64,000 nucleotides of DNA from Vicingus serpentipes (lineage in GTDB: Bacteria > Bacteroidota > Bacteroidia > Flavobacteriales_E > Vicingaceae): contig NZ_VOOS01000001.1 of assembly GCF_007993035.1 (NCBI RefSeq), positions 620,001 through 684,000 on the forward strand, in the 5' to 3' direction. The translations under genes and the position numbers were made by a program. The notes below the pieces were generated by a model. The model made no database searches, had not been told where the DNA came from, and was given only the letters and a program-made list of their open reading frames with translations. How positions within the stretch are numbered: the first letter of the stretch is position 1; each line of letters begins with the position of its first letter. Below, piece by piece: positions 1 through 64,000 of the stretch.

Positions 1-2
1 AA

Positions 3-863
3 GCGCTTTTAACTGGTGCAGATATTATTGTTTGTACTCCTGGCAGGTTTATATCTCACTTAAACATGGGTTATTTTGATACTTCAGGCATCAAACATTT
101 TATTTTGGATGAAGCTGACCGAATGTTAGACATGGGTTTTAACGAAGACATTATGATGATTGCTGAAAAGCTTCCAAAAAAACGTCAAAACTTAATGTTC
201 TCTGCAACAATGCCTACTAAAATTAGAGCATTGACTGAAAAGCTACTAGATGATCCTATTTCAATAAGTATTGCTATTTCAAAACCTAACGACGCAATTA
301 CACAAGGTGCTTTTTTAGTTCACGACAATCAGAAAATTGAATTAATTAAAAGTTTATTAAAAGATAAGGATTACGAACACATTATCATTTTCGCATCTCG
401 TAAAACAGCTGTGAAAGAGATCACTCAAGCACTAAAAAAAGTTGGTCTACCAGCAAAAGGTATTCAATCTGATTTAGACCAAGGAGAACGTGAACAAGTT
501 TTATTGGACTTTAAAAATAAAAAAGTAAAAATATTGGTTGCTACCGATATTCTCTCTAGGGGTATTGACATTAAAGGTATTAACATGGTTATTAATTATG
601 AAGTACCTCATGATGCAGAAGATTATGTTCACCGAATTGGTAGAACTGCCAGAGGCGAAGGAACTTTTGGAGAAGCTTATACTTTTGTTAATGCTGACCA
701 ATGTTTTAACTTTTCTAAAATAGAAAAATTAATAGAAAAAGAAGTTCCTAAACTTGATTTACCAGAAGGCTTTGCAAAAGGACCTGAATACAAAATAACG
801 AGCCGACCTTATAATAAAAAGAAAAATTTTAGACCTAAGAAAAAATTTCATAAAAGAGACTAA
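3..863 (+). CDS. DEAD-box RNA helicase, 5' end cut by the window
   Basis: ATP-dependent RNA helicase of the DEAD-box family, probably acting in ribosome assembly or RNA remodelling in the cytoplasm. The reading frame is open from base 3, so the first motifs (Q, Walker A) lie outside the window. In order one sees motif Ib (TPGRF), motif II (LDEADRMLDMGF), motif III (SAT), motif IV (IIIFASRK), motif V (ATDILSRGIDI) and motif VI (HRIGRTAR), followed by a lysine/arginine-rich tail (KKKNFRPKKKFHKRD) typical of RhlE/CsdA-like proteins. The next gene starts inside its stop codon (TAATG), so the two are probably translationally coupled. The family is certain; the exact paralog is not. Confidence 0.95.
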   Translation, partial: ALLTGADIIVCTPGRFISHLNMGYFDTSGIKHFILDEADRMLDMGFNEDIMMIAEKLPKKRQNLMFSATMPTKIRALTEKLLDDPISISIAISKPNDAITQGAFLVHDNQKIELIKSLLKDKDYEHIIIFASRKTAVKEITQALKKVGLPAKGIQSDLDQGEREQVLLDFKNKKVKILVATDILSRGIDIKGINMVINYEVPHDAEDYVHRIGRTARGEGTFGEAYTFVNADQCFNFSKIEKLIEKEVPKLDLPEGFAKGPEYKITSRPYNKKKNFRPKKKFHKRD

Positions 864-1753
864 TGTATCATTACCCTATAAATTATGATGAGCCTTTGTT
901 TCGCCCACCAAGCGAAGCTCGTTCTTTAATTATACAGGTAACGTTGGGCTGCTCATGGAATAAGTGTTCTTTTTGCGAAATGTACACTTCCAAACGATTT
1001 AAAGCACGTAAAGAAGAAGACATTTTTAATGATATTGATGCTTTTATTCCTTACCAAGATAGTGTAAGAAAAGTTTTTTTAGCTGATGGTGACCCGTTGG
1101 TTTTATCTACTGAAAGATTACTGAGAATATTAGCAAAAGTAAAAGCTACATTTCCAAACTTACAACGAATTTCAACTTATGCTTCACCAAGTAATTTGGC
1201 ACGTAAATCGAGCGAAGAACTAAAAGAATTATATGAAGCTGGCTTAACGCTTCTTTACGTTGGTATAGAATCTGGCGACAGTAAAGTTTTAGAATGCATT
1301 CAAAAAGGAGAAACTTTTGAAACCACTATTGAAGGTTTAAATAAATCGAAAGCAGTTGGCATGAATAGCTCTGTAATGATTATAAACGGAGTTGGTGGTA
1401 AATTATTAACCAAGCAACACGCTATAAATTCGGCCAAAGTATTGAACGAAACTCAACCAAAATATGCTTCTACTTTAGTACTAACCGCACATAAAGGCAT
1501 GGCTCATTTTCAAGATAGATATAAGGGAGAATTTATTGAGTTGAACCAATTTGAATTATTTAAAGAAATGCATCTTTTTATGCATCATTTAGATTTAGAA
1601 GAAACCATTTTTAGGAGCGACCATGCTTGTAATAGTTTAGTATTAAAGGGTGTTTTAGGTCGCGATAAAGATAAAATGATGAGTCAAATTGAATTGGCAA
1701 TTTCTCATCCTGAGCTAGCCAATTTAAGAATGAAATGTAATAGTGGTTATTAA
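863..1753 (+). CDS. Radical SAM protein
   Basis: Radical S-adenosylmethionine enzyme of 296 residues. Cysteines C30, C35 and C38 form a C-x4-C-x2-C cluster (GCSWNKCSFC) expected to bind a 4Fe-4S cluster. The spacing is that of the Elp3-like group, not the classical C-x3-C-x2-C. Downstream are radical-SAM-like strands (VFLADGDPLVL, YVGIESGDSKVL, which resembles the GIESG SAM-contact motif). The start overlaps the helicase stop by one base, so they are probably co-transcribed. The substrate cannot be deduced from the sequence; similar proteins are annotated only as radical SAM proteins. Confidence 0.9.
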   Translation: MYHYPINYDEPLFRPPSEARSLIIQVTLGCSWNKCSFCEMYTSKRFKARKEEDIFNDIDAFIPYQDSVRKVFLADGDPLVLSTERLLRILAKVKATFPNLQRISTYASPSNLARKSSEELKELYEAGLTLLYVGIESGDSKVLECIQKGETFETTIEGLNKSKAVGMNSSVMIINGVGGKLLTKQHAINSAKVLNETQPKYASTLVLTAHKGMAHFQDRYKGEFIELNQFELFKEMHLFMHHLDLEETIFRSDHACNSLVLKGVLGRDKDKMMSQIELAISHPELANLRMKCNSGY

Positions 1754-1790
1754 ATTTTTTATCTCTAATTTGGCCTAAAAAAATTAAGTC

Positions 1791-2288
1791 ATGAAAAAAT
1801 ATTTATTAATTATCAGTTTAGTATTTTCTTCAATTTTATCTGCACAAAGCCCAATAGAAGTTGGACAAATGCAATTTAATGGTGGCTTTGGTTTTTCAAA
1901 CTATGGATTACCCGTTTATGTTGGGTTAGATTATGGTATTAAAGAAGATATTACTGTTGGTGGTGAATTTTCATTTCGATCATACAGCGACAATATTATT
2001 GGAACAAAATATAAACATTCTATTATCGGGATTTCAGCAAATGCAAATTACCATTTTAATACTTTATTAGATATTACTTCCGAGTACGATGTTTATGCTG
2101 GATTAAATGTTGGTTTTTACATATGGAATTCATCTGGAGGTTATGCCGGAAACGGAGCTTCTGGAGTTGGGGTTGGTTTACAAATTGGGGGCCGTTATTA
2201 TTTTAACGAAAGCTGGGGTGTTAACTTAGAAATTGGTGGAGGCAATGCTGCTAGCGGGGGTAAAGTAGGTGTTTCTTATCGTTTTTAA
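1791..2288 (+). CDS. Small outer-membrane beta-barrel protein
   Basis: 165-residue exported protein. A lipid-free signal peptide (MKKYLLIISLVFSSILSAQS, likely cut after SAQ or near it) is followed by alternating, glycine- and aromatic-rich strands and a C-terminal Arg-Phe (VGVSYRF), the usual ending of an outer-membrane beta barrel. Size and pattern suggest an eight-stranded OmpW/OmpX-like or porin-family barrel, but no specific function can be given. Its stop codon interlocks with that of the convergent yraN gene (shared TTAA at 2285-2288). Confidence 0.75.
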   Translation: MKKYLLIISLVFSSILSAQSPIEVGQMQFNGGFGFSNYGLPVYVGLDYGIKEDITVGGEFSFRSYSDNIIGTKYKHSIIGISANANYHFNTLLDITSEYDVYAGLNVGFYIWNSSGGYAGNGASGVGVGLQIGGRYYFNESWGVNLEIGGGNAASGGKVGVSYRF

Positions 2289-2644
2289 TTTTCAGGATAA
2301 AAAGCGTCTTTAATGTGGTTGATTTCAATTGAATTATTAATGACAACTGATATTACATCAAATCGAGCCTCTAAATCAATTTCTTTTTCTTGAATATAAA
2401 AATCAGCTCCTTCAATTAAATGTTTTTGTTTAGTTGGAGTTATTGCCTCTTCTGGTTCTCCAAAATAAGTAGTACTTCTAGTTTTAACTTCTACAAAAAC
2501 AATTTCGTTTTTATCTTGTGCAATTATGTCTATTTCAAATTTATGCTGTTGCCAATTGGTTTCAATTATAGCATAACCCAATTTTTGTAAAAATTGAACA
2601 GCTAATCCTTCTCCTTGATTACCTAATTGATTATGCTCAGCCAT
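2285..2644 (-). CDS. YraN/UPF0102 family nuclease-like protein
   Basis: 119-residue protein of the YraN (UPF0102) family, which has a restriction-endonuclease-like fold. Seen: the N-terminal GxxGEGLAVQFLQKLGY helix and the E-I-D-I-I-A-Q-D then V-F-V-E-V-K-T-R motif, corresponding to the D-xn-E-x-K active site of this fold. The cellular role of the family is not settled; DNA repair or recombination has been suggested. It overlaps the upstream LD-carboxypeptidase gene by 8 bases, so the pair forms a minus-strand operon, and ends in an interlocked stop with the convergent barrel gene. Confidence 0.88.
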   Translation of the reverse strand: MAEHNQLGNQGEGLAVQFLQKLGYAIIETNWQQHKFEIDIIAQDKNEIVFVEVKTRSTTYFGEPEEAITPTKQKHLIEGADFYIQEKEIDLEARFDVISVVINNSIEINHIKDAFYPEN

Positions 2645-3542
2645 TACTAAAATTAAGTTGAATTTCTTCTTTAGAAACTTTTAAATGAGCATTCCTACCC
2701 ATTATTAATGTTCTATTATCATTAACATGCCCAGCAGGAAAATCGAAACAAATAGGGTATTTGTATTTTTTTACTGTTTCTAAAATAATCTCTTTTGCTG
2801 TTTTACCATAAGGTACAGCATTGTCATTCATATCAGTCATTCCACCAACAACCAAACCTGCTAATTCAGAAAGCATTCCAGCCCTATCTATATTCATCAT
2901 CATTCTGTCAATGTGGTATAAATACTCATCTAAATCTTCAATAAATAAGATTTTTCCTTTGGTATTCAATTGTGATTTTGTTCCTGTTAAACTGTAAATA
3001 ATCGACAAATTCCCTCCAACCAATTCACCATCTGCTTCGCCAACAACATTTAACTCATTGGCTTTGCATGTATAAATTTGTGGCACTCCAAAAAGTGATT
3101 CTTTTAAACTGGTTAAAGCTGCTTCAGTATTATCTTTAAAACCCAAAGGCATAGCTGAATGTAATGTTTCTATTCCAAAATTTTGATTGATGTGATTATG
3201 TAAAACCGTTACATCGCTATAACCACAAATCCATTTTGGTTGTTTTATAAACTTTGTAAAATCTAAATTGTCAATAATTTTCACTGTACCATATCCACCT
3301 TTAGCGCAAATAATTGCTTTAATTTCTTGATTATCTAATGCTTCTTGAAAATTAGCAGTTCGCACTGCTGTTGTTCCTGCAAATTGGTTATCAACTGCAA
3401 ACAATTTATCGCTAAAAGTTGGTTCTAATCCCCATCCTTTTATTATCGTTAAACTGTATTCTAATTCAACAAGCGAAAGCTTACGGGCAGTAGAAACTAT
3501 AGCAACTTTATCTCCTTTTTGTAAATTCGGTGGTTTTTGCAT
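2637..3542 (-). CDS. LD-carboxypeptidase (peptidase family S66)
   Basis: 301-residue serine carboxypeptidase of family S66 (LdcA/MccF type). The likely nucleophile is Ser109 in the GYSD motif (ICGYSDVTVLHNH). A catalytic Glu lies in FIEDLDEYLYHIDRM and a catalytic His in FPAGHVNDNR, giving the family's Ser-Glu-His triad. The usual role is cytoplasmic recycling of murein tetrapeptides by release of the terminal D-Ala; MccF-type members instead cleave peptide-nucleotide antibiotics, and the sequence alone does not separate these. There is no signal peptide. It is the first gene of a two-gene unit with yraN and is divergent from metG. Confidence 0.88.
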   Translation of the reverse strand: MQKPPNLQKGDKVAIVSTARKLSLVELEYSLTIIKGWGLEPTFSDKLFAVDNQFAGTTAVRTANFQEALDNQEIKAIICAKGGYGTVKIIDNLDFTKFIKQPKWICGYSDVTVLHNHINQNFGIETLHSAMPLGFKDNTEAALTSLKESLFGVPQIYTCKANELNVVGEADGELVGGNLSIIYSLTGTKSQLNTKGKILFIEDLDEYLYHIDRMMMNIDRAGMLSELAGLVVGGMTDMNDNAVPYGKTAKEIILETVKKYKYPICFDFPAGHVNDNRTLIMGRNAHLKVSKEEIQLNFSNG

Positions 3543-3570
3543 TTTTTAACCTTTATAAAATGTAAATTTG
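3535..3570 (+). promoter_or_regulatory. Candidate promoter of metG
   Basis: A TAAATTTG element at 3563-3570 matches the Bacteroidota -7 consensus TAnnTTTG. A TTTTG run at 3535-3539 lies 23 bases upstream and could serve as the -33 element. Transcription would start around 3576, about 50 bases before metG. Found by eye; such motifs can occur by chance in A+T-rich DNA. Confidence 0.45.
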
Positions 3571-3625
3571 CACTTTCAAAATAACAAGATTTCTCTACAA
3601 AGTCGGAATGACAATAGAATAATTT

Positions 3626-5665
3626 ATGAACAAAGCAAAAAGATATACAGTAACAGCAGCTTTACCTTATGCAAACGGACCTTTACATTTAGGTCATATT
3701 GCTGGGTGTTATTTGCCTGCTGATATTTACGTGAGATACCTTAAGGGAAAAGGCGAAGATGTTGCTTTTATCTGTGGGTCGGATGAACATGGTGCTGCAA
3801 TTACATTAAGAGCAAAAAAAGAAAATACTACACCTCAACATATTGTTGATACCAATCACGAAATCATTAAAAATGCTTTTGTTGATTTTGGTATAAAATT
3901 CGATATTTACCACCGAACATCTTCAAAATTACACCACGAAACTGCTGCTCAATTTTTTACTGAGTTAAACGATAAAGGCTCTTTTATTCAAGAAACTAGC
4001 GAACAATTTTACGACCAAGAACACGAGCAATTTTTAGCTGACAGATATGTTACTGGAACTTGCCCTAAATGTGATTCAGATGGTGCTTATGGCGATCAAT
4101 GTGAAAAGTGTGGAAGTAGTTTAAATGCTACTGACCTTATTAACCCTAAATCAACATTAAGTGGTAAAACTCCTGTTTTAAAAGAAACTTCACATTGGTA
4201 TTTACCAATGAACAAACACGAAGAGTGGTTGAAAAAATGGATTGAAACGGGGAAATTAAACGGAGTTCAACAACATGACCCAAGTGAGTGGAGAAAGCAA
4301 GTTATTGGTCAATGTAAAAGTTGGATTGATAACGGTTTACAACCACGTTCTATTACTCGTGATTTAGATTGGGGAGTGCAAGTGCCTGTTGAAGGTGCCG
4401 AAGGAAAAGTATTGTATGTTTGGTTCGATGCTCCTATTGGATATATTTCGGCAACCAAACAATGGGCTGCTGACAACAATAAAAACTGGGAAGATTATTG
4501 GAAAAAAGACGATACTGCTTTAATTCATTTTATTGGAAAAGATAACATCGTATTTCACGGAATTATTTTTCCGATAATTTTAAAAGAGCAAGGAGATTAT
4601 ATTTTACCAACCAATGTACCTGCCAACGAATTTTTAAATTTAGAAGGTGATAAGATTTCTACTTCAAGAAATTGGGCTGTTTGGTTACACGAATATTTAG
4701 AAGATTTTCCGGGTAAGGAAGATGAACTACGCTATGTTTTAACATCTATTGCTCCTGAAACAAAAGACAGTGAATTTACTTGGAAAGATTACCAAGCAAG
4801 GGTTAATAATGAATTAGTTGCCATTTTTGGAAACTTCATCAACCGTTCTGTTGTTCTAACACATAAATATTACAATGGCATTGTACCATCTCTTGGTGAG
4901 CTTACTGCAGAAGATTCTGAAGTATTAGCTTCGATAAAAACAACTCAACAAAATGTTAATGAGTTGTTAAGTAAGTTTAAGTTTAGAGATGCTCAAACGG
5001 AAGCGATGCAATTGGCTCGAATTGGAAATAAATACTTAGCCGATACCGAACCTTGGAAGTTAATTAAAACAGATGAGGAGAGAGTGAAAACTATTATGAA
5101 TATTGCTTTACAAATTAGTAATGCGTTAAGTATTGTTTTCGGACCTTTTTTACCAAAAACAAGTAATAAGCTTCGTGCTATTTTAAATAACAATACTCCA
5201 GAATTAAATGCTGGACACCAAATAAATGCTGCCGAATTATTATTCCAAAAAATCGAAGACGAAGCAATTGATGCTCAAATTGAAAAGCTAAAAACTACTA
5301 CAGTTAAACAATCTAATCCAAAAGCAAAACCAATGAAAGACGAAATAACATTCGATGATTTTACTAAAATTGACATTAGAACGGCTACTATTTTAACTGC
5401 CGAAAAACACCCTGATGCCGACAAATTGTTAAAGTTAACTGTTGATACAGGAATCGATGTAAGAACAGTTGTTTCTGGTATTGCTGAACATTACAATCCT
5501 GAAGATATTGTTGGAAAACAAGTTTCCATATTAATGAACTTGGCTCCAAGAAAAATTAGAGGAATAGAATCGAAAGGAATGATTTTAATGGCTGAAAACA
5601 ACGAAGGCGAACTAGCTTTTGTTTCTCCTGAAAAAGCCATGGACAACGGAGGAGAAATAAGATAA
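3626..5665 (+). CDS. metG: Methionyl-tRNA synthetase
   Basis: 679-residue class I aminoacyl-tRNA synthetase that charges tRNA-Met. The HIGH-type signature is HLGH at residues 21-24 ([14 protein letters not shown]) and the KMSKS-type loop is KISTS at 343-347. Four cysteines C146, C149, C159 and C162 form the zinc knuckle of the connective peptide. The central part is the helical anticodon-binding domain. The last about 115 residues ([15 protein letters not shown] onward) are the EMAPII/Trbp111-like tRNA-binding domain, giving the full long bacterial form. It is followed after 29 bases by a pseudouridine synthase gene, so the pair may be co-transcribed as translation functions. Confidence 0.98.
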
Positions 5666-5694
5666 TAAAAAACTAAAGATACCAATTACCTATA

Positions 5695-6558
5695 ATGGAC
5701 AAGCCAAAAAGAAACTCAAAACGACCTACTACTAAGAAGGAAACTTTTAAACGTAAACCTTCTGAAAGTAAGCCTTACGCTCCAAAGAGAAAAGATGCGC
5801 AAAATAAGAATGATGCACCTAAAAAACCTGCAGTAAAAAGAGACCCAAACGATGAAAGCATGCGCTTAAATCGCTTTATCTCTAATGCAGGTATTTGCTC
5901 AAGACGTGAAGCTGACACTATTATTTTATCAGGTGCTGTTTCTATTAACGATAAAGTAGTTACTGAAATGGGAGTTAGAGTTCAACCGTCTGACAAGGTT
6001 ACTGTTGGAGGCGAAACTATACAACATGAAAAAAAGTTGTATTTGGTAATGAATAAACCTAAAAACTTTGTTACTACTGCTAATGATGCTTTAGGAAGAA
6101 AAACAGCATTACAATTGGTTGGCAAGCATAAACAAGCAGTTTCTGCCGTTGACAAAATGGATAGAACTTCTACAGGAGTTTTAATGTTTACAAACGATTT
6201 AGATTTAGCTAAAAGGTTGACTAAAGTAACATCAATATACCAAGTTACTACAGATAAAAATGTGTCTCAAGGTGATTTAAATGTTTTGATTGAAGGATTT
6301 GAATTAGAAGGTGGATTTAGTAAAGCAGATGAAGCAAGTTTTGTTGGTAAAGGCGATGATAGAAAAGTAATTGGTATTGAAATACGTTCGAGTAAAAATA
6401 AAATTGTTAAACGAATGGTTGAACACTTAGGGTATAAAGTAATAAAGCTTGACCGCGTATCTTTTGCCAACTTAACTAAGAAAGATTTAGCCCGTGGTCA
6501 ATGGAGATATTTAACAAACGAAGAAGTTGCTTTCTTAAAAATGACTAAAAAAGCCTAA
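5695..6558 (+). CDS. Divergent RsuA/RluB-family rRNA pseudouridine synthase
   Basis: 287-residue protein with a basic, disordered N-terminal extension (residues 1-50, Lys/Arg/Pro rich), an S4 RNA-binding domain (MRLNRFISNAGICSRREAD, about 56-105) and a pseudouridine synthase domain. The presumed catalytic Asp is D156 in KMDRTSTGVLMFTND. Family members usually read GRLD here and have a THP segment after the NDG..LA..L helix; both features are altered or missing in this protein (AKRLTKVTSIYQV). The C-terminal LDRVSFANLTKKDLARGQWR block matches the family well. It is either an active but diverged enzyme or one that now mainly binds rRNA. Confidence 0.85.
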   Translation: MDKPKRNSKRPTTKKETFKRKPSESKPYAPKRKDAQNKNDAPKKPAVKRDPNDESMRLNRFISNAGICSRREADTIILSGAVSINDKVVTEMGVRVQPSDKVTVGGETIQHEKKLYLVMNKPKNFVTTANDALGRKTALQLVGKHKQAVSAVDKMDRTSTGVLMFTNDLDLAKRLTKVTSIYQVTTDKNVSQGDLNVLIEGFELEGGFSKADEASFVGKGDDRKVIGIEIRSSKNKIVKRMVEHLGYKVIKLDRVSFANLTKKDLARGQWRYLTNEEVAFLKMTKKA

Positions 6559-6597
6559 CATCTTTTTCATAACTCACTGTTGAATACTATTTTACTT

Positions 6598-6632
6598 TTT
6601 GTGAAATTCACACCTTTTCGCATCTAACTTTG
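6598..6632 (+). promoter_or_regulatory. Candidate promoter of the AsmA-family gene
   Basis: TAACTTTG at 6625-6632 matches the Bacteroidota -7 consensus. TTTG at 6598-6601 is 23 bases upstream and is a plausible -33 element. Transcription would begin near 6638, about 28 bases before the ATG at 6666. Confidence 0.45.
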
Positions 6633-6665
6633 AAATAGATTATCCAAATAATCGTTATAAGTGTT

Positions 6666-9359
6666 ATGCGTTTATTAAAACGAATCTTAATTGTATTCAG
6701 TGTTTTACTTGTGCTTATTTTAGGCACTGGTATTGTCATATCTTCTATTTACGAAGAAGATGTGAAAAGCTATATGCTTAGTAAAATTAATGAGCGATTA
6801 AATACACGCATTGATGTTAAAGAAATTAATTTTTCAGTGCTTAAAAAATTCCCTTACGCTTCTTTAGAGTTTAACGATGTATCTGCTGATGAAGTAACCA
6901 AAAATGAGAAAAAAGGCACCTTATTTTCAGCACAATCAGTTTACTTACAGTTTAACATCATCGACATCATAAATAAGAATTACATTATTAAAAAAATTAA
7001 TGTTGAAAACGGACTCTTAAACATTAAAATTGATAAAAAAGGGAACAACAATTATCAAGTATGGAAGGCTGTTTCTGATAGTAGTAATCATAATTTTAAT
7101 TTAGCTTTAAGTAGTTTACAATTTAAAAACTTTACGTTTTACACATTAAACGAATACAAAAATCTTGACTTCTCAATTGAAGCAAAAACGATTGATTTAA
7201 CAGGAAATTTCTCTGCGGTAAAATATAAACTGACCACTACTGCCGACTTGTTTGTTAATCAATTTAATGAGGCTGGTCAATCTGTATTGAAAAATAAATC
7301 AATAAATGTAAACACTACTTTTTCGGTAAATCAAGAAGAAAACTTATATGAAATAAAGGAAGGTGAACTTTCTATTGAAAACCTTTCTTTTGATTTGATA
7401 GGAAATTTAAAAGAAACTGAAAATGGTACCAACCTTAATTTAAAAATTAATGCAAACAACATCCAAATTGAAGATGCTTTTTCATTGTTTCCTGAATCAG
7501 AAAAAAAGAAATTATTAACCTACAAAAGCAAAGGGGTCATTAGTTTTGAATCAACCATTATAGGTGAACTATCTACACAACACACTCCCAATATTGAAGC
7601 TGATTTTGAAATTAAAAATGGAACGATTACAGAAGTTAATTCTAACATCTCTTTATCAAAAATAAACACAAAAGGTAGTTTTAGTAATGGAAAAGGCAAA
7701 AAAAACAATACAACAAAGCTCTCTTTATCTGAATTTAATTCCGTTTTTGGGGCAGGAAAAATATCTGGTAATTATACCATTACCAACTTTACTAATCCTT
7801 ACATTGAATTTAATTCTGAAGCCAATATTGATTTAAACCAAGCACGTGATTTCTTTAAAATTGATACTCTAGAAACTGCAATAGGATTACTAGACATTAA
7901 CATTAAATACTCTGGATATATAAAAGAATTAAACAATATACAGGCTCAAGACTTACAAAAATTAAACGCGAAAGGAAACGCTGAACTTAAAAATGCAGAT
8001 TTTAAATTAGTGAATCACTCTGTTACATTTGAACAGTTAAATGGAGCTTTCCAATTTAATAACAACAATATTGAAATAGATTCTTTAAATGGAAAACTGA
8101 ATGGTAATAATTTTAACGTAAATGGAAAATTTAATAATCTATTGGCGTTTATATTTCTACAAAATGAGCCTCTAACTGTTTATGGAACAATTGAAGCTTC
8201 TAAATTGGTTTTAGATGAATTACTGCTTAAAGATGAGTCGGCAACTAAAGATTCTATTTACACATTAAGTTTGCCAAACAACATTACATTTAAATGTGTT
8301 ACAGCCATTGACACATTTACTTTTAGACGATTTAAAGCAACAGATGTAAAGGGACACCTAAACCTTAGTAATAGTGTTTTATCAGCATCTAACGTAAGTT
8401 TTAAAGCCATGAAAGGACAAATTTCAAATGCTAATTTTGTATTGAACGCTTCTGAATTAAATAGAATTACAATGACCAGTAGCGCCCAAATTGACGATAT
8501 TGATATCAATCAGTTGTTTTTTGAATTTGAAAATTTTGGGCAAGAATATTTTGTTCAAGAAAATATAAAAGGAAGAGCTACTTCCACTATTCAGTTTGCT
8601 TCTTTATGGGATAGTCATTTAACGCTAAATAAAGATTTGCTTTATGTATTAGCCGATTTAACCATTAAAAATGGTGAATTAATTGACTATAAACCCATAC
8701 TAGCAATGAGTAAATATATTGAAGTAGATGAACTTCAACATATTAAATTTAGTAACTTGAGTACTCAAATTGAAATCAAAAACCAGCTTATTTCCATTCC
8801 TAAAACCTTTATTAGATCTTCTGCTTTAGATGTTGATGTTGCAGGAACACACAGTTTTGATAATAAAATTGATTATCAATTTAGGGTTTTAATGAGTGAT
8901 GTAATATGGCGTAAAGCAAAATCAAAGAAAAAAGAAAACACAGAGTTTGGATATATAGAAGATGACAGAGAAGGAAAAATGAGTTTATATTTAAGAATGA
9001 CAGGAACTGTAGATGATTATAAAATAGGATACGATTCTAAAGGAGTAAAAGAAAAGTGGAAACAAGATTTGAAAGAAGAAAAAAAGACCGTTAAACAATT
9101 GTTAAACAACGAGTTTGGTTGGTTCAAAAAAGACAGCACCATAAATGAACCAATAGATGAAAAGCCAAAAGATTCAGGATTACAAATAGAATGGGAAGAA
9201 GACGAAGATGCAAAGACTGATGATAATAAGAAGGAAGATCGAAGTACAAAAAAAGAAGACGTCGAAAAAAATCCAAAAAAGAAAAAAGGGCTAGGAAAAT
9301 TAATTGATAAAATTGCTCAACCTGACGAGGAAGAGTTTGAGGAAGATGGAGATTTTTAA
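6666..9359 (+). CDS. AsmA-family large envelope protein
   Basis: 897-residue protein with one N-terminal membrane anchor (ILIVFSVLLVLILGTGIVI, about residues 7-25), then a long beta-rich region of repeating short strands with the LNTRIDVKEINFSVLKKFPYAS opening typical of AsmA proteins. A C-terminal AsmA_2-like segment follows, and the last about 110 residues are highly charged (Lys/Glu/Asp runs). AsmA and related proteins span the periplasm and are implicated in lipid transport between the membranes and in outer-membrane homeostasis; the role here is inferred from family only. It is followed at 17 bases by the Crp/Fnr regulator gene. Confidence 0.85.
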   Translation: MRLLKRILIVFSVLLVLILGTGIVISSIYEEDVKSYMLSKINERLNTRIDVKEINFSVLKKFPYASLEFNDVSADEVTKNEKKGTLFSAQSVYLQFNIIDIINKNYIIKKINVENGLLNIKIDKKGNNNYQVWKAVSDSSNHNFNLALSSLQFKNFTFYTLNEYKNLDFSIEAKTIDLTGNFSAVKYKLTTTADLFVNQFNEAGQSVLKNKSINVNTTFSVNQEENLYEIKEGELSIENLSFDLIGNLKETENGTNLNLKINANNIQIEDAFSLFPESEKKKLLTYKSKGVISFESTIIGELSTQHTPNIEADFEIKNGTITEVNSNISLSKINTKGSFSNGKGKKNNTTKLSLSEFNSVFGAGKISGNYTITNFTNPYIEFNSEANIDLNQARDFFKIDTLETAIGLLDINIKYSGYIKELNNIQAQDLQKLNAKGNAELKNADFKLVNHSVTFEQLNGAFQFNNNNIEIDSLNGKLNGNNFNVNGKFNNLLAFIFLQNEPLTVYGTIEASKLVLDELLLKDESATKDSIYTLSLPNNITFKCVTAIDTFTFRRFKATDVKGHLNLSNSVLSASNVSFKAMKGQISNANFVLNASELNRITMTSSAQIDDIDINQLFFEFENFGQEYFVQENIKGRATSTIQFASLWDSHLTLNKDLLYVLADLTIKNGELIDYKPILAMSKYIEVDELQHIKFSNLSTQIEIKNQLISIPKTFIRSSALDVDVAGTHSFDNKIDYQFRVLMSDVIWRKAKSKKKENTEFGYIEDDREGKMSLYLRMTGTVDDYKIGYDSKGVKEKWKQDLKEEKKTVKQLLNNEFGWFKKDSTINEPIDEKPKDSGLQIEWEEDEDAKTDDNKKEDRSTKKEDVEKNPKKKKGLGKLIDKIAQPDEEEFEEDGDF

Positions 9360-9376
9360 CTTATCACATTATTACA

Positions 9377-9937
9377 ATGGGACTTATTTCTAAAATATCA
9401 CAATTAACCGACCTTTCTCCTAAAGCTATTGAGTGGTTAGAAAAAAATATTGATCAATTTTCATGTAAAAAGAATGAAATTTTACTACATGAAAGGAAAA
9501 TATGCAATCATTTATACTATCTACAATCGGGGATGTTAACAAGTCATTACTTAATGGATGCTAAAGAAATTTGTAACTGGATAGCTATCGAGGATGATAT
9601 TGCTACTTCTTACTACAGTTTTATCTCTCGTAATCCTTCATATGAAGTTGTAGAGTGTATCGAGGCAGCTATTATTCAATCCATCAGCTATTCCAAAATT
9701 CAGGAAATGTATACTCTTTTCCCTGAAACAGAACGTGTAGGCAGATTAATATTAGAAGAATATTATTCACGATTGGATGAACGTCTAATTTCCATACAAT
9801 TTAAATCTGCTAAAGAAAGATATCGATTGCTTTTTGAAACCCGCCCTGAAATTATTAAAAGAGCGCCATTAGGTCTTATAGCTTCTTATTTGGGTATGAC
9901 TCAGGAAACTTTAAGCAGAGTTCGGGGAGAAATTTAA
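9377..9937 (+). CDS. Crp/Fnr-family transcriptional regulator
   Basis: 186-residue regulator with an N-terminal cyclic-nucleotide-binding-like beta roll (HERKICNHLYYLQSGMLTSHYL), a dimerisation helix and a C-terminal winged helix-turn-helix (APLGLIASYLGMTQETLSRVRGE). No Fnr-type cysteine cluster is visible, so oxygen sensing through Fe-S is unlikely; the effector is unknown. The recognition helix carries E-T-L-S-R, the E-x-x-S-R pattern that in Fnr contacts TTGAT half sites (Crp has E-x-x-G-R). A perfect TTGAT-N4-ATCAA palindrome begins 5 bases after its stop codon and precedes the next gene, so that gene is a likely target. It lies 17 bases behind the AsmA gene. Confidence 0.9.
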   Translation: MGLISKISQLTDLSPKAIEWLEKNIDQFSCKKNEILLHERKICNHLYYLQSGMLTSHYLMDAKEICNWIAIEDDIATSYYSFISRNPSYEVVECIEAAIIQSISYSKIQEMYTLFPETERVGRLILEEYYSRLDERLISIQFKSAKERYRLLFETRPEIIKRAPLGLIASYLGMTQETLSRVRGEI

Positions 9938-9941
9938 TTTT

Positions 9942-9955
9942 TTGATTTATATCAA
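9942..9955. promoter_or_regulatory. Fnr-type operator TTGATTTATATCAA
   Basis: Perfect match to the Fnr consensus TTGAT-N4-ATCAA. Its centre (9948.5) is 36.5 bases upstream of the last G of the -7 element at 9978-9985, so it would sit near -41.5, the class II activator position. There is no -33 element in this promoter, in keeping with activator dependence. The following T-run (9956-9962) means the same sequence could also fold as a weak 5-bp terminator hairpin for the regulator gene. Confidence 0.6.
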
Positions 9956-9977
9956 TTTTTTTCTGTTTACCTCCTTC

Positions 9978-9985
9978 TACTTTTG
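9978..9985 (+). promoter_or_regulatory. -7 element of the lipoprotein gene
   Basis: TACTTTTG is an exact TAnnTTTG match, 38 bases before the ATG at 10023. No TTG lies at the usual -33 distance. The Fnr-type box at 9942-9955 takes that place. Confidence 0.5.
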
Positions 9986-10022
9986 TTCATGATAATTATT
10001 TATGAATTAAAAAATATGAACA

Positions 10023-10607
10023 ATGAAATCTATTCTTAAAAATTTAATTTATCCTTATGGAATTACGTTAAGTCTTCTTTTTGGCATTTCATTTAATGCT
10101 TGCACTCAAAAAATGAGCGAATCTGTTAATAATGACAAAGCAGCGTTAAATGGTAGTTTTGAAGTAGTAAAAAACAACCTTCCTGTTAACTGGTTGGTTT
10201 ATACTCCAGAAACTGTTAAAAAGGGAAATTTTGACCTTGTTATTGATAGTGATGCTATAGATGGTAAACAATCATTAAAATTCATCATTCGAAGTTGCTC
10301 TGAAAAAGGTGGGTGGTTATCTCCAGGAATATCTCAAGAAATTAAAGTGGAGCCAAACAAAACCTATCATATTAAATGCTGGATAAAAAATAATAATTCT
10401 AAATTCAGAATAAAAGTAGATGCTATAGATGCTTTTACCAAAGATGTTGGACCAACAATTGAATCTTCTGAGACAACTAATAAATGGACATTGCATGAAT
10501 TAACCTACACTATTCCTGAAAAGATGGATAAATTAAGATTAGAAATAAATGCTTTACAACCTGGTACTCTTTGGATTGATCATATTACCATTGAAAAAGA
10601 TCAGTAG
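10023..10607 (+). CDS. Lipoprotein with a carbohydrate-binding-like jelly-roll domain
   Basis: 194-residue lipoprotein. The signal peptide ends in a lipobox-like LLFGISFNAC, with the lipidated Cys at about residue 28. The mature part (NGSFEVVKNNLPVNW ... GTLWIDHITIEKDQ) has the opening N-G-S-F-E and closing L-W-I-D-H-I-T-I of CBM4/9-like jelly rolls, which often bind glycans or serve as adhesion modules. No enzyme domain is present. It is the likely target of the neighbouring Crp/Fnr regulator through the box at 9942-9955. The ligand is unknown. Confidence 0.75.
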   Translation: MKSILKNLIYPYGITLSLLFGISFNACTQKMSESVNNDKAALNGSFEVVKNNLPVNWLVYTPETVKKGNFDLVIDSDAIDGKQSLKFIIRSCSEKGGWLSPGISQEIKVEPNKTYHIKCWIKNNNSKFRIKVDAIDAFTKDVGPTIESSETTNKWTLHELTYTIPEKMDKLRLEINALQPGTLWIDHITIEKDQ

Positions 10608-10664
10608 GAAGCAACATTTCATTTTAAATGAATAATTTTCAGAAAATTGATTTTTATAGAAAAT

Positions 10665-11135
10665 ATGAAAGCTGCCACCGTTTCAGAAATCAAAAAAGAA
10701 TTAAAACACCGTTCACCTGACGAGTTGCTAGAAATTTGTTTACGCCTCTCAAAATTTAAAAAAGAAAACAAAGAACTACTCACTTACCTTTTATATGAAG
10801 TTGATAACGAGGAAGCTTACATTCAAAGTGTGAAAAATGAAATTGATCAACAGTTTTCAGAAATCAATAAAAGCAGTTTCTATTTTATAAAAAAAAGCGT
10901 TCGAAAAATTTTACGAAACATTAAAAAGCATTGTCGATATTCTGGTAAAAAAGAAACTGAAGTTGAGCTACTGATATACTTTTGTAATGTGCTTAAAAAT
11001 ATGAGTCCTTCAATAAAAAGAGATCAAACTCTTTATAATATTTACCTTCGCCAAATTGAAATTATCAAAAAAATTATATCAACTCTTCACGAAGATTTAC
11101 AATATGACTACAATTTAGAATTGGAAAACTTCTAA
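10665..11135 (+). CDS. Conserved hypothetical helical protein (DUF6155-like)
   Basis: 156-residue, charged, mostly alpha-helical cytoplasmic protein without signal peptide or membrane segment. The N-terminal half (SEIKKELKHRSPDELLEICL followed by a KFKKENKELL helix) resembles what I recall of the DUF6155 family; this assignment is from memory and unchecked. I chose the ATG at 10665; an in-frame TTG at 10647 would add six residues and is less likely. Its stop interlocks with that of the convergent oxygenase gene (CTAA at 11132-11135). Function unknown. Confidence 0.7.
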   Translation: MKAATVSEIKKELKHRSPDELLEICLRLSKFKKENKELLTYLLYEVDNEEAYIQSVKNEIDQQFSEINKSSFYFIKKSVRKILRNIKKHCRYSGKKETEVELLIYFCNVLKNMSPSIKRDQTLYNIYLRQIEIIKKIISTLHEDLQYDYNLELENF

Positions 11136-11761
11136 CCCAAAAAAGTCAATTCTGTAGGTATATCTAACAACCAACCTGTAATACTTCTTCGTTCTGAATT
11201 ACATTCTTTAACTTCATGTAAAGTTTCACTTAAAAATACAGCTAAACGATTTTCTTTAGGCGCAAGTGTTTCAATCGGTTGTTTTTCTTCATTATATAAA
11301 ACCAATTCGCCACCATCGCCATCATGCCAGTTTTCATTTAAATAAAATACAAATGAAACGATACGATGCGGATTGGTTTTAAATCGATCTCGATGCATTT
11401 TATATCCTTTACCTTTAGGATAGTATGCATAATGAGTTTCATAATCCTTAATTCCTAAAAAACAAGTGCGATTTAAATTCTGTACCAACTCATTAACATA
11501 TTCATACAATTTATATACTGGAGCAGATTGATCTTTGGTATCTATCCAACGAATAAAATCTCCTCTAACCGTATTATCTATTGTAAAATGAATTTGTTTT
11601 CCTATCCCTGCTTTTAAGAATTCATCTTCTTGTTGGAGTTCTTCAAATCTTTCTTTAATTAACTGTAATTCAGATTCTGGTAGTAAATTATCTACAACAG
11701 CATATCCTTTTTCAATAATACCAGCCGAAATAGTTTCAGCCACAAAAGGATGATTGTACAT
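11132..11761 (-). CDS. 2-oxoglutarate/Fe(II)-dependent oxygenase
   Basis: 209-residue protein with the double-stranded beta-helix of 2OG-Fe(II) oxygenases. Iron ligands are visible as H123-x-D125 (KMHRDRF) and H182 (ETLHEVKE), and the 2-oxoglutarate-binding Arg as R192 in ERRSITGWL. The layout resembles prolyl-4-hydroxylase/SM-20-type enzymes. Hydroxylation of a protein or small molecule is expected; the substrate is unknown. It is transcribed alone from a candidate promoter at 11782-11814 lying partly inside the end of the GH18 gene. Confidence 0.88.
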   Translation of the reverse strand: MYNHPFVAETISAGIIEKGYAVVDNLLPESELQLIKERFEELQQEDEFLKAGIGKQIHFTIDNTVRGDFIRWIDTKDQSAPVYKLYEYVNELVQNLNRTCFLGIKDYETHYAYYPKGKGYKMHRDRFKTNPHRIVSFVFYLNENWHDGDGGELVLYNEEKQPIETLAPKENRLAVFLSETLHEVKECNSERRSITGWLLDIPTELTFLG

Positions 11762-11781
11762 AAGTCGTATTTTAAGTGCGA

Positions 11782-11814
11782 CAAATGTAACTCAAAATGC
11801 TATTGCTTTATCAA
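11782..11814 (-). promoter_or_regulatory. Candidate promoter of the 2OG oxygenase gene
   Basis: On the minus strand TACATTTG (11782-11789) matches the -7 consensus, and TTG (11812-11814) lies 22 bases upstream as a -33 element. The -33 element falls inside the last codons of the neighbouring GH18 gene. Leader length to the ATG would be about 15 bases. Confidence 0.5.
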
Positions 11815-14427
11815 CTTAATGGTTTTTAATTCATTATTTGATTTCACTTTCAAAAAGTAAATTCCAGGAACTAAATCAGAGACATTTATTGTTTGCTTTT
11901 TAGCAACTATTTTTTGAGTGATTAACGTTTTCCCACCAATGTTTGAAATGCGAATATCTCTATTTTGATTATCATTAAAGCTAACTGTAATGTTATGATT
12001 CGTTGGATTTGGATAAACTTCAAAATCAATATTATTAAGTTCTTCTAATGAAGTAGTTAAGTCTACATTCACAAATTCTGTTGCTAAAACTGACACATTG
12101 TAAGCATTATCTATTACAATAGAATTAATTCTGCCTGCTGGTGTTCCTGAATAACGAATATCATCACTTGGATTTGAACCAACATTAATTAATTCAGTTG
12201 CCGTTCTGTTTTTGTAAACTCGTAAATTTTCAACATCATAAATACAATTTCCACTTCTCAATGAAATATGATTTCCTATGGTTAATGGACTTACATCTAT
12301 CCATGATGAAACAAAATCATCATCCATCCAAACTTCAGTTTCTCCTGTTATTTTATCGTAAACAATTTTTATATCATACCATTGATTTGCATTGTAAGTT
12401 ATAGAAACATCTTTTTCTAAACTAAAAGTATCATTTACTACTTTGTAAAATTGCAATTTAGCATCATCTTGTCTAAACCAAATAAAGTAAGAATTTCCTC
12501 TATTCGGTTGGCTAGCATCGTCACACATATAATGAAACCCAGCTCTTTTATTAGCACCCGAACCACTAATTTGCATTTGATAGTTATACAAGTATTTATT
12601 GTATCCATTTTGATTACATGAAGCATAAATATTTGTATTAGAATTTGATTCATCTGTTTGTGAAATGTAAACTCCTGAATTATTCCAAACTCCTGAAGAA
12701 TCTATCCAATTAGAATGTATTGTACCGTTATTGAATTCATCATTGAAAAATCCATTTTGATCGTTGCTAAACCATTCCGTTCCATTGTGATCAGCTACTT
12801 GATAAAATTGGTGCTTCACCCCACTTCCTCCTAAATTATCGGCATCCGTAAATGTGCTACTAAAATTACTTACTGCAGGATTTGGTGCTAATGAAATTTG
12901 AGTGGTTGGCTTTATTGTATCGATTATACAGGTATAATTTGCTGTAAATCCAGATTTTGTTGTTAAATTATCTGATGTAAACTTAAAAGTAATTGCGCCT
13001 GTTGTTGAGTTAAAATCAGGAGGCAAAGTAGTCCCTGTAAAAGGACTTCCTGATATTTGTGGAGCTAAATCAGTGTTTCCATCATAAATATATAGGTAAT
13101 CAAAATCCGTTTCAACATCAAAACTTGTAAATGATAATGCTATTGATGTTGCACCTTTAGGTTGAATTGTCCATGTATAATTTTCATTATCGTAATAATT
13201 TTTTGTTGGCCCACCAAAATCGTGAATTTCACCACTACAAGGATTTGAAAAACAATCTGTCATGTTATTTTCAATTGCGTCCCACAATTCCGTATAACCA
13301 TCATCATAACCTAATGCCCAAATCCCCATACCTCCTATTCCTGAGGTATTGATATGCTCTAATCGTTTTATTATGCTGTTTTCCAATGAAATGAAACATT
13401 GTTTTTGAGTTCCATTATTAAATACATATATGTCAGAATAACTATCAGTATCATAAGCATAATTAGTTAGAGAATAATTTCCTGAGATATTATCTTTTAC
13501 ATCGTTATATATTTTTGCATTTCCGCTAGCTGTAGTTGAAGAAGGAACCGTTACAGAGGATGTGCTCCATTCCCTTCCATAATAAGGTAATCCCAAAATC
13601 AATTTATCTTTAGGACATCCTTTATTTAAATAATAAGTAATTGATTTAGAAAGACTAAAATTATAAGAAACATCGAAGTGATAAAGAGGATCATTTGGCC
13701 CTGTACTTGAAGATCCAGACCAATAATAATCATATCCCATAATTATAAATTGATCTACAACTGAAGCCATACTCGAAAAATCAAATACATTATTCCAATC
13801 TACTGCATATAAGACGGTGCTTACTTCCGAATTTGGAATAGCAGCATGCATTTGATTTGCTAAGCTTATCATAAAATTGGTAAAATCGTTTTTGTTAGCT
13901 GAAGGCAATCCTTCAATATCAATATTAACTCCATGAGCCCCTCTGGATTGAATTAAGTTAATAAGGTTTGTGATTAATGTTTGCTGTGCTGTTGGACTGC
14001 TAAAAAAAGTAGCGTGGTTTGAAAATAAAGTAACTGTTAAAGTAACTTTTGTGTTACCTGAAGCTAAGGCTGCATCAACTGCCGCACTAGTTGCCCATCC
14101 ATGGGTTGAGTTTGCGTTGCCAGTTGCAGCATCAACTTCATAACTGAAAAATGAAAAATGACTTAATAAATTCCAATTGTAATTTAAATAAGCACTTCCA
14201 ACCCAGTATGGATGCCAACCATAAACAGTTTTATTTAAGGCACATCCTGCTTTATTTGAAGAATTTGGATAATTAACTGCTATTGTATTCTTCTCATAAA
14301 AACTTGCCTCTGCATTACCTAAACTATTGTAATAATCTAACTGCTGATGATGAACTGAAGTATACTGAGCATTTAAATTTAACACTACAAAACTTACCAA
14401 AATGACAAATAAAATATTTTTAATCAT
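11800..14427 (-). CDS. Secreted GH18 glycosidase with CUB and T9SS sorting domains
   Basis: 875-residue secreted enzyme. Order: signal peptide (cleaved near NLNAQ, residue 21), GH18 TIM barrel (about 65-390), CUB domain (about 398-500), a linker, a jelly-roll/LamG-like module (about 555-720) and a T9SS type A sorting domain (VYPNPTNHNITVSF to KLIKQ). The active-site strand reads HGVNIDIEGL with D170 and E172; the first two acids of the chitinase D-x-x-D-x-D-x-E motif are His and Asn. The N-I-D-x-E form is common in spore-cortex GH18 enzymes, so peptidoglycan N-acetylglucosaminidase activity is at least as likely as chitinase. The upstream amidase gene ends 3 bases before the start, so the two form an operon. 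Confidence 0.9.
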   Translation of the reverse strand: MIKNILFVILVSFVVLNLNAQYTSVHHQQLDYYNSLGNAEASFYEKNTIAVNYPNSSNKAGCALNKTVYGWHPYWVGSAYLNYNWNLLSHFSFFSYEVDAATGNANSTHGWATSAAVDAALASGNTKVTLTVTLFSNHATFFSSPTAQQTLITNLINLIQSRGAHGVNIDIEGLPSANKNDFTNFMISLANQMHAAIPNSEVSTVLYAVDWNNVFDFSSMASVVDQFIIMGYDYYWSGSSSTGPNDPLYHFDVSYNFSLSKSITYYLNKGCPKDKLILGLPYYGREWSTSSVTVPSSTTASGNAKIYNDVKDNISGNYSLTNYAYDTDSYSDIYVFNNGTQKQCFISLENSIIKRLEHINTSGIGGMGIWALGYDDGYTELWDAIENNMTDCFSNPCSGEIHDFGGPTKNYYDNENYTWTIQPKGATSIALSFTSFDVETDFDYLYIYDGNTDLAPQISGSPFTGTTLPPDFNSTTGAITFKFTSDNLTTKSGFTANYTCIIDTIKPTTQISLAPNPAVSNFSSTFTDADNLGGSGVKHQFYQVADHNGTEWFSNDQNGFFNDEFNNGTIHSNWIDSSGVWNNSGVYISQTDESNSNTNIYASCNQNGYNKYLYNYQMQISGSGANKRAGFHYMCDDASQPNRGNSYFIWFRQDDAKLQFYKVVNDTFSLEKDVSITYNANQWYDIKIVYDKITGETEVWMDDDFVSSWIDVSPLTIGNHISLRSGNCIYDVENLRVYKNRTATELINVGSNPSDDIRYSGTPAGRINSIVIDNAYNVSVLATEFVNVDLTTSLEELNNIDFEVYPNPTNHNITVSFNDNQNRDIRISNIGGKTLITQKIVAKKQTINVSDLVPGIYFLKVKSNNELKTIKLIKQ

Positions 14428-14430
14428 GTT

Positions 14431-17103
14431 TTAGTTTTTAATCAATGAGATTGTTTCATTGTTTAATTGAATAAGATAACTTCCTGAACTTAATTGGTAA
14501 GGTGCTAAATCAATCCTAATTTTTCCTCCAAAAGATTGAAATAATTTATCAAAAATTAATTTTCCTGTTAAATCAGTAAGTTTTATTTCTGTAGCCCCAT
14601 TTTCATAAGTCTCTATTATCAATTCATTTAAAAACGGATTAGGGTAAACTAAAAAGTTATATGCTACAATATCATTTATAGCTGTTGTTAAGTCAACATT
14701 TACTAGTTCTTCCGAAATGAATGAAACATTTTTAGCGTTATCAATTACTATTGACTTTATTTTTCCTGCAGGAGCGCCTTCAAATCTTATATCATCATTT
14801 ACTCCATTTCCAACAGTCACTAATTCAGAAACACTTCTATTATGGTAAACCTTAAAATTATTTACTGCATAAATAGCATCTCCACTTCTAAAAGAAACAT
14901 AATTACCATTTGTTAAATGTGGTGAATCATCTTGCCATGAAGCTTTAAAAACATCGTTAACATACACATCTATATCACCAGTTTGTTTATTAAAAGTTAC
15001 TTTAAAATCATAAAAAGTTGCTGCATTAAAATCATAAGAAACATCTTGTTTTAACTGAAATGTATCGTTAACCACTTTATAAATTTGAATTTTATCATTA
15101 TCTAATCTAAACCAAGCGAAATATGAGTTACCTCTATTTGCTAACGAAGCACTATCACAATAAAAATGAAACCCTGCTCTTCGATTAGCTCCAGTTCCAT
15201 CCATGCTTCCTTCCCAATGATATAGGTACTTGTCGTGATTGTTTTGATTTACTGCTGCAAAAATATTTGTGTTTGCATTCGTATCTTCTGATTGAACTAA
15301 ATATGATCCTGTAATATTCCAAATTCCAGATACTGAAGTCCAATCTGGATGTATTGAAGTATCGAAATTATCACTAAAAAACCCATTACTTTCATTGGCT
15401 CTCCATTCAATGCCATCATAATCTATTACTTGATAAAATTGATGTAAAACACCACTGCCGCCAATATTATCTGCATCAGTAAAATTAACCGTAAAATCAG
15501 TTAATGCTGGATTAGGTGATAATGAAATTAAAGTCGTAGGTCTTATTGTATCGGGTACAGTTGAAGACCAGGAAATTTCAAAACCAGGGTTTGTTGTTGC
15601 ACAGTCTGATCTAAACTCTAACAAAACATTACCGCTATTAACAGTAATGGTTGGAGGAATAGTTGTTCCTGTATAGAAACCTACTCTATCATCAAAAGGA
15701 GTTGTACCATCATAGATATACAAATAATCCCAAGTAGATTCTACATCAAAAGATGTTATATTTAAAGTAATAGAAGTAGCTCCTGTTGGTTGAATTAAAT
15801 AAAGCATACGCTCATCATCAGAATAATTTCCAGCTCCACCATCATCTGTAATTGTTCCTGTCAAGTTATTATTAGTAATTATTGTTGTTGTAGGTTCATT
15901 TATTAATTTATAATAATAATCCCAATCCCAATTTGCCCCAGGATCAGTATGAGTTTGGTTAGGATAATGTTGATGTCCTTTAATTTTAACACAAGAACCA
16001 GGAATAGTTGAAACATTATAATTAGTAGTAGGTGCCCAAGGAAAATAAGCTGTACGCAAAGGACTAATTCCATAACCACTTTGGGTAATATCTCTTACAA
16101 CATCTGCTGATGATTGATACATAGCAGCAGTATACCATGTTGAATCAGAAACAAAACCTTCATGTTCCATACCAATTGTATATGGATTTTCTGAACCAAC
16201 ATGCCATGCTTTATCACTTTCTAATACAACCTGAGTTACTTGGCCATCAGACGACCTTAAAACATAATGGTAAGAAACATTAGATGAACAATTGTTTGCC
16301 CAAGATATAGCTCCAGCATAAGTGCCTTGTATTGTATGAACTGTAACTGCAGAAACAGCAACTCCTCTGGAACTAAAATTACAACTTGTTAAGTTTTCTA
16401 ATGCAGGAGGATAATCAGTAGATTTTTTAGAAAGATTAGATTGCTGATAGACTTTATTTTCCTCACCTTCGACATGAAGATTATTAATAAAAACCTTTTT
16501 AGATTTTAAAATATTAAGGTTTTCTGCCCCAAATACTTTTTCTAAATCAAAATTAGGATTCGGAAAGTTATAGGCCTCCTGCATTTTAACATCATTCATA
16601 AATGATAAAACGGAATATAAATGTGAATTTAAGGCGAAATCTTGCTTTACATTTTCATTTGGTAACTCACTTAGTTGAGTTAAAATTTGAGCAATATTTT
16701 TCTCTTGATTTTTAAACGGACTCATCAGACTTAATTGATGATTATAAGCTGCGGCAAAAGCTAAAATATTTTTTTCTGGACTAGCTATAATATCGTCAAC
16801 ACTAATTCCTGAAACCTGAGAAACATAATTTAAATTATTATGGAAATAGTTTTGTCCATTTAAGGTTAGTCCCATAACTCCATATGTTTTAGGAATTCCT
16901 AAACAACTTTCTTCTACATTTTGTAAATGTTGTAACCTTGTCATGGTAAAAGATACAGCTTCTAAAACACCCCTAGGAACTAAAGGATAAACTGTGTATG
17001 CATTATCAAACTCTGCTTGATAGTTGTTTGTAGGTAAGCCCTGCTCTTGAGCTTGACAAAAGAGGCTAGAAATAAGAAAAATTGCGACTAAAAAATATTT
17101 CAT
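14431..17103 (-). CDS. Secreted N-acetylmuramoyl-L-alanine amidase with CUB and T9SS sorting domains
   Basis: 890-residue secreted protein. Signal peptide (residues 1-19), an N-terminal helical domain (about 35-200) of uncertain kind whose KTYGVMGLTLNGQNYF segment recalls lysozyme-fold muramidases, an Amidase_2/PGRP domain (about 245-400), a CUB domain (about 412-513), a jelly-roll module and a T9SS type A domain (VYPNPFLNELIIETY). Probable zinc ligands are H256 (VTVHTIQG), H377 (KGHQHYP) and D387 (THTDPGANWDW), in the AmpD pattern. It would cleave the lactyl bond between MurNAc and the stem peptide outside the cell. The region from about 515 on is paralogous to that of the GH18 protein downstream. 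Confidence 0.88.
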   Translation of the reverse strand: MKYFLVAIFLISSLFCQAQEQGLPTNNYQAEFDNAYTVYPLVPRGVLEAVSFTMTRLQHLQNVEESCLGIPKTYGVMGLTLNGQNYFHNNLNYVSQVSGISVDDIIASPEKNILAFAAAYNHQLSLMSPFKNQEKNIAQILTQLSELPNENVKQDFALNSHLYSVLSFMNDVKMQEAYNFPNPNFDLEKVFGAENLNILKSKKVFINNLHVEGEENKVYQQSNLSKKSTDYPPALENLTSCNFSSRGVAVSAVTVHTIQGTYAGAISWANNCSSNVSYHYVLRSSDGQVTQVVLESDKAWHVGSENPYTIGMEHEGFVSDSTWYTAAMYQSSADVVRDITQSGYGISPLRTAYFPWAPTTNYNVSTIPGSCVKIKGHQHYPNQTHTDPGANWDWDYYYKLINEPTTTIITNNNLTGTITDDGGAGNYSDDERMLYLIQPTGATSITLNITSFDVESTWDYLYIYDGTTPFDDRVGFYTGTTIPPTITVNSGNVLLEFRSDCATTNPGFEISWSSTVPDTIRPTTLISLSPNPALTDFTVNFTDADNIGGSGVLHQFYQVIDYDGIEWRANESNGFFSDNFDTSIHPDWTSVSGIWNITGSYLVQSEDTNANTNIFAAVNQNNHDKYLYHWEGSMDGTGANRRAGFHFYCDSASLANRGNSYFAWFRLDNDKIQIYKVVNDTFQLKQDVSYDFNAATFYDFKVTFNKQTGDIDVYVNDVFKASWQDDSPHLTNGNYVSFRSGDAIYAVNNFKVYHNRSVSELVTVGNGVNDDIRFEGAPAGKIKSIVIDNAKNVSFISEELVNVDLTTAINDIVAYNFLVYPNPFLNELIIETYENGATEIKLTDLTGKLIFDKLFQSFGGKIRIDLAPYQLSSGSYLIQLNNETISLIKN

Positions 17104-17181
17104 ATAAGAGTGATGTTTAACTTAATAAAAGTAAACACATTTTGGTTAACGAAAAAAAATATTATTTTGATTTACAAAAGG

Positions 17182-17751
17182 TTATAAACCAATTGCAATA
17201 CCTGCTCTTATTATTGGATTAGGATAAAAAGAATCTTCAGTCTCATTAATGTCCCACAAAACTAATATCGATAAATAAGAACGACCACCAAAGTCTTGTT
17301 TTAAACCTCCGCCTAAAAGAACTGCGGTTGTAGTTATTCTTGATTCTCTATTAAAAGAATAGTAATTCATTAATGCAGTTTCGGCATGCGCTAAAACAGG
17401 TAAATTATTAAACATATATTGAGTAAAAACATTACCACCATACATGTTTGTTTTATATTCATAAATATTATTAGAATAGTAAATATAAGTTCCCCCCATT
17501 CCAACCAAAACATTATCGGTTAAATAATACCCAACTGTTGGTGCAATTTCAAAATAAGTAATATCTCCAAAAGTTGCTCCTAAACCTCCTCCCAAAGTAA
17601 CTCTTTCCCAGTCAAATTTTCCATTTGATGATTTTGAATCATTTTTTGAAGAACCTCTATCATCACCATATACATAAGCGTCATCACTAACCTGGGAAAA
17701 CACAGTTACTGATAGTGTTAAGGCGAAAACTAATGTTAAAATCCGAATCAT
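17182..17751 (-). CDS. Outer-membrane beta-barrel protein
   Basis: 189-residue exported protein: signal peptide (MIRILTLVFALTLSVTVFSQ), a short polar Asp/Ser/Lys linker (DDRGSSKNDSKSSNGK), then alternating strands with repeated glycine turns (LGGGLGATFGDITYFEI, TVGYYLTDNVLVGMGGTY), as in small porin-like barrels. No specific family is recognised. It is the last gene of the minus-strand run starting with the aldehyde dehydrogenase, 13 bases after the thioesterase, though it could have its own promoter. Confidence 0.7.
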   Translation of the reverse strand: MIRILTLVFALTLSVTVFSQVSDDAYVYGDDRGSSKNDSKSSNGKFDWERVTLGGGLGATFGDITYFEIAPTVGYYLTDNVLVGMGGTYIYYSNNIYEYKTNMYGGNVFTQYMFNNLPVLAHAETALMNYYSFNRESRITTTAVLLGGGLKQDFGGRSYLSILVLWDINETEDSFYPNPIIRAGIAIGL

Positions 17752-17764
17752 GATATCAAAAATA

Positions 17765-18196
17765 CTAATTTTTAAAAGATGAAATATCAGTTAAATTAAT
17801 TTTACTTTTTACAAACCAACCTGTTCCTGTGGCTATTAAGTTACCTTCTAAATCGTACAATTTTGCTCGAGCTTCCAATTTGTTTCCGAGGTTTTTTAGC
17901 AATTCTCCTTTCGCAATTAATTCACCTTGATTTATTGGTCGTAAAAATTTAGTCTCAAAGGAGGCTGTTAAAACAAATACATCTTTAACCACTGAGTTTG
18001 CAGCAAAAAAAGCTGCATCATCTAACATTTTAAAATAAACTGAACCATGAACAGCATTTGCAGCATGAAAAAAATCTTCTTTTACCTCAACTTCTATCTC
18101 ACACTTTCCTTCTGTAACTATTATTTGTGGTAAATAAAATTTATTAATTGGTGCCGAAAGATACATATGTGCTAACTTCTGATAATGCTCACTCAT
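17765..18196 (-). CDS. PaaI-like hotdog thioesterase
   Basis: 143-residue single hotdog-fold protein. The AANAVHGSVYFKMLDDAAFFAA segment is the HGG-x-x-x-x-L-D-type central helix of PaaI/YbgC-like acyl-CoA thioesterases, here HGS, followed by FETKFLRPINQGELIAKG and ARLYDLEGNLIATG-type strands. It likely hydrolyses an acyl- or aryl-CoA in the cytoplasm. The start overlaps the stop of the alpha/beta hydrolase by 4 bases (ATGA-type coupling), so it belongs to the aldehyde dehydrogenase operon. Confidence 0.85.
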   Translation of the reverse strand: MSEHYQKLAHMYLSAPINKFYLPQIIVTEGKCEIEVEVKEDFFHAANAVHGSVYFKMLDDAAFFAANSVVKDVFVLTASFETKFLRPINQGELIAKGELLKNLGNKLEARAKLYDLEGNLIATGTGWFVKSKINLTDISSFKN

Positions 18197-19005
18197 AAAG
18201 CTTTGTTTTTTAATAAAAATTTAGTGATTGCGTTGATTACATCTTCCTTTTTTTCAAAATGAGGAGAATGCTTTGTGTCCTCTAAAAAGAGTGCTTCATT
18301 ATTAGCATTACTTCCATTATTAACTATAGAAGTTATTTGACTTGGTAAACCATACTCATCTTGCAATCCTTGAATTGCCAAAATTGGAGCTTCTATTTTA
18401 GGTAACAAATGTTCCATATTGAATTTAATAAATTCAGGTGTTTGCCACAACTCTGCCCATGCCATAAAAGTAGAATCGGTATGATCAAAATGATATCTTT
18501 TCAAAGCATTTTTTAACGTTGGCCCAGACAAATAAAAGTCATAAGCTTCCTTTATTCCTTTTATACTTTGTTCGTCTACAAAAACATGGGCTGCCATACT
18601 TACAACTGCCTTTATGTTTTTTGGAAAACATGCGGCATAAATTAACGCTACTGAAGCGCCATCACTATGCCCAATTAATATTACTTCTTTATTTTCTAAG
18701 CCTAACTTTTTCATTAAAAGTGGTAAAAAGTAGTCTCCTTCTCGATATAAATAATCAGGTTTTCTTTTTTCGAGAAACGGTGTGGAATATCCATATCCGT
18801 AACGTTCATAAACTAACCCATTTAAATTTAATTTTTCACACAATTCTCTCGGAAAAGATTTCCATTGAGCAATACTACCCAATCCTTCGTGCAAAAAAAT
18901 TAGAAGTGGTTTCTCTTCATTGTGGATATTTATAAATTCATAAGCTAACTCAATTTTATCATTAACCTGAACTTTTTGTATTTTTTCTAATTTATAATTC
19001 ATCAC
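18193..19005 (-). CDS. Alpha/beta hydrolase
   Basis: 270-residue cytoplasmic alpha/beta-fold hydrolase. The oxyanion loop is FLHEGLGS (38-44), the nucleophile elbow is GHSDG with Ser114, an Asp lies in IQGLQDEYG and a C-terminal His in DTKHSPHFEKKEDV. This gives a complete Ser-Asp-His triad. The family includes esterases and C-C bond hydrolases; the substrate is not known. It overlaps the upstream aldehyde dehydrogenase by 14 bases and the downstream thioesterase by 4. That suggests one operon converting an aldehyde or ester to an acid or CoA product. Confidence 0.87.
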   Translation of the reverse strand: MMNYKLEKIQKVQVNDKIELAYEFINIHNEEKPLLIFLHEGLGSIAQWKSFPRELCEKLNLNGLVYERYGYGYSTPFLEKRKPDYLYREGDYFLPLLMKKLGLENKEVILIGHSDGASVALIYAACFPKNIKAVVSMAAHVFVDEQSIKGIKEAYDFYLSGPTLKNALKRYHFDHTDSTFMAWAELWQTPEFIKFNMEHLLPKIEAPILAIQGLQDEYGLPSQITSIVNNGSNANNEALFLEDTKHSPHFEKKEDVINAITKFLLKNKAL

Positions 19006-20383
19006 TTTTAAACACTATCAATTTTTCTTTTGTCATTTCATTAATGGTATGTTGAATACCTCCAACACCTATTCCTGATTGATCTCTCCCTCCAAAGGGC
19101 ATCCAATCTACTCTAAAAGCTGTATGGTCATTAATCATAACCGCTGAGGCGTTTATTTTTTTAGCTTTAGAAAGTATAAAATTAACATCATTTGAAAAAA
19201 TAGAAGCTTGAAATGCAAAAGGAGAGTTGTTAATTTCTTCAACTACGCTATCTATATTATCATAAGTATACAAACAAACTACAGGTCCAAATATTTCTTG
19301 ATTAGAGACTTTAGATTTTTTACTTGGATTTAATAAAATGGTTGGTTCAAAACAAGTTTCAGAAATTTTATTCCCTCCACATAAAAGTTGAGCTCCTTCA
19401 GATATTGCTTCTTTTACCCACTCTTCTATTCTATCAACTTCTTTTGGTAAAATTAAGGGCCCAACTTCTGTTTGTTCTTTTAGCGGATTTCCAACAATTA
19501 AACCTTTTGCTTTCTTTACTAATTGTTCTGACAATTCTTTGATAATTGTATGATGCACAAATACTTTTTGAACTGAAACACATACTTGACCAGCATGATA
19601 AAAACTACCTTTAATCAGGGGTTGAATCAACTTTTCAATTTGTACATTTTCATCTATAATTACTGGAGCTACTCCTCCATGTTCCATTGCACAACGAGTG
19701 CCGTTTGCTATTTTAGATCTTAAATGCCAGCCCACTTTTGAAGAACCAATAAAAGTTAAATAATTAACCCTACTATCTGTTGCTAATATTTCAGCATTTT
19801 CATCAGAACAAATTAATACTTGACACCAATCTTCAGGCAATCCAGCCTCTTTTAATAATGACACAAAAGCGATGCAAGATAAAGGTGTGGTTAAAGCAGG
19901 TTTAACAATTACTGGACAGCCTGCAGCAACTGCTGTAGCTACCTGATGAACAATTAAATTAATTGGGTGATTAAAAGCACTAATTGCTACAACAATTCCT
20001 ATTGGTTCTTTTGTTGTAAAAGCTAATCTATTTGAAGAAGATGCTGTTAAACCCATTGGAACTTCTTCTCCATGAATACCGCCTATTGCTTGAATAGCTA
20101 ATTTAACACCATTAATAGCTCTTAAAACCTCAACTTTAGAATCATTATATGGTTTTCCCCCTTCAAGAATGGCTGTATTAATTAAGCTATCAAAATTTGC
20201 TTCAATAAGTTTAACAGTTTTTTCTAAAATTTCAATTCGTTGATAAGCAGGTAAACCTTCTCTTTTTACAGAATATAAATTATATGCTTTTCTTAAAGCT
20301 AATTCAACGTCATTTTCATTAGCTAATTTTAACTCTTTAATTAGAACCAAATCGAAGGGTGAATATACTTTTAAAACTTCCAT
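18992..20383 (-). CDS. Aldehyde dehydrogenase family protein
   Basis: 463-residue NAD(P)-dependent aldehyde dehydrogenase. Catalytic Cys268 is in the AGQVCVS motif, the general base Glu234 in MEHGGVAP, and Asn138 in ISAFNHP. The E-I-F-G-P-V-V motif and the C-terminal PFGGRDQSGIGVGG are also present. Succinate-semialdehyde or glyceraldehyde dehydrogenase-like members look similar; the exact aldehyde is not deducible. First gene of a four-gene minus-strand operon with a hydrolase, a thioesterase and a barrel protein. It is divergent from the SprB-like gene. Confidence 0.9.
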   Translation of the reverse strand: MEVLKVYSPFDLVLIKELKLANENDVELALRKAYNLYSVKREGLPAYQRIEILEKTVKLIEANFDSLINTAILEGGKPYNDSKVEVLRAINGVKLAIQAIGGIHGEEVPMGLTASSSNRLAFTTKEPIGIVVAISAFNHPINLIVHQVATAVAAGCPVIVKPALTTPLSCIAFVSLLKEAGLPEDWCQVLICSDENAEILATDSRVNYLTFIGSSKVGWHLRSKIANGTRCAMEHGGVAPVIIDENVQIEKLIQPLIKGSFYHAGQVCVSVQKVFVHHTIIKELSEQLVKKAKGLIVGNPLKEQTEVGPLILPKEVDRIEEWVKEAISEGAQLLCGGNKISETCFEPTILLNPSKKSKVSNQEIFGPVVCLYTYDNIDSVVEEINNSPFAFQASIFSNDVNFILSKAKKINASAVMINDHTAFRVDWMPFGGRDQSGIGVGGIQHTINEMTKEKLIVFKSDEL

Positions 20384-20459
20384 AAATTATTCATTTTTAT
20401 AATTCACATTTTTTAAATAAATAAAAAAAAACTTTTTTATTTCATTTTTATAATTGTAG

Positions 20460-20469
20460 TTTCGCGAAA
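20460..20469. promoter_or_regulatory. Palindrome TTTCGCGAAA in the divergent control region
   Basis: Perfect 10-base palindrome lying just downstream of the predicted transcription start of the aldehyde dehydrogenase operon (-7 element at 20479-20486). The position would suit a repressor operator. No binding protein can be named. Confidence 0.3.
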
Positions 20470-20478
20470 TATTTAAAA

Positions 20479-20486
20479 CAAAAATA
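20479..20486 (-). promoter_or_regulatory. -7 element of the aldehyde dehydrogenase operon
   Basis: Minus-strand TATTTTTG matches TAnnTTTG. No -33 TTG is found at 17-23 bases. Transcription would begin near 20473, about 90 bases before the ATG at 20383. Confidence 0.4.
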
Positions 20487-20497
20487 CTTCTATCTAA

Positions 20498-20511
20498 CTG
20501 ATTTTTATCAT
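20498..20511. promoter_or_regulatory. Fnr-type box CTGATTTTTATCAT upstream of the SprB-like gene
   Basis: TGAT-N4-ATCA core at 20499-20510 (8 of 10 positions of the Fnr consensus). Its centre is 36.5 bases upstream of the last base of the -7-like TATTTTTA at 20534-20541. That is the same spacing as at the 9942 box and would place it near -41.5 of the SprB-like gene. Confidence 0.42.
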
Positions 20512-20533
20512 TCCCCCCGTTTTCAAATCTTTA

Positions 20534-20541
20534 TATTTTTA
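20534..20541 (+). promoter_or_regulatory. Weak -7-like element of the SprB-like gene
   Basis: TATTTTTA matches TAnnTTTG except for the last base. It is proposed only because of its exact spacing from the box at 20498-20511; the ATG is 28 bases downstream. Confidence 0.3.
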
Positions 20542-20568
20542 CAATTACAACTTAATATAATTATAATT

Positions 20569-23500
20569 ATGTTTAAAAACATTTATATCAAATCGTTTAT
20601 TCTTGCATTTAGCTTTCTTACTTTTAGCCAAACTGCTAAAGCTCAATTAGATTCATGTGATGCTTCTGTACCATATCACTATGTTGATTTAACTGGGCAA
20701 CCTGAAGGAAGTTGGCTATCACCCCCTCACAAAAGAGATGGAAGTTGTTGTGGTGCTGCACCAAACTGTACATCTTTTGAAGTACTTTTAGATTCAAATG
20801 CAGCTGCTTTAAGTTTTCAATTTTATTCTGGTGCCGTACCCACTGGTTCCTTATCTTATCAGATAGATTGCGGACCTAGCGTTGCTGTTGGCGAACCTAT
20901 TTGTATTGCTGGTGTAGGACCTCATCGTATTACTTTTTGTAAACCTGGTAGCAATACCAATGAATATTTAATAACTTCAATTGCAAAACCAACTTTCCCA
21001 CAAGATGATTCAATTAGATCTGGTTGTAGTAAAAAGATAGAGGTCCTTGGATTTGAAGAACCAACGATTACATGGCAATCAGTAGCACCAGGAGCTCCCG
21101 GTGATTATGATAATTTATTAAGTTGTACTAGTAATTGCTCTGAAACAGTTTTTACTCCTACTCCAACTACTCCTGCATTTATTGATTATGTTGTTTGTGG
21201 ATTTCCTCAGGCAGATGAATGTGGTTACACCCTAACATTATGTGATACTTTTAGAATTTATACTGTCGATTCATTGAAAGGAAGTGTTTCACCGAATCCA
21301 GCAACCTTTTGTCAAGTTGGCCCCGGAAGTGGCGTAAATATTAATGCTTCTGGGATTGGTGGTGATGGAACATATAATTATACCTGGTATAATAACTTAG
21401 GAGATTCTGTTGGTTTTGGACCAAGCTTTTACGCTACCAGTCAACAAACTTATTCTATTGAGATAAATGATGGTTTATCTGGACCTTCTTGTGCAGCTAA
21501 CTTTATGAGTGTATCAGTTGTAGAAACTTCAGAGCCAATAGTCGAAGCAGGAGACAATCAGTTATTGTGTGCAGATGTAACAGAGGTTAGTCTGACAGGT
21601 TCAGTTAGTTTTGCTACTGGTGCATATTGGAGTGGTGGAAATGGCGCATACTCTCCTGATTCAACAACTTTAATTACTAATTATTTTCCTACTCCTAGTG
21701 AAATTAATTCTGGCTTGCTGGAGTTATACTTAACTTCTACTGGAGCTGGTGGTTCATGTTCTAACAAAACAGATACAGTTTTAATTACATTCCCTGCTCA
21801 ATTAACTGTTGAATTATCAGATACATTATTAAAATGTAATGATGATCAAGTTCTTTTAAATCCAACCGTTACCGGTGGGGTAACTCCTTATACTTACTTT
21901 TGGAGTAATGGAACCTCTTCTTCAACTACAACTGTAGGAGAAGGTAATTATTGCTTATCCATTTCGGATGATTTAGGTTGTTTTACTGACACGTGTATAA
22001 ATGTAAGTGTGCCAAGTGAATTAACTATAGCTGTTTCGAGTACTGCAGCCACAACAAACGGAGGCAATGATGGAACAGCTACAGCATTGTTATCTGGAGG
22101 AACTTCTCCATATCAATATAACTGGACTCCATCAGGTAGTACTTCTACAATCACAAATTTATCATATGGAATTTATACTGTCACTGCTACAGACACAAAT
22201 GGATGTTCTGTAGATGGAAGTGTAGTTGTAAGCGAACCTAGATGTTTAGGTTTTTCTATATCAACATCATCAGACACTCTCCAATGTTATGGAGATGCTT
22301 CTTCAACTGCATATGTTACTCCAATTGGAGGAACAACCCCCTACACTTATCAATGGGATGATCCGCTAAGTCAAACAGATTCACTAATAACTGGTCTTAG
22401 TTCGGGGTTATACACTATAGTTGTAACAGATGCAAGTAGCTGTTTAGCAGTAACAACAGCTAATATTATTCAGCCAAATCAACTTGTAAATACGATAACA
22501 TCCTCTAACGCTACAACTGTTGGTGGCGCTAACGGCTCTGCTTCTGCACATCCTTTTGGAGGGACACCTCCTTATTCTTTTGCATGGAGTAACTTAGAAA
22601 CTACTCAAACAATATCTAATTTACTAGCAGGAACTTACTACTTAACTATTACAGATGATAACGGATGTTCTATTATTGATAGTGTTAAGATTAATGAGCC
22701 TCCTTGTAATAATTACCTTCTTTATGTTTCTGGAACTGAGTTAAGCTGTAATGGGGTTCTAGATGGTCAAGCTCAAGTTACAGTTGTTGGAGGTACTGAG
22801 CCTTATAATATATTATGGAGTACTGGAGAATCAACAAATACAATTTCTGGATTATCTGCAACTACGTACTCTGTTGAAGTAACAGATTCTAATAATTGTT
22901 ATTCATTTAAAAATATAACTATTACCCAACCTAATATTCTTCAGGCAACTGCTAATCTAGTAAACGATATTAGTTGCTTTGGTATAGTTGATGGAACAGT
23001 TGACCTTATTGTTGCTGGAGGAACATATCCTTATACTTATAGCTGGTCAAATGGTCAATCAAGTGAAGACATTACAAACTTAGCTCAGGGATCTTACAAT
23101 GTAGCTGTTACTGATTTAAATGGATGTACTGCTACTGATAGTATTTCAATTTCTGAGCCAACTAAAATCAATACATCATTTACTAAAATCGATGTAAATT
23201 GTAATAGTGATTCAACTGGAAGTATTAACCTATCGGTAAACGGTGGAGTTATTCCATATAGCTATTTATGGTCAAATGGTGATACGATACAAGATATTAC
23301 AAATTTAACAGCTGGTTTATATAATTTCACTGTTTTTGATGCTAACAACTGTCAATCTCCATTAGGATCTAGTATATTAATATCAGAACCTGACTCTGTT
23401 ACTCTTGATAGCTTTTTCGTAAACTGTCCTATTCCTGGTGGCACAACAACTATGGTTGATTTTTTCCCGAATGGTGGTACATCTGCATACCAAATATCTA

Positions 23501-26500
23501 CAGATAGTGGCACCACATATTTGCCTTTTTTAAATTATAGCGCTCCTTTATCTATTGATAACATTCATCAAATTATGGTGAAAGATACTAATGGTTGTTT
23601 ATCTTCTGGTTTAAACCCTATTACCATTAATCCATTAGTAACTATTGATAGCGTTGCTTTTGAAAAATGCTATACAGATGCTCAAACACTTAGTGCTGTT
23701 GAAGCTTTTATTTCTGGTGGTGATGCTGGCGTTTATCAAGTTTCTTTTGATAATGGGCTTAATTTTGAAACACCAGGAAACTATACCGGCAACTTACCTA
23801 TTAATAACTCTTACTCTTTTGTAGCTCAAGATCAATTAGGATGTCTTTCTGTTCCTTTTAACATTTCAATTCCTGATAGAATACTAGCCAATGCCATTAT
23901 TACTTCTGACTATAATGGTAATGATGTAGCTTGTAATGGAGATACTAACGGAATCGCTTTAGCTCAAGCAAATGGTGGACAAAGTCCATACTCTTACTTG
24001 TGGTCAAATGGGCAAACAGATTCCATTGCTATTAACTTAGGAGCTACTAATTATCAAGTTTATATTACTGACATTAACAACTGTGTTGATACTGCTGATA
24101 TCACGCTTAGCCAACCGACAATTGTAATTCTTGATAGCTTTTTCGTAAACTGTCCTATTCCTGGTGGCACAACAACTATGGTTGATTTTTACCCAAATGG
24201 TGGTACATCTGCATACCAAATATCTACAGATAGTGGTACCACATATTTACCTTTTTTAAATTATAGTGCTTCTTTATCTATTGATAACATTCATCAAATT
24301 ATGGTGAAAGATACTAATGGTTGTTTATCTTCTGGTTTAAACCCTATTACCATTAATCCATTAGTAACTATTGATAGCGTTGCTTTTGAAAAATGCTATA
24401 CAGATGCTCAAACACTTAGTGCTGTTGAAGCTTTTGTTTCTGGTGGTGATGCTGGCGTTTATCAAGTTTCTTTTGATAATGGGCTTAATTTTGAAACACC
24501 AGGAAACTATACCGGCAACTTACCTATTAATAACTCTTACTCTTTTGTAGCTCAAGATCAATTAGGATGTCTTTCAGTTCCTTTTAACATTTCAATTCCT
24601 GATAGAATACTAGCCAATGCCATTATTACTTCTGACTATAATGGTAATGATGTAGCTTGTAATGGAGATACTAACGGAATCGCTTTAGCTCAAGCAAATG
24701 GTGGACAAAGTCCATACTCTTACTTGTGGTCAAATGGGCAAACAGATTCCATTGCTATTAACTTAGGAGCTACTAATTATCAAGTTTATATTACTGACAT
24801 TAACAACTGTGTTGATACTGCTGATATCACGCTTAGCCAACCGACAATTGTAATTCTTGATAGCTTTTTCGTAAACTGTCCTATTCCTGGTGGCACAACA
24901 ACTATGGTTGATTTTTACCCAAATGGTGGTACATCTGCATACCAAATATCTACAGATAGTGGTACCACATATTTACCTTTTTTAAATTATAGTGCTTCTT
25001 TATCTATTGATAACATTCATCAAATTATGGTGAAAGATACTAATGGTTGTTTATCTTCTGGTTTAAACCCTATTACCATTAATCCATTAGTAACTATTGA
25101 TAGCGTTGCTTTTGAAAAATGCTATACAGATGCTCAAACACTTAGTGCTGTTGAAGCTTTTGTTTCTGGTGGTGATGCTGGCGTTTATCAAGTTTCTTTT
25201 GATAATGGGCTTAATTTTGAAACACCAGGAAACTATACCGGCAACTTACCTATTAATAACTCTTACTCTTTTGTAGCTCAAGATCAATTAGGATGTCTTT
25301 CAGTTCCTTTTAACATTTCAATTCCTGATAGAATACTAGCCAATGCCAATATTACTTCTGACTATAATGGTAATGATGTAGCTTGTAATGGAGATACTAA
25401 CGGAATCGCTTTAGCTCAAGCAAATGGTGGACAAAGTCCATACTCTTACTTGTGGTCAAATGGGCAATCAGATTCCATTGCTATTAACTTAGGAGCTACT
25501 AATTATCAAGTTTATATTACTGACATTAACAACTGTGTTGATACTGCTGATATCACGCTTAGCCAACCTGATTCTATTTCTGAAACAATATCTGTATCAT
25601 CTAATTATAATGGTTATGATATCAGTTGTTTTGGTGCTTCTGATGGTAGTATAGATTTAAATGTATTAGGAGGTACATCTCCATATGCCTTTTTATGGAA
25701 TAACTTAGCAGTAACTGAAGATCCTTCAAACCTTTCTTCTGGCTATTATAAAGTTATAATAACTGATATCAATGGATGTAGCGATTCTACAGAAATCACT
25801 TTAAACCAACCTGATTCAATTATATTAACATCAATAATTGATCATGTTAAATGTAATGCATATACAGATGGTTCAATTGACTTAACAGTAACTGGAGGTG
25901 TTTCTCCTTACCAATACAACTGGAGTAATTCTGAAATAACAGAAGATATAACTAATATCGGTCAAGGAAATTATAACATTACCGTTACTGATTTAAATGA
26001 TTGTATAGCTTCAACTTCATATTCAGTTGATGAAGAATCCCCTTTAATTCTTTCGCATACACAAGAAAATATAACCTGTTACAACTTTGCAAATGGTAGC
26101 ATTGATTTATCAGTGAATGGAGGAGTTCTTCCATATATTTATACTTGGAATAATTTATCTCAAGATGAAGATCTTCAAGACTTAACTCCTGGAACTTATT
26201 CAGTATTAGTCACTGATTCTAATAATTGTTTTAAAAATGACACCATATACATAACTCAACCAGATTCATTATGGGCAGATATTAGCAGTGATTTATATCC
26301 CAACGGACATAATATAAGCTTATATCAAATGGCAGATGGATCTATAAACCTTGATGTTTATGGAGGCACATTACCATATCAATTTGAGTGGTCTAATGGT
26401 TCATCAAATGAAGATTTGAATAATTTAATTGCAGGGATGTATTCTGTAATTCTAACGGATAATAATGGCTGTAAATACAATACAGAAATCGTTTTAACTC

Positions 26501-26775
26501 AACCTTTCGAATTAGAAATGCCTACAGTAATTACTCCAAACGGAGATGGCAATAATGATTATTTTGTAGTTCATGGAATTGAATCTTTTCCTTCAAATTC
26601 AATTATTATTTTTAATAGATGGGGAGATGAAGTATACAATATGACTAACTATGATAATAAATGGCAAGGGCAATCTAATAAAGGAAATGATTTACCTGCA
26701 GGTAATTATTTCATCATATTAAAAATAGACAATCAAGATATTACCTTAACAGGTTATGTTGAAATTTTAAGGTAA
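20569..26775 (+). CDS. SprB-like giant repetitive surface protein with T9SS type B sorting domain
   Basis: 2068-residue exported protein. Signal peptide (cleaved near KAQ, residue 25), a Cys-rich N-terminal region (to about 420), then about 20 modules of roughly 75-82 residues. Most show the SprB-repeat pattern C-x-G-x-x-D-G ... GG-T-x-P-Y-x-Y-x-W-S-N-G ... G-x-Y-x-V-x-V-T-D-x-N-G-C, with one Cys near each end of a module. Residues 946 to about 1667 are three nearly identical 242-residue blocks. The last 85 residues (from 1984, VITPNGDGNNDYF ... NRWGDEVY) are the gliding-motility-associated CHU_C/type B sorting domain. SprB-type proteins are mobile surface adhesins for gliding or attachment. 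A PorP/SprF gene follows at 25 bases, the usual pairing. Confidence 0.92.
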   Translation: MFKNIYIKSFILAFSFLTFSQTAKAQLDSCDASVPYHYVDLTGQPEGSWLSPPHKRDGSCCGAAPNCTSFEVLLDSNAAALSFQFYSGAVPTGSLSYQIDCGPSVAVGEPICIAGVGPHRITFCKPGSNTNEYLITSIAKPTFPQDDSIRSGCSKKIEVLGFEEPTITWQSVAPGAPGDYDNLLSCTSNCSETVFTPTPTTPAFIDYVVCGFPQADECGYTLTLCDTFRIYTVDSLKGSVSPNPATFCQVGPGSGVNINASGIGGDGTYNYTWYNNLGDSVGFGPSFYATSQQTYSIEINDGLSGPSCAANFMSVSVVETSEPIVEAGDNQLLCADVTEVSLTGSVSFATGAYWSGGNGAYSPDSTTLITNYFPTPSEINSGLLELYLTSTGAGGSCSNKTDTVLITFPAQLTVELSDTLLKCNDDQVLLNPTVTGGVTPYTYFWSNGTSSSTTTVGEGNYCLSISDDLGCFTDTCINVSVPSELTIAVSSTAATTNGGNDGTATALLSGGTSPYQYNWTPSGSTSTITNLSYGIYTVTATDTNGCSVDGSVVVSEPRCLGFSISTSSDTLQCYGDASSTAYVTPIGGTTPYTYQWDDPLSQTDSLITGLSSGLYTIVVTDASSCLAVTTANIIQPNQLVNTITSSNATTVGGANGSASAHPFGGTPPYSFAWSNLETTQTISNLLAGTYYLTITDDNGCSIIDSVKINEPPCNNYLLYVSGTELSCNGVLDGQAQVTVVGGTEPYNILWSTGESTNTISGLSATTYSVEVTDSNNCYSFKNITITQPNILQATANLVNDISCFGIVDGTVDLIVAGGTYPYTYSWSNGQSSEDITNLAQGSYNVAVTDLNGCTATDSISISEPTKINTSFTKIDVNCNSDSTGSINLSVNGGVIPYSYLWSNGDTIQDITNLTAGLYNFTVFDANNCQSPLGSSILISEPDSVTLDSFFVNCPIPGGTTTMVDFFPNGGTSAYQISTDSGTTYLPFLNYSAPLSIDNIHQIMVKDTNGCLSSGLNPITINPLVTIDSVAFEKCYTDAQTLSAVEAFISGGDAGVYQVSFDNGLNFETPGNYTGNLPINNSYSFVAQDQLGCLSVPFNISIPDRILANAIITSDYNGNDVACNGDTNGIALAQANGGQSPYSYLWSNGQTDSIAINLGATNYQVYITDINNCVDTADITLSQPTIVILDSFFVNCPIPGGTTTMVDFYPNGGTSAYQISTDSGTTYLPFLNYSASLSIDNIHQIMVKDTNGCLSSGLNPITINPLVTIDSVAFEKCYTDAQTLSAVEAFVSGGDAGVYQVSFDNGLNFETPGNYTGNLPINNSYSFVAQDQLGCLSVPFNISIPDRILANAIITSDYNGNDVACNGDTNGIALAQANGGQSPYSYLWSNGQTDSIAINLGATNYQVYITDINNCVDTADITLSQPTIVILDSFFVNCPIPGGTTTMVDFYPNGGTSAYQISTDSGTTYLPFLNYSASLSIDNIHQIMVKDTNGCLSSGLNPITINPLVTIDSVAFEKCYTDAQTLSAVEAFVSGGDAGVYQVSFDNGLNFETPGNYTGNLPINNSYSFVAQDQLGCLSVPFNISIPDRILANANITSDYNGNDVACNGDTNGIALAQANGGQSPYSYLWSNGQSDSIAINLGATNYQVYITDINNCVDTADITLSQPDSISETISVSSNYNGYDISCFGASDGSIDLNVLGGTSPYAFLWNNLAVTEDPSNLSSGYYKVIITDINGCSDSTEITLNQPDSIILTSIIDHVKCNAYTDGSIDLTVTGGVSPYQYNWSNSEITEDITNIGQGNYNITVTDLNDCIASTSYSVDEESPLILSHTQENITCYNFANGSIDLSVNGGVLPYIYTWNNLSQDEDLQDLTPGTYSVLVTDSNNCFKNDTIYITQPDSLWADISSDLYPNGHNISLYQMADGSINLDVYGGTLPYQFEWSNGSSNEDLNNLIAGMYSVILTDNNGCKYNTEIVLTQPFELEMPTVITPNGDGNNDYFVVHGIESFPSNSIIIFNRWGDEVYNMTNYDNKWQGQSNKGNDLPAGNYFIILKIDNQDITLTGYVEILR
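23404..24129 (+). repeat. 726-bp coding repeat, unit 1
   Basis: First of three direct tandem units, 242 codons, made of three beta-sandwich modules of about 80 residues (starting LDSFFVNCPIPGG, TIDSVAFEKCYTDA and LANAIITSDYNGND). It differs from unit 2 at about 8 bases by eye. Confidence 0.93.
24130..24855 (+). repeat. 726-bp coding repeat, unit 2
   Basis: Second tandem unit, in frame. It differs from unit 3 at only about 2 bases by eye (Ile to Asn and Thr to Ser changes), so the duplication or gene conversion is recent. Confidence 0.93.
24856..25568 (+). repeat. 726-bp coding repeat, unit 3 (about 713 bp conserved)
   Basis: Third tandem unit. Identity to unit 2 ends at the LSQP codons around 25568, after which ordinary SprB-type modules continue. 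Confidence 0.92.
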
Positions 26776-26800
26776 TTACTTAATTTAAAAAAATCATACA

Positions 26801-27715
26801 ATGAAAAAACTATTTATAATAATCACTATTATTTTTTGCTCAAAAGAAGCTTTTTCTCAGCAAGATTTAATGGTTTCTCAATACATGTTTAACCATACAT
26901 TTTTAAATCCAGGAGCAATTGCCAATAAAGGGTATTATAATGCAAGCTTAATGTATCGTAAACAATGGGTTCAATTTGAAGGTGCTCCAGAATCTCAATT
27001 TTTATCTATAGACGGGCCTGTTATTTCTGACAAAATGGGATTGGGTTTATTAATCCAAAGAGACCAAATAGGTGTGAATACTCAGACTGATATTATGGGG
27101 GGATATTCATATATAATTGATATGAAAAAAATCAAATTGTCTATGGGACTTAGAGCTGGATTTAGTGTTTTTCAAGCTAATTACACATCTCATAAAGCAT
27201 GGGATACAGAGGATAATTTATTAGCACAAGACGTTGTTAGTTATTTACCAAATTTTGGTTTTGGAGCCTATGCTTCGCACGAAAAATACTTTGCAGGTAT
27301 ATCTATTCCTCACTTTTTAAATTTTGACCCAAACTCATCAATTTCTGTAGATATTAAAAATTCTAATCAAGCTGTTCGCCATTATTATTTAATGGGAGGG
27401 TACAACTTTACTCTAAATGAAAATTTCGTGTTACAACCTAACACTTTAATAAAACATTCAGAAAAAGCACCTACTCAATTAGATTTAAATATGCTTGTTG
27501 AATTTAAAAAGAAGTACTCTTTAGGAATAGGATATAGAACTGGTGATAGTTTTATAATACTCTCTAAAATTGAGCTTATGGATAAATTTCAATTCGGATA
27601 TTCATTCGATGTTACAATGACTGATATAAGAGATTACTCAAAAGGCTCACATGAAATTATGTTGAACTATGCTTTTGGAAAAAAAGAAAAAACTTCTGCA
27701 GCAAGTTTTAATTAA
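26801..27715 (+). CDS. PorP/SprF family type IX secretion outer-membrane protein
   Basis: 304-residue outer-membrane protein: signal peptide (MKKLFIIITIIFCSKEAFSQ), then the PorP/SprF opening DLMVSQYMFNHTFLNPGAIA and MYRKQWVQFEGAPESQ, followed by beta-barrel strands and a C-terminal basic tail. SprF-type proteins are needed for export or surface attachment of their cognate SprB-like T9SS type B cargo. The gene lies 25 bases behind the giant SprB-like gene, so it is almost certainly the dedicated partner and in the same operon. Confidence 0.93.
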   Translation: MKKLFIIITIIFCSKEAFSQQDLMVSQYMFNHTFLNPGAIANKGYYNASLMYRKQWVQFEGAPESQFLSIDGPVISDKMGLGLLIQRDQIGVNTQTDIMGGYSYIIDMKKIKLSMGLRAGFSVFQANYTSHKAWDTEDNLLAQDVVSYLPNFGFGAYASHEKYFAGISIPHFLNFDPNSSISVDIKNSNQAVRHYYLMGGYNFTLNENFVLQPNTLIKHSEKAPTQLDLNMLVEFKKKYSLGIGYRTGDSFIILSKIELMDKFQFGYSFDVTMTDIRDYSKGSHEIMLNYAFGKKEKTSAASFN

Positions 27716-27758
27716 TCCTGTAAACAGTTTTAGTAAAAATTCATAAATATCAGCTAGG

Positions 27759-29852
27759 TCAATATTTTAATAAACTCTTCAAAGCTTCCCCTACTTTATC
27801 TGCATTTGGTAAAAGAGTTGCTTCTAATGTAGAATTAAGTGGGATTGCAGGTGTATCAACAGAACCAATAATTTCTACAGGTGCATCTAAATATTCAAAA
27901 CAGTTTTTTTGAATTCTAGCAACAAGACCAAGAGAGAAAGAACATTCTACAGATTCCTCAGTAACAATTAAAATTTTATTATGCTTTTTAGCTGCATCAT
28001 ACATTGCTTCTTCATCTAAAGGATTCAGTGTCCGCAAATCAATAATTTCAACTTGTCCTTTAAAGTTTTTCTCAGCTGCCAAACTCCAATAAACTCCCAT
28101 TCCGTAGGTAATTATTGCCACAGAATTATCTTGCTTTGGTGCTTCTAGAACTGTTCTAGCCTTACCAAATGGAATTATATAATCCTCATCTGGCTCAACA
28201 GTCATAGCTCCTTCTGTTCCTTTTATTTTACTCCAATATAATCCTTTATGCTCTAACATAACAACTGGATTTGGATCATAATAAGCTGCTTTCATTAATC
28301 CTTTTAAATCAGCACCTGTACTTGGGTAAGCAACTTTAACCCCTCTAATGTTTGTAACAATAGATTCAACACTTGAAGAATGGTATGGTCCACCAGAGCC
28401 ATAAGCTCCAATTGGAACTCGTAAAATCATGCTTACTGGCCATTTTCCATTTGATAAATAATACGACCTTCCCACTTCAGTAAACAACTGATTTAAACCA
28501 GGCCAAATGTAATCTGCAAATTGAACCTCAACAATTGGTTTTAAACCCACAGCCGACATTCCAACTGTACTACCTACAATAAATGCTTCTTGAATTGGTG
28601 TATTAAAAACCCTATCATCACCAAATTGCTGGGCAAGCGTAGCCGCTTCTCTAAACACCCCTCCAATTCTTGCACCTACATCTTGTCCATACAATAAACT
28701 TTCAGGATGTTTTGCCATTATTTCTCTAATAGCAAATAAAGCCGAGTCAACCATTACTGTTTTATTTTTTCCAGCCGGTGTTCTTTCTCCCTTTTCCTGA
28801 GTGACAGGTGTTGGAGCGAACATATGTGTGGTCAAATCTTCTGATCTTGGATCTTCTTCTGCTAAAGCCAATTCATAATCTTTAGCTACTTGTTCTTTTG
28901 CCTTATTTTCTATGGCTATTAATTCAAAGTCTTTAACTTTAAATTGATCTTTTAATGCCTGTTTTAATTTTGGAAAAGGATCTTTACTCCACGCCTCAGC
29001 TAGTTCTTCTTTATCATGACGGTAAAATTCCATTCTAACACCAGATGTATGGTGATTTAACAAAGGAACTTTTGCGTGTATAATAAATGGTCTTCTTTCT
29101 TTTCTAACAATTGCTATAACTTCATTAAAGGTATCATAAGATTCTTGAAAATTCGTCCCATCTATAGTTCGAACCCCCATCCCTTTAAATCCTTTAGCAT
29201 AATGAGTAATATCTTGTGCTCTAGTTTCTTCAGCGCTAGCTGAGATATCCCATTCATTATCTTGAACTAAATATATGATTGGCATTTTTTTCAAAACTGC
29301 CATTTGAAAAGCTTCAGAAACTTCACCTTCAGTACAAGAAGCATCTCCTAAACTACAAACTACTACAGGGTTTTCTCCATTGTAATCTTCAGCTAACCCT
29401 AACTTCTCTTTATGCTGAATTCCCATTGCTACACCTGTTGCTGGTATAGCTTGCATACCTGTTGCAGAACTTTGGTGAGGAATTTTTGGTTTATCGTCAT
29501 CTTTTAAACTTGGATGAGAATAATAGGTTCTCCCTCCAGAAAATGGATCGTTACGCTTGGCTAAAACTTGTAACATTAATTGAAATGGAGTCATTCCAAT
29601 ACTCAACAAAATACTATCATCTCTATAGTAAGGAAATACAAAATCTTGCGGTTTTAATTGTAAGCCACAAGCAATTTGTATGGCTTCATGACCTCTTGAT
29701 GTTGCATGAACATATTTAGAACAAACTGATTTATTAGCTTCATACAACTCAGTTAATGACTTCGCTGTACTCATTAATCTATATCCTTCTAAAGCAATAT
29801 CTTTTGTTACCATAGTATCTCTTCCCACTTTTTTTTCAATAATTTCAGCCAT
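27759..29852 (-). CDS. 2-oxoacid (branched-chain) dehydrogenase E1, fused alpha-beta subunit
   Basis: 697-residue thiamine-diphosphate enzyme. Residues about 1-340 are the E1 alpha part with the ThDP motif GDASCTEGEVSEAF ... LVQDN. Residues about 365-697 are the transketolase-like beta part (LLYGQDVGARIGGVFREA, PIQEAFIVGSTVGMSA, RVPIGAYGSGGPYHSS) ending in a transketolase C-terminal domain. Fused E1 chains of this kind are common in Bacteroidota and feed a branched-chain 2-oxoacid or pyruvate dehydrogenase complex. No E2 or E3 gene is next to it. The ThDP motif has GDA rather than GDG. Confidence 0.9.
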   Translation of the reverse strand: MAEIIEKKVGRDTMVTKDIALEGYRLMSTAKSLTELYEANKSVCSKYVHATSRGHEAIQIACGLQLKPQDFVFPYYRDDSILLSIGMTPFQLMLQVLAKRNDPFSGGRTYYSHPSLKDDDKPKIPHQSSATGMQAIPATGVAMGIQHKEKLGLAEDYNGENPVVVCSLGDASCTEGEVSEAFQMAVLKKMPIIYLVQDNEWDISASAEETRAQDITHYAKGFKGMGVRTIDGTNFQESYDTFNEVIAIVRKERRPFIIHAKVPLLNHHTSGVRMEFYRHDKEELAEAWSKDPFPKLKQALKDQFKVKDFELIAIENKAKEQVAKDYELALAEEDPRSEDLTTHMFAPTPVTQEKGERTPAGKNKTVMVDSALFAIREIMAKHPESLLYGQDVGARIGGVFREAATLAQQFGDDRVFNTPIQEAFIVGSTVGMSAVGLKPIVEVQFADYIWPGLNQLFTEVGRSYYLSNGKWPVSMILRVPIGAYGSGGPYHSSSVESIVTNIRGVKVAYPSTGADLKGLMKAAYYDPNPVVMLEHKGLYWSKIKGTEGAMTVEPDEDYIIPFGKARTVLEAPKQDNSVAIITYGMGVYWSLAAEKNFKGQVEIIDLRTLNPLDEEAMYDAAKKHNKILIVTEESVECSFSLGLVARIQKNCFEYLDAPVEIIGSVDTPAIPLNSTLEATLLPNADKVGEALKSLLKY

Positions 29853-29873
29853 ATCTTATTTTTGAAAGGGTAA

Positions 29874-29881
29874 CAAAGGTA
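29874..29881 (-). promoter_or_regulatory. -7 element of the E1 gene
   Basis: Minus-strand TACCTTTG matches TAnnTTTG; no clear -33 element. The leader would be about 15 bases. Confidence 0.4.
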
Positions 29882-30005
29882 CTAAAAAAGCTTTTTGATA
29901 TAGATAAGGTTTTAAAATCTTAACTATTAATGTTAAATATAAAAAACTTTAACAAAAGTAATTCTTTAGCAACCCTAAATATGCAAAGAAATATGGTTAA
30001 CTTTA

Positions 30006-31184
30006 ATGTACTCATTGATTACCATTATGAAGAGTTACTTAATCATTCTAACTGTTTTTTGTATTTCGATTATTAAAACAAACGCTCAAAGTTACAACAC
30101 CTTTTATGGCGGAATTGTAACTAATTGTTCTTACGATTCTATTGAGCAGCACTTAATTGATTTTGAAAATTTAGGGATTAAAGAACCTGGTACTGCTGCA
30201 TTAAACAACACCCTAGATTGGTTAATCAGTCACTACCAAAGTTATGGTTATACAGATATTATTATTGACACTTTTACCTACAATGGAAACGAAGTTTATA
30301 ATCTTATTATAACCAAGACTGGAACACATTATCCCAACACATATTTTGTTTTAGATGGTCATTATGACACCAAAACCGGTACAGGAACCAACGACAACGG
30401 AAGTGGCACCTCAATAATTTTAGAAACTGCTCGATTAATGAAAAATGTAGACACTAAATTTTCTGTAAAATTCATTCATTTTAGCATGGAGGAGGTTGGT
30501 CTTGTTGGAAGCACTCATTACGTTAATAATATTGCCTTCCCTAACGGAATGGACATTAAACTATTATTTAACATTGATGAAGTTGGAGGTGTTAATGGTA
30601 TGGTAAATAATACCATTGTTTGCGAACGAGACCAAGCAAATCCGACTGCTGCAAACGATGCTTCTTGGGCATATACTGATACTCTTGCTACTTGTGTTGA
30701 ATTATATTCTAATTTGTTTACTACTATTTCTTATGCTTACGCATCAGATTACATGCCTTTTCAGGCTAAAGATTATGTAATAACAGGCTTATTTGAAGAT
30801 CATTATTCTCCTTATGCGCATACCTTAGGAGATAGTTTAGGAAACATGGATATTCCTTATGTTTTTGAAATTGCTAAAGGCACAATAGGAGCATCTTTAT
30901 ACTTTGCAGAGGCTTACGAAACTACGGGAATTGAAGAGCTTAATGAAAATAATTTTAGTATCTATCCTAATCCCGCAAAAGATATCCTAACTATAAAAGC
31001 TGAGAATAATCAATTTCCTACCACTGTTAAATTAATTAATGCTATTGGAGAAATCGTAATTTCTGAAACAATTACTTCTAACATCAAATTAATTGATGTA
31101 AAAAATTTACCAGCAGGTATTTATTATCTTGCAATTGAAGATAAAATAAACACTCAATACAAAAAAATAATTATTTCGAATTAA
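30006..31184 (+). CDS. Secreted M28-family metallopeptidase with T9SS sorting domain
   Basis: 392-residue secreted zinc aminopeptidase-like protein. Signal peptide ends near TNAQ. Metal ligands of family M28 are visible: H119 (LDGHYDT), D130 (GTNDNGSG), catalytic/bridging E162-E163 (SMEEVGLVGS), D191 (NIDEVGG) and H272 (YAHTLGD). The last about 75 residues are a T9SS type A domain (FSIYPNPAKDILTI ... KIIISN). It probably releases N-terminal amino acids from peptides outside the cell. An in-frame ATG at 30027 gives a more usual signal peptide start (MKSYLIIL) and may be the true start. Its end is 3 bases from the convergent hydroxyacyl-CoA dehydrogenase gene. Confidence 0.9.
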   Translation: MYSLITIMKSYLIILTVFCISIIKTNAQSYNTFYGGIVTNCSYDSIEQHLIDFENLGIKEPGTAALNNTLDWLISHYQSYGYTDIIIDTFTYNGNEVYNLIITKTGTHYPNTYFVLDGHYDTKTGTGTNDNGSGTSIILETARLMKNVDTKFSVKFIHFSMEEVGLVGSTHYVNNIAFPNGMDIKLLFNIDEVGGVNGMVNNTIVCERDQANPTAANDASWAYTDTLATCVELYSNLFTTISYAYASDYMPFQAKDYVITGLFEDHYSPYAHTLGDSLGNMDIPYVFEIAKGTIGASLYFAEAYETTGIEELNENNFSIYPNPAKDILTIKAENNQFPTTVKLINAIGEIVISETITSNIKLIDVKNLPAGIYYLAIEDKINTQYKKIIISN

Positions 31185-31187
31185 AGC

Positions 31188-32345
31188 TTAATAAAAAGTC
31201 TTCCCGTCTCTTACCATTCTTCTTAACAATGGGCTTGGTCTATATCTATCTTCTCCGTATTCTTTAAACATATTTTCTAATTGACTTAACACCTTATCTA
31301 AACCAATTTCATCAGCCCATGCTAATAAACCTTTCGGATAATTTACACCTTTGGTCATTGCCAAATCAATATCTTCTTTGGTTGCAATATTTAAGAATAA
31401 AGCATCTATTGCTTCATTAATCAACATCATTAATATTCTATCAAATATTTGATTTCCTAAAACTGTATCTTTTTTTGGTGCCGGTTGTTCAACTCCTTCT
31501 GCGTAATTATAGTATCCTCTACCAGATTTTCGCCCAAACCAGCCTGCCTCAGAATGACGTTTTTGTGTAAATGAAGGCTTATACCTGGGGTCGTAGTAGA
31601 ATGCTGCAAAAACAGTTTCCGTAACCGTATAATTAACATCATTACCAATGTAATCCATTAAAGTAAATGGGCCCATTTTAAAACCACCTAATTCAGTCAT
31701 TGCCCAATCGATTGTTGCAAAGTCTGCCAATCCTTCTTCGTAAATTCGTAACGCTTCTCCATAAAATGGTCGAGCAACTCTATTTACAATAAAACCAGGA
31801 GTATCTTTCGTCAATACAGTTACTTTTTTCCATCCGTCAATTAATTCACGAGCAGTATTTTTAGTTTCTTCTGAAGTTTGTACTGCAGGAATAATTTCTA
31901 CCAAAGGCATCAATGGCGCTGGGTTGAAAAAATGAATTCCAATTACTCGTTCAGGCATTGAACAAGCTGAAGCTATGGCTGCTATAGACAAAGAAGATGT
32001 ATTACTTGCCAAGATACAATTAGCACTTACTATTCCTTCTAGACTTGTAAATACTTTTTGTTTAACTTCTATATTTTCAATAATTGCTTCTATTACAATA
32101 TCACAATGGCTAAAATCAGTAATTTTTTGAGAAAATGTAATTCTATTTATCACTTCATCAGCAGAAGATATACGTCCTTTTTCTTCAAGACGGCTTAATA
32201 CTTTCGTTAAACTTGTTTTTGCATTTTCTAACGCATCAGCATTTAGATCTACTAATAAAACTTGATGCGTTTCAACTGCTGCTATTTGAGCAATTCCAGC
32301 TCCCATCGAACCTGCGCCTAATACTCCTACTATTTGTTTTTTCAT
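31188..32345 (-). CDS. 3-hydroxyacyl-CoA dehydrogenase (Hbd/PaaH type)
   Basis: About 385-residue NAD-dependent enzyme oxidising 3-hydroxyacyl-CoA. The dinucleotide motif GVLGAGSMGAGIAQ is at the N-terminus, the catalytic His-Glu region is IGIHFFNPAPLMPLVEIIP, and TKDTPGFIVNRVARPF follows. There is a second C-terminal 3HCDH domain (IFDRILMMLINEAIDAL), as in PaaH. I placed the start at 32345 (MKKQIVG), 4 bases after the DUF1569 stop; a start at 32360 would overlap that gene. Last gene of an operon with a biotin carboxylase, a PaaG-like isomerase and DUF1569. Confidence 0.9.
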   Translation of the reverse strand: MKKQIVGVLGAGSMGAGIAQIAAVETHQVLLVDLNADALENAKTSLTKVLSRLEEKGRISSADEVINRITFSQKITDFSHCDIVIEAIIENIEVKQKVFTSLEGIVSANCILASNTSSLSIAAIASACSMPERVIGIHFFNPAPLMPLVEIIPAVQTSEETKNTARELIDGWKKVTVLTKDTPGFIVNRVARPFYGEALRIYEEGLADFATIDWAMTELGGFKMGPFTLMDYIGNDVNYTVTETVFAAFYYDPRYKPSFTQKRHSEAGWFGRKSGRGYYNYAEGVEQPAPKKDTVLGNQIFDRILMMLINEAIDALFLNIATKEDIDLAMTKGVNYPKGLLAWADEIGLDKVLSQLENMFKEYGEDRYRPSPLLRRMVRDGKTFY

Positions 32346-32349
32346 ATTT

Positions 32350-32805
32350 TTATACTCCAAACTGATTTAAATGATGATTTAAATGTTTTGAAAACATATT
32401 ATTCCATTCTAATTGTGTTAATTCTCCAAAAGAATTTGAATCTTTTCCTTCAAAAGAAGCTCCACCTAATTTTTGAGTTTTCTCAATATAACTTATTAAT
32501 CTATTTTTCTCAATTTCAAAATCTTTTTCGGTTGTTATTAAAAACTGAGGAGCAGTTCTACTATTATTTTTGTATGGTTTTTCAGAAACCACTAATGGTT
32601 TTATCAATAATTTTAAAATAAACTTTTTAAATCCTGTTGCTCTAGGATGTTTATCTTCATAAACCATTTCATAAGTCACATTACAATGTGCTAACATTTG
32701 TCCAACAGACATTGAACCCCATTTTGGTTGTGAATCTTTTGATAGATTATTAATTCTTTCAATAAAATCTTTACTATCTTTTATATCAAATACATTTTTA
32801 ATCAT
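32350..32805 (-). CDS. DUF1569 family protein (DinB-like fold)
   Basis: 151-residue cytoplasmic protein of the DUF1569 family, a relative of DinB-like four-helix metal-binding proteins. The His residues in GQMLAHCNVTYEM and SKHLNHHLNQFG correspond to the usual metal-site positions of that fold. Function unknown. It starts within the stop codon of the PaaG-like gene (1-base overlap) and ends just before the dehydrogenase start, so it is firmly embedded in the acyl-CoA operon. Confidence 0.82.
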   Translation of the reverse strand: MIKNVFDIKDSKDFIERINNLSKDSQPKWGSMSVGQMLAHCNVTYEMVYEDKHPRATGFKKFILKLLIKPLVVSEKPYKNNSRTAPQFLITTEKDFEIEKNRLISYIEKTQKLGGASFEGKDSNSFGELTQLEWNNMFSKHLNHHLNQFGV

Positions 32806-33581
32806 TACTCTCCTTTAAAAATTGGTGCTCTTTTTTCTAAAAATGCATTTACACCTTCATTATAATCATAGCTTTTACCTGCTATATTTTGCAGTTCGTT
32901 TTCTAAAGCTAATTGCTGAGTTAACGTGTTATTGTATGATTCATTTAACAAACGTTTTGTTAACCCTATTCCTTTGGTTGGCATTTGAGCCAATTTTCGA
33001 GCTAATTTCATTCCTTCTTCTTGCAAAGCTTCATCCTCAACTACTTTATAAATCATCCCCATTTTTTCAGCTTCTTCAGCCATTACTTTATCACCTAAAA
33101 ACATTAAAGCTGCCGATTTTTGCATTCCAATTAATCGAGGTAAGTAAAAAGTTCCTCCACTATCGGGTATTAATCCTATTTTACTAAAAGCTTGAATAAA
33201 AGCAACCGATTTACCAGCAACAGTTATATCGCAAGCTAAAGCAATATTAGCACCAGCTCCAGCAGCAACTCCATTTACACCACAAACAATTGGTTTCTCA
33301 ATGTTTCTTAAACGCTCTATTATTGGGTTGTAATGCTCTTCAACTATTTTAGTTAATTCAGTCTGACTAGGGTCTATAGCCTCCGCTAAATCTTGCCCAG
33401 CACAAAAAGCTTTTCCAACACCAGTAATATAAATCGCTCTTACCTCTTTGTTCAACTCACAATCATCTAAGGCTTTTTGTAAATCAAATGCCATTTGACG
33501 AACAAAGCTGTTAAATTTATCTGGTCGATTAAGTGTAATAACTCCTACTCCACTTTCTATTTTAAAATCTATATTACTCAT
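32805..33581 (-). CDS. paaG: Enoyl-CoA hydratase/isomerase, PaaG-like
   Basis: 258-residue crotonase-fold enzyme. The CoA-binding GKAFCAGQDLAEAI and oxyanion-hole GVAAGAGANIALACD segments are typical; the catalytic-region Asp lies in GLIPDSGGTFYLPRLIG. The AFCAGQDLAEA and IPDSGGT sequences fit PaaG, the isomerase converting ring-1,2-epoxyphenylacetyl-CoA to the oxepin in aerobic phenylacetate degradation. However, no paaABCDE, paaZ or paaK is nearby, so a general enoyl-CoA hydratase role remains possible. One base separates it from the biotin carboxylase. Confidence 0.82.
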   Translation of the reverse strand: MSNIDFKIESGVGVITLNRPDKFNSFVRQMAFDLQKALDDCELNKEVRAIYITGVGKAFCAGQDLAEAIDPSQTELTKIVEEHYNPIIERLRNIEKPIVCGVNGVAAGAGANIALACDITVAGKSVAFIQAFSKIGLIPDSGGTFYLPRLIGMQKSAALMFLGDKVMAEEAEKMGMIYKVVEDEALQEEGMKLARKLAQMPTKGIGLTKRLLNESYNNTLTQQLALENELQNIAGKSYDYNEGVNAFLEKRAPIFKGE

Positions 33582-33582
33582 C

Positions 33583-35064
33583 TTACATTCTATTTTTTTT
33601 CCAATTAGAAGTTACTTTATTAGAAGAATTTGTAATTGTTTGTTTAGAGTTATTATCTGTAAAAAGTTTAGCGGCAAACAATGCTGCAACTTCTTCTACT
33701 TCCTTGTTATGGATATTTAAAACTTCTGGAGTAAAATATTTATTTACAAAATGTGTATCAAAATTTCCACTTACAAAAGCTTCATGTTGAATAGCAAACT
33801 TACAAAATGGCAAAGTAGTTTCTACACCACTTATTTTGTAATCTTCAATTGCTCTTAACATTCTATCAATTGCTTCTTGTCTATCCTTACCATGAGTAAT
33901 TAATTTCGAAATCATTGGATCATAATAAATTGGAATATCCATTCCTTCTTCAAAACCATCATCAACTCTAACTCCCATTCCCTCAGGTTTTTTATACGTG
34001 TTTAAACGACCAATATCTGGTAAAAAATTATTGGTTGGATCTTCTGCATAAACCCTAACTTCTAATGAATGTCCATTAATTTTTAAATCTTCTTGAGTAA
34101 AGGATAGTTTCTCTCCTCGAGCAACCTTTATTTGTTCTTTCACTAAATCAACTCCTGAAATTAACTCAGAAACTGGATGCTCTACCTGAAGACGAGTATT
34201 CATTTCCAAAAAATAAAAATCTTTATTATTTTCTAATAAAAACTCAACGGTTCCTGCCCCATAATAATTACAAGAACGAGCAACATCAACAGCACATTTA
34301 CCCATTGCTTCTCTAATCTCTGGAGTTAACACAGAAGAAGGAGCTTCTTCAATTACTTTTTGATGACGACGTTGAATTGAACATTCGCGTTCAAATAAAT
34401 AAACCACATTACCGTGAGTGTCTGCTAAAACTTGTATTTCAATATGACGAGGAGAACCAACATATTTCTCAATAAATACAGCTCCATTTCCAAAAGAAGA
34501 AACTGCTTCACTCACTGCTCTATCCATTTGCTCCTCAAATTCATCAGCGCTTTCAACCACTCTCATCCCTTTACCACCACCACCAGCAGCAGCTTTAATT
34601 AAAATCGGAAAACCTATTCCCTCTGCTATTGTTTTTGCAGCAGCAATATCTTCTATTGCCTTATCGGTACCGGGTACCATTGGAATATTATAACTTTTTA
34701 CAGTATCTTTTGCTTTTAATTTATCTCCCATCAACTCCATTGCTTCTGGAGATGGCCCAATAAATGTAATACCTGCTTCTGTAATTTTACGAGTTGCATT
34801 AGCATTTTCTGATAAAAATCCATATCCAGGATGAATTCCATCTACATTTAAATCTTTACAGATTTGTATTATTTTATCAACTTGTAAGTACGACTCACTT
34901 GAAGGTGGAGGTCCAACACATACTGCCTCATCAGCATATTTAACAAAAGGAGCTTTTCTGTCTGCCTCAGAAAAAATGGCAACTGTTTTTATTCCCATTT
35001 CTTTAGCAGAGCGCATAACTCTTAATGCAATTTCACCTCTATTGGCAACTAATATCTTATTCAT
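33583..35064 (-). CDS. accC: Biotin carboxylase subunit of an acyl-CoA carboxylase
   Basis: 493-residue ATP-grasp enzyme that carboxylates biotin on a carrier protein. Signatures: ILVANRGEIALRVMRSAKEM at the N-terminus, the glycine loop KAAAGGGGKGMRVV, the ERECSIQRRHQKVIEEAPS block and EMNTRLQVEHPVSE. It is longer than E. coli AccC (449 residues), with a C-terminal Asn/Lys/Ser-rich tail lacking any biotinyl lysine motif. A separate biotin carrier must therefore exist elsewhere. It heads an operon with PaaG-like, DUF1569 and hydroxyacyl-CoA dehydrogenase genes, so a propionyl- or methylcrotonyl-type carboxylase is as likely as acetyl-CoA carboxylase. Confidence 0.88.
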   Translation of the reverse strand: MNKILVANRGEIALRVMRSAKEMGIKTVAIFSEADRKAPFVKYADEAVCVGPPPSSESYLQVDKIIQICKDLNVDGIHPGYGFLSENANATRKITEAGITFIGPSPEAMELMGDKLKAKDTVKSYNIPMVPGTDKAIEDIAAAKTIAEGIGFPILIKAAAGGGGKGMRVVESADEFEEQMDRAVSEAVSSFGNGAVFIEKYVGSPRHIEIQVLADTHGNVVYLFERECSIQRRHQKVIEEAPSSVLTPEIREAMGKCAVDVARSCNYYGAGTVEFLLENNKDFYFLEMNTRLQVEHPVSELISGVDLVKEQIKVARGEKLSFTQEDLKINGHSLEVRVYAEDPTNNFLPDIGRLNTYKKPEGMGVRVDDGFEEGMDIPIYYDPMISKLITHGKDRQEAIDRMLRAIEDYKISGVETTLPFCKFAIQHEAFVSGNFDTHFVNKYFTPEVLNIHNKEVEEVAALFAAKLFTDNNSKQTITNSSNKVTSNWKKNRM

Positions 35065-35133
35065 AAATTAATTTCTTAAAAGTGGTTAAAGTTAATAAAT
35101 GGAACCTGAAAATAAAAAGGGAATTGCTTTGAA

Positions 35134-36072
35134 TTATTGTGGATTTACAAATTGTCCAAATAAAGATTTTCCAAATTGATAATTTAAAGAAAAAGCAACA
35201 TAATATGATGTCCCTAAACTTTGTGAATAATCCTTTTGAATAACAGTGTATTGTTGAGCAACAGACAAACCTCCTTCTAGTTTTAGTTTAAATTGCTTAG
35301 CAATTTTTGAATTCAATGCTAAATAGGGTTTTATTTGCCTATAATTTATAGTGGCATCATTTCCTCTCAAAACAGAACCTTGTCGGTAAATAGTATTTAC
35401 GCCATCAAAATTAGCCCCTAAATCAACATTTAGTTTAGGATTTACTTTGTAGTTTAATTTTGCTTCTAGCGGAAAAACAATTCTGGCTTTTAAATTCTTA
35501 GCCACTTTTTTCTGAAATCCTAAAATAGGAACTGGGTAAAATTTACCTTGATTAACCAGTAAACCTAACCCATAAAAATAAATAAAATCAAAGCTCTTTA
35601 CTTTAACTCTTGCTCCATAACCTCTAAAATTTGGAACCAAATTTCCATTGTAAGTTTTGTCACTTTCATTAACATAAAGATTAGCTGAATAAATCCATAT
35701 TCCTTGTCGAATTCCAGCGTTTAAACCAGTAATTCCAATCGAAGCTCTATAAATATTATTTGATGATTTACCTGAAAAACTAGATTGATTAAATCCTATT
35801 CGAGAAGTTAAAAAAAGCTGAGATGAACTCAAATTCATCTTTTTAAAATCTAGCTTTTTTAGGTCTAAATTAATTTTGGTTTTTAATGGAAGAACATATT
35901 GAAGCTGATGTTTATTAAAATTAAAATCAACAGAATCATTTACCTTAGATGCTCCATGAAATTCTGAACTATAAGTTAATCCTGAACTAAATAAAAAATC
36001 GAGTTGTAATGATTGTGAAAAAGTTACTTTTCCAAAACACACTAAAATTGCTATAATTAATATTTTACTCAT
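35134..36072 (-). CDS. Hypothetical outer-membrane beta-barrel protein (paralog A)
   Basis: 312-residue exported protein with a signal peptide (MSKILIIAILVCFGKVTFSQ) and many amphipathic strands ending in a hydrophobic beta strand, suggesting a barrel. It is clearly paralogous to the upstream neighbour at 36122-37105: shared blocks include IFNSGATGG/LFSSGLTYS near the N-terminus, QLFL-S-R/K, PNFRGYG/PNFRAYS, G-N-QGKF, P-FGF-K and YRQGSVLRGNDATINYRQ/YREGSLFKGDDNTINLRQ. Function unknown. Both genes have the same palindrome about 12 bases upstream of their starts. Confidence 0.72.
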   Translation of the reverse strand: MSKILIIAILVCFGKVTFSQSLQLDFLFSSGLTYSSEFHGASKVNDSVDFNFNKHQLQYVLPLKTKINLDLKKLDFKKMNLSSSQLFLTSRIGFNQSSFSGKSSNNIYRASIGITGLNAGIRQGIWIYSANLYVNESDKTYNGNLVPNFRGYGARVKVKSFDFIYFYGLGLLVNQGKFYPVPILGFQKKVAKNLKARIVFPLEAKLNYKVNPKLNVDLGANFDGVNTIYRQGSVLRGNDATINYRQIKPYLALNSKIAKQFKLKLEGGLSVAQQYTVIQKDYSQSLGTSYYVAFSLNYQFGKSLFGQFVNPQ

Positions 36073-36083
36073 TATGTTTAACG

Positions 36084-36093
36084 GTAAATTTAC
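36084..36093. promoter_or_regulatory. Palindrome GTAAATTTAC upstream of paralog A
   Basis: Perfect 10-base palindrome 12 bases upstream of the ATG at 36072. An identical copy lies 13 bases upstream of paralog B. On the minus strand it overlaps TAAATTTA, one base away from the -7 consensus, so it may be a shared core promoter or an operator. Confidence 0.35.
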
Positions 36094-36121
36094 AATTTAA
36101 CACATCATCTAATTTAATTAA

Positions 36122-37105
36122 TCATCCTTTTTTAGCTGTCTTTTTATTATTTCCCAACTTATCCCCTTCGTTAAAAAATTTATATAAAATTGAGTTTCTA
36201 AAATTGTAATTAAACGAAATATTAAAATATGGTGACGGGCTTATTTTCCTAACAAAATCAGTTGATAAGGCATTTAATTCCTGAAAATAAGCATAGCCTA
36301 TTTCAACTTTAAATTTATAAAACTCGCTTAGGCGGGTATTTATTCCTAAATGGTTTTTTAATTGCCTTAAATTAATTGTATTATCATCTCCTTTAAATAG
36401 CGAACCTTCTCTGTAAACAGCATGTATTCGACTATAAGAAGTTGCCAGTTCAAGCTCTACTTTATTTGCTAAATTATATTTTATTTTAGCATGTATAGGA
36501 ACAATAATTTCTGCTGTTAGTTGTGGGCTTAATCTTTTCCAAAACCCAAATACTGGTAATGCAAAAAACTTTCCTTGATTAATAGCTACACCTGGCCCAA
36601 AAAAAGGAACAAATTTTAAATTTTTAGCATGAGCATAAACTGAATACGCTCTAAAATTTGGTGTGAAACTATACTTAAATGATTTCTCACTTTCTGTTGC
36701 AGAAATATTAGCAGAATGTAACCACACACCTCTTTTTCTGCTTGCAGTAATATAAGTCAATTCTAATTCCCCATTATATATATTCTCAAAAGTATTATCG
36801 TTTGATAAGTTAGGTTTAGCTATACTAAATTTAGATATCAAGAAAAGCTGATTGGCTTTTGCGTTATTATTTTCCATGTCAAATTTTTCCAAATCAACTT
36901 CTTTAGTCCGAAGCACCTTTACAAACTGTACTTTATACTTTTTTAAACTAAAACTTGTTGAATCATTTATCGAAGAAGGTGATAAAAACTCAATTCCACC
37001 AGTTGCTCCTGAATTAAATATACTCCTCACATTAAACGATTGAGCAAAACAACTAGAAGAAAAACTAGCAAACAGAATTAATGATATGAGATTTACTTTA
37101 TTCAT
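36122..37105 (-). CDS. Hypothetical outer-membrane beta-barrel protein (paralog B)
   Basis: 327-residue exported protein with a signal peptide (MNKVNLISLILFASFSSSCF, cut near FAQ) and barrel-like strands. It ends in a basic tail (KLGNNKKTAKKG) absent from paralog A. The two are tandem duplicates that have diverged substantially. A Cys just before the predicted cleavage site (SSSCFAQS) could be read as a lipobox, but the AQS cleavage site fits better with ordinary export. No known family recognised. Confidence 0.7.
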   Translation of the reverse strand: MNKVNLISLILFASFSSSCFAQSFNVRSIFNSGATGGIEFLSPSSINDSTSFSLKKYKVQFVKVLRTKEVDLEKFDMENNNAKANQLFLISKFSIAKPNLSNDNTFENIYNGELELTYITASRKRGVWLHSANISATESEKSFKYSFTPNFRAYSVYAHAKNLKFVPFFGPGVAINQGKFFALPVFGFWKRLSPQLTAEIIVPIHAKIKYNLANKVELELATSYSRIHAVYREGSLFKGDDNTINLRQLKNHLGINTRLSEFYKFKVEIGYAYFQELNALSTDFVRKISPSPYFNISFNYNFRNSILYKFFNEGDKLGNNKKTAKKG

Positions 37106-37117
37106 TTTGACAACTCC

Positions 37118-37127
37118 GTAAATTTAC
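37118..37127. promoter_or_regulatory. Palindrome GTAAATTTAC upstream of paralog B
   Basis: Second copy of the palindrome, 13 bases upstream of the ATG at 37105, in the 66-base divergent region shared with the thioesterase gene. Confidence 0.35.
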
Positions 37128-37171
37128 AACATTTCTTTTCGTAGCTTTATTTTGATTTAAAAAGACTAAAA

Positions 37172-37645
37172 ATGCCTAAAAGACAACTGAAATTTTGTTT
37201 CCTAGCCGAACCTACTGACGTAAATTTTGGAGGAAAAGTACATGGTGGAGCTGCGATGAAATGGATAGATCAAGTAGCTTATGCTTGCGCAAGTTCATGG
37301 AGTGGAGAATATGCTATTACTGTTTATGTTGGAGGAATCCGTTTTTTAGCTCCAATTAAAATTGGGGAATTAGTTGAACTCGAAGCCAAAATAATATACA
37401 CTGGAAATTCAAGCATGCATATTGCTGTTGATGTTTATGCAAAATCTACAAAATCTGATAAAAGAGTAAAAACAACTCATTGCATTATCGTTTTTGTTGC
37501 AGTTGATGAAAATAATAATCCTGTAAAAGTTCCCAAATGGATACCCATTTCTAAAGAAGATATTGCCCTTGAAAAATACGCCATAAGCTTAATGGAGATG
37601 AGAAAAGACATCGATGAAACAATGCAACCTTACATCAAGAATTGA
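37172..37645 (+). CDS. Acyl-CoA thioesterase (YciA/hotdog type)
   Basis: 157-residue hotdog-fold acyl-CoA thioesterase. The signature NFGGKVHGGAAMKWIDQVAY carries the usual N-x-x-G/H-x-x-x-G-x-x-M-x-x-I-D pattern of the YciA/BFIT/BACH group. YVGGIRFLAPIKIGELVELEA and SMHIAVDVYA strands follow. It would hydrolyse medium- or long-chain acyl-CoA in the cytoplasm. Single gene, divergent from the barrel paralogs and upstream of the BatA-type gene. Confidence 0.88.
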   Translation: MPKRQLKFCFLAEPTDVNFGGKVHGGAAMKWIDQVAYACASSWSGEYAITVYVGGIRFLAPIKIGELVELEAKIIYTGNSSMHIAVDVYAKSTKSDKRVKTTHCIIVFVAVDENNNPVKVPKWIPISKEDIALEKYAISLMEMRKDIDETMQPYIKN

Positions 37646-37705
37646 TTTGTTTAACTAAATCATTAAAATAAGATTTCAGCATCATTCCTTTGAGATAAAT
37701 TTTCA

Positions 37706-37713
37706 TACCTTTG
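37706..37713 (+). promoter_or_regulatory. -7 element of the BatA-type gene
   Basis: TACCTTTG matches TAnnTTTG and ends 7 bases before the ATG at 37721, so the mRNA would have almost no leader. A TTTG at 37689-37692 is only 13 bases upstream, closer than usual for -33. Confidence 0.38.
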
Positions 37714-37720
37714 GGCTTTA

Positions 37721-39745
37721 ATGAAATTTGCCTCTCCAGAGTTCCTATATGCATTAATCGCTATCGCGATTCCTATTATTATTCATTTATTTAATTTCAG
37801 AAAGTTTAAAAAAGTTTACTTCTCTAACATTAGCTTTTTAAAGGAAGTAAAACAAGAAACTCAATCTAAATCTAAGCTAAAGCATTTATTAATTCTGCTT
37901 AGTAGAATTTTAGCAATTGCCTTTTTGGTTTTTGCCTTTTCACAACCTTTTATTCCTTCTAATTCATCAGAAGCTAACAACAATAATGTTGTTGGAATTT
38001 ATGTAGATAATTCATTTAGCATGGAAAGTAGTGGTGAAAATGGCTCCCTGCTAAACGAAGCCAAATTAAAAGCTGTTGAAATTGTAAATTCTTACAAAAA
38101 AACCGACCACTTTGTAATATGCGAAAATAGCTTTAGTGTCGGAAGCCAACGCTTGTTAAATGCTGAGGATGCGATAGACAAACTTGAAGAAATTCAAATT
38201 ACTCCTGAAACAAAATTATTATCTGCTGGGGTTACAAGATTAAAAGATGCTATTTCAGACCAAGAAAATAATAACAAAGCAATCTATGTTTTATCAGATT
38301 TTCAGCAAACAACAAGCGATATTAATAACATAAAAAACGACAGCATTACTCAACTCTTTTTTGTTCCTGTAAAAGGGAATCAATTAAGCAATATTTATAT
38401 AGATAGTTGTTGGTTTAGCTCTCCTTCACATGTACTTTTTCAGCAAGAAAAATTGAGCGTGTTGATTAAAAACAATTCAAACAATGATCTAGAAAACATT
38501 CCTATTAAGCTTTTTATTAATAATCAATTGGTTTCTCCTGCTAGCTTTTCAGTTAAAGCTAATGAGAAAACCGTATTAGAATTAAACTACCAAAACAAAA
38601 CAAACGGCATACAAAATGGCAAAATTGAATTGAGAGATAATCCAGTTACAAGTGATGATAATTTTTTCTTTTCTTACCAAATCTCAAAATCAATAAACGT
38701 TCTTGAAATTACAAACGAAAACTCATCAAATAAAATAAAATCGGTTTATGAAACGGATAGTGTTTTCAATTTTAATAGCCACAATGTTAATCAACTTGAT
38801 TACTCATTAATTAAAAAAAGTGATCTAGTTATACTTAATAATTTAAACGATATTTCATCAGGTCTATCTGCTTCTATCAACAAATTTGTAACAAATGGTG
38901 GCGACTTAGTAATTATGCCCTCTAACCAAATTGACTTTAATAGTTACCGTGAATTTTTAAGTTTATTAAACATTAATTACTACCTCTCAATTGATACAAC
39001 ATCAACCCAAATAAAAGAAATTGCCTACAAACATATTGTTTATCAAAACGTATTTGAAGGGAAACCTGAAAGCAACATTAACCTACCTTCTGTTTATCAT
39101 CATTATGCTTTATCTGCTAATAATACTTCTTACAAAAACACTATTTTATCTTTAAAGAATGGCAACGATTTATTAAACGAATACAAAGTAGATAAAGGCA
39201 CTGTTTACTTAAGTGCTATTAGTGCTAATAACGAATTTAGCAATTTCACTAACCATGCTTTATTTGTTCCAACATTATACAACATTGGTTTATTAAGTCA
39301 ACCTAATCACCCTCTTTTTTATACTATTGGAGATAATGCTAGTTTAGTTCTTGATAAAATTGATAACGAAAGCATTTATCATATTAAAGCAGAAAATTTC
39401 GATATTATTCCTAAGTCCCAATCAACAAATTACCACACTACAATTTTTGTTGGACAAAATATTGTTAACGCTGGAAACTACATACTTGCTAGTAAAAATA
39501 ATGAGTTAGGTTTAGCCTTTAATTACAACCGAAAAGAATCTGATTTAACTTGTAATACTTCTGATGAAATTGAAGAACAAATTAATAAATCGTCAATAAA
39601 TGCAAGCTTATTGAGTTCTAAAATTAACAGCCTTAACTCTGCTATTAGCGAAATAAAATCAGGAAAAAAATATTGGAAATTGTGTATTATCTTAGCTTTA
39701 TTATTTTTGGGTGCTGAGATTGTGCTTATAAAACTTTTTAAATAG
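37721..39745 (+). CDS. BatA/VWA-type double-transmembrane protein
   Basis: 674-residue inner-membrane protein. The N-terminal BatA motif (FASPEFLYALIAIAIPIIIHL then FNFRKFKKVYFSNISFLKEV) is followed by a second membrane helix (LLILLSRILAIAFLVFAFSQPF, about 55-76) and a VWA-like domain starting VVGIYVDNSFSME (D-x-S-x-x-S-like metal site). A long extracytoplasmic beta-rich part and a C-terminal membrane helix (LCIILALLFLGAEIVLIKLF) complete it. Such proteins are widespread in Bacteroidota and are of uncertain function. The stop codon abuts the next ATG with no gap (TAGATG), so it is tightly coupled to the dihydroorotase-like gene. Confidence 0.85.
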   Translation: MKFASPEFLYALIAIAIPIIIHLFNFRKFKKVYFSNISFLKEVKQETQSKSKLKHLLILLSRILAIAFLVFAFSQPFIPSNSSEANNNNVVGIYVDNSFSMESSGENGSLLNEAKLKAVEIVNSYKKTDHFVICENSFSVGSQRLLNAEDAIDKLEEIQITPETKLLSAGVTRLKDAISDQENNNKAIYVLSDFQQTTSDINNIKNDSITQLFFVPVKGNQLSNIYIDSCWFSSPSHVLFQQEKLSVLIKNNSNNDLENIPIKLFINNQLVSPASFSVKANEKTVLELNYQNKTNGIQNGKIELRDNPVTSDDNFFFSYQISKSINVLEITNENSSNKIKSVYETDSVFNFNSHNVNQLDYSLIKKSDLVILNNLNDISSGLSASINKFVTNGGDLVIMPSNQIDFNSYREFLSLLNINYYLSIDTTSTQIKEIAYKHIVYQNVFEGKPESNINLPSVYHHYALSANNTSYKNTILSLKNGNDLLNEYKVDKGTVYLSAISANNEFSNFTNHALFVPTLYNIGLLSQPNHPLFYTIGDNASLVLDKIDNESIYHIKAENFDIIPKSQSTNYHTTIFVGQNIVNAGNYILASKNNELGLAFNYNRKESDLTCNTSDEIEEQINKSSINASLLSSKINSLNSAISEIKSGKKYWKLCIILALLFLGAEIVLIKLFK

Positions 39746-41014
39746 ATGAATATTTTAATTAAATCGGCAACAGTTGTAAATGCTAACTCTCCATTAAATG
39801 GTAAAAAGATTGACATTTTAATTGAAAAAGGAGTTATCCAAAAAATTGCTTCTTGTATAAAAAATGCCAATAATTACAAAGAAATTTCGCACAAAGATTT
39901 ACATGTTTCTGCTGGCTGGATAGATATGAGAGCTAACTTTTGTGATCCAGGATACGAATATAAAGAAGACTTAATCTCGGGGTTAAACGCTGCCGCTAAA
40001 GGAGGTTTTACCGAAGTAATAACAATGCCTGATACTCTCCCTGTTGTGGATTCAAAATCAGGAATAGAATACATTATCAACAAAACAAAAGACAATATTG
40101 TAACAGTTTACCCAACTGGAGCTTTATCTCATAACTGTGAGGGAAAAGAAATTGCCGAAATGTATGACATGCATTTAGCTGGCGCAATTGCGTTTACTGA
40201 TAATAAACATGCCATTTCAAACCCTAGCTTATTGAATAGAGCTTTGCTTTACAGCCAAAGTTTTGGAGGATTAATTATGGATTTTCCAAACGATAAAAAC
40301 TTGTTTAATAATGGACAAATAAACGAAGGAGTAATAAGTACTAAACTAGGTTTAAAAGGAGCTCCTGCACTTGCCGAAGAGTTAACAGTAACGAGAAGCT
40401 TATACTTGGCAGAGTATTGTAATGCACCAATACATTTAACAAACATTACTACAAAAAAGTCAGTACAACTCATAAAAGAAGCAAAAGCAAAAGGGTTAAA
40501 AGTTACTGCTGATGTTAACTCTTACCACCTCTTGTTAAATGAAACAGAATTGGAAACTTTCGATTCGAACTTAAAAGTTAAACCACCTTTAAGAACAAAA
40601 GACGATAATAAAGCTCTCATTAAAGGGTTAAAAGAAGGAACTATTGATGCCGTTTGTTCTGACCATAATCCAGAAGACATTGAAAACAAACAATGTGAGT
40701 TTGACAATACTGCTTTCGGGATGATTAACCTTCAAACTTCTTTTGCTGTAATGAACACAGCTTTAACTGACAAAGTAGATTTAACTGAAATTATAGAATC
40801 TATTACAAGTAAACCAAGAGCAATATTAAAACTAAGTCAACCTCAACTAAAAGAAGGGGAAATAGCAAATCTTACTTTATTCAGTCCATCTACTGAATTT
40901 GTTTTAGAAAAAAATCAAATTGTATCTAAATCTAAAAACAGTCCTTTTATTGGAAGAACGCTTAAAGGAACCGTAATTGGAATTGTAAATAAAAATAAAG
41001 TGAAGATGGCTTAG
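39746..41014 (+). CDS. Dihydroorotase-like amidohydrolase lacking the metal-binding His pair
   Basis: 422-residue member of the class I dihydroorotase (PyrC) family. The family's D-x-H-x-H-x-R-E/D-P-G motif reads DMRANFCDPG (60-69): R62 and N64 replace both metal-binding His, and C66 replaces the substrate-binding Arg. Other regions are better kept: HLTNITTKKSV, YHLLLN with one His, CSDHNPED with the Asp, and AGWIDMR. Loss of the HxH pair suggests a non-catalytic subunit, as known for PyrC-prime proteins that support aspartate transcarbamoylase, or a different metal-free role. A normal pyrC would be expected elsewhere. It is coupled to the BatA-type gene without any gap. Confidence 0.85.
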   Translation: MNILIKSATVVNANSPLNGKKIDILIEKGVIQKIASCIKNANNYKEISHKDLHVSAGWIDMRANFCDPGYEYKEDLISGLNAAAKGGFTEVITMPDTLPVVDSKSGIEYIINKTKDNIVTVYPTGALSHNCEGKEIAEMYDMHLAGAIAFTDNKHAISNPSLLNRALLYSQSFGGLIMDFPNDKNLFNNGQINEGVISTKLGLKGAPALAEELTVTRSLYLAEYCNAPIHLTNITTKKSVQLIKEAKAKGLKVTADVNSYHLLLNETELETFDSNLKVKPPLRTKDDNKALIKGLKEGTIDAVCSDHNPEDIENKQCEFDNTAFGMINLQTSFAVMNTALTDKVDLTEIIESITSKPRAILKLSQPQLKEGEIANLTLFSPSTEFVLEKNQIVSKSKNSPFIGRTLKGTVIGIVNKNKVKMA

Positions 41015-41709
41015 TTTAAGCCGTAACTATTTAAAGTATAAGTAACATCAACTCCTAAACTATTTTCGTAAAATCCAGTTTGGTTGTTAAACGCTTTTTT
41101 CACATCAATTACTTTTTTGTAAACTAAGCCAATTTTTGCAGCAAATTTCTCTTGGTAAAATTGTCGCTGAATTAATATTTCATCGCCATCATCGAATTGC
41201 GTAACAGTTGCAACTGAATCTAGGGCAATGCCACCTATTTGTTCAGGCAAATGGACTGAAAGATATTCATACTCCCATACTTCTCTATTATTTAATGAGT
41301 TTCCATTCCAAGTTTTACCTTGCTTTACAGGAAAAATTAATTTAACAAAGCGCTCATTATCTTCTACTTTTTGATAAGTAGAAGGTGTAATTTTACTGTT
41401 CCAAACCACTTGCAATTCAAAGTTTGGAGAAACTGCTGTGTCCTTTTTGTATCGCTCTATACGATAGGCCTCTTCACCTTCAGCATCTATGTATTTTGAT
41501 TGTATCAACTCCTTTATTTGAAAATAATACTGATTTGTAGAGTTATCAAAATCGTCATAGAAAATAGAATCTACATCATAAATTACATATTTACCTACAG
41601 TTAGTCCTGCATAACTATAACCTCTAGTTGCAGGCACAACTTCGCTATCTTTTTTACATGAAAAAAAAATAATAGAAAATGTTAGCAATATGTAAACTGT
41701 AGTTTTCAA
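41011..41709 (-). CDS. Hypothetical lipoprotein
   Basis: 232-residue predicted lipoprotein: signal sequence MKTTVYILLTFSIIFFSC with the lipidated Cys at about residue 18, followed by KKDSE. The mature part is beta-rich with many aromatic residues (GKYVIYDVDSIFYDDFDNS, VWNSKITPSTYQKV, IGLVYKKVIDVKKAF). No known domain recognised. Its stop interlocks with that of the convergent dihydroorotase-like gene (TTAG at 41011-41014). Confidence 0.75.
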   Translation of the reverse strand: MKTTVYILLTFSIIFFSCKKDSEVVPATRGYSYAGLTVGKYVIYDVDSIFYDDFDNSTNQYYFQIKELIQSKYIDAEGEEAYRIERYKKDTAVSPNFELQVVWNSKITPSTYQKVEDNERFVKLIFPVKQGKTWNGNSLNNREVWEYEYLSVHLPEQIGGIALDSVATVTQFDDGDEILIQRQFYQEKFAAKIGLVYKKVIDVKKAFNNQTGFYENSLGVDVTYTLNSYGLN

Positions 41710-41773
41710 TAGATTAAAGTTACATAAAAAACTAAACTAAAGAGATTATGGGGCAAGCCCATCATCACGAAAA

Positions 41774-42868
41774 TTAATTATTATCAATAAACCCACCACC
41801 AATTAAATCATTGCCTTCGTAAAAAACAGCTGATTGGCCAGGAGCAACTCCTTGAACATCTGCTAAGAACTCAATTTTTATTCTTCCGTCAGGTAATGCA
41901 GTAACAATACTATTTGAACCTTTATCCTTATATCTAATTTTTGAAGTTGCTTCAATTTCACCTTCAAGAATTTCATATTTCATAATATTAGGATTACGAA
42001 CAAAAACTTCTTTTTTATTCAACTCTTCTTTTACTCCTAGAACTACTTCGTTTTTTTCAGCATCAATTTTAATTACGTAACGAGGATCGCCAAAAGCTAA
42101 TTCTAACCCTTTACGCTGTCCAATAGTATAAAATGGATAACCTTTATGCTTTCCTAAAATATTTCCTTTTGTATCAACAAAATTACCACCATCAACTCGT
42201 TCTTCTAAACCTTCAACTTTTCGCTTTAAAAAGCCTCTATAATCATTATCTGGCACAAAACAGATTTCAAAACTTTCACCTTTTTTTGCCAATTCTTTAT
42301 AACCTCTATCCAATGCCATTTGACGAATAGCAGGCTTATCAAAACCTCCTAGCGGGAACATTGTTCTTGCTAAACTTTCTTGACTCAATCCCCACAAAAC
42401 ATAAGACTGATCTTTGTTCTCGTCTTTTCCTTTAAAAATGATATGTCTACCATTTTCTTTTCGTGTTTGTGCATAATGACCCGTTGCAATAAACTCACAA
42501 CCTAACTGATCAGCTCTTTTTAATAAAGCATCCCATTTTATGTGCGTGTTACATAACACACATGGGTTTGGTGTTCTTCCAGCTAAATATTCTCCAACAA
42601 AATTGTCAATTATGGCATCTCCAAACTCTTCTCTTATATCTAAAATAATATGATGAAAACCCATATCAACTGCTAAAGCCCTAGCATCATTAATATCATC
42701 TAAACTACAACATCCTGTTGTTTTTCTTGCTCCACCAGCAGTAGCGTAATCCCATGTTTTCATGGTAATTCCGATTACTTCATACCCTTGTTCATGCAAT
42801 AACATTGCTGCTACAGAACTGTCAATTCCACCACTCATTGCCACTAGTACTTTCCCTTTTTTACTCAC
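41774..42868 (-). CDS. mnmA: tRNA 2-thiouridine(34) synthase MnmA
   Basis: 364-residue enzyme that thiolates U34 of tRNA Lys, Glu and Gln. The PP-loop is VLVAMSGGIDSSVAA (8-20). The catalytic cysteine pair is C103 (NPCVLCN) and C203 (FEICFVPDNDYRGF). The tRNA-recognition insert and the C-terminal beta-barrel (GQSAVFYEGNDLIGGGFI) are present; length is normal. It lies 18 bases behind the YwqK-like gene, so the two may be co-transcribed. Confidence 0.97.
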   Translation of the reverse strand: MSKKGKVLVAMSGGIDSSVAAMLLHEQGYEVIGITMKTWDYATAGGARKTTGCCSLDDINDARALAVDMGFHHIILDIREEFGDAIIDNFVGEYLAGRTPNPCVLCNTHIKWDALLKRADQLGCEFIATGHYAQTRKENGRHIIFKGKDENKDQSYVLWGLSQESLARTMFPLGGFDKPAIRQMALDRGYKELAKKGESFEICFVPDNDYRGFLKRKVEGLEERVDGGNFVDTKGNILGKHKGYPFYTIGQRKGLELAFGDPRYVIKIDAEKNEVVLGVKEELNKKEVFVRNPNIMKYEILEGEIEATSKIRYKDKGSNSIVTALPDGRIKIEFLADVQGVAPGQSAVFYEGNDLIGGGFIDNN

Positions 42869-42886
42869 TTTTTACCTTTTTTTTAA

Positions 42887-43639
42887 TTATCGTTGAGGCA
42901 TTACATCATCAAACTCTAAAAAATCTTGCTGTATTCTTTCTTCATCTTCTGGCAACATCATATCATCATTACCGCCTTCTCTTTGCCCATTATAATAAAT
43001 ATCTTTTCTTATAACTTTTCCATGCACATCAAATATCATCCATGCACCATGCCTCACATCATGCTTATAATTTCCTTCTGTCGTTTTTTTACCAGATTCA
43101 TCATAAAAATAAATTTTACCTTCTAAACTTCCATTTTCAAAAGTTGCTTTTAGTCGTTCTTTTCCATTTTCATGATACTGTATCCAATCACCATTTTCAA
43201 AATCGTTTGCATGACTTTTAATTTCGGCAACTTTTCCATTTTTATAAAACACTTTCCAATCTCCTTCTTTTCTTCCATTTACATAAAGCTCTTCCGACAA
43301 CCTAAATCCTGCCTCACTAAAATAATTCCAGATACTGTCCTTTTTTTGATTTTTATAATTCCCTTTTGCTTTCAATTTTTTATTCTCAAAATAAGCTTCG
43401 GTTCTCGCTATATCTCCATCATACTCCATTATAAAAGTTAAATTTCCAGCATTATCATAATACACAAATGTACCTACAGGCTTATCGTTTTTAAATTGTC
43501 CTTTGTAGCGTAACACTCCATTTTCATGATACTTTTTCCAATCCCCTTGTTTTTTACCCGAAGCATCAGTTTTATTAACCTCTTGGCCATAGTTAGCTAA
43601 AGAAATTAGTATTGAAAATACAACTATTAAATATCTCAT
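42887..43639 (-). CDS. MORN/YwqK-repeat exported protein
   Basis: 250-residue protein with a signal peptide (MRYLIVVFSILISLANYGQ) followed by about seven repeats of roughly 22 residues of the type G-x-W-x-x-Y-x-x-N-G-x-x-x-x-x-G-x-F/Y-x-N-x-x-x (KKQGDWKKYHENGVLRYKGQ, RKEGDWKVFYKNGKVAEIK and others). These are the MORN-like repeats annotated as YwqK-family antitoxin in databases. With a signal peptide and no toxin gene beside it, an antitoxin role is doubtful; an envelope scaffold is more likely. Confidence 0.8.
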   Translation of the reverse strand: MRYLIVVFSILISLANYGQEVNKTDASGKKQGDWKKYHENGVLRYKGQFKNDKPVGTFVYYDNAGNLTFIMEYDGDIARTEAYFENKKLKAKGNYKNQKKDSIWNYFSEAGFRLSEELYVNGRKEGDWKVFYKNGKVAEIKSHANDFENGDWIQYHENGKERLKATFENGSLEGKIYFYDESGKKTTEGNYKHDVRHGAWMIFDVHGKVIRKDIYYNGQREGGNDDMMLPEDEERIQQDFLEFDDVMPQR

Positions 43640-43647
43640 ATCGTTTA

Positions 43648-43680
43648 CAAAATTAGGAAAATACTTGCGTTAAATAACAA
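43648..43680 (-). promoter_or_regulatory. Candidate promoter of the YwqK-like/mnmA operon
   Basis: Minus-strand TAATTTTG (43648-43655) fits the -7 consensus and TTG (43678-43680) lies 22 bases upstream. The -33 element is embedded in the palindrome AACAATTATTGTT (43676-43688). Confidence 0.45.
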
Positions 43681-43736
43681 TTATTGTTCCAACTCAAACA
43701 ACATAAAAAAACGAACGAAATTGAAACTTATTTTGA

Positions 43737-44864
43737 TTAAAGTTGTTGGACTAATTGAGAAATAGCTAAAGTCATTTTATCCCAAGTATATTTCTGTTTC
43801 TCATCAATTACTCCTGAAATAAATTCTTCTTCTCTTTTCTTATTATAAAAATCTAAAATGGAATTTGAAACTGAAATTGAATTACACTCAGTAACATAGC
43901 CAACTTTTTGATCAGGCACCATTTCTGATAATCCGCCAACATTGGTAACCAACATTGGTTTATTAAAATGGTAAGCAATTTGTGTAACTCCACTTTGCGT
44001 TGCATGTTTATAGGGTTGAACAACCATATCAGCAGCACAAAAGTAATTTACTACTTCCCCATCTGGTATAAATTGATTAACCAAAACAACACTATTTTCC
44101 AGTTGATGCTTTTTAATTAAATCTAAGTAAGCGGTACTATCTTCATAAAACTCTCCAGCAACAATTACTTTTACTTTTTTTGATTTAATTTCCTCATTAG
44201 CCATCGCTTCTAAAAGTATATCTAAACCTTTGTATTTTCTTATAATTCCAAAAAATAATAGGTAGCTATAAGATTGGTCTAAACCTAATTTATTTATCGC
44301 TTCAGTTTTAGAAATAGCAGCTCCAAAATTATCGTATAATGGATGTGGCGTTAATACTTTTGGTTTGCTTGTCAAACTAGTTAAATCATCATAAACACTT
44401 TTAGAAAGTGTAATAAACCCATTTACATGCTTAATAAAGTATTTAGATAACATCATATCTCCTGCACGCTTTTCGTGAGGAATAATATTATGAACTAACG
44501 CTGCTATTTTTGTATGCTTATTTTTAGCAACAAGCTTAGCTATTGTACCAAAACTTGGAGCCATAAAAGGCAACCAGTAAGCAAACAATACTAAATCAGG
44601 TTTTTCTTTTTTTATTGCTTTTGCTGTTTTTATCCAACTAAATGGATTTACAGCATTTATTAATCTTGTTATTTTTAATTCTTTTGGTGGATGTGCATCA
44701 GAATACTGAGTTTTACCAGGAAATAAAAACCCGGGGTATTGTAAGGTAAAGGTTATTATTTCAACCTCATCATTATTCTCTTGAAATGCCTTTGCTAATC
44801 GTTCATTAAAAAGTGCTATTCCGCCTCTATAAGGATATGCAGGACCAACAATAACAACTTTCAT
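43737..44864 (-). CDS. Glycosyltransferase family 4 (GT-B fold)
   Basis: 375-residue GT4-type glycosyltransferase. It shows the N-terminal PAYPYRGGIALFNERLAKAF acceptor-domain start and, in the donor domain, LLFFGIIRKYKGLDILLEAM and the MVVQPYKHATQSGVTQIAYH segment replacing the usual E-x7-E motif region. Sugar-nucleotide donor and acceptor are unknown; cell-surface glycan or exopolysaccharide synthesis is likely. It lies 5 bases downstream of the GT2 gene, forming an operon with it and the DUF4199 gene. Confidence 0.88.
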   Translation of the reverse strand: MKVVIVGPAYPYRGGIALFNERLAKAFQENNDEVEIITFTLQYPGFLFPGKTQYSDAHPPKELKITRLINAVNPFSWIKTAKAIKKEKPDLVLFAYWLPFMAPSFGTIAKLVAKNKHTKIAALVHNIIPHEKRAGDMMLSKYFIKHVNGFITLSKSVYDDLTSLTSKPKVLTPHPLYDNFGAAISKTEAINKLGLDQSYSYLLFFGIIRKYKGLDILLEAMANEEIKSKKVKVIVAGEFYEDSTAYLDLIKKHQLENSVVLVNQFIPDGEVVNYFCAADMVVQPYKHATQSGVTQIAYHFNKPMLVTNVGGLSEMVPDQKVGYVTECNSISVSNSILDFYNKKREEEFISGVIDEKQKYTWDKMTLAISQLVQQL

Positions 44865-44869
44865 TTTGA

Positions 44870-45832
44870 TTAAATTTCTTTTTCGATGTGATATAGGTTT
44901 CTAGTTGGCGAATTTCTAGAAATTAACTCCCCTAAAAATCCTGCTACAAACAACAACGAGCCTAAAATCATAGAAGTAAGAGCAATAAAAAAGTAAGGGT
45001 TATCGGTAACCAAAATGGTTTTATTGCCTTGATTTAAATCATATATTTTCATCACCCCAATATAGGCGGCACTAAAAAATCCAATTATAAACATTAAGGT
45101 TCCTAATGTACCAAATAAGTGCATTGGTCGTTTACCAAATTTAGCAATAAAGGTAATCGACAATAAATCTAAGAATCCATTAATAAAACGTTCTAACCCA
45201 AATTTAGTAACACCATACTTACGTTCTTGATGGGCAACTGCTTTTTCTGTTATTTTAGCAAAGCCTGCCCATTTAGCCAATAAAGGAATGTAACGGTGCA
45301 TTTCACCATAAACTTCTATGGTTTTTATCACCTCTTTTTTGTAAGCTTTTAACCCACAATTAAAATCGTGTAAATTATTTATACCCGACATTTTACGAGT
45401 TGCCCAGTTAAATAATTTGGTAGGTATTGTTTTTGAAAGCGGATCGTATCTTTTCTTTTTCCAACCAGAAACTAAATCATACCCTTCTTCAACAATCATT
45501 TTATACATTTCCGGTAATTCTTCTGGGCTATCTTGCAAATCGGCATCCATCGTAAAAACTACATTACCTTGTGCAGCTTCGAAACCAACATTTAACCCTG
45601 CTGATTTACCATAATTACGTCTGAACTTAATGCCTTTTATAGCTGGGTTTTGGGCTGACAATTCTTCAACCACAGTCCAAGAAGAATCGGTACTTCCGTC
45701 ATCTACAAAAATAACTTCGTAAGAAAACTTGTTCTCGTGCATTACTTTACCAATCCAATCGCTTAATTCTTTAAGCGATTCTTCTTCGTTAAATAATGGT
45801 ATTACAATAGATATTTCTAATTCTGCACTCAT
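44870..45832 (-). CDS. Glycosyltransferase family 2, membrane anchored (DPM1/GtrB-like)
   Basis: 320-residue GT-A enzyme with VIPLFNEEESLKEL and FVDDGSTDSSW at the nucleotide site, the D-x-D-type MDADLQDSPEELPEMY motif and a catalytic-region HQERKYGVTKFG. Two C-terminal membrane helices (FGTLGTLMFIIGFFSAAYIG and YFFIALTSMILGSLLFVAGF) anchor it. This layout matches polyprenyl-phosphate sugar transferases such as GtrB/ArnC. The start overlaps the DUF4199 stop by 4 bases. Confidence 0.92.
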   Translation of the reverse strand: MSAELEISIVIPLFNEEESLKELSDWIGKVMHENKFSYEVIFVDDGSTDSSWTVVEELSAQNPAIKGIKFRRNYGKSAGLNVGFEAAQGNVVFTMDADLQDSPEELPEMYKMIVEEGYDLVSGWKKKRYDPLSKTIPTKLFNWATRKMSGINNLHDFNCGLKAYKKEVIKTIEVYGEMHRYIPLLAKWAGFAKITEKAVAHQERKYGVTKFGLERFINGFLDLLSITFIAKFGKRPMHLFGTLGTLMFIIGFFSAAYIGVMKIYDLNQGNKTILVTDNPYFFIALTSMILGSLLFVAGFLGELISRNSPTRNLYHIEKEI

Positions 45833-46344
45833 TCGTTTTCAAAGATAGGTTTGTTTTTTTTGAAAATACCAGCTAAAATTAATGAAACAATTGTACCTCC
45901 AATAAGTTTATTAATGAAATCTGAAAATGATAAGGTAAAAAATGTGGCATTATTTAATTCTTTGTTTAGCATTTCTACACCTTCTTCTCCAAGAATTAAT
46001 TTAACACTTTCTTCGTTAGCCAACATTTCTGCTTTATACATTTCTAATGCCCCTGTATTTAAAAAAGTAGAAAACAGTACAGCCATAATTGTAAAAAATA
46101 AAGCTTGAAAAAAAATAACTTGCATACTTTGTTTAAACACTTGATAAAAAGAATTCACTGCATCAGGGTTTTCTTCTTTGTTTAATTTTAAAACAAAATA
46201 AGCAGTAACTCCGGGTATCCATGCACCCATCCAACTTGCGCTACTCCACGGGCTATTGCCCGAAACCAGCAATAAAACAAGTACTACAAAACTTAATGCT
46301 GCTCCGTACAAACCGTATTTTAAAGTAGTACTATATTTCTCCAT
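45829..46344 (-). CDS. DUF4199 membrane protein
   Basis: 171-residue integral membrane protein of the DUF4199 family, common in Bacteroidota next to a GT2 gene. Helices: GLYGAALSFVVLVLLLVSG, a GAWIPGVTAYFVLKL hairpin, VIFFQALFFTIMAVLFSTFL and a C-terminal LIGGTIVSLILAGIFKK. I chose the ATG at 46344 (MEKYSTTLKYG). An upstream in-frame ATG at 46401 would put the -7 element (46365-46372) inside the gene and add a hydrophilic tail not typical of the family. Function unknown; first gene of the glycosyltransferase operon. Confidence 0.82.
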   Translation of the reverse strand: MEKYSTTLKYGLYGAALSFVVLVLLLVSGNSPWSSASWMGAWIPGVTAYFVLKLNKEENPDAVNSFYQVFKQSMQVIFFQALFFTIMAVLFSTFLNTGALEMYKAEMLANEESVKLILGEEGVEMLNKELNNATFFTLSFSDFINKLIGGTIVSLILAGIFKKNKPIFENE

Positions 46345-46364
46345 GTTTTTATGCTGTAAGTGAG

Positions 46365-46372
46365 CAAAGGTA
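46365..46372 (-). promoter_or_regulatory. -7 element of the DUF4199/glycosyltransferase operon
   Basis: Minus-strand TACCTTTG fits TAnnTTTG, 20 bases before the ATG at 46344. No -33 TTG seen. It supports the shorter start of the DUF4199 gene. Confidence 0.42.
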
Positions 46373-46423
46373 ATAAAAGAATAATTTTTGTTGGTTTTCA
46401 TTCTGTATTTCCAAAGATATTTC

Positions 46424-46431
46424 TACTTTTG
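46424..46431 (+). promoter_or_regulatory. -7 element of the SRP RNA gene
   Basis: TACTTTTG, an exact TAnnTTTG match, ends 4 bases before the first base of the predicted RNA, exactly where a -7 element should lie. Confidence 0.6.
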
Positions 46432-46435
46432 TGCC

Positions 46436-46531
46436 GGGCAAGTCTTATACGACCAGCTCCTGCTGAACTTCCCCAGGCTGGGAACAGAGCAAGGATAGGC
46501 GGTTGAGCGGTGCGATGTAAGTAGCTTGCCC
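46436..46531 (+). ncRNA. ffs: Signal recognition particle RNA (small bacterial 4.5S type)
   Basis: About 96-base RNA. The ends pair over 7 bases (GGGCAAG with CTTGCCC), then CTTA with TAAG. The apical domain IV is clear: CCCCAGG, a stem-loop CTG-GGAA-CAG (46478-46487) with a GGAA tetraloop, and AGCAAGG on the 3' side, which is the Ffh-binding asymmetric loop arrangement. Base composition is much richer in G+C than the surroundings. A -7 element lies just upstream, and a run of seven T (46533-46539) follows. It acts with Ffh and FtsY in co-translational membrane targeting. End positions are accurate to a few bases. Confidence 0.9.
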
Positions 46532-46587
46532 ATTTTTTTACTCCCTATATTCTCCTTTTTTAGTATCTTGTGGTAAAAATTTTAATC

Positions 46588-46968
46588 ATGAAAAAATTTA
46601 CCACTTTACTTTTTTTAATTGTTGTTACTGTTTGCTCTTTTGCTCAATCAGCATCAAAAAACATCTCCAAAAAATGGAGCTTACACGAATTGGAGGAATT
46701 TGGAGATAAGTTCGCTTTAGCAGAAAATCAAAAAAACGATTGGATAACTTTTACCGCCGACAACAAATACACAGGAACACTAAGTAGCGAAGCAATTGAA
46801 GGTACTTGGAGTGAAAAGGGTGGTAAAATATACCTATCAAAAGGAGCTGCTTCTGTTTTTAAAATTAATTGGATAAAAGTAATTACCCTTGAGTCTAACA
46901 GTTTAGTGATTACTTATCAATCGGAAGACCTTATAAAAACTACACTTTATTACATACCGGCAGAGTAG
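46588..46968 (+). CDS. Small exported hypothetical protein (lipocalin-like)
   Basis: 126-residue exported protein: signal peptide MKKFTTLLFLIVVTVCSFAQ, then a small beta-rich domain (KKWSLHELEEFGDKF, DNKYTGTLSSEAIEGTWSEK, SLVITYQSEDLIKTTLYY) resembling the lipocalin-like DUFs of Bacteroidota that begin with a W-x-L-x-x strand. I chose the ATG at 46588; an in-frame GTG at 46570 would only lengthen the signal peptide. Function unknown. Confidence 0.72.
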   Translation: MKKFTTLLFLIVVTVCSFAQSASKNISKKWSLHELEEFGDKFALAENQKNDWITFTADNKYTGTLSSEAIEGTWSEKGGKIYLSKGAASVFKINWIKVITLESNSLVITYQSEDLIKTTLYYIPAE

Positions 46969-46999
46969 CAAAAAGTGTTAATATCTCTTTAAATCTTTA

Positions 47000-47031
47000 T
47001 TTGAACAAACTTAAAAGCATTTCTACATTTG
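47000..47031 (+). promoter_or_regulatory. Promoter of the fructose-6-phosphate aldolase gene
   Basis: TTTG (47000-47003), 20 bases spacer, TACATTTG (47024-47031): a full match to both Bacteroidota promoter elements at near-ideal spacing. The leader would be about 17 bases. Confidence 0.65.
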
Positions 47032-47053
47032 TTTAAAATTAAACTGACTAGAA

Positions 47054-47710
47054 ATGAAATTTTTTATTGACACTGCAAACATCGACCAAATTAAAGAAGC
47101 TCAAGATTTAGGAGTTTTAGACGGTGTAACTACCAACCCATCATTAATGGCTAAAGAAGGCATTAGTGGTTATGATAATGTGATGGCTCACTACAAAGCA
47201 ATTTGCGACATTGTAGATGGCGATGTAAGTGCAGAAGTGATTGCTACAGATTTTGAAGGAATGGTAAAAGAAGGTGAAAACTTAGCTGCTTTACACCCTC
47301 AAATTGTAGTAAAAGTACCTATTACAAAAGAAGGTATTAAGGCAATAAAATATTTTTCATCAAAAGGAATTAGAACCAATTGTACATTAATCTTTTCTGC
47401 TGGACAAGCATTATTAGCAGCAAAAGCAGGAGCTACTTATGTTTCTCCGTTTATTGGTAGATTAGACGATATTTCTACCAACGGAATGAACCTAATTGCT
47501 GAGATTCGTTTAATTTTTGACAACTACGGTTTCGAAACTCAAATATTAGCAGCTTCGGTAAGACACACTATGCACATTATGCAATGTGCTCATTTTGCTG
47601 CAGATGTTATGACTGGACCACTTAGTGCAATTGAAGGCTTATTAAAACATCCATTAACTGATAGTGGTTTAGCTCAGTTTTTAGCAGACCATGCAAAAGC
47701 AAATAAATAA
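47054..47710 (+). CDS. fsa: Transaldolase/fructose-6-phosphate aldolase (TalC/FSA type)
   Basis: 218-residue short transaldolase-family TIM barrel. Seen: [34 protein letters not shown], the Schiff-base lysine strand [34 protein letters not shown] and [11 protein letters not shown]. Proteins of this length are either transaldolases (pentose phosphate pathway) or fructose-6-phosphate aldolases; in FSA a Tyr replaces the Phe near the GQA segment, while this protein has Phe (LIFSAGQA), which favours transaldolase activity. A strong promoter precedes it. The Sua5 gene follows at 6 bases. Confidence 0.9.
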
Positions 47711-47716
47711 ATTAAA

Positions 47717-48334
47717 ATGTTAATTAGCATCTACCCCGATAATCCTGATGAGCGTAAAATAGCTCAAGTTGTAAAAACGTTGAAAAAAGGTGGAATAATT
47801 ATTTATCCTACCGATACGGTCTACAGTATGGCATGCGATTTAAACAATCGTAAAGCTGTAGAACGTATGGCTCAATTAAAAGGGATAAAAGTAGAAAAAG
47901 CTAACTTCTCATTAATCTGTTTCGATTTAAGCCATATTTCAGATTTTACAGTTCAATTTAGTAATGCTACTTACAAATTAATGAAAAGAGCATTACCTGG
48001 CCCTTACACTTTTATTTTAAATGCCAACACTAGCGTGCCTAAGCTCTTTAAATCCAACAAAAAAACAATTGGAATAAGAATACCAGACAACAATATAGCA
48101 AGAGCTCTAGTAAAAGAATTAGGTAATCCTTTAATTTCTACTTCGGTGCATGATGACGATGAAATATTAGAATACATTACCAATCCTGAACTAATTTACG
48201 AAAAATACGAAAAGCTTGTAGATATAGTTATTGATGGCGGTTTTGGTAAAAATGATGCTTCTACCGTTATCGATTGTACGCATGATGAACCAGAAGTTAT
48301 AAGAGAAGGAGTTGGAAGTATAGATATCATTTAG
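47717..48334 (+). CDS. L-threonylcarbamoyladenylate synthase (Sua5/YciO/YrdC family)
   Basis: 205-residue YrdC-fold protein. The nucleotide and threonine pocket is seen as GGIIIYPTDTVYSMACD, PGPYTFILNA, KKTIGIRIPDN and STSVHDDDE. YrdC/TsaC makes threonylcarbamoyl-AMP for the t6A37 modification of tRNA. The STSVHDDDEI variant and short length look more like the YciO branch, whose role is less clear, so the exact activity is uncertain. It is co-transcribed with the transaldolase gene (6-base gap). Confidence 0.87.
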   Translation: MLISIYPDNPDERKIAQVVKTLKKGGIIIYPTDTVYSMACDLNNRKAVERMAQLKGIKVEKANFSLICFDLSHISDFTVQFSNATYKLMKRALPGPYTFILNANTSVPKLFKSNKKTIGIRIPDNNIARALVKELGNPLISTSVHDDDEILEYITNPELIYEKYEKLVDIVIDGGFGKNDASTVIDCTHDEPEVIREGVGSIDII

Positions 48335-48383
48335 CTCATTTTTTACGACCAAACATTATTTTTATTCGACGAAACTCATTTCT

Positions 48384-48397
48384 CTGATATAAATCAT
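48384..48397. promoter_or_regulatory. Fnr-type box CTGATATAAATCAT upstream of a T9SS cargo gene
   Basis: TGAT-N4-ATCA core at 48385-48396. The centre is 36.5 bases upstream of the last G of TAAAATTG (48420-48427), the same spacing as at 9942 and 20498. The flanking C and T are identical to those of the 20498 box. Confidence 0.45.
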
Positions 48398-48419
48398 TGT
48401 TTTTCATTTTGTAAAGGCT

Positions 48420-48427
48420 TAAAATTG
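48420..48427 (+). promoter_or_regulatory. Weak -7-like element of the T9SS cargo gene
   Basis: TAAAATTG differs from TAnnTTTG at one fixed base. It is proposed mainly because of its spacing from the Fnr-type box; the ATG is 25 bases downstream. Confidence 0.3.
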
Positions 48428-48451
48428 TAATGAACTTTAAACTACACAATT

Positions 48452-49831
48452 ATGAAAAAAACATTACTTTCTTTAACATTATTATTAACCGGATATTGTG
48501 GCTTTGCTCAATATGAAGGTTTTGAAAATTGGACTCAAGGCAGTGTATTAGTACTAGACCAATACGAAACACCTGCCAATGAATTAGGTGCTCTTGGTAA
48601 TTTAGCTATTCAACAAAGTACAGATGCTGTTGACGGAACATACTCTGTAAGATTAGAAACTGTAACTATCCCATCAGGTGACACTGTTTTTGGCTACATC
48701 TTAAGTGGTGACCCCGACGCTCTAGCTCCAGGACAACCTGTAACAATTGGAGGTGTTGATAGTATAATTGGGTATTGGAAATACGATGTAATGCCTGGTG
48801 ATTCATGTGCTCTTTTATTAGCTGCTTCTCAAACTGGTTTTGGGTTAACAGGAGGAGGGACATATTATGTAACTGGCACACAAAGTTCATGGAAAAGATT
48901 TGCTTATGAGGTGAATGCAATTATGGCTGATTCAATTTTGTTAGCTTTTGCAACAGGTGATCCATTAAATGAATTTAATGGTATCCCAGGAACATGGATG
49001 ATGATTGATAATGTAAAACTTAAAAATTCTACAGGTCAATTACAAGATGTTTACAATCAAAGTTTTGAAAACTGGACTACTGTTACTTGGGATAATCCAG
49101 ATGGATGGTTTACTTCAAATGAATATGCTGTTGGTCAAACTCCAATGCCAGCAGAAAAATCTACTGATGCTTACTCTGGAACATATGCATTAGAATTAAA
49201 CACTATAAACTCTCAGTGGGGTGATACAATGAGTGGGTTAGCAACTAATGGATCTTTTAATGAATTTGGTATGTTTGGTGGAGTACCTTACACATCTCAA
49301 CCTACAGCTGTAAATGTATATTATAAATATGCTCCGGTAGCAAATGATTCTGGTTGGGTAAATATTCAATTTAAAAATGGAGGTAGTGTTATCGCTCAAG
49401 CTGGTGCTTTAGTTGGTGCTCAAGCAAACTATACTATGCTTAGCTCACTACTTAGCTTTCCAATGGCTCCAGATACATTTTTAATTGCAGCAGGATCTGG
49501 TGAAATTCCAGGAAGTCAATTATTAATTGACCATATAGACATGACTTTCCCTGTTGGCATTAATGAAAACATTAAAATTGACAGATTAGAAAGTTATCCT
49601 AACCCTACAACGGATATTTTAAATTTAAGATTTGAATTAAAAAATAGCAATTTAGTAAGTGTAAACTTATTAGATATTACAGGAAAAGTTTTAAAGAATA
49701 AGTCATTCGGAAATCTTTCTTCTGGAACTTATAACGAATCGTTTAATACTTCTTCATTTACATCAGGTATTTACTTTATTGAATTTACTGTTGGTAATGA
49801 AAAAATAGTAAATCGTTTTATTGTAAAATAA
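48452..49831 (+). CDS. T9SS-exported protein with two jelly-roll (PCMD-like) domains
   Basis: 459-residue secreted protein: signal peptide (MKKTLLSLTLLLTGYCGFAQ), two similar beta-sandwich domains, each opening with a F-E-N-W-T motif (YEGFENWTQG and NQSFENWTTV) and closing with a LLIDH/MMIDNV-type strand, then a T9SS type A sorting domain (ESYPNPTTDILNLRF ... NRFIVK). The domains resemble PCMD/carbohydrate-binding modules; no catalytic motif is seen. It is preceded by an Fnr-type box and followed by a strong terminator, so it is a single transcription unit. Confidence 0.85.
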   Translation: MKKTLLSLTLLLTGYCGFAQYEGFENWTQGSVLVLDQYETPANELGALGNLAIQQSTDAVDGTYSVRLETVTIPSGDTVFGYILSGDPDALAPGQPVTIGGVDSIIGYWKYDVMPGDSCALLLAASQTGFGLTGGGTYYVTGTQSSWKRFAYEVNAIMADSILLAFATGDPLNEFNGIPGTWMMIDNVKLKNSTGQLQDVYNQSFENWTTVTWDNPDGWFTSNEYAVGQTPMPAEKSTDAYSGTYALELNTINSQWGDTMSGLATNGSFNEFGMFGGVPYTSQPTAVNVYYKYAPVANDSGWVNIQFKNGGSVIAQAGALVGAQANYTMLSSLLSFPMAPDTFLIAAGSGEIPGSQLLIDHIDMTFPVGINENIKIDRLESYPNPTTDILNLRFELKNSNLVSVNLLDITGKVLKNKSFGNLSSGTYNESFNTSSFTSGIYFIEFTVGNEKIVNRFIVK

Positions 49832-49854
49832 TAAACCTACTACATTAAGAAATG

Positions 49855-49891
49855 ATAAAGGTTGGTATTTAATACCAACCTTTATTTTTTT
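49855..49891 (+). terminator. Rho-independent terminator after the T9SS cargo gene
   Basis: Perfect 14-bp inverted repeat (arms 49855-49868 and 49872-49885, core AAAGGTTGGTAT / ATACCAACCTTT) with a 3-base loop TTA, directly followed by a T-run. It separates the cargo gene from the ion-channel gene. Confidence 0.9.
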
Positions 49892-49922
49892 GCTTACTTT
49901 GTAAAATAGAACAACACCTAAA

Positions 49923-50714
49923 TTGAGAGAAAAACTACATACCATAATTTTTGAGGCAGACACCAAAGCAGGAAAACTATTTGATGTAATCTTGTTATGG
50001 GCAATATTAATTAGTATAGTCGTAGTAATGCTCGAAAGTGTTGTTTCAATTAGTGAAGCATACAATAGCGAAATAAAAATTATTGAATGGTCGTTTACTT
50101 TCCTTTTTACATTAGAATATATTGCAAGAATTATTGCTGTAAAAAAACCCTTAAAATATATTTTTAGCTTTTATGGTATCATTGATTTATTATCAATTCT
50201 ACCCACATTTTTAGGTTTATTTATTTCAGGTACACACTCTCTATCTGTTATTAGAAGCATTAGGCTTTTAAGAATTTTTAGAATTCTAAAATTAGCCAGA
50301 TATGTTAGCGCTGCTCAAACTTTGAATCAGGCACTTATTGCTAGTAAAAATAAAATTATAGTATTCCTTTTTGCAGTAATGAGTTTAGTTATTGTACTAG
50401 GCACACTTATGTACTTAATAGAAACTCCTGAGGCTGGTTTTACTAGCATTCCTAGAAGTATTTATTGGACAATTGTAACCTTAACAACTGTAGGTTATGG
50501 AGACATTGCTCCACAAACAGTTTTAGGTCAAACACTTGCCTCTATTATTATGATTATTGGTTATGCTATAATTGCTGTACCAACAGGAATTGTTGGTGCT
50601 GAATATGCTAAAAGCAATACTAGCACAATATCAACACAGGCTTGCCCTAACTGCTCTAGAGAAGGACATGATGACGATTCTGAATTTTGTAAGTTTTGTG
50701 GAGGTAAATTATAG
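49923..50714 (+). CDS. Voltage-gated potassium channel-type ion transporter with zinc ribbon
   Basis: 263-residue six-helix channel subunit. S4 (about 108-127) has Arg at every third position (R111, R114, R117, R120, R126). The pore helix and filter read TIVTLTTVGYGDIAP with TVGYGD at 189-194, the potassium signature. The C-terminus has a zinc-ribbon (C241, C244, C256, C259: CPNCSREGHDD ... FCKFCGGKL), unusual for such channels. No ATG precedes the first helix: the frame opens after a stop at 49902, and the only start is TTG at 49923 (MREKLHTIIFEAD). Its stop is 1 base from a convergent lipoprotein gene. Confidence 0.9.
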   Translation: MREKLHTIIFEADTKAGKLFDVILLWAILISIVVVMLESVVSISEAYNSEIKIIEWSFTFLFTLEYIARIIAVKKPLKYIFSFYGIIDLLSILPTFLGLFISGTHSLSVIRSIRLLRIFRILKLARYVSAAQTLNQALIASKNKIIVFLFAVMSLVIVLGTLMYLIETPEAGFTSIPRSIYWTIVTLTTVGYGDIAPQTVLGQTLASIIMIIGYAIIAVPTGIVGAEYAKSNTSTISTQACPNCSREGHDDDSEFCKFCGGKL

Positions 50715-50715
50715 A

Positions 50716-50907
50716 TTATCTACCCCAAACGTGGCTATTCTTATGTTTTCTATTACCAATACTCCCTGAAGATTTTACTTTCGCACCTCCATTTCTAGGT
50801 GAGTTATACCCCGGCTTTTTCGAACAAGACTGCATACTTGAAGCCAAAGGGATTAAGCTTAGTAAAAAAACAATAGTTAAAACCTTACTGTACAATGATT
50901 TTCTCAT
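50716..50907 (-). CDS. Small lipoprotein
   Basis: 63-residue predicted lipoprotein: basic start MRKSLYSK, hydrophobic core VLTIVFLLSLIPLASS and lipobox-like SSMQSC with Cys at about residue 28. A short Gly/Ser/Lys-rich tail ends in IGNRKHKNSHVWGR. I consider it real because the signal and lipobox are well formed and it fills the gap exactly between two genes, ending 1 base from the channel gene. Function unknown. Confidence 0.6.
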   Translation of the reverse strand: MRKSLYSKVLTIVFLLSLIPLASSMQSCSKKPGYNSPRNGGAKVKSSGSIGNRKHKNSHVWGR

Positions 50908-50970
50908 GGCTTAATTAATTTATAGAGATAAAAGTAAACATAATAATAAAAAATCAAAACCATAATCTTA

Positions 50971-52206
50971 TTATTTATTTAGGCTTCTAATTCTTTGTAA
51001 TAATGTGGGGTGCGAATAATTTATAAAAACATTAATTTGGTGCGGAGTTAAATTACTTAAACTGTCTCCAGACAATTTCTTTAACGACGAAATTAAGGGT
51101 AAATGATTGTAAGTTGTTTTAGCAAAATTATCTGCTTCATACTCATTTTTACGAGAAACTACATTCATCAATATTCCTGTTAGCATTGACAAAGGAGTAT
51201 ATAATATTGAAAAAACTAAAAACCCTATATGAAAACTAGGAGTATCAATTCCAAGTGCTAACGAAATTTGAGAAGAATTTATAACTAACGACAATAAATA
51301 CAACATAATCCCAACTTGAAAAGCTGATAAGAACAAAGTTGTTAAGGTATGTTTCTTTTTATAATGTCCAACTTCATGAGCTAATACAGCTGTAATTTCT
51401 TCTTTTGAATAATTATCGACCAACGTATCATAAAGGACAATCCGTTTTTTTGCTCCTAGCCCACTAAAAAAAGCATTTGCTTTGGTACTTCTTTTCGATC
51501 CATCCATTACAAATAGATTATCTAATTTAAAACCTACTTTATCGCAATATTGTTCAATTTCTGTTCTTAATTCACCTTCTGGCAAAGGTGTTAACTTATT
51601 AAATAACGGCACAAAAATGGAAGCATAGAACATCGTCATTAACAACATAATAACCACAAAAAGAAACCAACTCCATAACCAAAACAAATGCCCAGTAAAG
51701 CTGTAAAACCAAACAAAAAGATAAAGTACAACTCCACCAAGTATAGTTGCAACTAATGCTCCTTTAATTTTATCTAAAATAAATGTTTTAATGGTGGTTT
51801 TGTTAAACCCAAATTTTTCTTCAATTACAAAAATACTATACAATGAAAACGGCAAGCTCACAATATCTGAAACAACCATTAAAATAGCAAAAAAAACTAA
51901 CGATAATAAAACCGGATGATTTGTAATTGACCTTGATAATTCATCAGTAAAAGCAAAGCCATCAAAAAATAACATACCTAGCATTAGCAATAAACTAAAA
52001 GCTGAAGATATAAAGCTAAACTTTGTTTTTACCTTGTCATACTTTTTCGATTTTAAATATTTTTCTTCATCATAAATATCAGCAATTTCTTGTGGTAATT
52101 TTATTGGTTCATTAGTTGTATCAAGCCAGTTTATCCATTGATTAAAGAAAAAACTTAAAACTAAAATTGCAATTAATGTATTGAATATAATTTCGGGTGT
52201 AATCAT
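50971..52206 (-). CDS. M48-family metallopeptidase (Ste24/CAAX protease type)
   Basis: 411-residue multi-pass membrane zinc protease. The HExxH motif is AVLAHEVGHYKKKHT; the third ligand Glu lies in SRKNEYEADNFA. The family feature FVMDGSKRSTKANAFFSGLG precedes it. Several membrane helices surround the catalytic region. Ste24-type proteases remove CAAX tripeptides in eukaryotes; bacterial members probably act in membrane protein quality control. I chose the start at 52206 (MITPEIIFN), one base after the VWA-type gene stop; an alternative ATG at 52221 would overlap that gene. Confidence 0.92.
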   Translation of the reverse strand: MITPEIIFNTLIAILVLSFFFNQWINWLDTTNEPIKLPQEIADIYDEEKYLKSKKYDKVKTKFSFISSAFSLLLMLGMLFFDGFAFTDELSRSITNHPVLLSLVFFAILMVVSDIVSLPFSLYSIFVIEEKFGFNKTTIKTFILDKIKGALVATILGGVVLYLFVWFYSFTGHLFWLWSWFLFVVIMLLMTMFYASIFVPLFNKLTPLPEGELRTEIEQYCDKVGFKLDNLFVMDGSKRSTKANAFFSGLGAKKRIVLYDTLVDNYSKEEITAVLAHEVGHYKKKHTLTTLFLSAFQVGIMLYLLSLVINSSQISLALGIDTPSFHIGFLVFSILYTPLSMLTGILMNVVSRKNEYEADNFAKTTYNHLPLISSLKKLSGDSLSNLTPHQINVFINYSHPTLLQRIRSLNK

Positions 52207-52207
52207 T

Positions 52208-54292
52208 TTAATAAGCTCCATTTCTTTTTCTCAAAAACCACTCAGCACTTAATAGCAATAGAATTAATCCAAAAATCCATTTTAAATTAATTAGCTCTTT
52301 TAAATCTTTTTCTTCAAAAATTATTGAAGCAATGTTATTATTTTTTTGAATAGCATCATTTACACCCTCAATATTAGAAGGATAAAACAACCCTCCATCA
52401 TGCTTCTTAACTAAATTAGCTAGCAACTGATGATTAGCTATAGTGTTATTCATTTCTAATTGTATTTGAGCTACTTGAAACTCTCCCTTTTCTACATATT
52501 TTTTATCGCCCAACACTACGGTAGCAACATATTGATAAGCTCCTGGATTAAAAATACCAGCGTTTAAAAAATATGCATTTGAGGTTTTATTAAAGTTAAA
52601 CTTAAACTCATCTTCACCTTCGTTTGTAACTAGTAATTCAATTTCTGGCTCATTGGATAATTCATAGCTATCGTTATACAATTCTGCATTAAACAACACT
52701 TCTTCGTTTTCTAAAAATCTATTTTTTACAATTAACCTAAATTTGCTCTTATCTTCTTTTACTGATAAAAATTGAACTGTTTTATTAATCAATTCATCAA
52801 TTGCTTCATGTTTTTTTGTTTTGTTAAACTCTTGAATTCTCCATTTCCATAGCCCCTCACCTGCTAGAATTGCAACTTTTTTATTTCCATTTTGAAAGAA
52901 GGTCATTAATGGACTTTCAGTAATTACTGAACCAATTTTTTGATGGAACAAATTGTAGCCATTTTCTTGAATTTTGTAGGTTCCAAAAACAGTTAATAAA
53001 GGCGAAGTATTGTTAATATATTTAATCGTTTTTTCAGCTAATGAAAATAATGGAAATTGCTCATTTACATTAGCTAAAACTTGATTGGTTTGTCCATTTG
53101 AATTTAAAATTTCTAAACCAGTTTTTAACTTGTTAAATTGATTTACAGTTGTTTTTGCATCTAAAATATACCATACAGATGTTTTGGATTGATTTAACTT
53201 TTGAACTGCTTCTTCATAACCCGATAGTTGATGAAGGATTACCAAACTAAAAGCTTCTGTATTTCCGTTAAAGTCGTTTAACATTTGAGTTTTTACTTTG
53301 TAATTCTCATTACTTTCTATACTCAATTTTAAAGCTTTTAAATCGGGATGTGGTGCATTTGCTAAAATCAAAATTTCCTGACGACCATCTAGAACTTCAA
53401 TGTAAACATCCTGTAAATTATTAGCAATACTAACCTCATTTTCTATAGTAGATAATTTTACCTTATAATTCTGAACACCAACTTCTTTAGCCTCAACAAG
53501 AATGTTTTCATTAATTGAAAAATTGGAAGAATTAATTTGATATTCTTTTTCAAAAACAATTTTGCCTCTATTTGTAATTTCTAACTTAGTTTTAAATCCT
53601 TCTCCCTCCTGAACTAATCCATTAATTTCCATTGGAAATTGATTTCCTAAAAAAGTAAGTTTATTTAATACAACATCTTTTAAAATAATATCTTTTTGAG
53701 GAGTTGTATCTCCTAAGGCAATTGCATAAATAGGCACACCATTTGATTGAGAAGTATAAACAGGATTGGAACCTTCATTAAAAATACCGTCAGTTGCTAG
53801 AATTACAGCTCCGATATTCTGATTGTAAAATCTGTTTTCAAGTTCATCAAATACATTAGACAAGTTGGTAATTTTTCCTGTAAAATTAATTACATCTTTT
53901 TCATCAAACTGCTCATCGAATCCATACATTTTAACATCATAAGTTGATGATAATTTTTGTTTTAAATTGTCAATTTTAGTTAGGTATTCTGTTTTATAAA
54001 AAACGGAATCTTTATTCATTAAAATTGATGAAGTATTATCTTGCGCAATTACAATTATTGGTTTTTCAACTGTATTAAAAATGGTTTTAATTAAAGGTGA
54101 AAGCAACAAAAAGCAAAGAATGCTTACCACTAAAGCTCGAAAAATAAACATCGTTCGTTTTAGCCAAAGCTTTACATTTTCAAAACGACTATCGTTACGA
54201 TATAAAAAGAAAGCATAACCAACACCAGCTAAAAGACAAAAAGCAATTAACCAAATAGGATATTCTGTTACTATTTTAATACTTAGTAGCAA
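52208..54292 (-). CDS. VWA-like membrane protein
   Basis: 694-residue membrane protein with two N-terminal helices (IWLIAFCLLAGVGYAFFLY and FIFRALVVSILCFLLLSPL), a VWA-like region with IAQDNTSSI (D-x-T-x-S-type metal site) and VILATDGIFNEGSNP, a long beta-rich extracytoplasmic part, and a C-terminal helix (WIFGLILLLLSAEWFLRKR). The layout resembles the BatA-type protein at 37721-39745, though sequences differ. Function unknown. It abuts the Ste24-type gene, so the two are likely an operon. Confidence 0.8.
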   Translation of the reverse strand: MLLSIKIVTEYPIWLIAFCLLAGVGYAFFLYRNDSRFENVKLWLKRTMFIFRALVVSILCFLLLSPLIKTIFNTVEKPIIVIAQDNTSSILMNKDSVFYKTEYLTKIDNLKQKLSSTYDVKMYGFDEQFDEKDVINFTGKITNLSNVFDELENRFYNQNIGAVILATDGIFNEGSNPVYTSQSNGVPIYAIALGDTTPQKDIILKDVVLNKLTFLGNQFPMEINGLVQEGEGFKTKLEITNRGKIVFEKEYQINSSNFSINENILVEAKEVGVQNYKVKLSTIENEVSIANNLQDVYIEVLDGRQEILILANAPHPDLKALKLSIESNENYKVKTQMLNDFNGNTEAFSLVILHQLSGYEEAVQKLNQSKTSVWYILDAKTTVNQFNKLKTGLEILNSNGQTNQVLANVNEQFPLFSLAEKTIKYINNTSPLLTVFGTYKIQENGYNLFHQKIGSVITESPLMTFFQNGNKKVAILAGEGLWKWRIQEFNKTKKHEAIDELINKTVQFLSVKEDKSKFRLIVKNRFLENEEVLFNAELYNDSYELSNEPEIELLVTNEGEDEFKFNFNKTSNAYFLNAGIFNPGAYQYVATVVLGDKKYVEKGEFQVAQIQLEMNNTIANHQLLANLVKKHDGGLFYPSNIEGVNDAIQKNNNIASIIFEEKDLKELINLKWIFGLILLLLSAEWFLRKRNGAY

Positions 54293-54344
54293 GTTGTAAT
54301 TAGATTCTGATTATTTGTAAAAATAGGAAATTAATAAAAAGAGC

Positions 54345-55433
54345 TTACCATTCTCTTTGTTCATATTCAACTTCTAAAACTTCATTGTTTTCATCTAACA
54401 ACACTAATACTTTCATCGAAATTTCTGGCTTTGTATTTTCTATAAATTCAAGCACAATTAAACGGTCAGTTATTTTTGAGAAAACCAACATTAGATTAGC
54501 ATCTTTGTTTGTTGATAGTTTTTCTAAATCATTTTCAACCTGTTTTTCACAAGATTTTAATGACTCATTAATTGCAACCCCATTTGCTTTAATTAATGAA
54601 TCTAAAGTTGGTTTTAAAAGTTTTTTTTGTTCTATAAAATAAGAAATATCAATTGGGCTAATTGTTTCTGAAACTTTAAATTTCAATACATCTTTTTCAT
54701 AATTTACATTCTCATCAACAAAAGTTTTACGCTCTTTTTTAGTCTGTCTAAAAAAGTCTTTACTCACTTTTCTTAAGTAATAATTACCCGCTAAATATTT
54801 TACTGTATTTATATATTTTTGATCAACATTAATAATAACAGTTGAAGGGTTGTTTTGATTTGAATCAGCTATAGCGACATATGCTGTATCTGAATAATAA
54901 ATATAATCATCGTTAAATATTTCAGCCCCTCTCTTAAATTCGCCTCGCCAATACCAAGCTTTATGCTTTACACCATTTTTATCTTTCTTTTTCCAATTTC
55001 TATGTTTTTTTCCTTTTACATATCTTCCAAAAACACCAGCTTCTTTATAAGCCCAATAGCCATGTTTAATTCCATAATTATAAACTCCTTTTATTAAAAT
55101 TGTACCGTCCTCATCATAATTAATAAATTCTCCTTGAAGTTTATTATTTCCATAAAGTGCTTTTACTCGTAATTTACCAGATGGATAATAAACTCTAGTT
55201 AATCCATTTTGAACTTCATTAGAAAAGTTTTTTTCGATAGCAATTTTAGAAGTGTCATCAGCAAACACATAACTTTTTAATTGAAAATAATCGCCTACTG
55301 TTTCTTTTTGAATTACCTTATAAATAATATCTACGGTATCTATAGATACAATCTCTTGTATTACTTCTTGAGAAAAAGAAATAAATGGAACAATTAATAA
55401 TAATGAAAGAAATGCTTTTTTAAACTTAGTCAT
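54345..55433 (-). CDS. MORN-repeat exported protein
   Basis: 362-residue exported protein: signal peptide ([20 protein letters not shown], cut near SFSQ), then MORN/YwqK-like repeats ([50 protein letters not shown] and [15 protein letters not shown]; about residues 75-165), and a C-terminal domain of about 190 residues rich in Lys and Asp with no recognised family. It overlaps the start of fbp's reading frame end by 8 bases (fbp is upstream), so the two are co-transcribed. Function unknown. Confidence 0.78.
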
Positions 55434-56457
55434 ATTGATTTATCATCTCTAAAACCTTGCCAACCATATTTTTAGAACCCATTAAAGCAGGAACTCGTTG
55501 ATGCAATTCAGTTGGTTGAATTTCCATAATTCTTTCATGTCCAGTAGTAGCAATCCCTCCAGCTTGTTCAACAATAAATGCCATTGGATTACATTCGTAC
55601 AATAATCTTAATTTACCATTTGGTGAGCCTGCTGTAGCAGGATAACAAAATACTCCTCCTTTAATTAAGTTACGATGAATATCTGCAACCATTGAGGCAA
55701 TATAACGACATGAATATGGTCTTCCTGTTGAAGCATCTTCTTCTTTTACCCAATCACAATATTTTTGAAGTCCAGTAGAAAATGTATTGTAATTCCCTTC
55801 ATTAAAAGAGTACAATCTTCCATCTTCTGGAGCTTTCATATTCGGATGTGACAAACAATACTCACCAATGCCAGGGTCTAAAGTAAAACCATTAACACCT
55901 TTGCCTGTAGTATAAACCAACATTGTTGACGAACCGTATATTACATATCCTGCAGCAACTTGTTCAGTCCCTTTTTGCAAAAAATCTTCTAATTGAGCAG
56001 GTCCTTCTGTAGAAATTCTTCTGTAGATTGAAAAAATAGTGCCCACCGAAACATTTACATCAATATTTGACGACCCATCTAAAGGATCGAAAGTAACAAC
56101 GTATTTTCCATTTCTGGAAGATTCATTCTCAAAAGGTAAAAAATCATCATTTTCTTCAGATGCGATCCCACAAACTTCTCCTCCAGAACGAAAAGCGTTT
56201 ATAAATTTATTGTCTGCAAAAACATCTAGCAACTGTTGCTCTTCCCCTTGAATATTTTCATTACCTGCAGCGCCTAAAATATTTACCAAACCAGCCTTAT
56301 TAATCTCTTGATTAATAATTTTAGAAGCCACTCCTATATCACTTAATAATCTACTTAATTCACCCGATGCAAAAGGAAAATCATGTTGCTTATCTAAAAT
56401 AAATTCGTTTAAGGTTTTTACTTGCGACATTGTTTGAGATTTGGTTAACGTTTCCAT
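55426..56457 (-). CDS. fbp: Class I fructose-1,6-bisphosphatase
   Basis: 343-residue gluconeogenic phosphatase converting fructose-1,6-bisphosphate to fructose-6-phosphate. The metal and substrate motif is [20 protein letters not shown]; the second signature is the [20 protein letters not shown] region with [16 protein letters not shown]. Length is normal. The start may be the ATG at 56457 or, nine codons later, [10 protein letters not shown]. The following MORN-repeat gene overlaps its 3' end by 8 bases. Confidence 0.97.
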
Positions 56458-56522
56458 AATGCAAAATAAGTAAATATTACCGAAAGAGTAATTTATTTTT
56501 GGCTTTTAAAATCGGATTAAAA

Positions 56523-56547
56523 AAAACAAATGGGTTACATTTGTTTT
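56523..56547. promoter_or_regulatory. Inverted repeat directly before the GNAT start, overlapping a -7 element
   Basis: Perfect 10-bp arms (56523-56532 and 56538-56547, AAAACAAATG / CATTTGTTTT) with a 5-base spacer. TACATTTG at 56536-56543 inside it matches the -7 consensus and would give a nearly leaderless mRNA from the ATG at 56548. It may be an operator or an mRNA hairpin. Confidence 0.4.
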
Positions 56548-56997
56548 ATGGATTTTACAATACGAAAAGCTACTCAAGAAGATTTGCCAGAAGTGCTAGC
56601 ATTAGTAACCGAATTGGCTGTTTATGAAAAAGCTGGTCATGAGGTTACAATAACTTTAGAAGAACTTGAAAAAGATGGTTTTGGTGAAACCCCTCTTTAT
56701 TGGATAATTTTAGCTGAGAATGATAATGGTATTTTAGGAATGTCGTTCTATTATATTCGTTATTCAACTTGGAAAGGAAGATGTCTTTATCTAGAAGATA
56801 TTGTAGTAAAAGAAGAACATCGAGGTCAAAAAATTGGGAAAGTATTGTTTGAAGAAACAATAAAAGCTGCTAAAGAAATGAATGCAAAATTAATGACTTG
56901 GCAAGTGCTTGACTGGAATGAACCTGCAATTAATTTTTACAAAAAATTTAATGCTGAGTTAGATGGAGAATGGATTAACGGTAAATTGAGATTCTAA
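56548..56997 (+). CDS. GNAT-family N-acetyltransferase
   Basis: 149-residue acetyltransferase. Motif B/A of the GNAT fold: LYLEDIVVKEEHRGQKIGKVLF with the acetyl-CoA-binding R-G-Q-x-I-G; the C-terminal LDWNEPAINFYKKFNAE completes it. It resembles diamine/spermidine acetyltransferase-like members (the phrase LYLEDIVVKEEHRG is typical), but the substrate is not proven. I chose the ATG at 56548 (MDFTIRKATQED), the usual family start; an ATG at 56530 lies upstream of the -7 element. Aspartate kinase begins 1 base after its stop. Confidence 0.88.
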   Translation: MDFTIRKATQEDLPEVLALVTELAVYEKAGHEVTITLEELEKDGFGETPLYWIILAENDNGILGMSFYYIRYSTWKGRCLYLEDIVVKEEHRGQKIGKVLFEETIKAAKEMNAKLMTWQVLDWNEPAINFYKKFNAELDGEWINGKLRF

Positions 56998-56998
56998 A

Positions 56999-58270
56999 AT
57001 GAAAGTATTTAAATTTGGTGGTGCATCTGTAAAAAATGCTGAATCAGTAAAAAATGTGGCAAAAGTAATTCAGCTTTATAGCGAAAACTTAATTATTGTA
57101 ATTTCAGCTATGGGAAAAACTACAAATGCACTTGAAAAGGTTGTAGAATCATACATGGCTCAAGATGGAAAATGCTTTGATTTATTAAACGAATCAAAAG
57201 ACTTTCATTTTGAAATAATGAACGAACTTTTTGCAGATAAATCCCTTAAAATTTTTGAAGATATACATAATACTTTTGTGGAAATTGAATGGGAAATTGA
57301 AGATGCTCCCACTCGTGATTTCAATTATGTTTACGATCAAATTGTTTCTGTTGGGGAATTGTTATCAACCAAAATTGTAAGCGCTTATTTAAACTCCGTT
57401 AACATAAACACAAAATGGATAGATGCACGAGATTTAATACAAACCGATAACACCCATCGAGACGCAAGAATAGATTGGGAACTTACCGAAAGTTGTACAA
57501 CAAAAACATTAGCTCCTTTATTTAATCCAAATGAAAATACAATAATTATCACCCAAGGATTTATTGGCTCAAGCTCTGAGTTGTTTACAACTACATTGGG
57601 TAGAGAAGGTTCTGATTTTAGTGCAGGTATTTTAGCATATTGTATGAATGCAGATAGCGTAACCATTTGGAAAGATGTACCTGGCATGCTAAATGCCGAC
57701 CCTAAATGGTTTGACAACACTCAAAAACTTTCAAATATTTCGTACCACGAAGCAGTTGAATTAGCTTATTATGGAGCAACTGTAATACATCCTAAAACGA
57801 TAAAACCATTACAAAACAAAAAAATTCCTTTGTATGTAAAATCGTTTGTTAACCCCAAAGAAGAAGGAAGCATAATTAACCAAAATACTGCAAAAGATGC
57901 TCAAATACCTTCGTTTATTTTTAAAATGAATCAGATGTTAATTTCTATTGGAGCAAAAGATTACTCTTTTATTATGGAAGATCATTTAAGTCATATTTTT
58001 GGCTTATTTGCTAAACACAATGTTAAAATTAACCTGATGCAAAATTCTGCTATTAGTTTTTCTATTGTAACTGACAACGACAAAATGAAAATTCCAAACT
58101 TAATTGAAGAATTAAAAGGTGAATATAAAGTATTGTTTAATGAAAATTTAGAGTTGGTAACCATACGCCATTACGACCAACAAACTATTGATAGAGTAAC
58201 CAACAATAAAACAATAATTGTTGAACAAAAAAGTAGAAATACAGCAAGAATGGTGATGAAAAACAACTAA
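56999..58270 (+). CDS. Aspartate kinase
   Basis: 423-residue monofunctional aspartokinase, first step of the Lys/Thr/Met pathway. The N-terminal KFGGASVKN motif binds ATP/aspartate; GREGSDFSAGILAYCMNADSV and ITQGFIGSS follow in the amino-acid kinase domain. The C-terminal ACT-type regulatory region (SIGAKDYSFIMEDHLSHIFG ... INLMQNSAISFSIV) suggests feedback control by an amino acid. It follows the GNAT gene with a 1-base gap and ends with a stop interlocked with that of the convergent exonuclease gene (CTAA). Confidence 0.93.
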   Translation: MKVFKFGGASVKNAESVKNVAKVIQLYSENLIIVISAMGKTTNALEKVVESYMAQDGKCFDLLNESKDFHFEIMNELFADKSLKIFEDIHNTFVEIEWEIEDAPTRDFNYVYDQIVSVGELLSTKIVSAYLNSVNINTKWIDARDLIQTDNTHRDARIDWELTESCTTKTLAPLFNPNENTIIITQGFIGSSSELFTTTLGREGSDFSAGILAYCMNADSVTIWKDVPGMLNADPKWFDNTQKLSNISYHEAVELAYYGATVIHPKTIKPLQNKKIPLYVKSFVNPKEEGSIINQNTAKDAQIPSFIFKMNQMLISIGAKDYSFIMEDHLSHIFGLFAKHNVKINLMQNSAISFSIVTDNDKMKIPNLIEELKGEYKVLFNENLELVTIRHYDQQTIDRVTNNKTIIVEQKSRNTARMVMKNN

Positions 58271-58818
58271 AACAAACTGGTCTGGTTTGGATCTATTACT
58301 GGACGAGGAATTAACTTCTTACCGCTATCAGCTTCCAACAACAATTCAAAAAGCTTAACAGTTGCTAAAGCATCGCCAGAAGCTCTATGCCTATCTTCCA
58401 ATTCAATTCCTATTTCTTTGCAAAGCTTACCTAAACTATATGATTTTTTTCCTGGCAATAATTTTCTACTCAACTTAACTGTGCATAACTGTTTGCGTTC
58501 AAACTTATACCCCAGATTCTTATATTCTTCTCGAATAAAACCATAATCAAACTCAACGTTATGAGCAATAAAAATGCAACCACGAGTAATATCTAAAATT
58601 TGCTTAGCAACCTCATGAAACTTAGGTGCTTTTGCAACCATTTCATCAGTAATTCCCGTTAATTTCTTAACGTACCAATCAATTTTAGTTTGAGGATTAA
58701 TAAGTGTTGTATACTCTTCAACAATCTTTTTTCCATCATGTTTATAGATGGCTACCTCAGTAATTTTACCATTTTTATGGTTTCCTCCCGAAGTTTCTAT
58801 ATCGATTATTGCGTACAC
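58267..58818 (-). CDS. 3'-5' exonuclease, DEDDh family (DnaQ-like)
   Basis: 183-residue RNase T/DnaQ-type exonuclease. The four acidic residues and His are visible: D6 and E8 (IIDIETSGG), the Asp in FIAHNVEFDYGFIREE, and H plus D in HRASGDALATVKLF. It could be a stand-alone proofreading subunit or an RNase T-like RNA trimming enzyme; the sequence does not decide. It is preceded by a DCC-family gene on the same strand at 15 bases. Confidence 0.9.
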   Translation of the reverse strand: MYAIIDIETSGGNHKNGKITEVAIYKHDGKKIVEEYTTLINPQTKIDWYVKKLTGITDEMVAKAPKFHEVAKQILDITRGCIFIAHNVEFDYGFIREEYKNLGYKFERKQLCTVKLSRKLLPGKKSYSLGKLCKEIGIELEDRHRASGDALATVKLFELLLEADSGKKLIPRPVIDPNQTSLF

Positions 58819-58833
58819 GCTGCTAAATTAAGT

Positions 58834-59226
58834 TTAAATAAACTTTTTTTTAATTTGTTCAGAAGGAATTATGCAAGATTCACTTTTCAAAAACTTTTTT
58901 CGATTATCGGCTATAATATCATAAATACCATCTCGTATAAATTTTGGGACAACAAAAAATAGAACTCCCATTTTATAAAAACCTCCTATTTCTTTTAAAA
59001 TAAATAATGCTGCAGTAGATTTTGTGTTAACAGAATCGTTTTTAATTAAAACTACTGAACCTAAGTCTGAAGTTAAATTATATTGATTCAACAACTCTTT
59101 CCCCTTTTCTGATTGTAACGACGAAAATCGAAATAAATCCTTTTTATCTCGTTCAATCACATATTTTACCCAAAAGCTGCAAAAATTGCAATCGCCATCA
59201 AATAATATGACAGCATAATCATCCAT
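58834..59226 (-). CDS. DCC-family thiol-disulfide oxidoreductase-like protein
   Basis: 130-residue DCC-family protein (DUF393). The signature D-G-x-C-x-x-C is seen as ILFDGDCNFCSFWVKYVIERD at the N-terminus, giving a thioredoxin-like CxxC site, with FRFSSLQSEKGKELL and SVVLIKNDSVNTKSTAAL strands typical of the family. A redox role is inferred, not shown. The start overlaps the end of the epimerase gene by 8 bases. Confidence 0.9.
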   Translation of the reverse strand: MDDYAVILFDGDCNFCSFWVKYVIERDKKDLFRFSSLQSEKGKELLNQYNLTSDLGSVVLIKNDSVNTKSTAALFILKEIGGFYKMGVLFFVVPKFIRDGIYDIIADNRKKFLKSESCIIPSEQIKKKFI

Positions 59227-60136
59227 TTTTAATTAAATTATTTATCGCTAAACTTAGTTGATCATATTTAAAATGAAAACCATTTTCGTTTAATTTTTCA
59301 GGAATAAAATTTACACTATCTAACAATAAAGAAGGCTCTGTTTGTAAAAATATACTACCTAATTTAATACCAAATTCAGGAGCAGGTAACCCAAACGGTA
59401 TATTCATTTGAAACCTTAATGTTCGCATCAATTCTTTATTCGAGACTGGTTGATTGGTCGAAAAATTAAAGACACCTTCCAAATTATTTTTAATAATAAA
59501 ATCAACAGCCCTTAGGGCATCATCAACATGCATCCAAGCAATTTTTTGTTTTCCATTACCGGCTTTCCCGCCCATTAATAAGCTGGTAATTTTTTTCCAA
59601 ACAGGAAATACTCCCCCATCATCTCCTAAAATTAACGAAATACGGATTGCAACCCTTTTTGTATGAGGCAAATCTTTTGCAAAAAAAGCCTTTTCCCAAG
59701 CTAATGCCATTTCCGATAAAAATCCATCATTGTATTCTTTCTCCTCTTCAGTATTAGGTTCGCTTTTTACTTTATACATTGCTCCTGCACTAGCGTTAAA
59801 CCAAATTTTTGGAGGGTTTTCAAGCGATTCAATTGCTTCTGCCAAAACATTTGTTGAGTTAATTCTTGAAGACAATAAAGTTTTTTTGTTCTCTGCAGTA
59901 AACCGACAATTAATAGATTTTCCGGTGAGATTAATTAAAACCTCAGCACCATTTAAAGCGTTAACCCAATCACCTTTTGTTTCAGCATCCCAATGCTCAA
60001 ATTTAACCGAACCTTCAGCATATGACTTCCCTCTAGTTAAAACAATAACTTGATAGTTGCTTTTAAAATACTCCACTAAATGATTTCCAAAAAAACCACT
60101 TCCACCTGCAATTATCATTTTACCTTTTGATTCCAT
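59219..60136 (-). CDS. TIGR01777-family NAD-dependent epimerase-like protein
   Basis: 305-residue SDR-fold protein. The Rossmann motif is IIAGGSGFFGNHLVEYF; EVLINLTGKSINCRFT and RVAIRISLILGDDGGVFP follow the pattern of the TIGR01777 group (YfcH-like, SulA). The active-site Tyr-x-x-x-Lys of true epimerases is not obvious, as in many members of this group. The substrate is unknown. First gene of a three-gene minus-strand run (epimerase, DCC protein, exonuclease) and divergent from hemB. Confidence 0.9.
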   Translation of the reverse strand: MESKGKMIIAGGSGFFGNHLVEYFKSNYQVIVLTRGKSYAEGSVKFEHWDAETKGDWVNALNGAEVLINLTGKSINCRFTAENKKTLLSSRINSTNVLAEAIESLENPPKIWFNASAGAMYKVKSEPNTEEEKEYNDGFLSEMALAWEKAFFAKDLPHTKRVAIRISLILGDDGGVFPVWKKITSLLMGGKAGNGKQKIAWMHVDDALRAVDFIIKNNLEGVFNFSTNQPVSNKELMRTLRFQMNIPFGLPAPEFGIKLGSIFLQTEPSLLLDSVNFIPEKLNENGFHFKYDQLSLAINNLIKNG

Positions 60137-60204
60137 GCAATAAAATTACTCCTTATTGTGTAATAAATATGACAAATAACACTTTTCACTTCAACTAACA
60201 ACCT

Positions 60205-60212
60205 TATATTTG
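60205..60212 (+). promoter_or_regulatory. -7 element of the hemB-hemL-hemE operon
   Basis: TATATTTG fits TAnnTTTG and ends 17 bases before the hemB ATG. No -33 TTG is seen at 17-23 bases. Confidence 0.45.
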
Positions 60213-60229
60213 TTCCTCAATTTTATTAC

Positions 60230-61201
60230 ATGGCAGAACGATTAAGAGACAACCGAAAAACAGAAGAAATTAGAGCACAAGTTCGAGAAACTCACTTAAA
60301 AGTAACAGACTTTATTTACCCTTTATTTATTGAGGAAGCCGAAGGAATTAAAAAAGAAATTGTTTCAATGCCGGGTATTTTTCGCTTTTCGTTAGATAGA
60401 ATTAATGAAGAATTGGATGAAGTTGTCGCTTTGGGAATTAAATCTGTTATCCTTTTTGGTATTCCTTTGAAGAAAGATGCTGAAGGAAGTGAAAGTTGGA
60501 ATGATGAGGGAATTATACAAAAAGCTATTCGATACATCAAATCAAATTACCCCACTTTACAAGTAATTGCTGATGTCTGTTTTTGCGAATATACCGACCA
60601 TGGTCATTGTGGTGTATTGTGCAACCATGATGTAGACAACGATTTGACTTTAGTGAATTTAAGAAAACAAGTTTTGGCTCAAGCTAAAGCTGGTGTAGAT
60701 ATTGTTGCTCCATCTGGAATGATGGATTTTGCTGTAAGAGAAATTAGAGATGAGTTGGATAAGAATGGATTTCAACACATTCCGATTATGGGCTACTCTG
60801 TAAAATATGCTTCTGCTTATTACGGTCCTTTTAGAGATGCTGCCGATTCAGCTCCAAGTTTTGGAGATAGAAGAACTTATCAAATGGATTCTGCTAATAG
60901 AAATGAAGCAATGAAAGAAGCACAAGCTGATGTTGACGAGGGAGCTGAAATTTTAATGGTAAAGCCTGCTTTATCCTACCTTGACATCATAAGGGATTTA
61001 AAAAACAATTTCGACTTACCAATTGCTGCTTACAATGTAAGTGGAGAATATTCCATGATTAAAGCCGCAGGTAAAAACGGATGGATTGATGAACAAAAAA
61101 TGATGATGGAAACGCTACTTTCTATTAAGAGAGCAGGAGCTGATATTATTATTACCTATTTTGCCAAAGAGGCAGCAAAAATTTTGAATAACAATGAATA
61201 A
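60230..61201 (+). CDS. hemB: Porphobilinogen synthase (delta-aminolevulinate dehydratase)
   Basis: 323-residue enzyme joining two delta-aminolevulinate molecules to porphobilinogen in heme synthesis. Schiff-base lysines are K192 ([15 protein letters not shown]) and K245 ([11 protein letters not shown]). Cysteines C117, C119 and C127 ([14 protein letters not shown]) form the zinc site, so this is the zinc-dependent type. Length is normal. It overlaps hemL by 8 bases, and hemE follows, so the three form an operon. Confidence 0.98.
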
Positions 61202-62477
61202 TACAAAATCGAAAGAATTATATAAAGCAGGTCAAAAACATTTAGTTGGAGCTGTAAACTCTCCTGTTAGAGCATTTAACTCTGTTGGCGGAAACCCATT
61301 ATTTATGGGAAAAGCGCACAGAAGTAAAATTTATGATGTTGACGGCAACGAATATATAGATTTAGTGCTTTCTTATGGTCCTATGATTATTGGACATGGA
61401 AACGACAAAGTAATTGAAGCTGTGCAAAAACAAGTTTGTACTGGTTTTACTTTTGGTGCTAGCACCGAAAATGAAATTAAATTAGCTGAAATAGTTTGTA
61501 ATGCTTTTCCTGGAATGGACAAAGTAAGATTTGTAAACTCAGGTACCGAAGCTATTTTAAGTGCAATACGTTTAGCAAGAGCTTATACTGGCAAAAACCA
61601 CATTGTAAAATTTGCTGGTTGTTACCATGGACATTCTGATGCTTTATTAGTAGCTGCTGGCTCTGGTTTAGCAACTTTAAGTATTCCCGGAAGTGCTGGA
61701 GTTCCAAAAGAAGCAGTTCAAAACACCTTAATTGCTGAGTACAATAACATTGATTCTGTAAAAAAACACATTGCCGAATGCGATGATATTGCAGCTGTAT
61801 TTATTGAACCGATTGCAGGAAATATGGGAGTTGTTCTTCCTTCCGATTCTTTTATTAAAGAATTAAGAAAGATTACTTCTGCAGCAGGAATTTTATTGGT
61901 GGTGGATGAAGTAATGACTGGTTTCCGTTCGAAATTTGGAGGAGCACAAGAATTATTAGGTATTGAAGCTGACATTACTTGCTTAGGTAAAGTTGTTGGT
62001 GGCGGTTTTCCTGTTGGAGCTTACGGAGCCAGAGAAGAAATTATGCAAATGGTTTCTCCATTGGGTGCAATGTATCAAGCAGGAACATTATCTGGAAACC
62101 CAGTTGCTATGGCTGCAGGAATCTCTACCTTAGAAGAATTGAAAGCACAAAACCCATACGATAAGTTTAACGCTCAAGCAGAAATTATAGAAAAAGCCTT
62201 ATTAGCAGCAGCAACTGAAAATGGAATTGAATTAACCGTGAATCGTTTTGGGTCGATGATAAATCCATTTTTCTCAGCTAAAAAAATTACCAACTTTACA
62301 GAAGCTCAAGAATGTGATACAGCAAGATTTACGAAATTCTTTTGGGGATTAATTGAAAATGGTGTTTACATTCCACCAAGTCAGTTTGAAGCTTGGTTTT
62401 TATGTTCGGTTTTGAGTGATGAGGATATGAATAAAATAATTAATGCAATTAATGCAGCCATGAAATTGGCTAAATAA
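61194..62477 (+). CDS. hemL: Glutamate-1-semialdehyde 2,1-aminomutase
   Basis: 427-residue PLP enzyme that makes delta-aminolevulinate from glutamate-1-semialdehyde (the C5 pathway). The PLP lysine is K266 in [15 protein letters not shown]. The N-terminal [30 protein letters not shown] and [20 protein letters not shown] blocks are diagnostic. It starts inside the hemB 3' end, consistent with translational coupling. Confidence 0.98.
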
Positions 62478-62489
62478 TATAATATTAAG

Positions 62490-63527
62490 ATGGCAGAATT
62501 CAACGACAATTTTTTAAAAGCTTGTAGAAGAGAAGAAACTCCTTACACTCCACTTTGGTTAGCAAGACAAGCAGGGCGTTACCAAAAAGAGTACATGAAG
62601 ATTAAGGAAAAATACAGTATTATTGAAATTAGTACTATTCCCGAAGTAAGTGCAGAAGTTACTTTACTACCTATCAATCAATTTGAATTAGATTCTGCAA
62701 TTATATTTTCTGATATTTTAATTCCGTTAGGGCCAATGGGAATTAGTTTTGAATATAAAAAAGGATATGGGCCATTAATTCATAATCCAGTTAGAACAGT
62801 TGCTGATGTAGAGAAACTAAAAGTAGTTGATCCAGCAACTGAAATGTGGTACACAGGTAAAGCATTAACCATCTTAAAAGGAGAGTTAAATGTTCCTTGT
62901 ATTGGTTTTGTTGGCGCACCTTTTACCCTGGCTAGTTATATGATTGAAGGTGGTCCATCAAAGAACTACGAAACCATGAAAGCTTTTATGTACAACGAAA
63001 CAAAAGCTTGGCATTTGTTAATGGATAAATTAGGAACTGTAATGGCTAATTACTTAAACTTTCAGATTGAGAGTGGAGCAATGGCTGTACAAATTTTTGA
63101 TAGTTGGGTAGGTGCGTTAGACATTGACGATTATAACGAATATGTTTACCCACACGTAGAAAAAATGATTCAAATTGTGAAAAGTAAATATCCAAATGTT
63201 CCTTTAATTTCTATGGGAGTAAACTCTGCACATTTAATACCAAGCTTACGAAAAGCTAACCCCGATGTAATTGCTATTGATTGGAAAACTGATTTAGCAA
63301 AAACTTGGAAAGACCTAAATTACGAAGTTGCAGTACAAGGCAATTTAGACCCCACTGCCCTATTTGCCGATTGGAGTATTATTGAACGTAAAACCAAAAA
63401 AATATTAGATTCTGTAAAAGGAAAACCAGGACACATTTTTAATTTAGGACACGGTATTTTACCGGGAACACCAGTTGAAAACGTGAAACAGCTTTGCAAA
63501 TTTGTACATGAGTATACAAGGAAATAA
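62490..63527 (+). CDS. hemE: Uroporphyrinogen decarboxylase
   Basis: 345-residue enzyme decarboxylating uroporphyrinogen III to coproporphyrinogen III. It has the N-terminal PLWLARQAGRYQKEYMKI signature with the conserved Arg residues, DSAIIFSDILIPLGPMG with the catalytic Asp, and the C-terminal FNLGHGILPGTPVENV motif. It follows hemL by 12 bases. Confidence 0.98.
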   Translation: MAEFNDNFLKACRREETPYTPLWLARQAGRYQKEYMKIKEKYSIIEISTIPEVSAEVTLLPINQFELDSAIIFSDILIPLGPMGISFEYKKGYGPLIHNPVRTVADVEKLKVVDPATEMWYTGKALTILKGELNVPCIGFVGAPFTLASYMIEGGPSKNYETMKAFMYNETKAWHLLMDKLGTVMANYLNFQIESGAMAVQIFDSWVGALDIDDYNEYVYPHVEKMIQIVKSKYPNVPLISMGVNSAHLIPSLRKANPDVIAIDWKTDLAKTWKDLNYEVAVQGNLDPTALFADWSIIERKTKKILDSVKGKPGHIFNLGHGILPGTPVENVKQLCKFVHEYTRK

Positions 63528-63533
63528 GTTTAT

Positions 63534-64000
63534 ATGTTATCATCACTCATTTCTAAAAACATCAATATTACTGAAAAAGATGTAAAAGCAGTAATTACTT
63601 TATTAGAAGGTGGGGCTACTGTTCCTTTTATTGCACGTTACCGTAAAGACATGACGGGCGGAATGGAAGACATTAATGTGTTTGAAGTTCAGAAGCAACT
63701 CGCTAAGTTTAAAGAGCTCGAAAAAAGGAAAACACACATTTGTTCGGTGATTGATGAGCAAGGAAAATTAACATCAGAACTCAAAGCAAAAATTGACGAT
63801 TGTTGGGACGAAAAAGTATTGGAAGACATTTACCTACCCTACAAGCCTAAACGCCAAACCAAAGCAGAAGTTGCTCGTCAAAATGGACTAGAAGGTTTGG
63901 CTGGCATCATCATCAAACAAGAACAGCAACATTTAGGTAATGTTATAAATCGTTTTATAAAAGGCAACATTAAAACCGAAGAAGAAGCTTTGGAAGGTGC
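63534..64000 (+). CDS. tex: Tex-family transcription accessory protein, 3' end cut by the window
   Basis: First 155 residues of a Tex/YhgF-type RNA-binding protein that runs off the right end. The diagnostic start is seen: AVITLLEGGATVPFIARYRK, then DMTGGMEDINV, KELEKRKTHICSVIDEQGKL and DIYLPYKPKRQTKAEVARQN. The ATG at 63534 is 6 bases after the hemE stop, so it is probably in the same transcription unit. Tex acts on RNA polymerase or nucleic acid recycling; its S1 and YqgF domains lie outside the window. Confidence 0.95.
   Translation, partial: MLSSLISKNINITEKDVKAVITLLEGGATVPFIARYRKDMTGGMEDINVFEVQKQLAKFKELEKRKTHICSVIDEQGKLTSELKAKIDDCWDEKVLEDIYLPYKPKRQTKAEVARQNGLEGLAGIIIKQEQQHLGNVINRFIKGNIKTEEEALEG

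Follow-up and report, generated by a model that had tools for sequence, protein, structure and literature searches.

Introduction

Proteins of the Crp/Fnr superfamily have usually been studied as global regulators that respond to known small signals. CRP harbors a cAMP phosphate-binding cassette (G-E-L...R-S-A) and recognizes the half-site TGTGA, and FNR binds a [4Fe-4S] cluster through an N-terminal cysteine cluster together with a central cysteine. Promoters activated by FNR mostly have their operator at -41.5, the class II position, and this location and the operator TTGATnnnnATCAA constitute the FNR rules (PMC3688515). Ligand dependence is not universal in the superfamily: CrpPg of the Bacteroidota member P. 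gingivalis, described as a global regulator, reportedly binds DNA with no ligand present (PMC12040651), and DdrI is an effector-independent Crp protein (PMC11253593). In another family of regulators, LacI, a recognition code was derived from local regulation (PMC2978694).

Here we analyze a locus of Vicingus serpentipes, located in a 64,000-nucleotide stretch of its genome (hereafter the window), in which a gene of a Crp/Fnr-type regulator is followed by a palindrome, a promoter and a lipoprotein gene. We put at roughly 0.86 the probability that this regulator activates the neighboring lipoprotein gene from a class II position, within a Bacteroidota unit that swaps its targets, a reading that rests on sequence comparison.

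Results

All parts of the locus point in the same direction, on the forward strand. The regulator gene (9377-9937, 186 aa, stop codon TAA at 9935-9937) is followed after 4 bases by the operator TTGATTTATATCAA (9942-9955), which reads TTGAT-TTAT-ATCAA, with 4 bases between its half-sites, then after 22 bases by the -7 element TACTTTTG (9978-9985), and finally by the lipoprotein gene (10023-10607, 194 aa), whose ATG begins at 10023. The center of the box, at 9948.5, is found 36.5 bases from the last G of TACTTTTG, at 9985. An earlier note, made by a model from the DNA letters, had given both the coordinates of these features and this distance; the sequence and its open reading frames reproduced the distance and placed all coordinates right to within a base. 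Upstream, an AsmA-like gene (6666-9359) ends 17 nt before the regulator start, and so no separate promoter is apparent for the regulator. An Rfam scan of 9300-10200 detected no element. Directly 3' of the lipoprotein gene lies a 162-aa open reading frame (10647-11135) with no Pfam or NCBIfam match, and further on, on the minus strand (11800-17103), two large secreted proteins stand in tandem, which both have CUB-like repeats and, at the C-terminus, a sorting-type domain, with N-termini that are glycoside hydrolase-like and amidase-like by appearance.

The AlphaFold2 model of the regulator (pLDDT 91) has the full Crp/Fnr fold, comprising an N-terminal cNMP-type beta-roll, a long dimerization helix and a C-terminal helix-turn-helix, which places the predicted protein in the CRP/FNR superfamily. 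Its best Foldseek match was MtbCRP (3i54, E 1e-12), followed by FNR of A. fischeri (8qto, E 3e-12), at probability 1.00, with 3dn7 also found, and PF00027 scored 20 bits against a cut-off of 27.5 (E 7e-4). The recognition helix, read as E-T-L-S-R in the earlier note, is indeed present, as Q-E-T-L-S-R at residues 176-181 (codons 9902-9919); in 24 relatives Q176, E177, T178 and L179 are invariant, and S180 and R181 nearly so. The same note had described the protein as devoid of Fe-S cysteines, which is correct for the FNR-style N-terminal cluster, absent from this regulator and setting it apart from Fe-S FNR proteins, but not for cysteines at large: there are four (C30, C44, C67 and C95), among which only C44 is widely kept (20 of the 24 relatives). 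The regulator does not qualify as a CRP either, as the cAMP phosphate cassette is not visible in it by inspection and its predicted half-site is TTGAT.

To place the locus among its relatives, GTDB genomes were searched for relatives of the regulator, yielding 80 loci. In 64 out of 80 distinct relatives whose helix is QETLSR, a TTGAY-N4-RTCAA site lies no more than 200 nt past the regulator stop; the frequency of the pattern in the remainder of these loci would predict 0.7. It was present behind 1 of 27 relatives with other helices in this first set. Thus, across relatives, an FNR-type TTGATNNNNATCAA operator is associated with an E-x-x-S-R helix, and the window's pair probably belongs to this type. 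Only one of the 80 relatives had a box upstream of the regulator gene, and autoregulation through such a box was rejected. Two observations count against the activator-unit reading, namely that one relative (L052) and a group of four (L099, L101, L106 and L109) have the same helix with no box behind the gene, and that the AAA flank found 3' of the box in most relatives is missing in the window (TCAAT vs TCAAA).

The location of the box relative to the regulator varied among relatives, from overlap with the stop codon to 193 nt past it, with the distance to the promoter kept; in L067, L153 and a number of paralogues with a PETLSR helix, operator and regulator stop codon overlap, and so some bases serve both as coding sequence and as operator. 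The start codon of the downstream gene usually lies ~58-71 nt from the box start, compared to 81 nt in the window. Members from cyanobacteria (L079, L088 and L096) have two TTGA-N6-TCAA boxes, 28 bp apart, behind the regulator, and in these TAnnTTTG was not seen at the Bacteroidota spacing. At one locus (L121) a half-site seems to have been lost. Three Myxococcota loci (L122, L124 and L126) harbor the box in GC-rich form (TTGACGCGCGTCAA is an example) 2 nt past the regulator stop, preceding a small membrane-type gene. Since this gene is also present at L119, a Flavobacteriales MAG locus, the whole unit was likely transferred between phyla.

Aligning 61 distinct Bacteroidota promoters on the box revealed TTTG at one place in 56 of them, with its last G 36.5 bp from the box center, and the A of the -7 element in 59. 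TTG was found at the -33 location in only 2 of the 61; the window promoter likewise has no -33 element, as the earlier note had stated. In F. psychrophilum, transcription start site data place TAnnTTTG at -12 to -5 (PMC9723704), and the G at -5 combined with the 36.5-bp spacing puts the box center at -41.5, in agreement with the position near -41.5 that had been proposed for it. The start of the lipoprotein transcript is accordingly predicted at ~9990. At the level of sequence, this promoter resembles a class II activator-dependent sigma-A promoter of the Bacteroidota, with its operator centered at -41.5, a TAnnTTTG -7 element and no good -33 element. Crp/Fnr proteins can also repress, and the site is within the footprint of the polymerase, which raises the alternative that the neighboring regulator, once bound to the box, acts as a repressor of the lipoprotein gene or an obstacle to read-through. 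We consider this improbable, as the exact -41.5 location and the missing -33 element (59 of 61) are what is expected of activator-dependent promoters, and FNR-activated promoters cluster at -41.5.

The target in the window encodes a lipoprotein with one CBM_4_9-type beta-sandwich domain (PF02018, E 5e-10), supported by a Foldseek match of its model to CBM4 1gui (E 9e-8; pLDDT 69, N-terminus disordered), and is a putative sugar-binding protein, putatively lipidated at C27, the predicted lipid-attachment cysteine, which is invariant in four homologues. The regulators closest to the window's (L047, L048 and L049, 63-64% identity) are followed by the box and the -7 element at the same spacing and by a homologue of this lipoprotein (44-47% identity), in otherwise different gene surroundings. 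The box is therefore kept in orthologous regulator-lipoprotein pairs, the comparison that the earlier note had proposed. These three regulators form one clade with the window's, with moderate support (93/62). Near the lipoprotein homologues of four other genomes, both the box and a regulator of the family are missing, which counts against the activator-unit reading.

Other relatives carry the regulator-box-promoter unit in front of different genes: TolC-type outer membrane proteins at 37 loci, and further YiaAB membrane proteins, DoxX-like proteins, a fatty-acid hydroxylase, DUF7670, an amidase and a BAAT-type hydrolase. On the regulator tree we counted 10 target changes, compared to 31 with shuffled labels, indicating that the target tracks the ancestry of the regulator yet was exchanged repeatedly. 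As the layout of regulator, site and target recurs across Bacteroidota with many targets, it looks like a real switch in one compact unit, and as judged by sequence we are highly confident that this is a real unit of class II activation, locally acting and conserved.

Two homologues of the lipoprotein adjoin paralogous regulators with the helices KPESLSR and KPPSLSR (L185 and L187), and their operators, TTAACCTGGGTTAA and TTAACTCAGGTTAA, have the form TTAAC-N4-GTTAA and not TTGAT-N4-ATCAA and lie 37.5 from the promoter G. Given these differing helices and operators, we collected paralogues with other helices. In a set of 97 regulators with helices other than QETLSR, the perfect palindromes downstream of the gene were concentrated 36.5 bp away from the G of A..TTTG (29 cases, with 3 more at 37.5), and every other bin from 20.5 to 53.5 contained at most 2. 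The helices and half-sites formed pairs: xETLSR with TTGAT/C, QSLSR with TTACC, VSLSR with TTATC, E[YH]LS[ET] with TTAAG and TNFSK with TTGGT, and position 2 of the helix corresponded uniquely to base 4 across the 28 clusters of the first set.

Residue-to-base rules were then fixed in advance and tried on a further 128 regulators sampled throughout the phylum. The spacing was replicated, with 24 palindromes at 36.5, 2 at 37.5 and at most 2 in any other bin, and TTGAY occurred with 15 of 25 xETLSR regulators compared to 3 of 103 others. The residue rules held only in part: compared to shuffling, position 2 was correct in 17 of 23 cases (12.4 expected), position 3 in 9 of 16 (7.8) and position 6 in 18 of 24 (13.7), an excess that is weak on 17 distinct pairs. 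A strict residue-to-base code was therefore rejected as a finished code, and we claim the association by helix class: operator specificity, as read from these sequences, tracks helix class. The pairing of the window's helix with TTGAT, suggested in the earlier note, fits this pattern, in which TTGAY accompanies xETLSR; the box is missing from most paralogues whose helix differs, and some of them show a different palindrome at equal spacing.

The same association bears on a second alternative, that the box is real but bound by a separate FNR-like regulator and not by its neighbor. The genome does encode such a protein (at C1:477.7k), with an N-terminal CDTC-x8-C cysteine set, and FNR proteins bind TTGATN4ATCAA; its helix, however, is TATESVIR, in which S212 of FNR is replaced by I, it is unlinked to the box, and the box goes with QETLSR genes (64/80 vs 1/27 other relatives, and 3/103 of the held-out paralogues without xETLSR). 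We find this explanation hard to credit.

We also searched by the DNA pattern alone, blind to proteins, in 198 genomes of the window's class, and found 14 matches compared to 2 for a reversed control, 6 of the 14 located 4-31 nt behind a family regulator. Among the matches with no adjoining regulator, two precede YiaAB genes and one precedes a homologue of the window's lipoprotein. The genomes with these regulator-free matches encode members of the regulator family at other sites, including some that have an identical helix and no box behind them, which suggests regulation at a distance after regulator and target became separated. In the window's own family, the DNA-pattern search turned up four boxes immediately downstream of QETLSR regulators, one of them in the window. 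In two related genomes, a 157-aa lipoprotein gene with a perfect box and a -7 element was observed with no adjacent regulator.

The exact palindrome TTGATN4ATCAA occurs once in the window, where sites with at most one mismatch number 11 (8.9 expected). In the 2.9-Mb genome it occurs 30 times (~10 per Mb), compared to 17 times for the reversed control pattern, and the few per million positions estimated in the earlier note were too low by a few fold. With 30 exact copies the palindrome alone is weak evidence and its rarity was discarded as an argument; it is the conservation of the box, its spacing and its adjacency to the regulator that, on sequence grounds, raises it above chance. The combination TTGAY-N4-RTCAA, N22 and TAnnTTTG matched only twice genome-wide, at the window locus and at C1:412928, the latter with no regulator upstream, and a large regulon in this genome was thus rejected; a looser box/promoter pattern gave 11 matches, part of them inspected. 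The idea that the palindrome arose by chance, or serves together with the T7 next to it as a weak intrinsic terminator behind the regulator, was rejected as having negligible probability: its arms can pair, seven T follow and 30 such palindromes exist, but the stem has one G-C pair only and folds no better than shuffles (z -0.96), a terminator scan found none, and in relatives the box-promoter distance is conserved, the stop-box distance is variable and a T tract behind the box is usually missing.

Discussion

We infer that the switch binds, activates and senses as follows. The gene at 9377-9937 would encode a dimeric Crp/Fnr-type activator with neither the FNR Fe-S ligands nor a recognizable cAMP pocket motif. 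In the presence of its signal, this regulator would bind TTGAT-N4-ATCAA just downstream of the regulator gene, a site located at -41.5 in a promoter with the -7 element TAnnTTTG and without a -33 element, and recruit RNA polymerase through class II contacts, leading to transcription of the adjacent CBM-fold lipoprotein gene. Regulator, operator/promoter and target would together be a recurrent unit of the Bacteroidota with an exchangeable target gene. As most targets are envelope or membrane proteins, our guess is that the signal may be membrane-related or lipophilic, unless there is none, as reported for CrpPg.

More broadly, we lean towards viewing the Bacteroidota as a large natural library of Crp/Fnr-type units of one regulator and one promoter each, with a fixed -41.5 geometry, co-diverged helices and half-sites (TTGAY, TTAAC, TTACC, TTATC, TTAAG, TTAAA, TTAAT, TTGGT, TTGCC and more), many potentially orthogonal class II activator-promoter pairs and freely swapped targets. 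This widespread group looks local, each regulator having one promoter behind it and one exchangeable, often envelope-related gene. Given the fixed spacing, operators can be read from sequence alone, making the targets, and in time the signals, of many unnamed Bacteroidota regulators testable, and the spread of helix/operator pairs could support a measured recognition code as well as separate genetic switches for a tool-poor phylum. We found no description of these regulator-operator-target units in the openly accessible literature, the scope of our search; the parts of the unit are all of known kinds, and the phylum-wide target-swapping arrangement with diversified operators is, as far as we searched, undescribed.

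Compared to known systems, the locus is most readily set beside the class II promoters of E. coli FNR, with which it shares the half-site TTGAT, an E-x-x-S-R helix, an operator at -41.5 and an upstream promoter element that is poor or absent. Unlike E. coli FNR, the window's regulator lacks the N-terminal Fe-S cysteine cluster, is shorter (186 aa), and has one adjacent target in place of a global regulon, with a Bacteroidota -7 element at the promoter. Its closest solved relative by sequence (E 6e-15), 3dn7, a cyclic nucleotide binding regulatory protein of Cytophaga hutchinsonii, is also among its best fold matches, with ~190 aa and an equal architecture, but differs in the helix region (TPEYLSEIR), and we found no described ligand or function for it. 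CrpPg and DdrI share the Crp fold with the window's regulator, but members of its group adjoin one target each, unlike the global CrpPg. Finally, as in the LacI-family code, local sites here relate helix residues to operator bases, although that family is a different one consisting mostly of repressors, whereas these are predicted class II activators for which a simple code only partly holds.

Follow-up and report, generated by a model that had tools for sequence, protein, structure and literature searches.

The closest described relatives of the promoter analysed here are the class II promoters of FNR in enteric bacteria and Aliivibrio, in which the box TTGAT-N4-ATCAA is centred at -41.5, the place from which FNR and CRP act in class II activation. 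We examined a stretch of 64,000 nucleotides of the Vicingus serpentipes genome (the window), and found before one of its genes a box that resembles this arrangement in its TGAT-N4-ATCA core and in its predicted -41.5 centre. The likeness extends to the candidate regulator, P0004, which has the four cysteines and the recognition-helix Glu and Arg of FNR, and to the predicted targets, among them genes for Usp proteins, terminal oxidases and the uptake of ferrous iron. The differences are that the downstream element is the Bacteroidota TAnnTTTG and not TATAAT, that the core is flanked in 89 pooled sites by A/C before and T (71%) after, and that P0004 has the cysteine arrangement C-x2-C-x8-C and carries Ile200 in place of the Ser212 of E. 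coli FNR. The ANR, FixK and FnrL regulons of Pseudomonas and Alphaproteobacteria are likewise similar in the linkage of the regulator gene to cbb3 oxidase genes and in their Usp, cbb3 and denitrification targets, whereas phylum and core promoter are different here, and T9SS cargo is found among the targets. The sigma-A promoters mapped in Flavobacterium (PMC9723704), in the main text of which FNR and CRP go unmentioned, share with our locus the -7 element TAnnTTTG and its distance to the transcription start. A search of the Bacteroidota literature, mainly of non-subscription papers, found no account of a box with the N23 spacing described below, and we claim no priority. The system is of the known FNR kind, and departs from it slightly, in ways particular to this family, in the spacing of the cysteines, the flank of the box and the core promoter.

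The box and its distance to the -7 element

The gene at 48452-49831 (forward strand, as are all features of the window described here) begins with an ATG at 48452 and is preceded by the FNR-type box CTGATATAAATCAT at 48384-48397, to which the sequence, the spacing statistics and an orthologue footprint all point. Its core TGATATAAATCA (48385-48396, centre 48390.5) contains the dyad TGAT-N4-ATCA of class II FNR/CRP promoters and is separated by N23 from the -7 element TAAAATTG at 48420-48427, which fits the TAnnTTTG of Bacteroidota sigma-A promoters with one mismatch, the distance from box centre to -7 end being exactly 36.5. Since start-site mapping in F. psychrophilum places TAnnTTTG at -12 to -5 (PMC9723704), transcription is predicted to start at 48432 with a 5' UTR of 20 bases (leaders in F. 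psychrophilum have a median length of 24 bases; PMC9723704), and the centre of the dyad would, given the N23 spacing, fall at about -41.5. We take this palindrome to be, very probably, a true binding site of an FNR-type, probably oxygen-sensing, activator.

The same arrangement occurs twice more in the window, as TGATTTATATCA-N23-TACTTTTG at 9943-9985 (box 9943-9954, -7 ending at 9985), preceding a CBM_4_9 lipoprotein-like gene (10023-10607), and as TGATTTTTATCA-N23-TATTTTTA at 20499-20541 (box 20499-20510, -7 ending at 20541), preceding a SprB-repeat T9SS type B gene (20569-26775). An earlier note on this DNA, which had described a box before the 48452 gene and three boxes with one fixed spacing of 36.5 from centre to -7 end, was thus correct on both counts. 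The sole detectable homologue of the 10023 gene in the relatives (G003, 42%) lacks the box. A homologue of the 20569 gene in G031 (L153, 70% over the N-terminal region) is preceded by a perfect TGATATAAATCA-N23-TAGTTTTG, the one exception, since no box with a matching -7 at N23 was found before the paralogues and other homologues of this SprB-type protein (L206-L214, L219). The 2068-aa SprB-repeat protein itself contains long near-identical internal repeats and is followed by a PorP/SprF gene, the two together occupying 20569-27715. A separate feature of the window is a cNMP-domain protein of 186 aa (9377-9937) in which no HTH domain is detectable; it ends 6 bases before the 9943 box and recalls the HTH-less crpR1 of Riemerella (PMC13277301).

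The bare core is only slightly over-represented, with 7 occurrences in the window where shuffles give 2.1, and 116 in the whole genome against 90 in the reversed control, and its enrichment was dropped as evidence because it is too weak. It is the spacing that carries the signal. Over 60 related genomes, which span 32 genera and include close kin, so that the counts are partly dependent, TGAT-N4-ATCA lies 22-24 bases 5' of a consensus TAnnTTTG in 167 cases against 9 in the reversed control. In 150 sites among the matches listed from these relatives, the distance between exact box and exact TAnnTTTG forms a single spike at N23 (46 sites), flanked by smaller excesses at N24 (18) and N22 (10) above a background of 3.8 per spacing. 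The Vicingus genome itself was examined by pattern searches and by inspecting the sequence around sites. Here the box combined with an exact TAnnTTTG at any spacing from 15 to 30 gave 6 matches, four of them at N23 and one at N22; the four exact N23 combinations compare with about 0.17 expected, and allowing at most one mismatch over the entire motif at N23 gave 17 matches against 5 in the reversed control. The 48385 site belongs to a weaker class, because its -7 element is mismatched and an exact box at N23 from a -7 with at most one mismatch was observed 9 times, with about 2.7 expected by chance; judged alone, without its orthologues, it is reasonably credible and no better. Conservation in orthologues therefore matters, and it raises that credibility. 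Three of these nine sites (9943, 20499 and 48385) lie inside the window, which makes up 2.2% of the genome, a clustering with a binomial p of about 8e-4 if the window is taken as random.

The regulator and the orthologous promoters

P0004 is the sole HTH_Crp_2 protein of the genome, no such domain being detectable in the remaining cNMP-domain proteins. Its gene (G000:C1:477727-478434, reverse strand) lies outside the window in a cbb3 oxidase cluster, with a Usp gene nearby, ccoI divergent, and, beyond these, ccoN, ccoP, ccoG and ccoH (the cco genes were named by reading the sequence). The protein matches PF00027 (cNMP-like sensor, 3e-24) and PF13545 (HTH_Crp_2, 1e-17), and scores 1e-34 and 120 bits against the NCBIfam Fnr model NF008365, under the curated cut-off of 228, which is an annotation threshold and not a biochemical defining feature; we accordingly write 'FNR-type' and not 'Fnr'. 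Three of its cysteines are N-terminal (Cys10, Cys13, Cys22) and one is central (Cys112). On alignment to FNR structures two of the N-terminal cysteines and the central one match those of Aliivibrio FNR, and the third is displaced by three residues. Cys10, Cys13 and Cys112 are kept in every orthologue where the alignment covers them, down to about 41% identity, and Cys22 in nearly all, with Lys in two (L113, L118). The recognition helix TATESVIR retains Glu197 and Arg201, and the changed flank of the box may be linked to Ile200. The FNR-type regulators of these Flavobacteriales (as at L222:7727-8434) show the C-x2-C-x8-C spacing, against C-x2-C-x5-C in the enteric proteins, and an Ile at the position of E. 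coli Ser212, beside this changed flank. Genomes with an FNR-type orthologue contain on average 3.66 spaced sites, those without 1.56 (Mann-Whitney p = 4e-4, kinship ignored).

Syntenic orthologues of the 48452 gene are marked by a conserved upstream neighbour, the Sua5/YrdC gene (47717-48334), the end of which is visible upstream of them. Behind it, another species of the same genus (G001) has a perfect box in TGATTTTTATCA-N23-TAACTTTA, and one box mismatch is found both in G031 (TGACATAAATCA-N23-TACATTTA) and in a Vicingus MAG (L040, TGAGTAAAATCA-N23-TATAATTG), the proteins of these box-bearing orthologues being 46-56% identical. In three of eight orthologues box and -7 together depart from the motif at no more than two positions, for which dinucleotide shuffles give a mean of 0.014 (p <= 3.3e-4). 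The -7 elements beside these boxes are imperfect and a perfect TATTTTTG is seen in two orthologues that have no box, which, in small numbers, is as expected if an activator were to compensate for a poor -7.

Regulation of the 48452 gene through the box would not be universal across orthologues, because three of them (L038/G015, L039 and L041/G034) have no box, the box of G002/L042 contains two mismatches and G024 has just a half-site. Box and regulator also coincide imperfectly across genomes, since G034 possesses the regulator and lacks the box at its orthologue, while G031 and G024 have box-like sequences, yet just distant CRP-family proteins in frames of 356-371 aa. These two genomes, without a close FNR-type orthologue, keep some spaced boxes, and the 356-371-aa CRP-domain proteins may be the regulators there.

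The target protein and the predicted mode of control

The 48452 gene encodes a 459-aa T9SS type A cargo protein (P0001), in which two predicted jelly-roll beta-sandwich domains are followed by a sorting domain at the C-terminus (382-459). The earlier assignment as T9SS cargo is borne out by a Por_Secre_tail match, and the AlphaFold model (mean pLDDT 85) comprises two beta-sandwich domains and the sorting domain. Foldseek returned binding proteins built of tandem jelly-rolls (reelin repeats, a CBM22 tandem and a glycan-binding surface protein of Bacteroides) with low whole-chain TM-scores, and a PDB sequence search matched the sorting domain alone. These fold matches support the jelly-roll fold class but indicate no ligand; the two domains are probably glycan-binding or adhesive. 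Because an intrinsic terminator hairpin of 15 pairs with a T tail (49854-49886) lies directly 3', the gene forms a single-gene unit.

We think it likely that this unit is activated in the class II manner by P0004 on oxygen limitation; the motif, its spacing, its conservation in orthologues and the FNR-like cysteines of the regulator are observed and the regulon content is predicted, while binding, the iron-sulphur cluster, the oxygen signal, activation over repression and the protein's function are what we infer in this scheme. At low oxygen cluster-loaded P0004 would dimerise and bind TGATATAAATCA centred at -41.5, where it could interact with RNA polymerase in complex with the Bacteroidota sigma-A that reads the imperfect -7 TAAAATTG; transcription would then run from about 48432 to the hairpin, and the resulting single-gene message would yield a T9SS-exported protein with two jelly-roll domains. 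Oxygen would destroy the cluster, and DNA binding would probably be lost.

Two other readings question the polarity or the reality of this control. P0004 could instead act as a repressor whose operator overlaps the -33 region, and the box does directly abut that region, with a TTG at 48398-48400, 19 bases 5' of the -7; but -41.5 is the classical position of class II activation, and the distribution of perfect and imperfect -7 elements among the orthologues, in small numbers, also speaks for an activator, so that repression appears unlikely. That the box is a chance palindrome in a genome of 68% AT, coincidentally spaced, and the gene has an ordinary constitutive promoter, is suggested by the weak enrichment of the bare core, by the roughly 2.7 sites of equal quality expected in the genome and by the three box-less orthologues; against it stand the perfect or near-perfect boxes at N23 before syntenic orthologues as divergent as those above, and we regard coincidence as very unlikely.

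Content of the predicted regulon

The earlier note had judged a coherent cell-surface regulon plausible from the three boxes, which we take as one dedicated to T9SS and jelly-roll proteins under a specialised regulator. Its observations stand: all three window targets are exported, and two carry jelly-roll domains (a CBM_4_9 in 10023-10607 and the predicted tandem beta-sandwiches of 48452-49831). The clustering of three of the nine best sites of the genome in the window, and the presence of boxes before both SprB-type and 48452 genes in relatives, also favour it. The wider conclusion fails the test that the note itself had named, in a genome- and family-wide motif search with the spacing imposed. 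For the Vicingus genome we listed the genes behind promoter-like N22 or N23 sites that deviate from the motif at no more than one position (at two in the case of one Usp gene). They comprise feoAB, at the promoter of which the 16-mer CTGATATAAATCATTG of the 48384 site is found identical, Usp genes, a CBS protein, a class I fumarase and a tryptophanase/tyrosine phenol-lyase (names partly from sequence reading), together with an exosortase (XrtX), an RND adaptor, an antiporter, an outer-membrane protein and the three window genes. The genes behind 82 sites in relatives include ccoN, feoA/B, Usp, a NorC-type cytochrome, MFS transporters of the nitrate/nitrite type, ferredoxins, 2-oxoacid:ferredoxin oxidoreductase, cytochrome c and acetyl-CoA hydrolase. 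By a crude hydropathy rule, which over-calls a few in both sets, exported proteins make up 20 of 71 family-wide targets (28%) and 18 of 54 window genes (33%; one-sided Fisher p = 0.79), and about 5 of 14 own-genome targets (p = 0.55), showing no enrichment over background. As the targets belong mostly to low-oxygen metabolism and exported proteins are not enriched among them, and as the genome has a single HTH_Crp_2 regulator, a dedicated cell-surface regulon is highly improbable; the best explanation is that the 48452 gene would sit at the periphery of an ordinary microaerobic/anaerobic regulon, as predicted from its promoter.

The same content bears on the identity of the signal. The TGA core is common to CRP-family boxes, and a CRP/FNR homologue of a Flavobacteriales MAG has been predicted to be a MalR-like carbon sensor (PMC8510549), so that the binder could be a CRP/MalR-like or other CRP-family protein responding to carbon or another signal rather than oxygen. 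This we consider quite unlikely, since the FNR-position cysteines of P0004 are conserved across the family, the regulon is one of low-oxygen metabolism, and the other cNMP-domain proteins of the genome lack a detectable HTH_Crp_2.

Because the distance from box to TAnnTTTG is fixed within a base across dozens of genomes, TGAT-N4-ATCA-N22..24-TAnnTTTG offers a simple rule by which the low-oxygen regulon might be read in environmental Flavobacteriales, an order in which few transcription-factor sites can be placed from sequence alone, and it questions the carbon-sensing assignment of such a regulator in PMC8510549. Through the predicted sites at least two surface proteins exported by T9SS would be tied to the supply of oxygen. 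It seems an even matter whether, more generally, a Flavobacteriales FNR-type oxygen sensor with its own cysteine spacing and half-site flank, acting as a class II activator on TAnnTTTG, has in some lineages recruited T9SS surface proteins of the jelly-roll and SprB-repeat types; if so, cells would alter their surface or adhesion as oxygen runs low. Among the sites in relatives, one locus (L142, L143; G032:C300) has two divergent FNR-type sites 10 bases apart, facing a 2-oxoacid:ferredoxin oxidoreductase on one side and a ferredoxin gene on the other, and the same arrangement is seen in G025.
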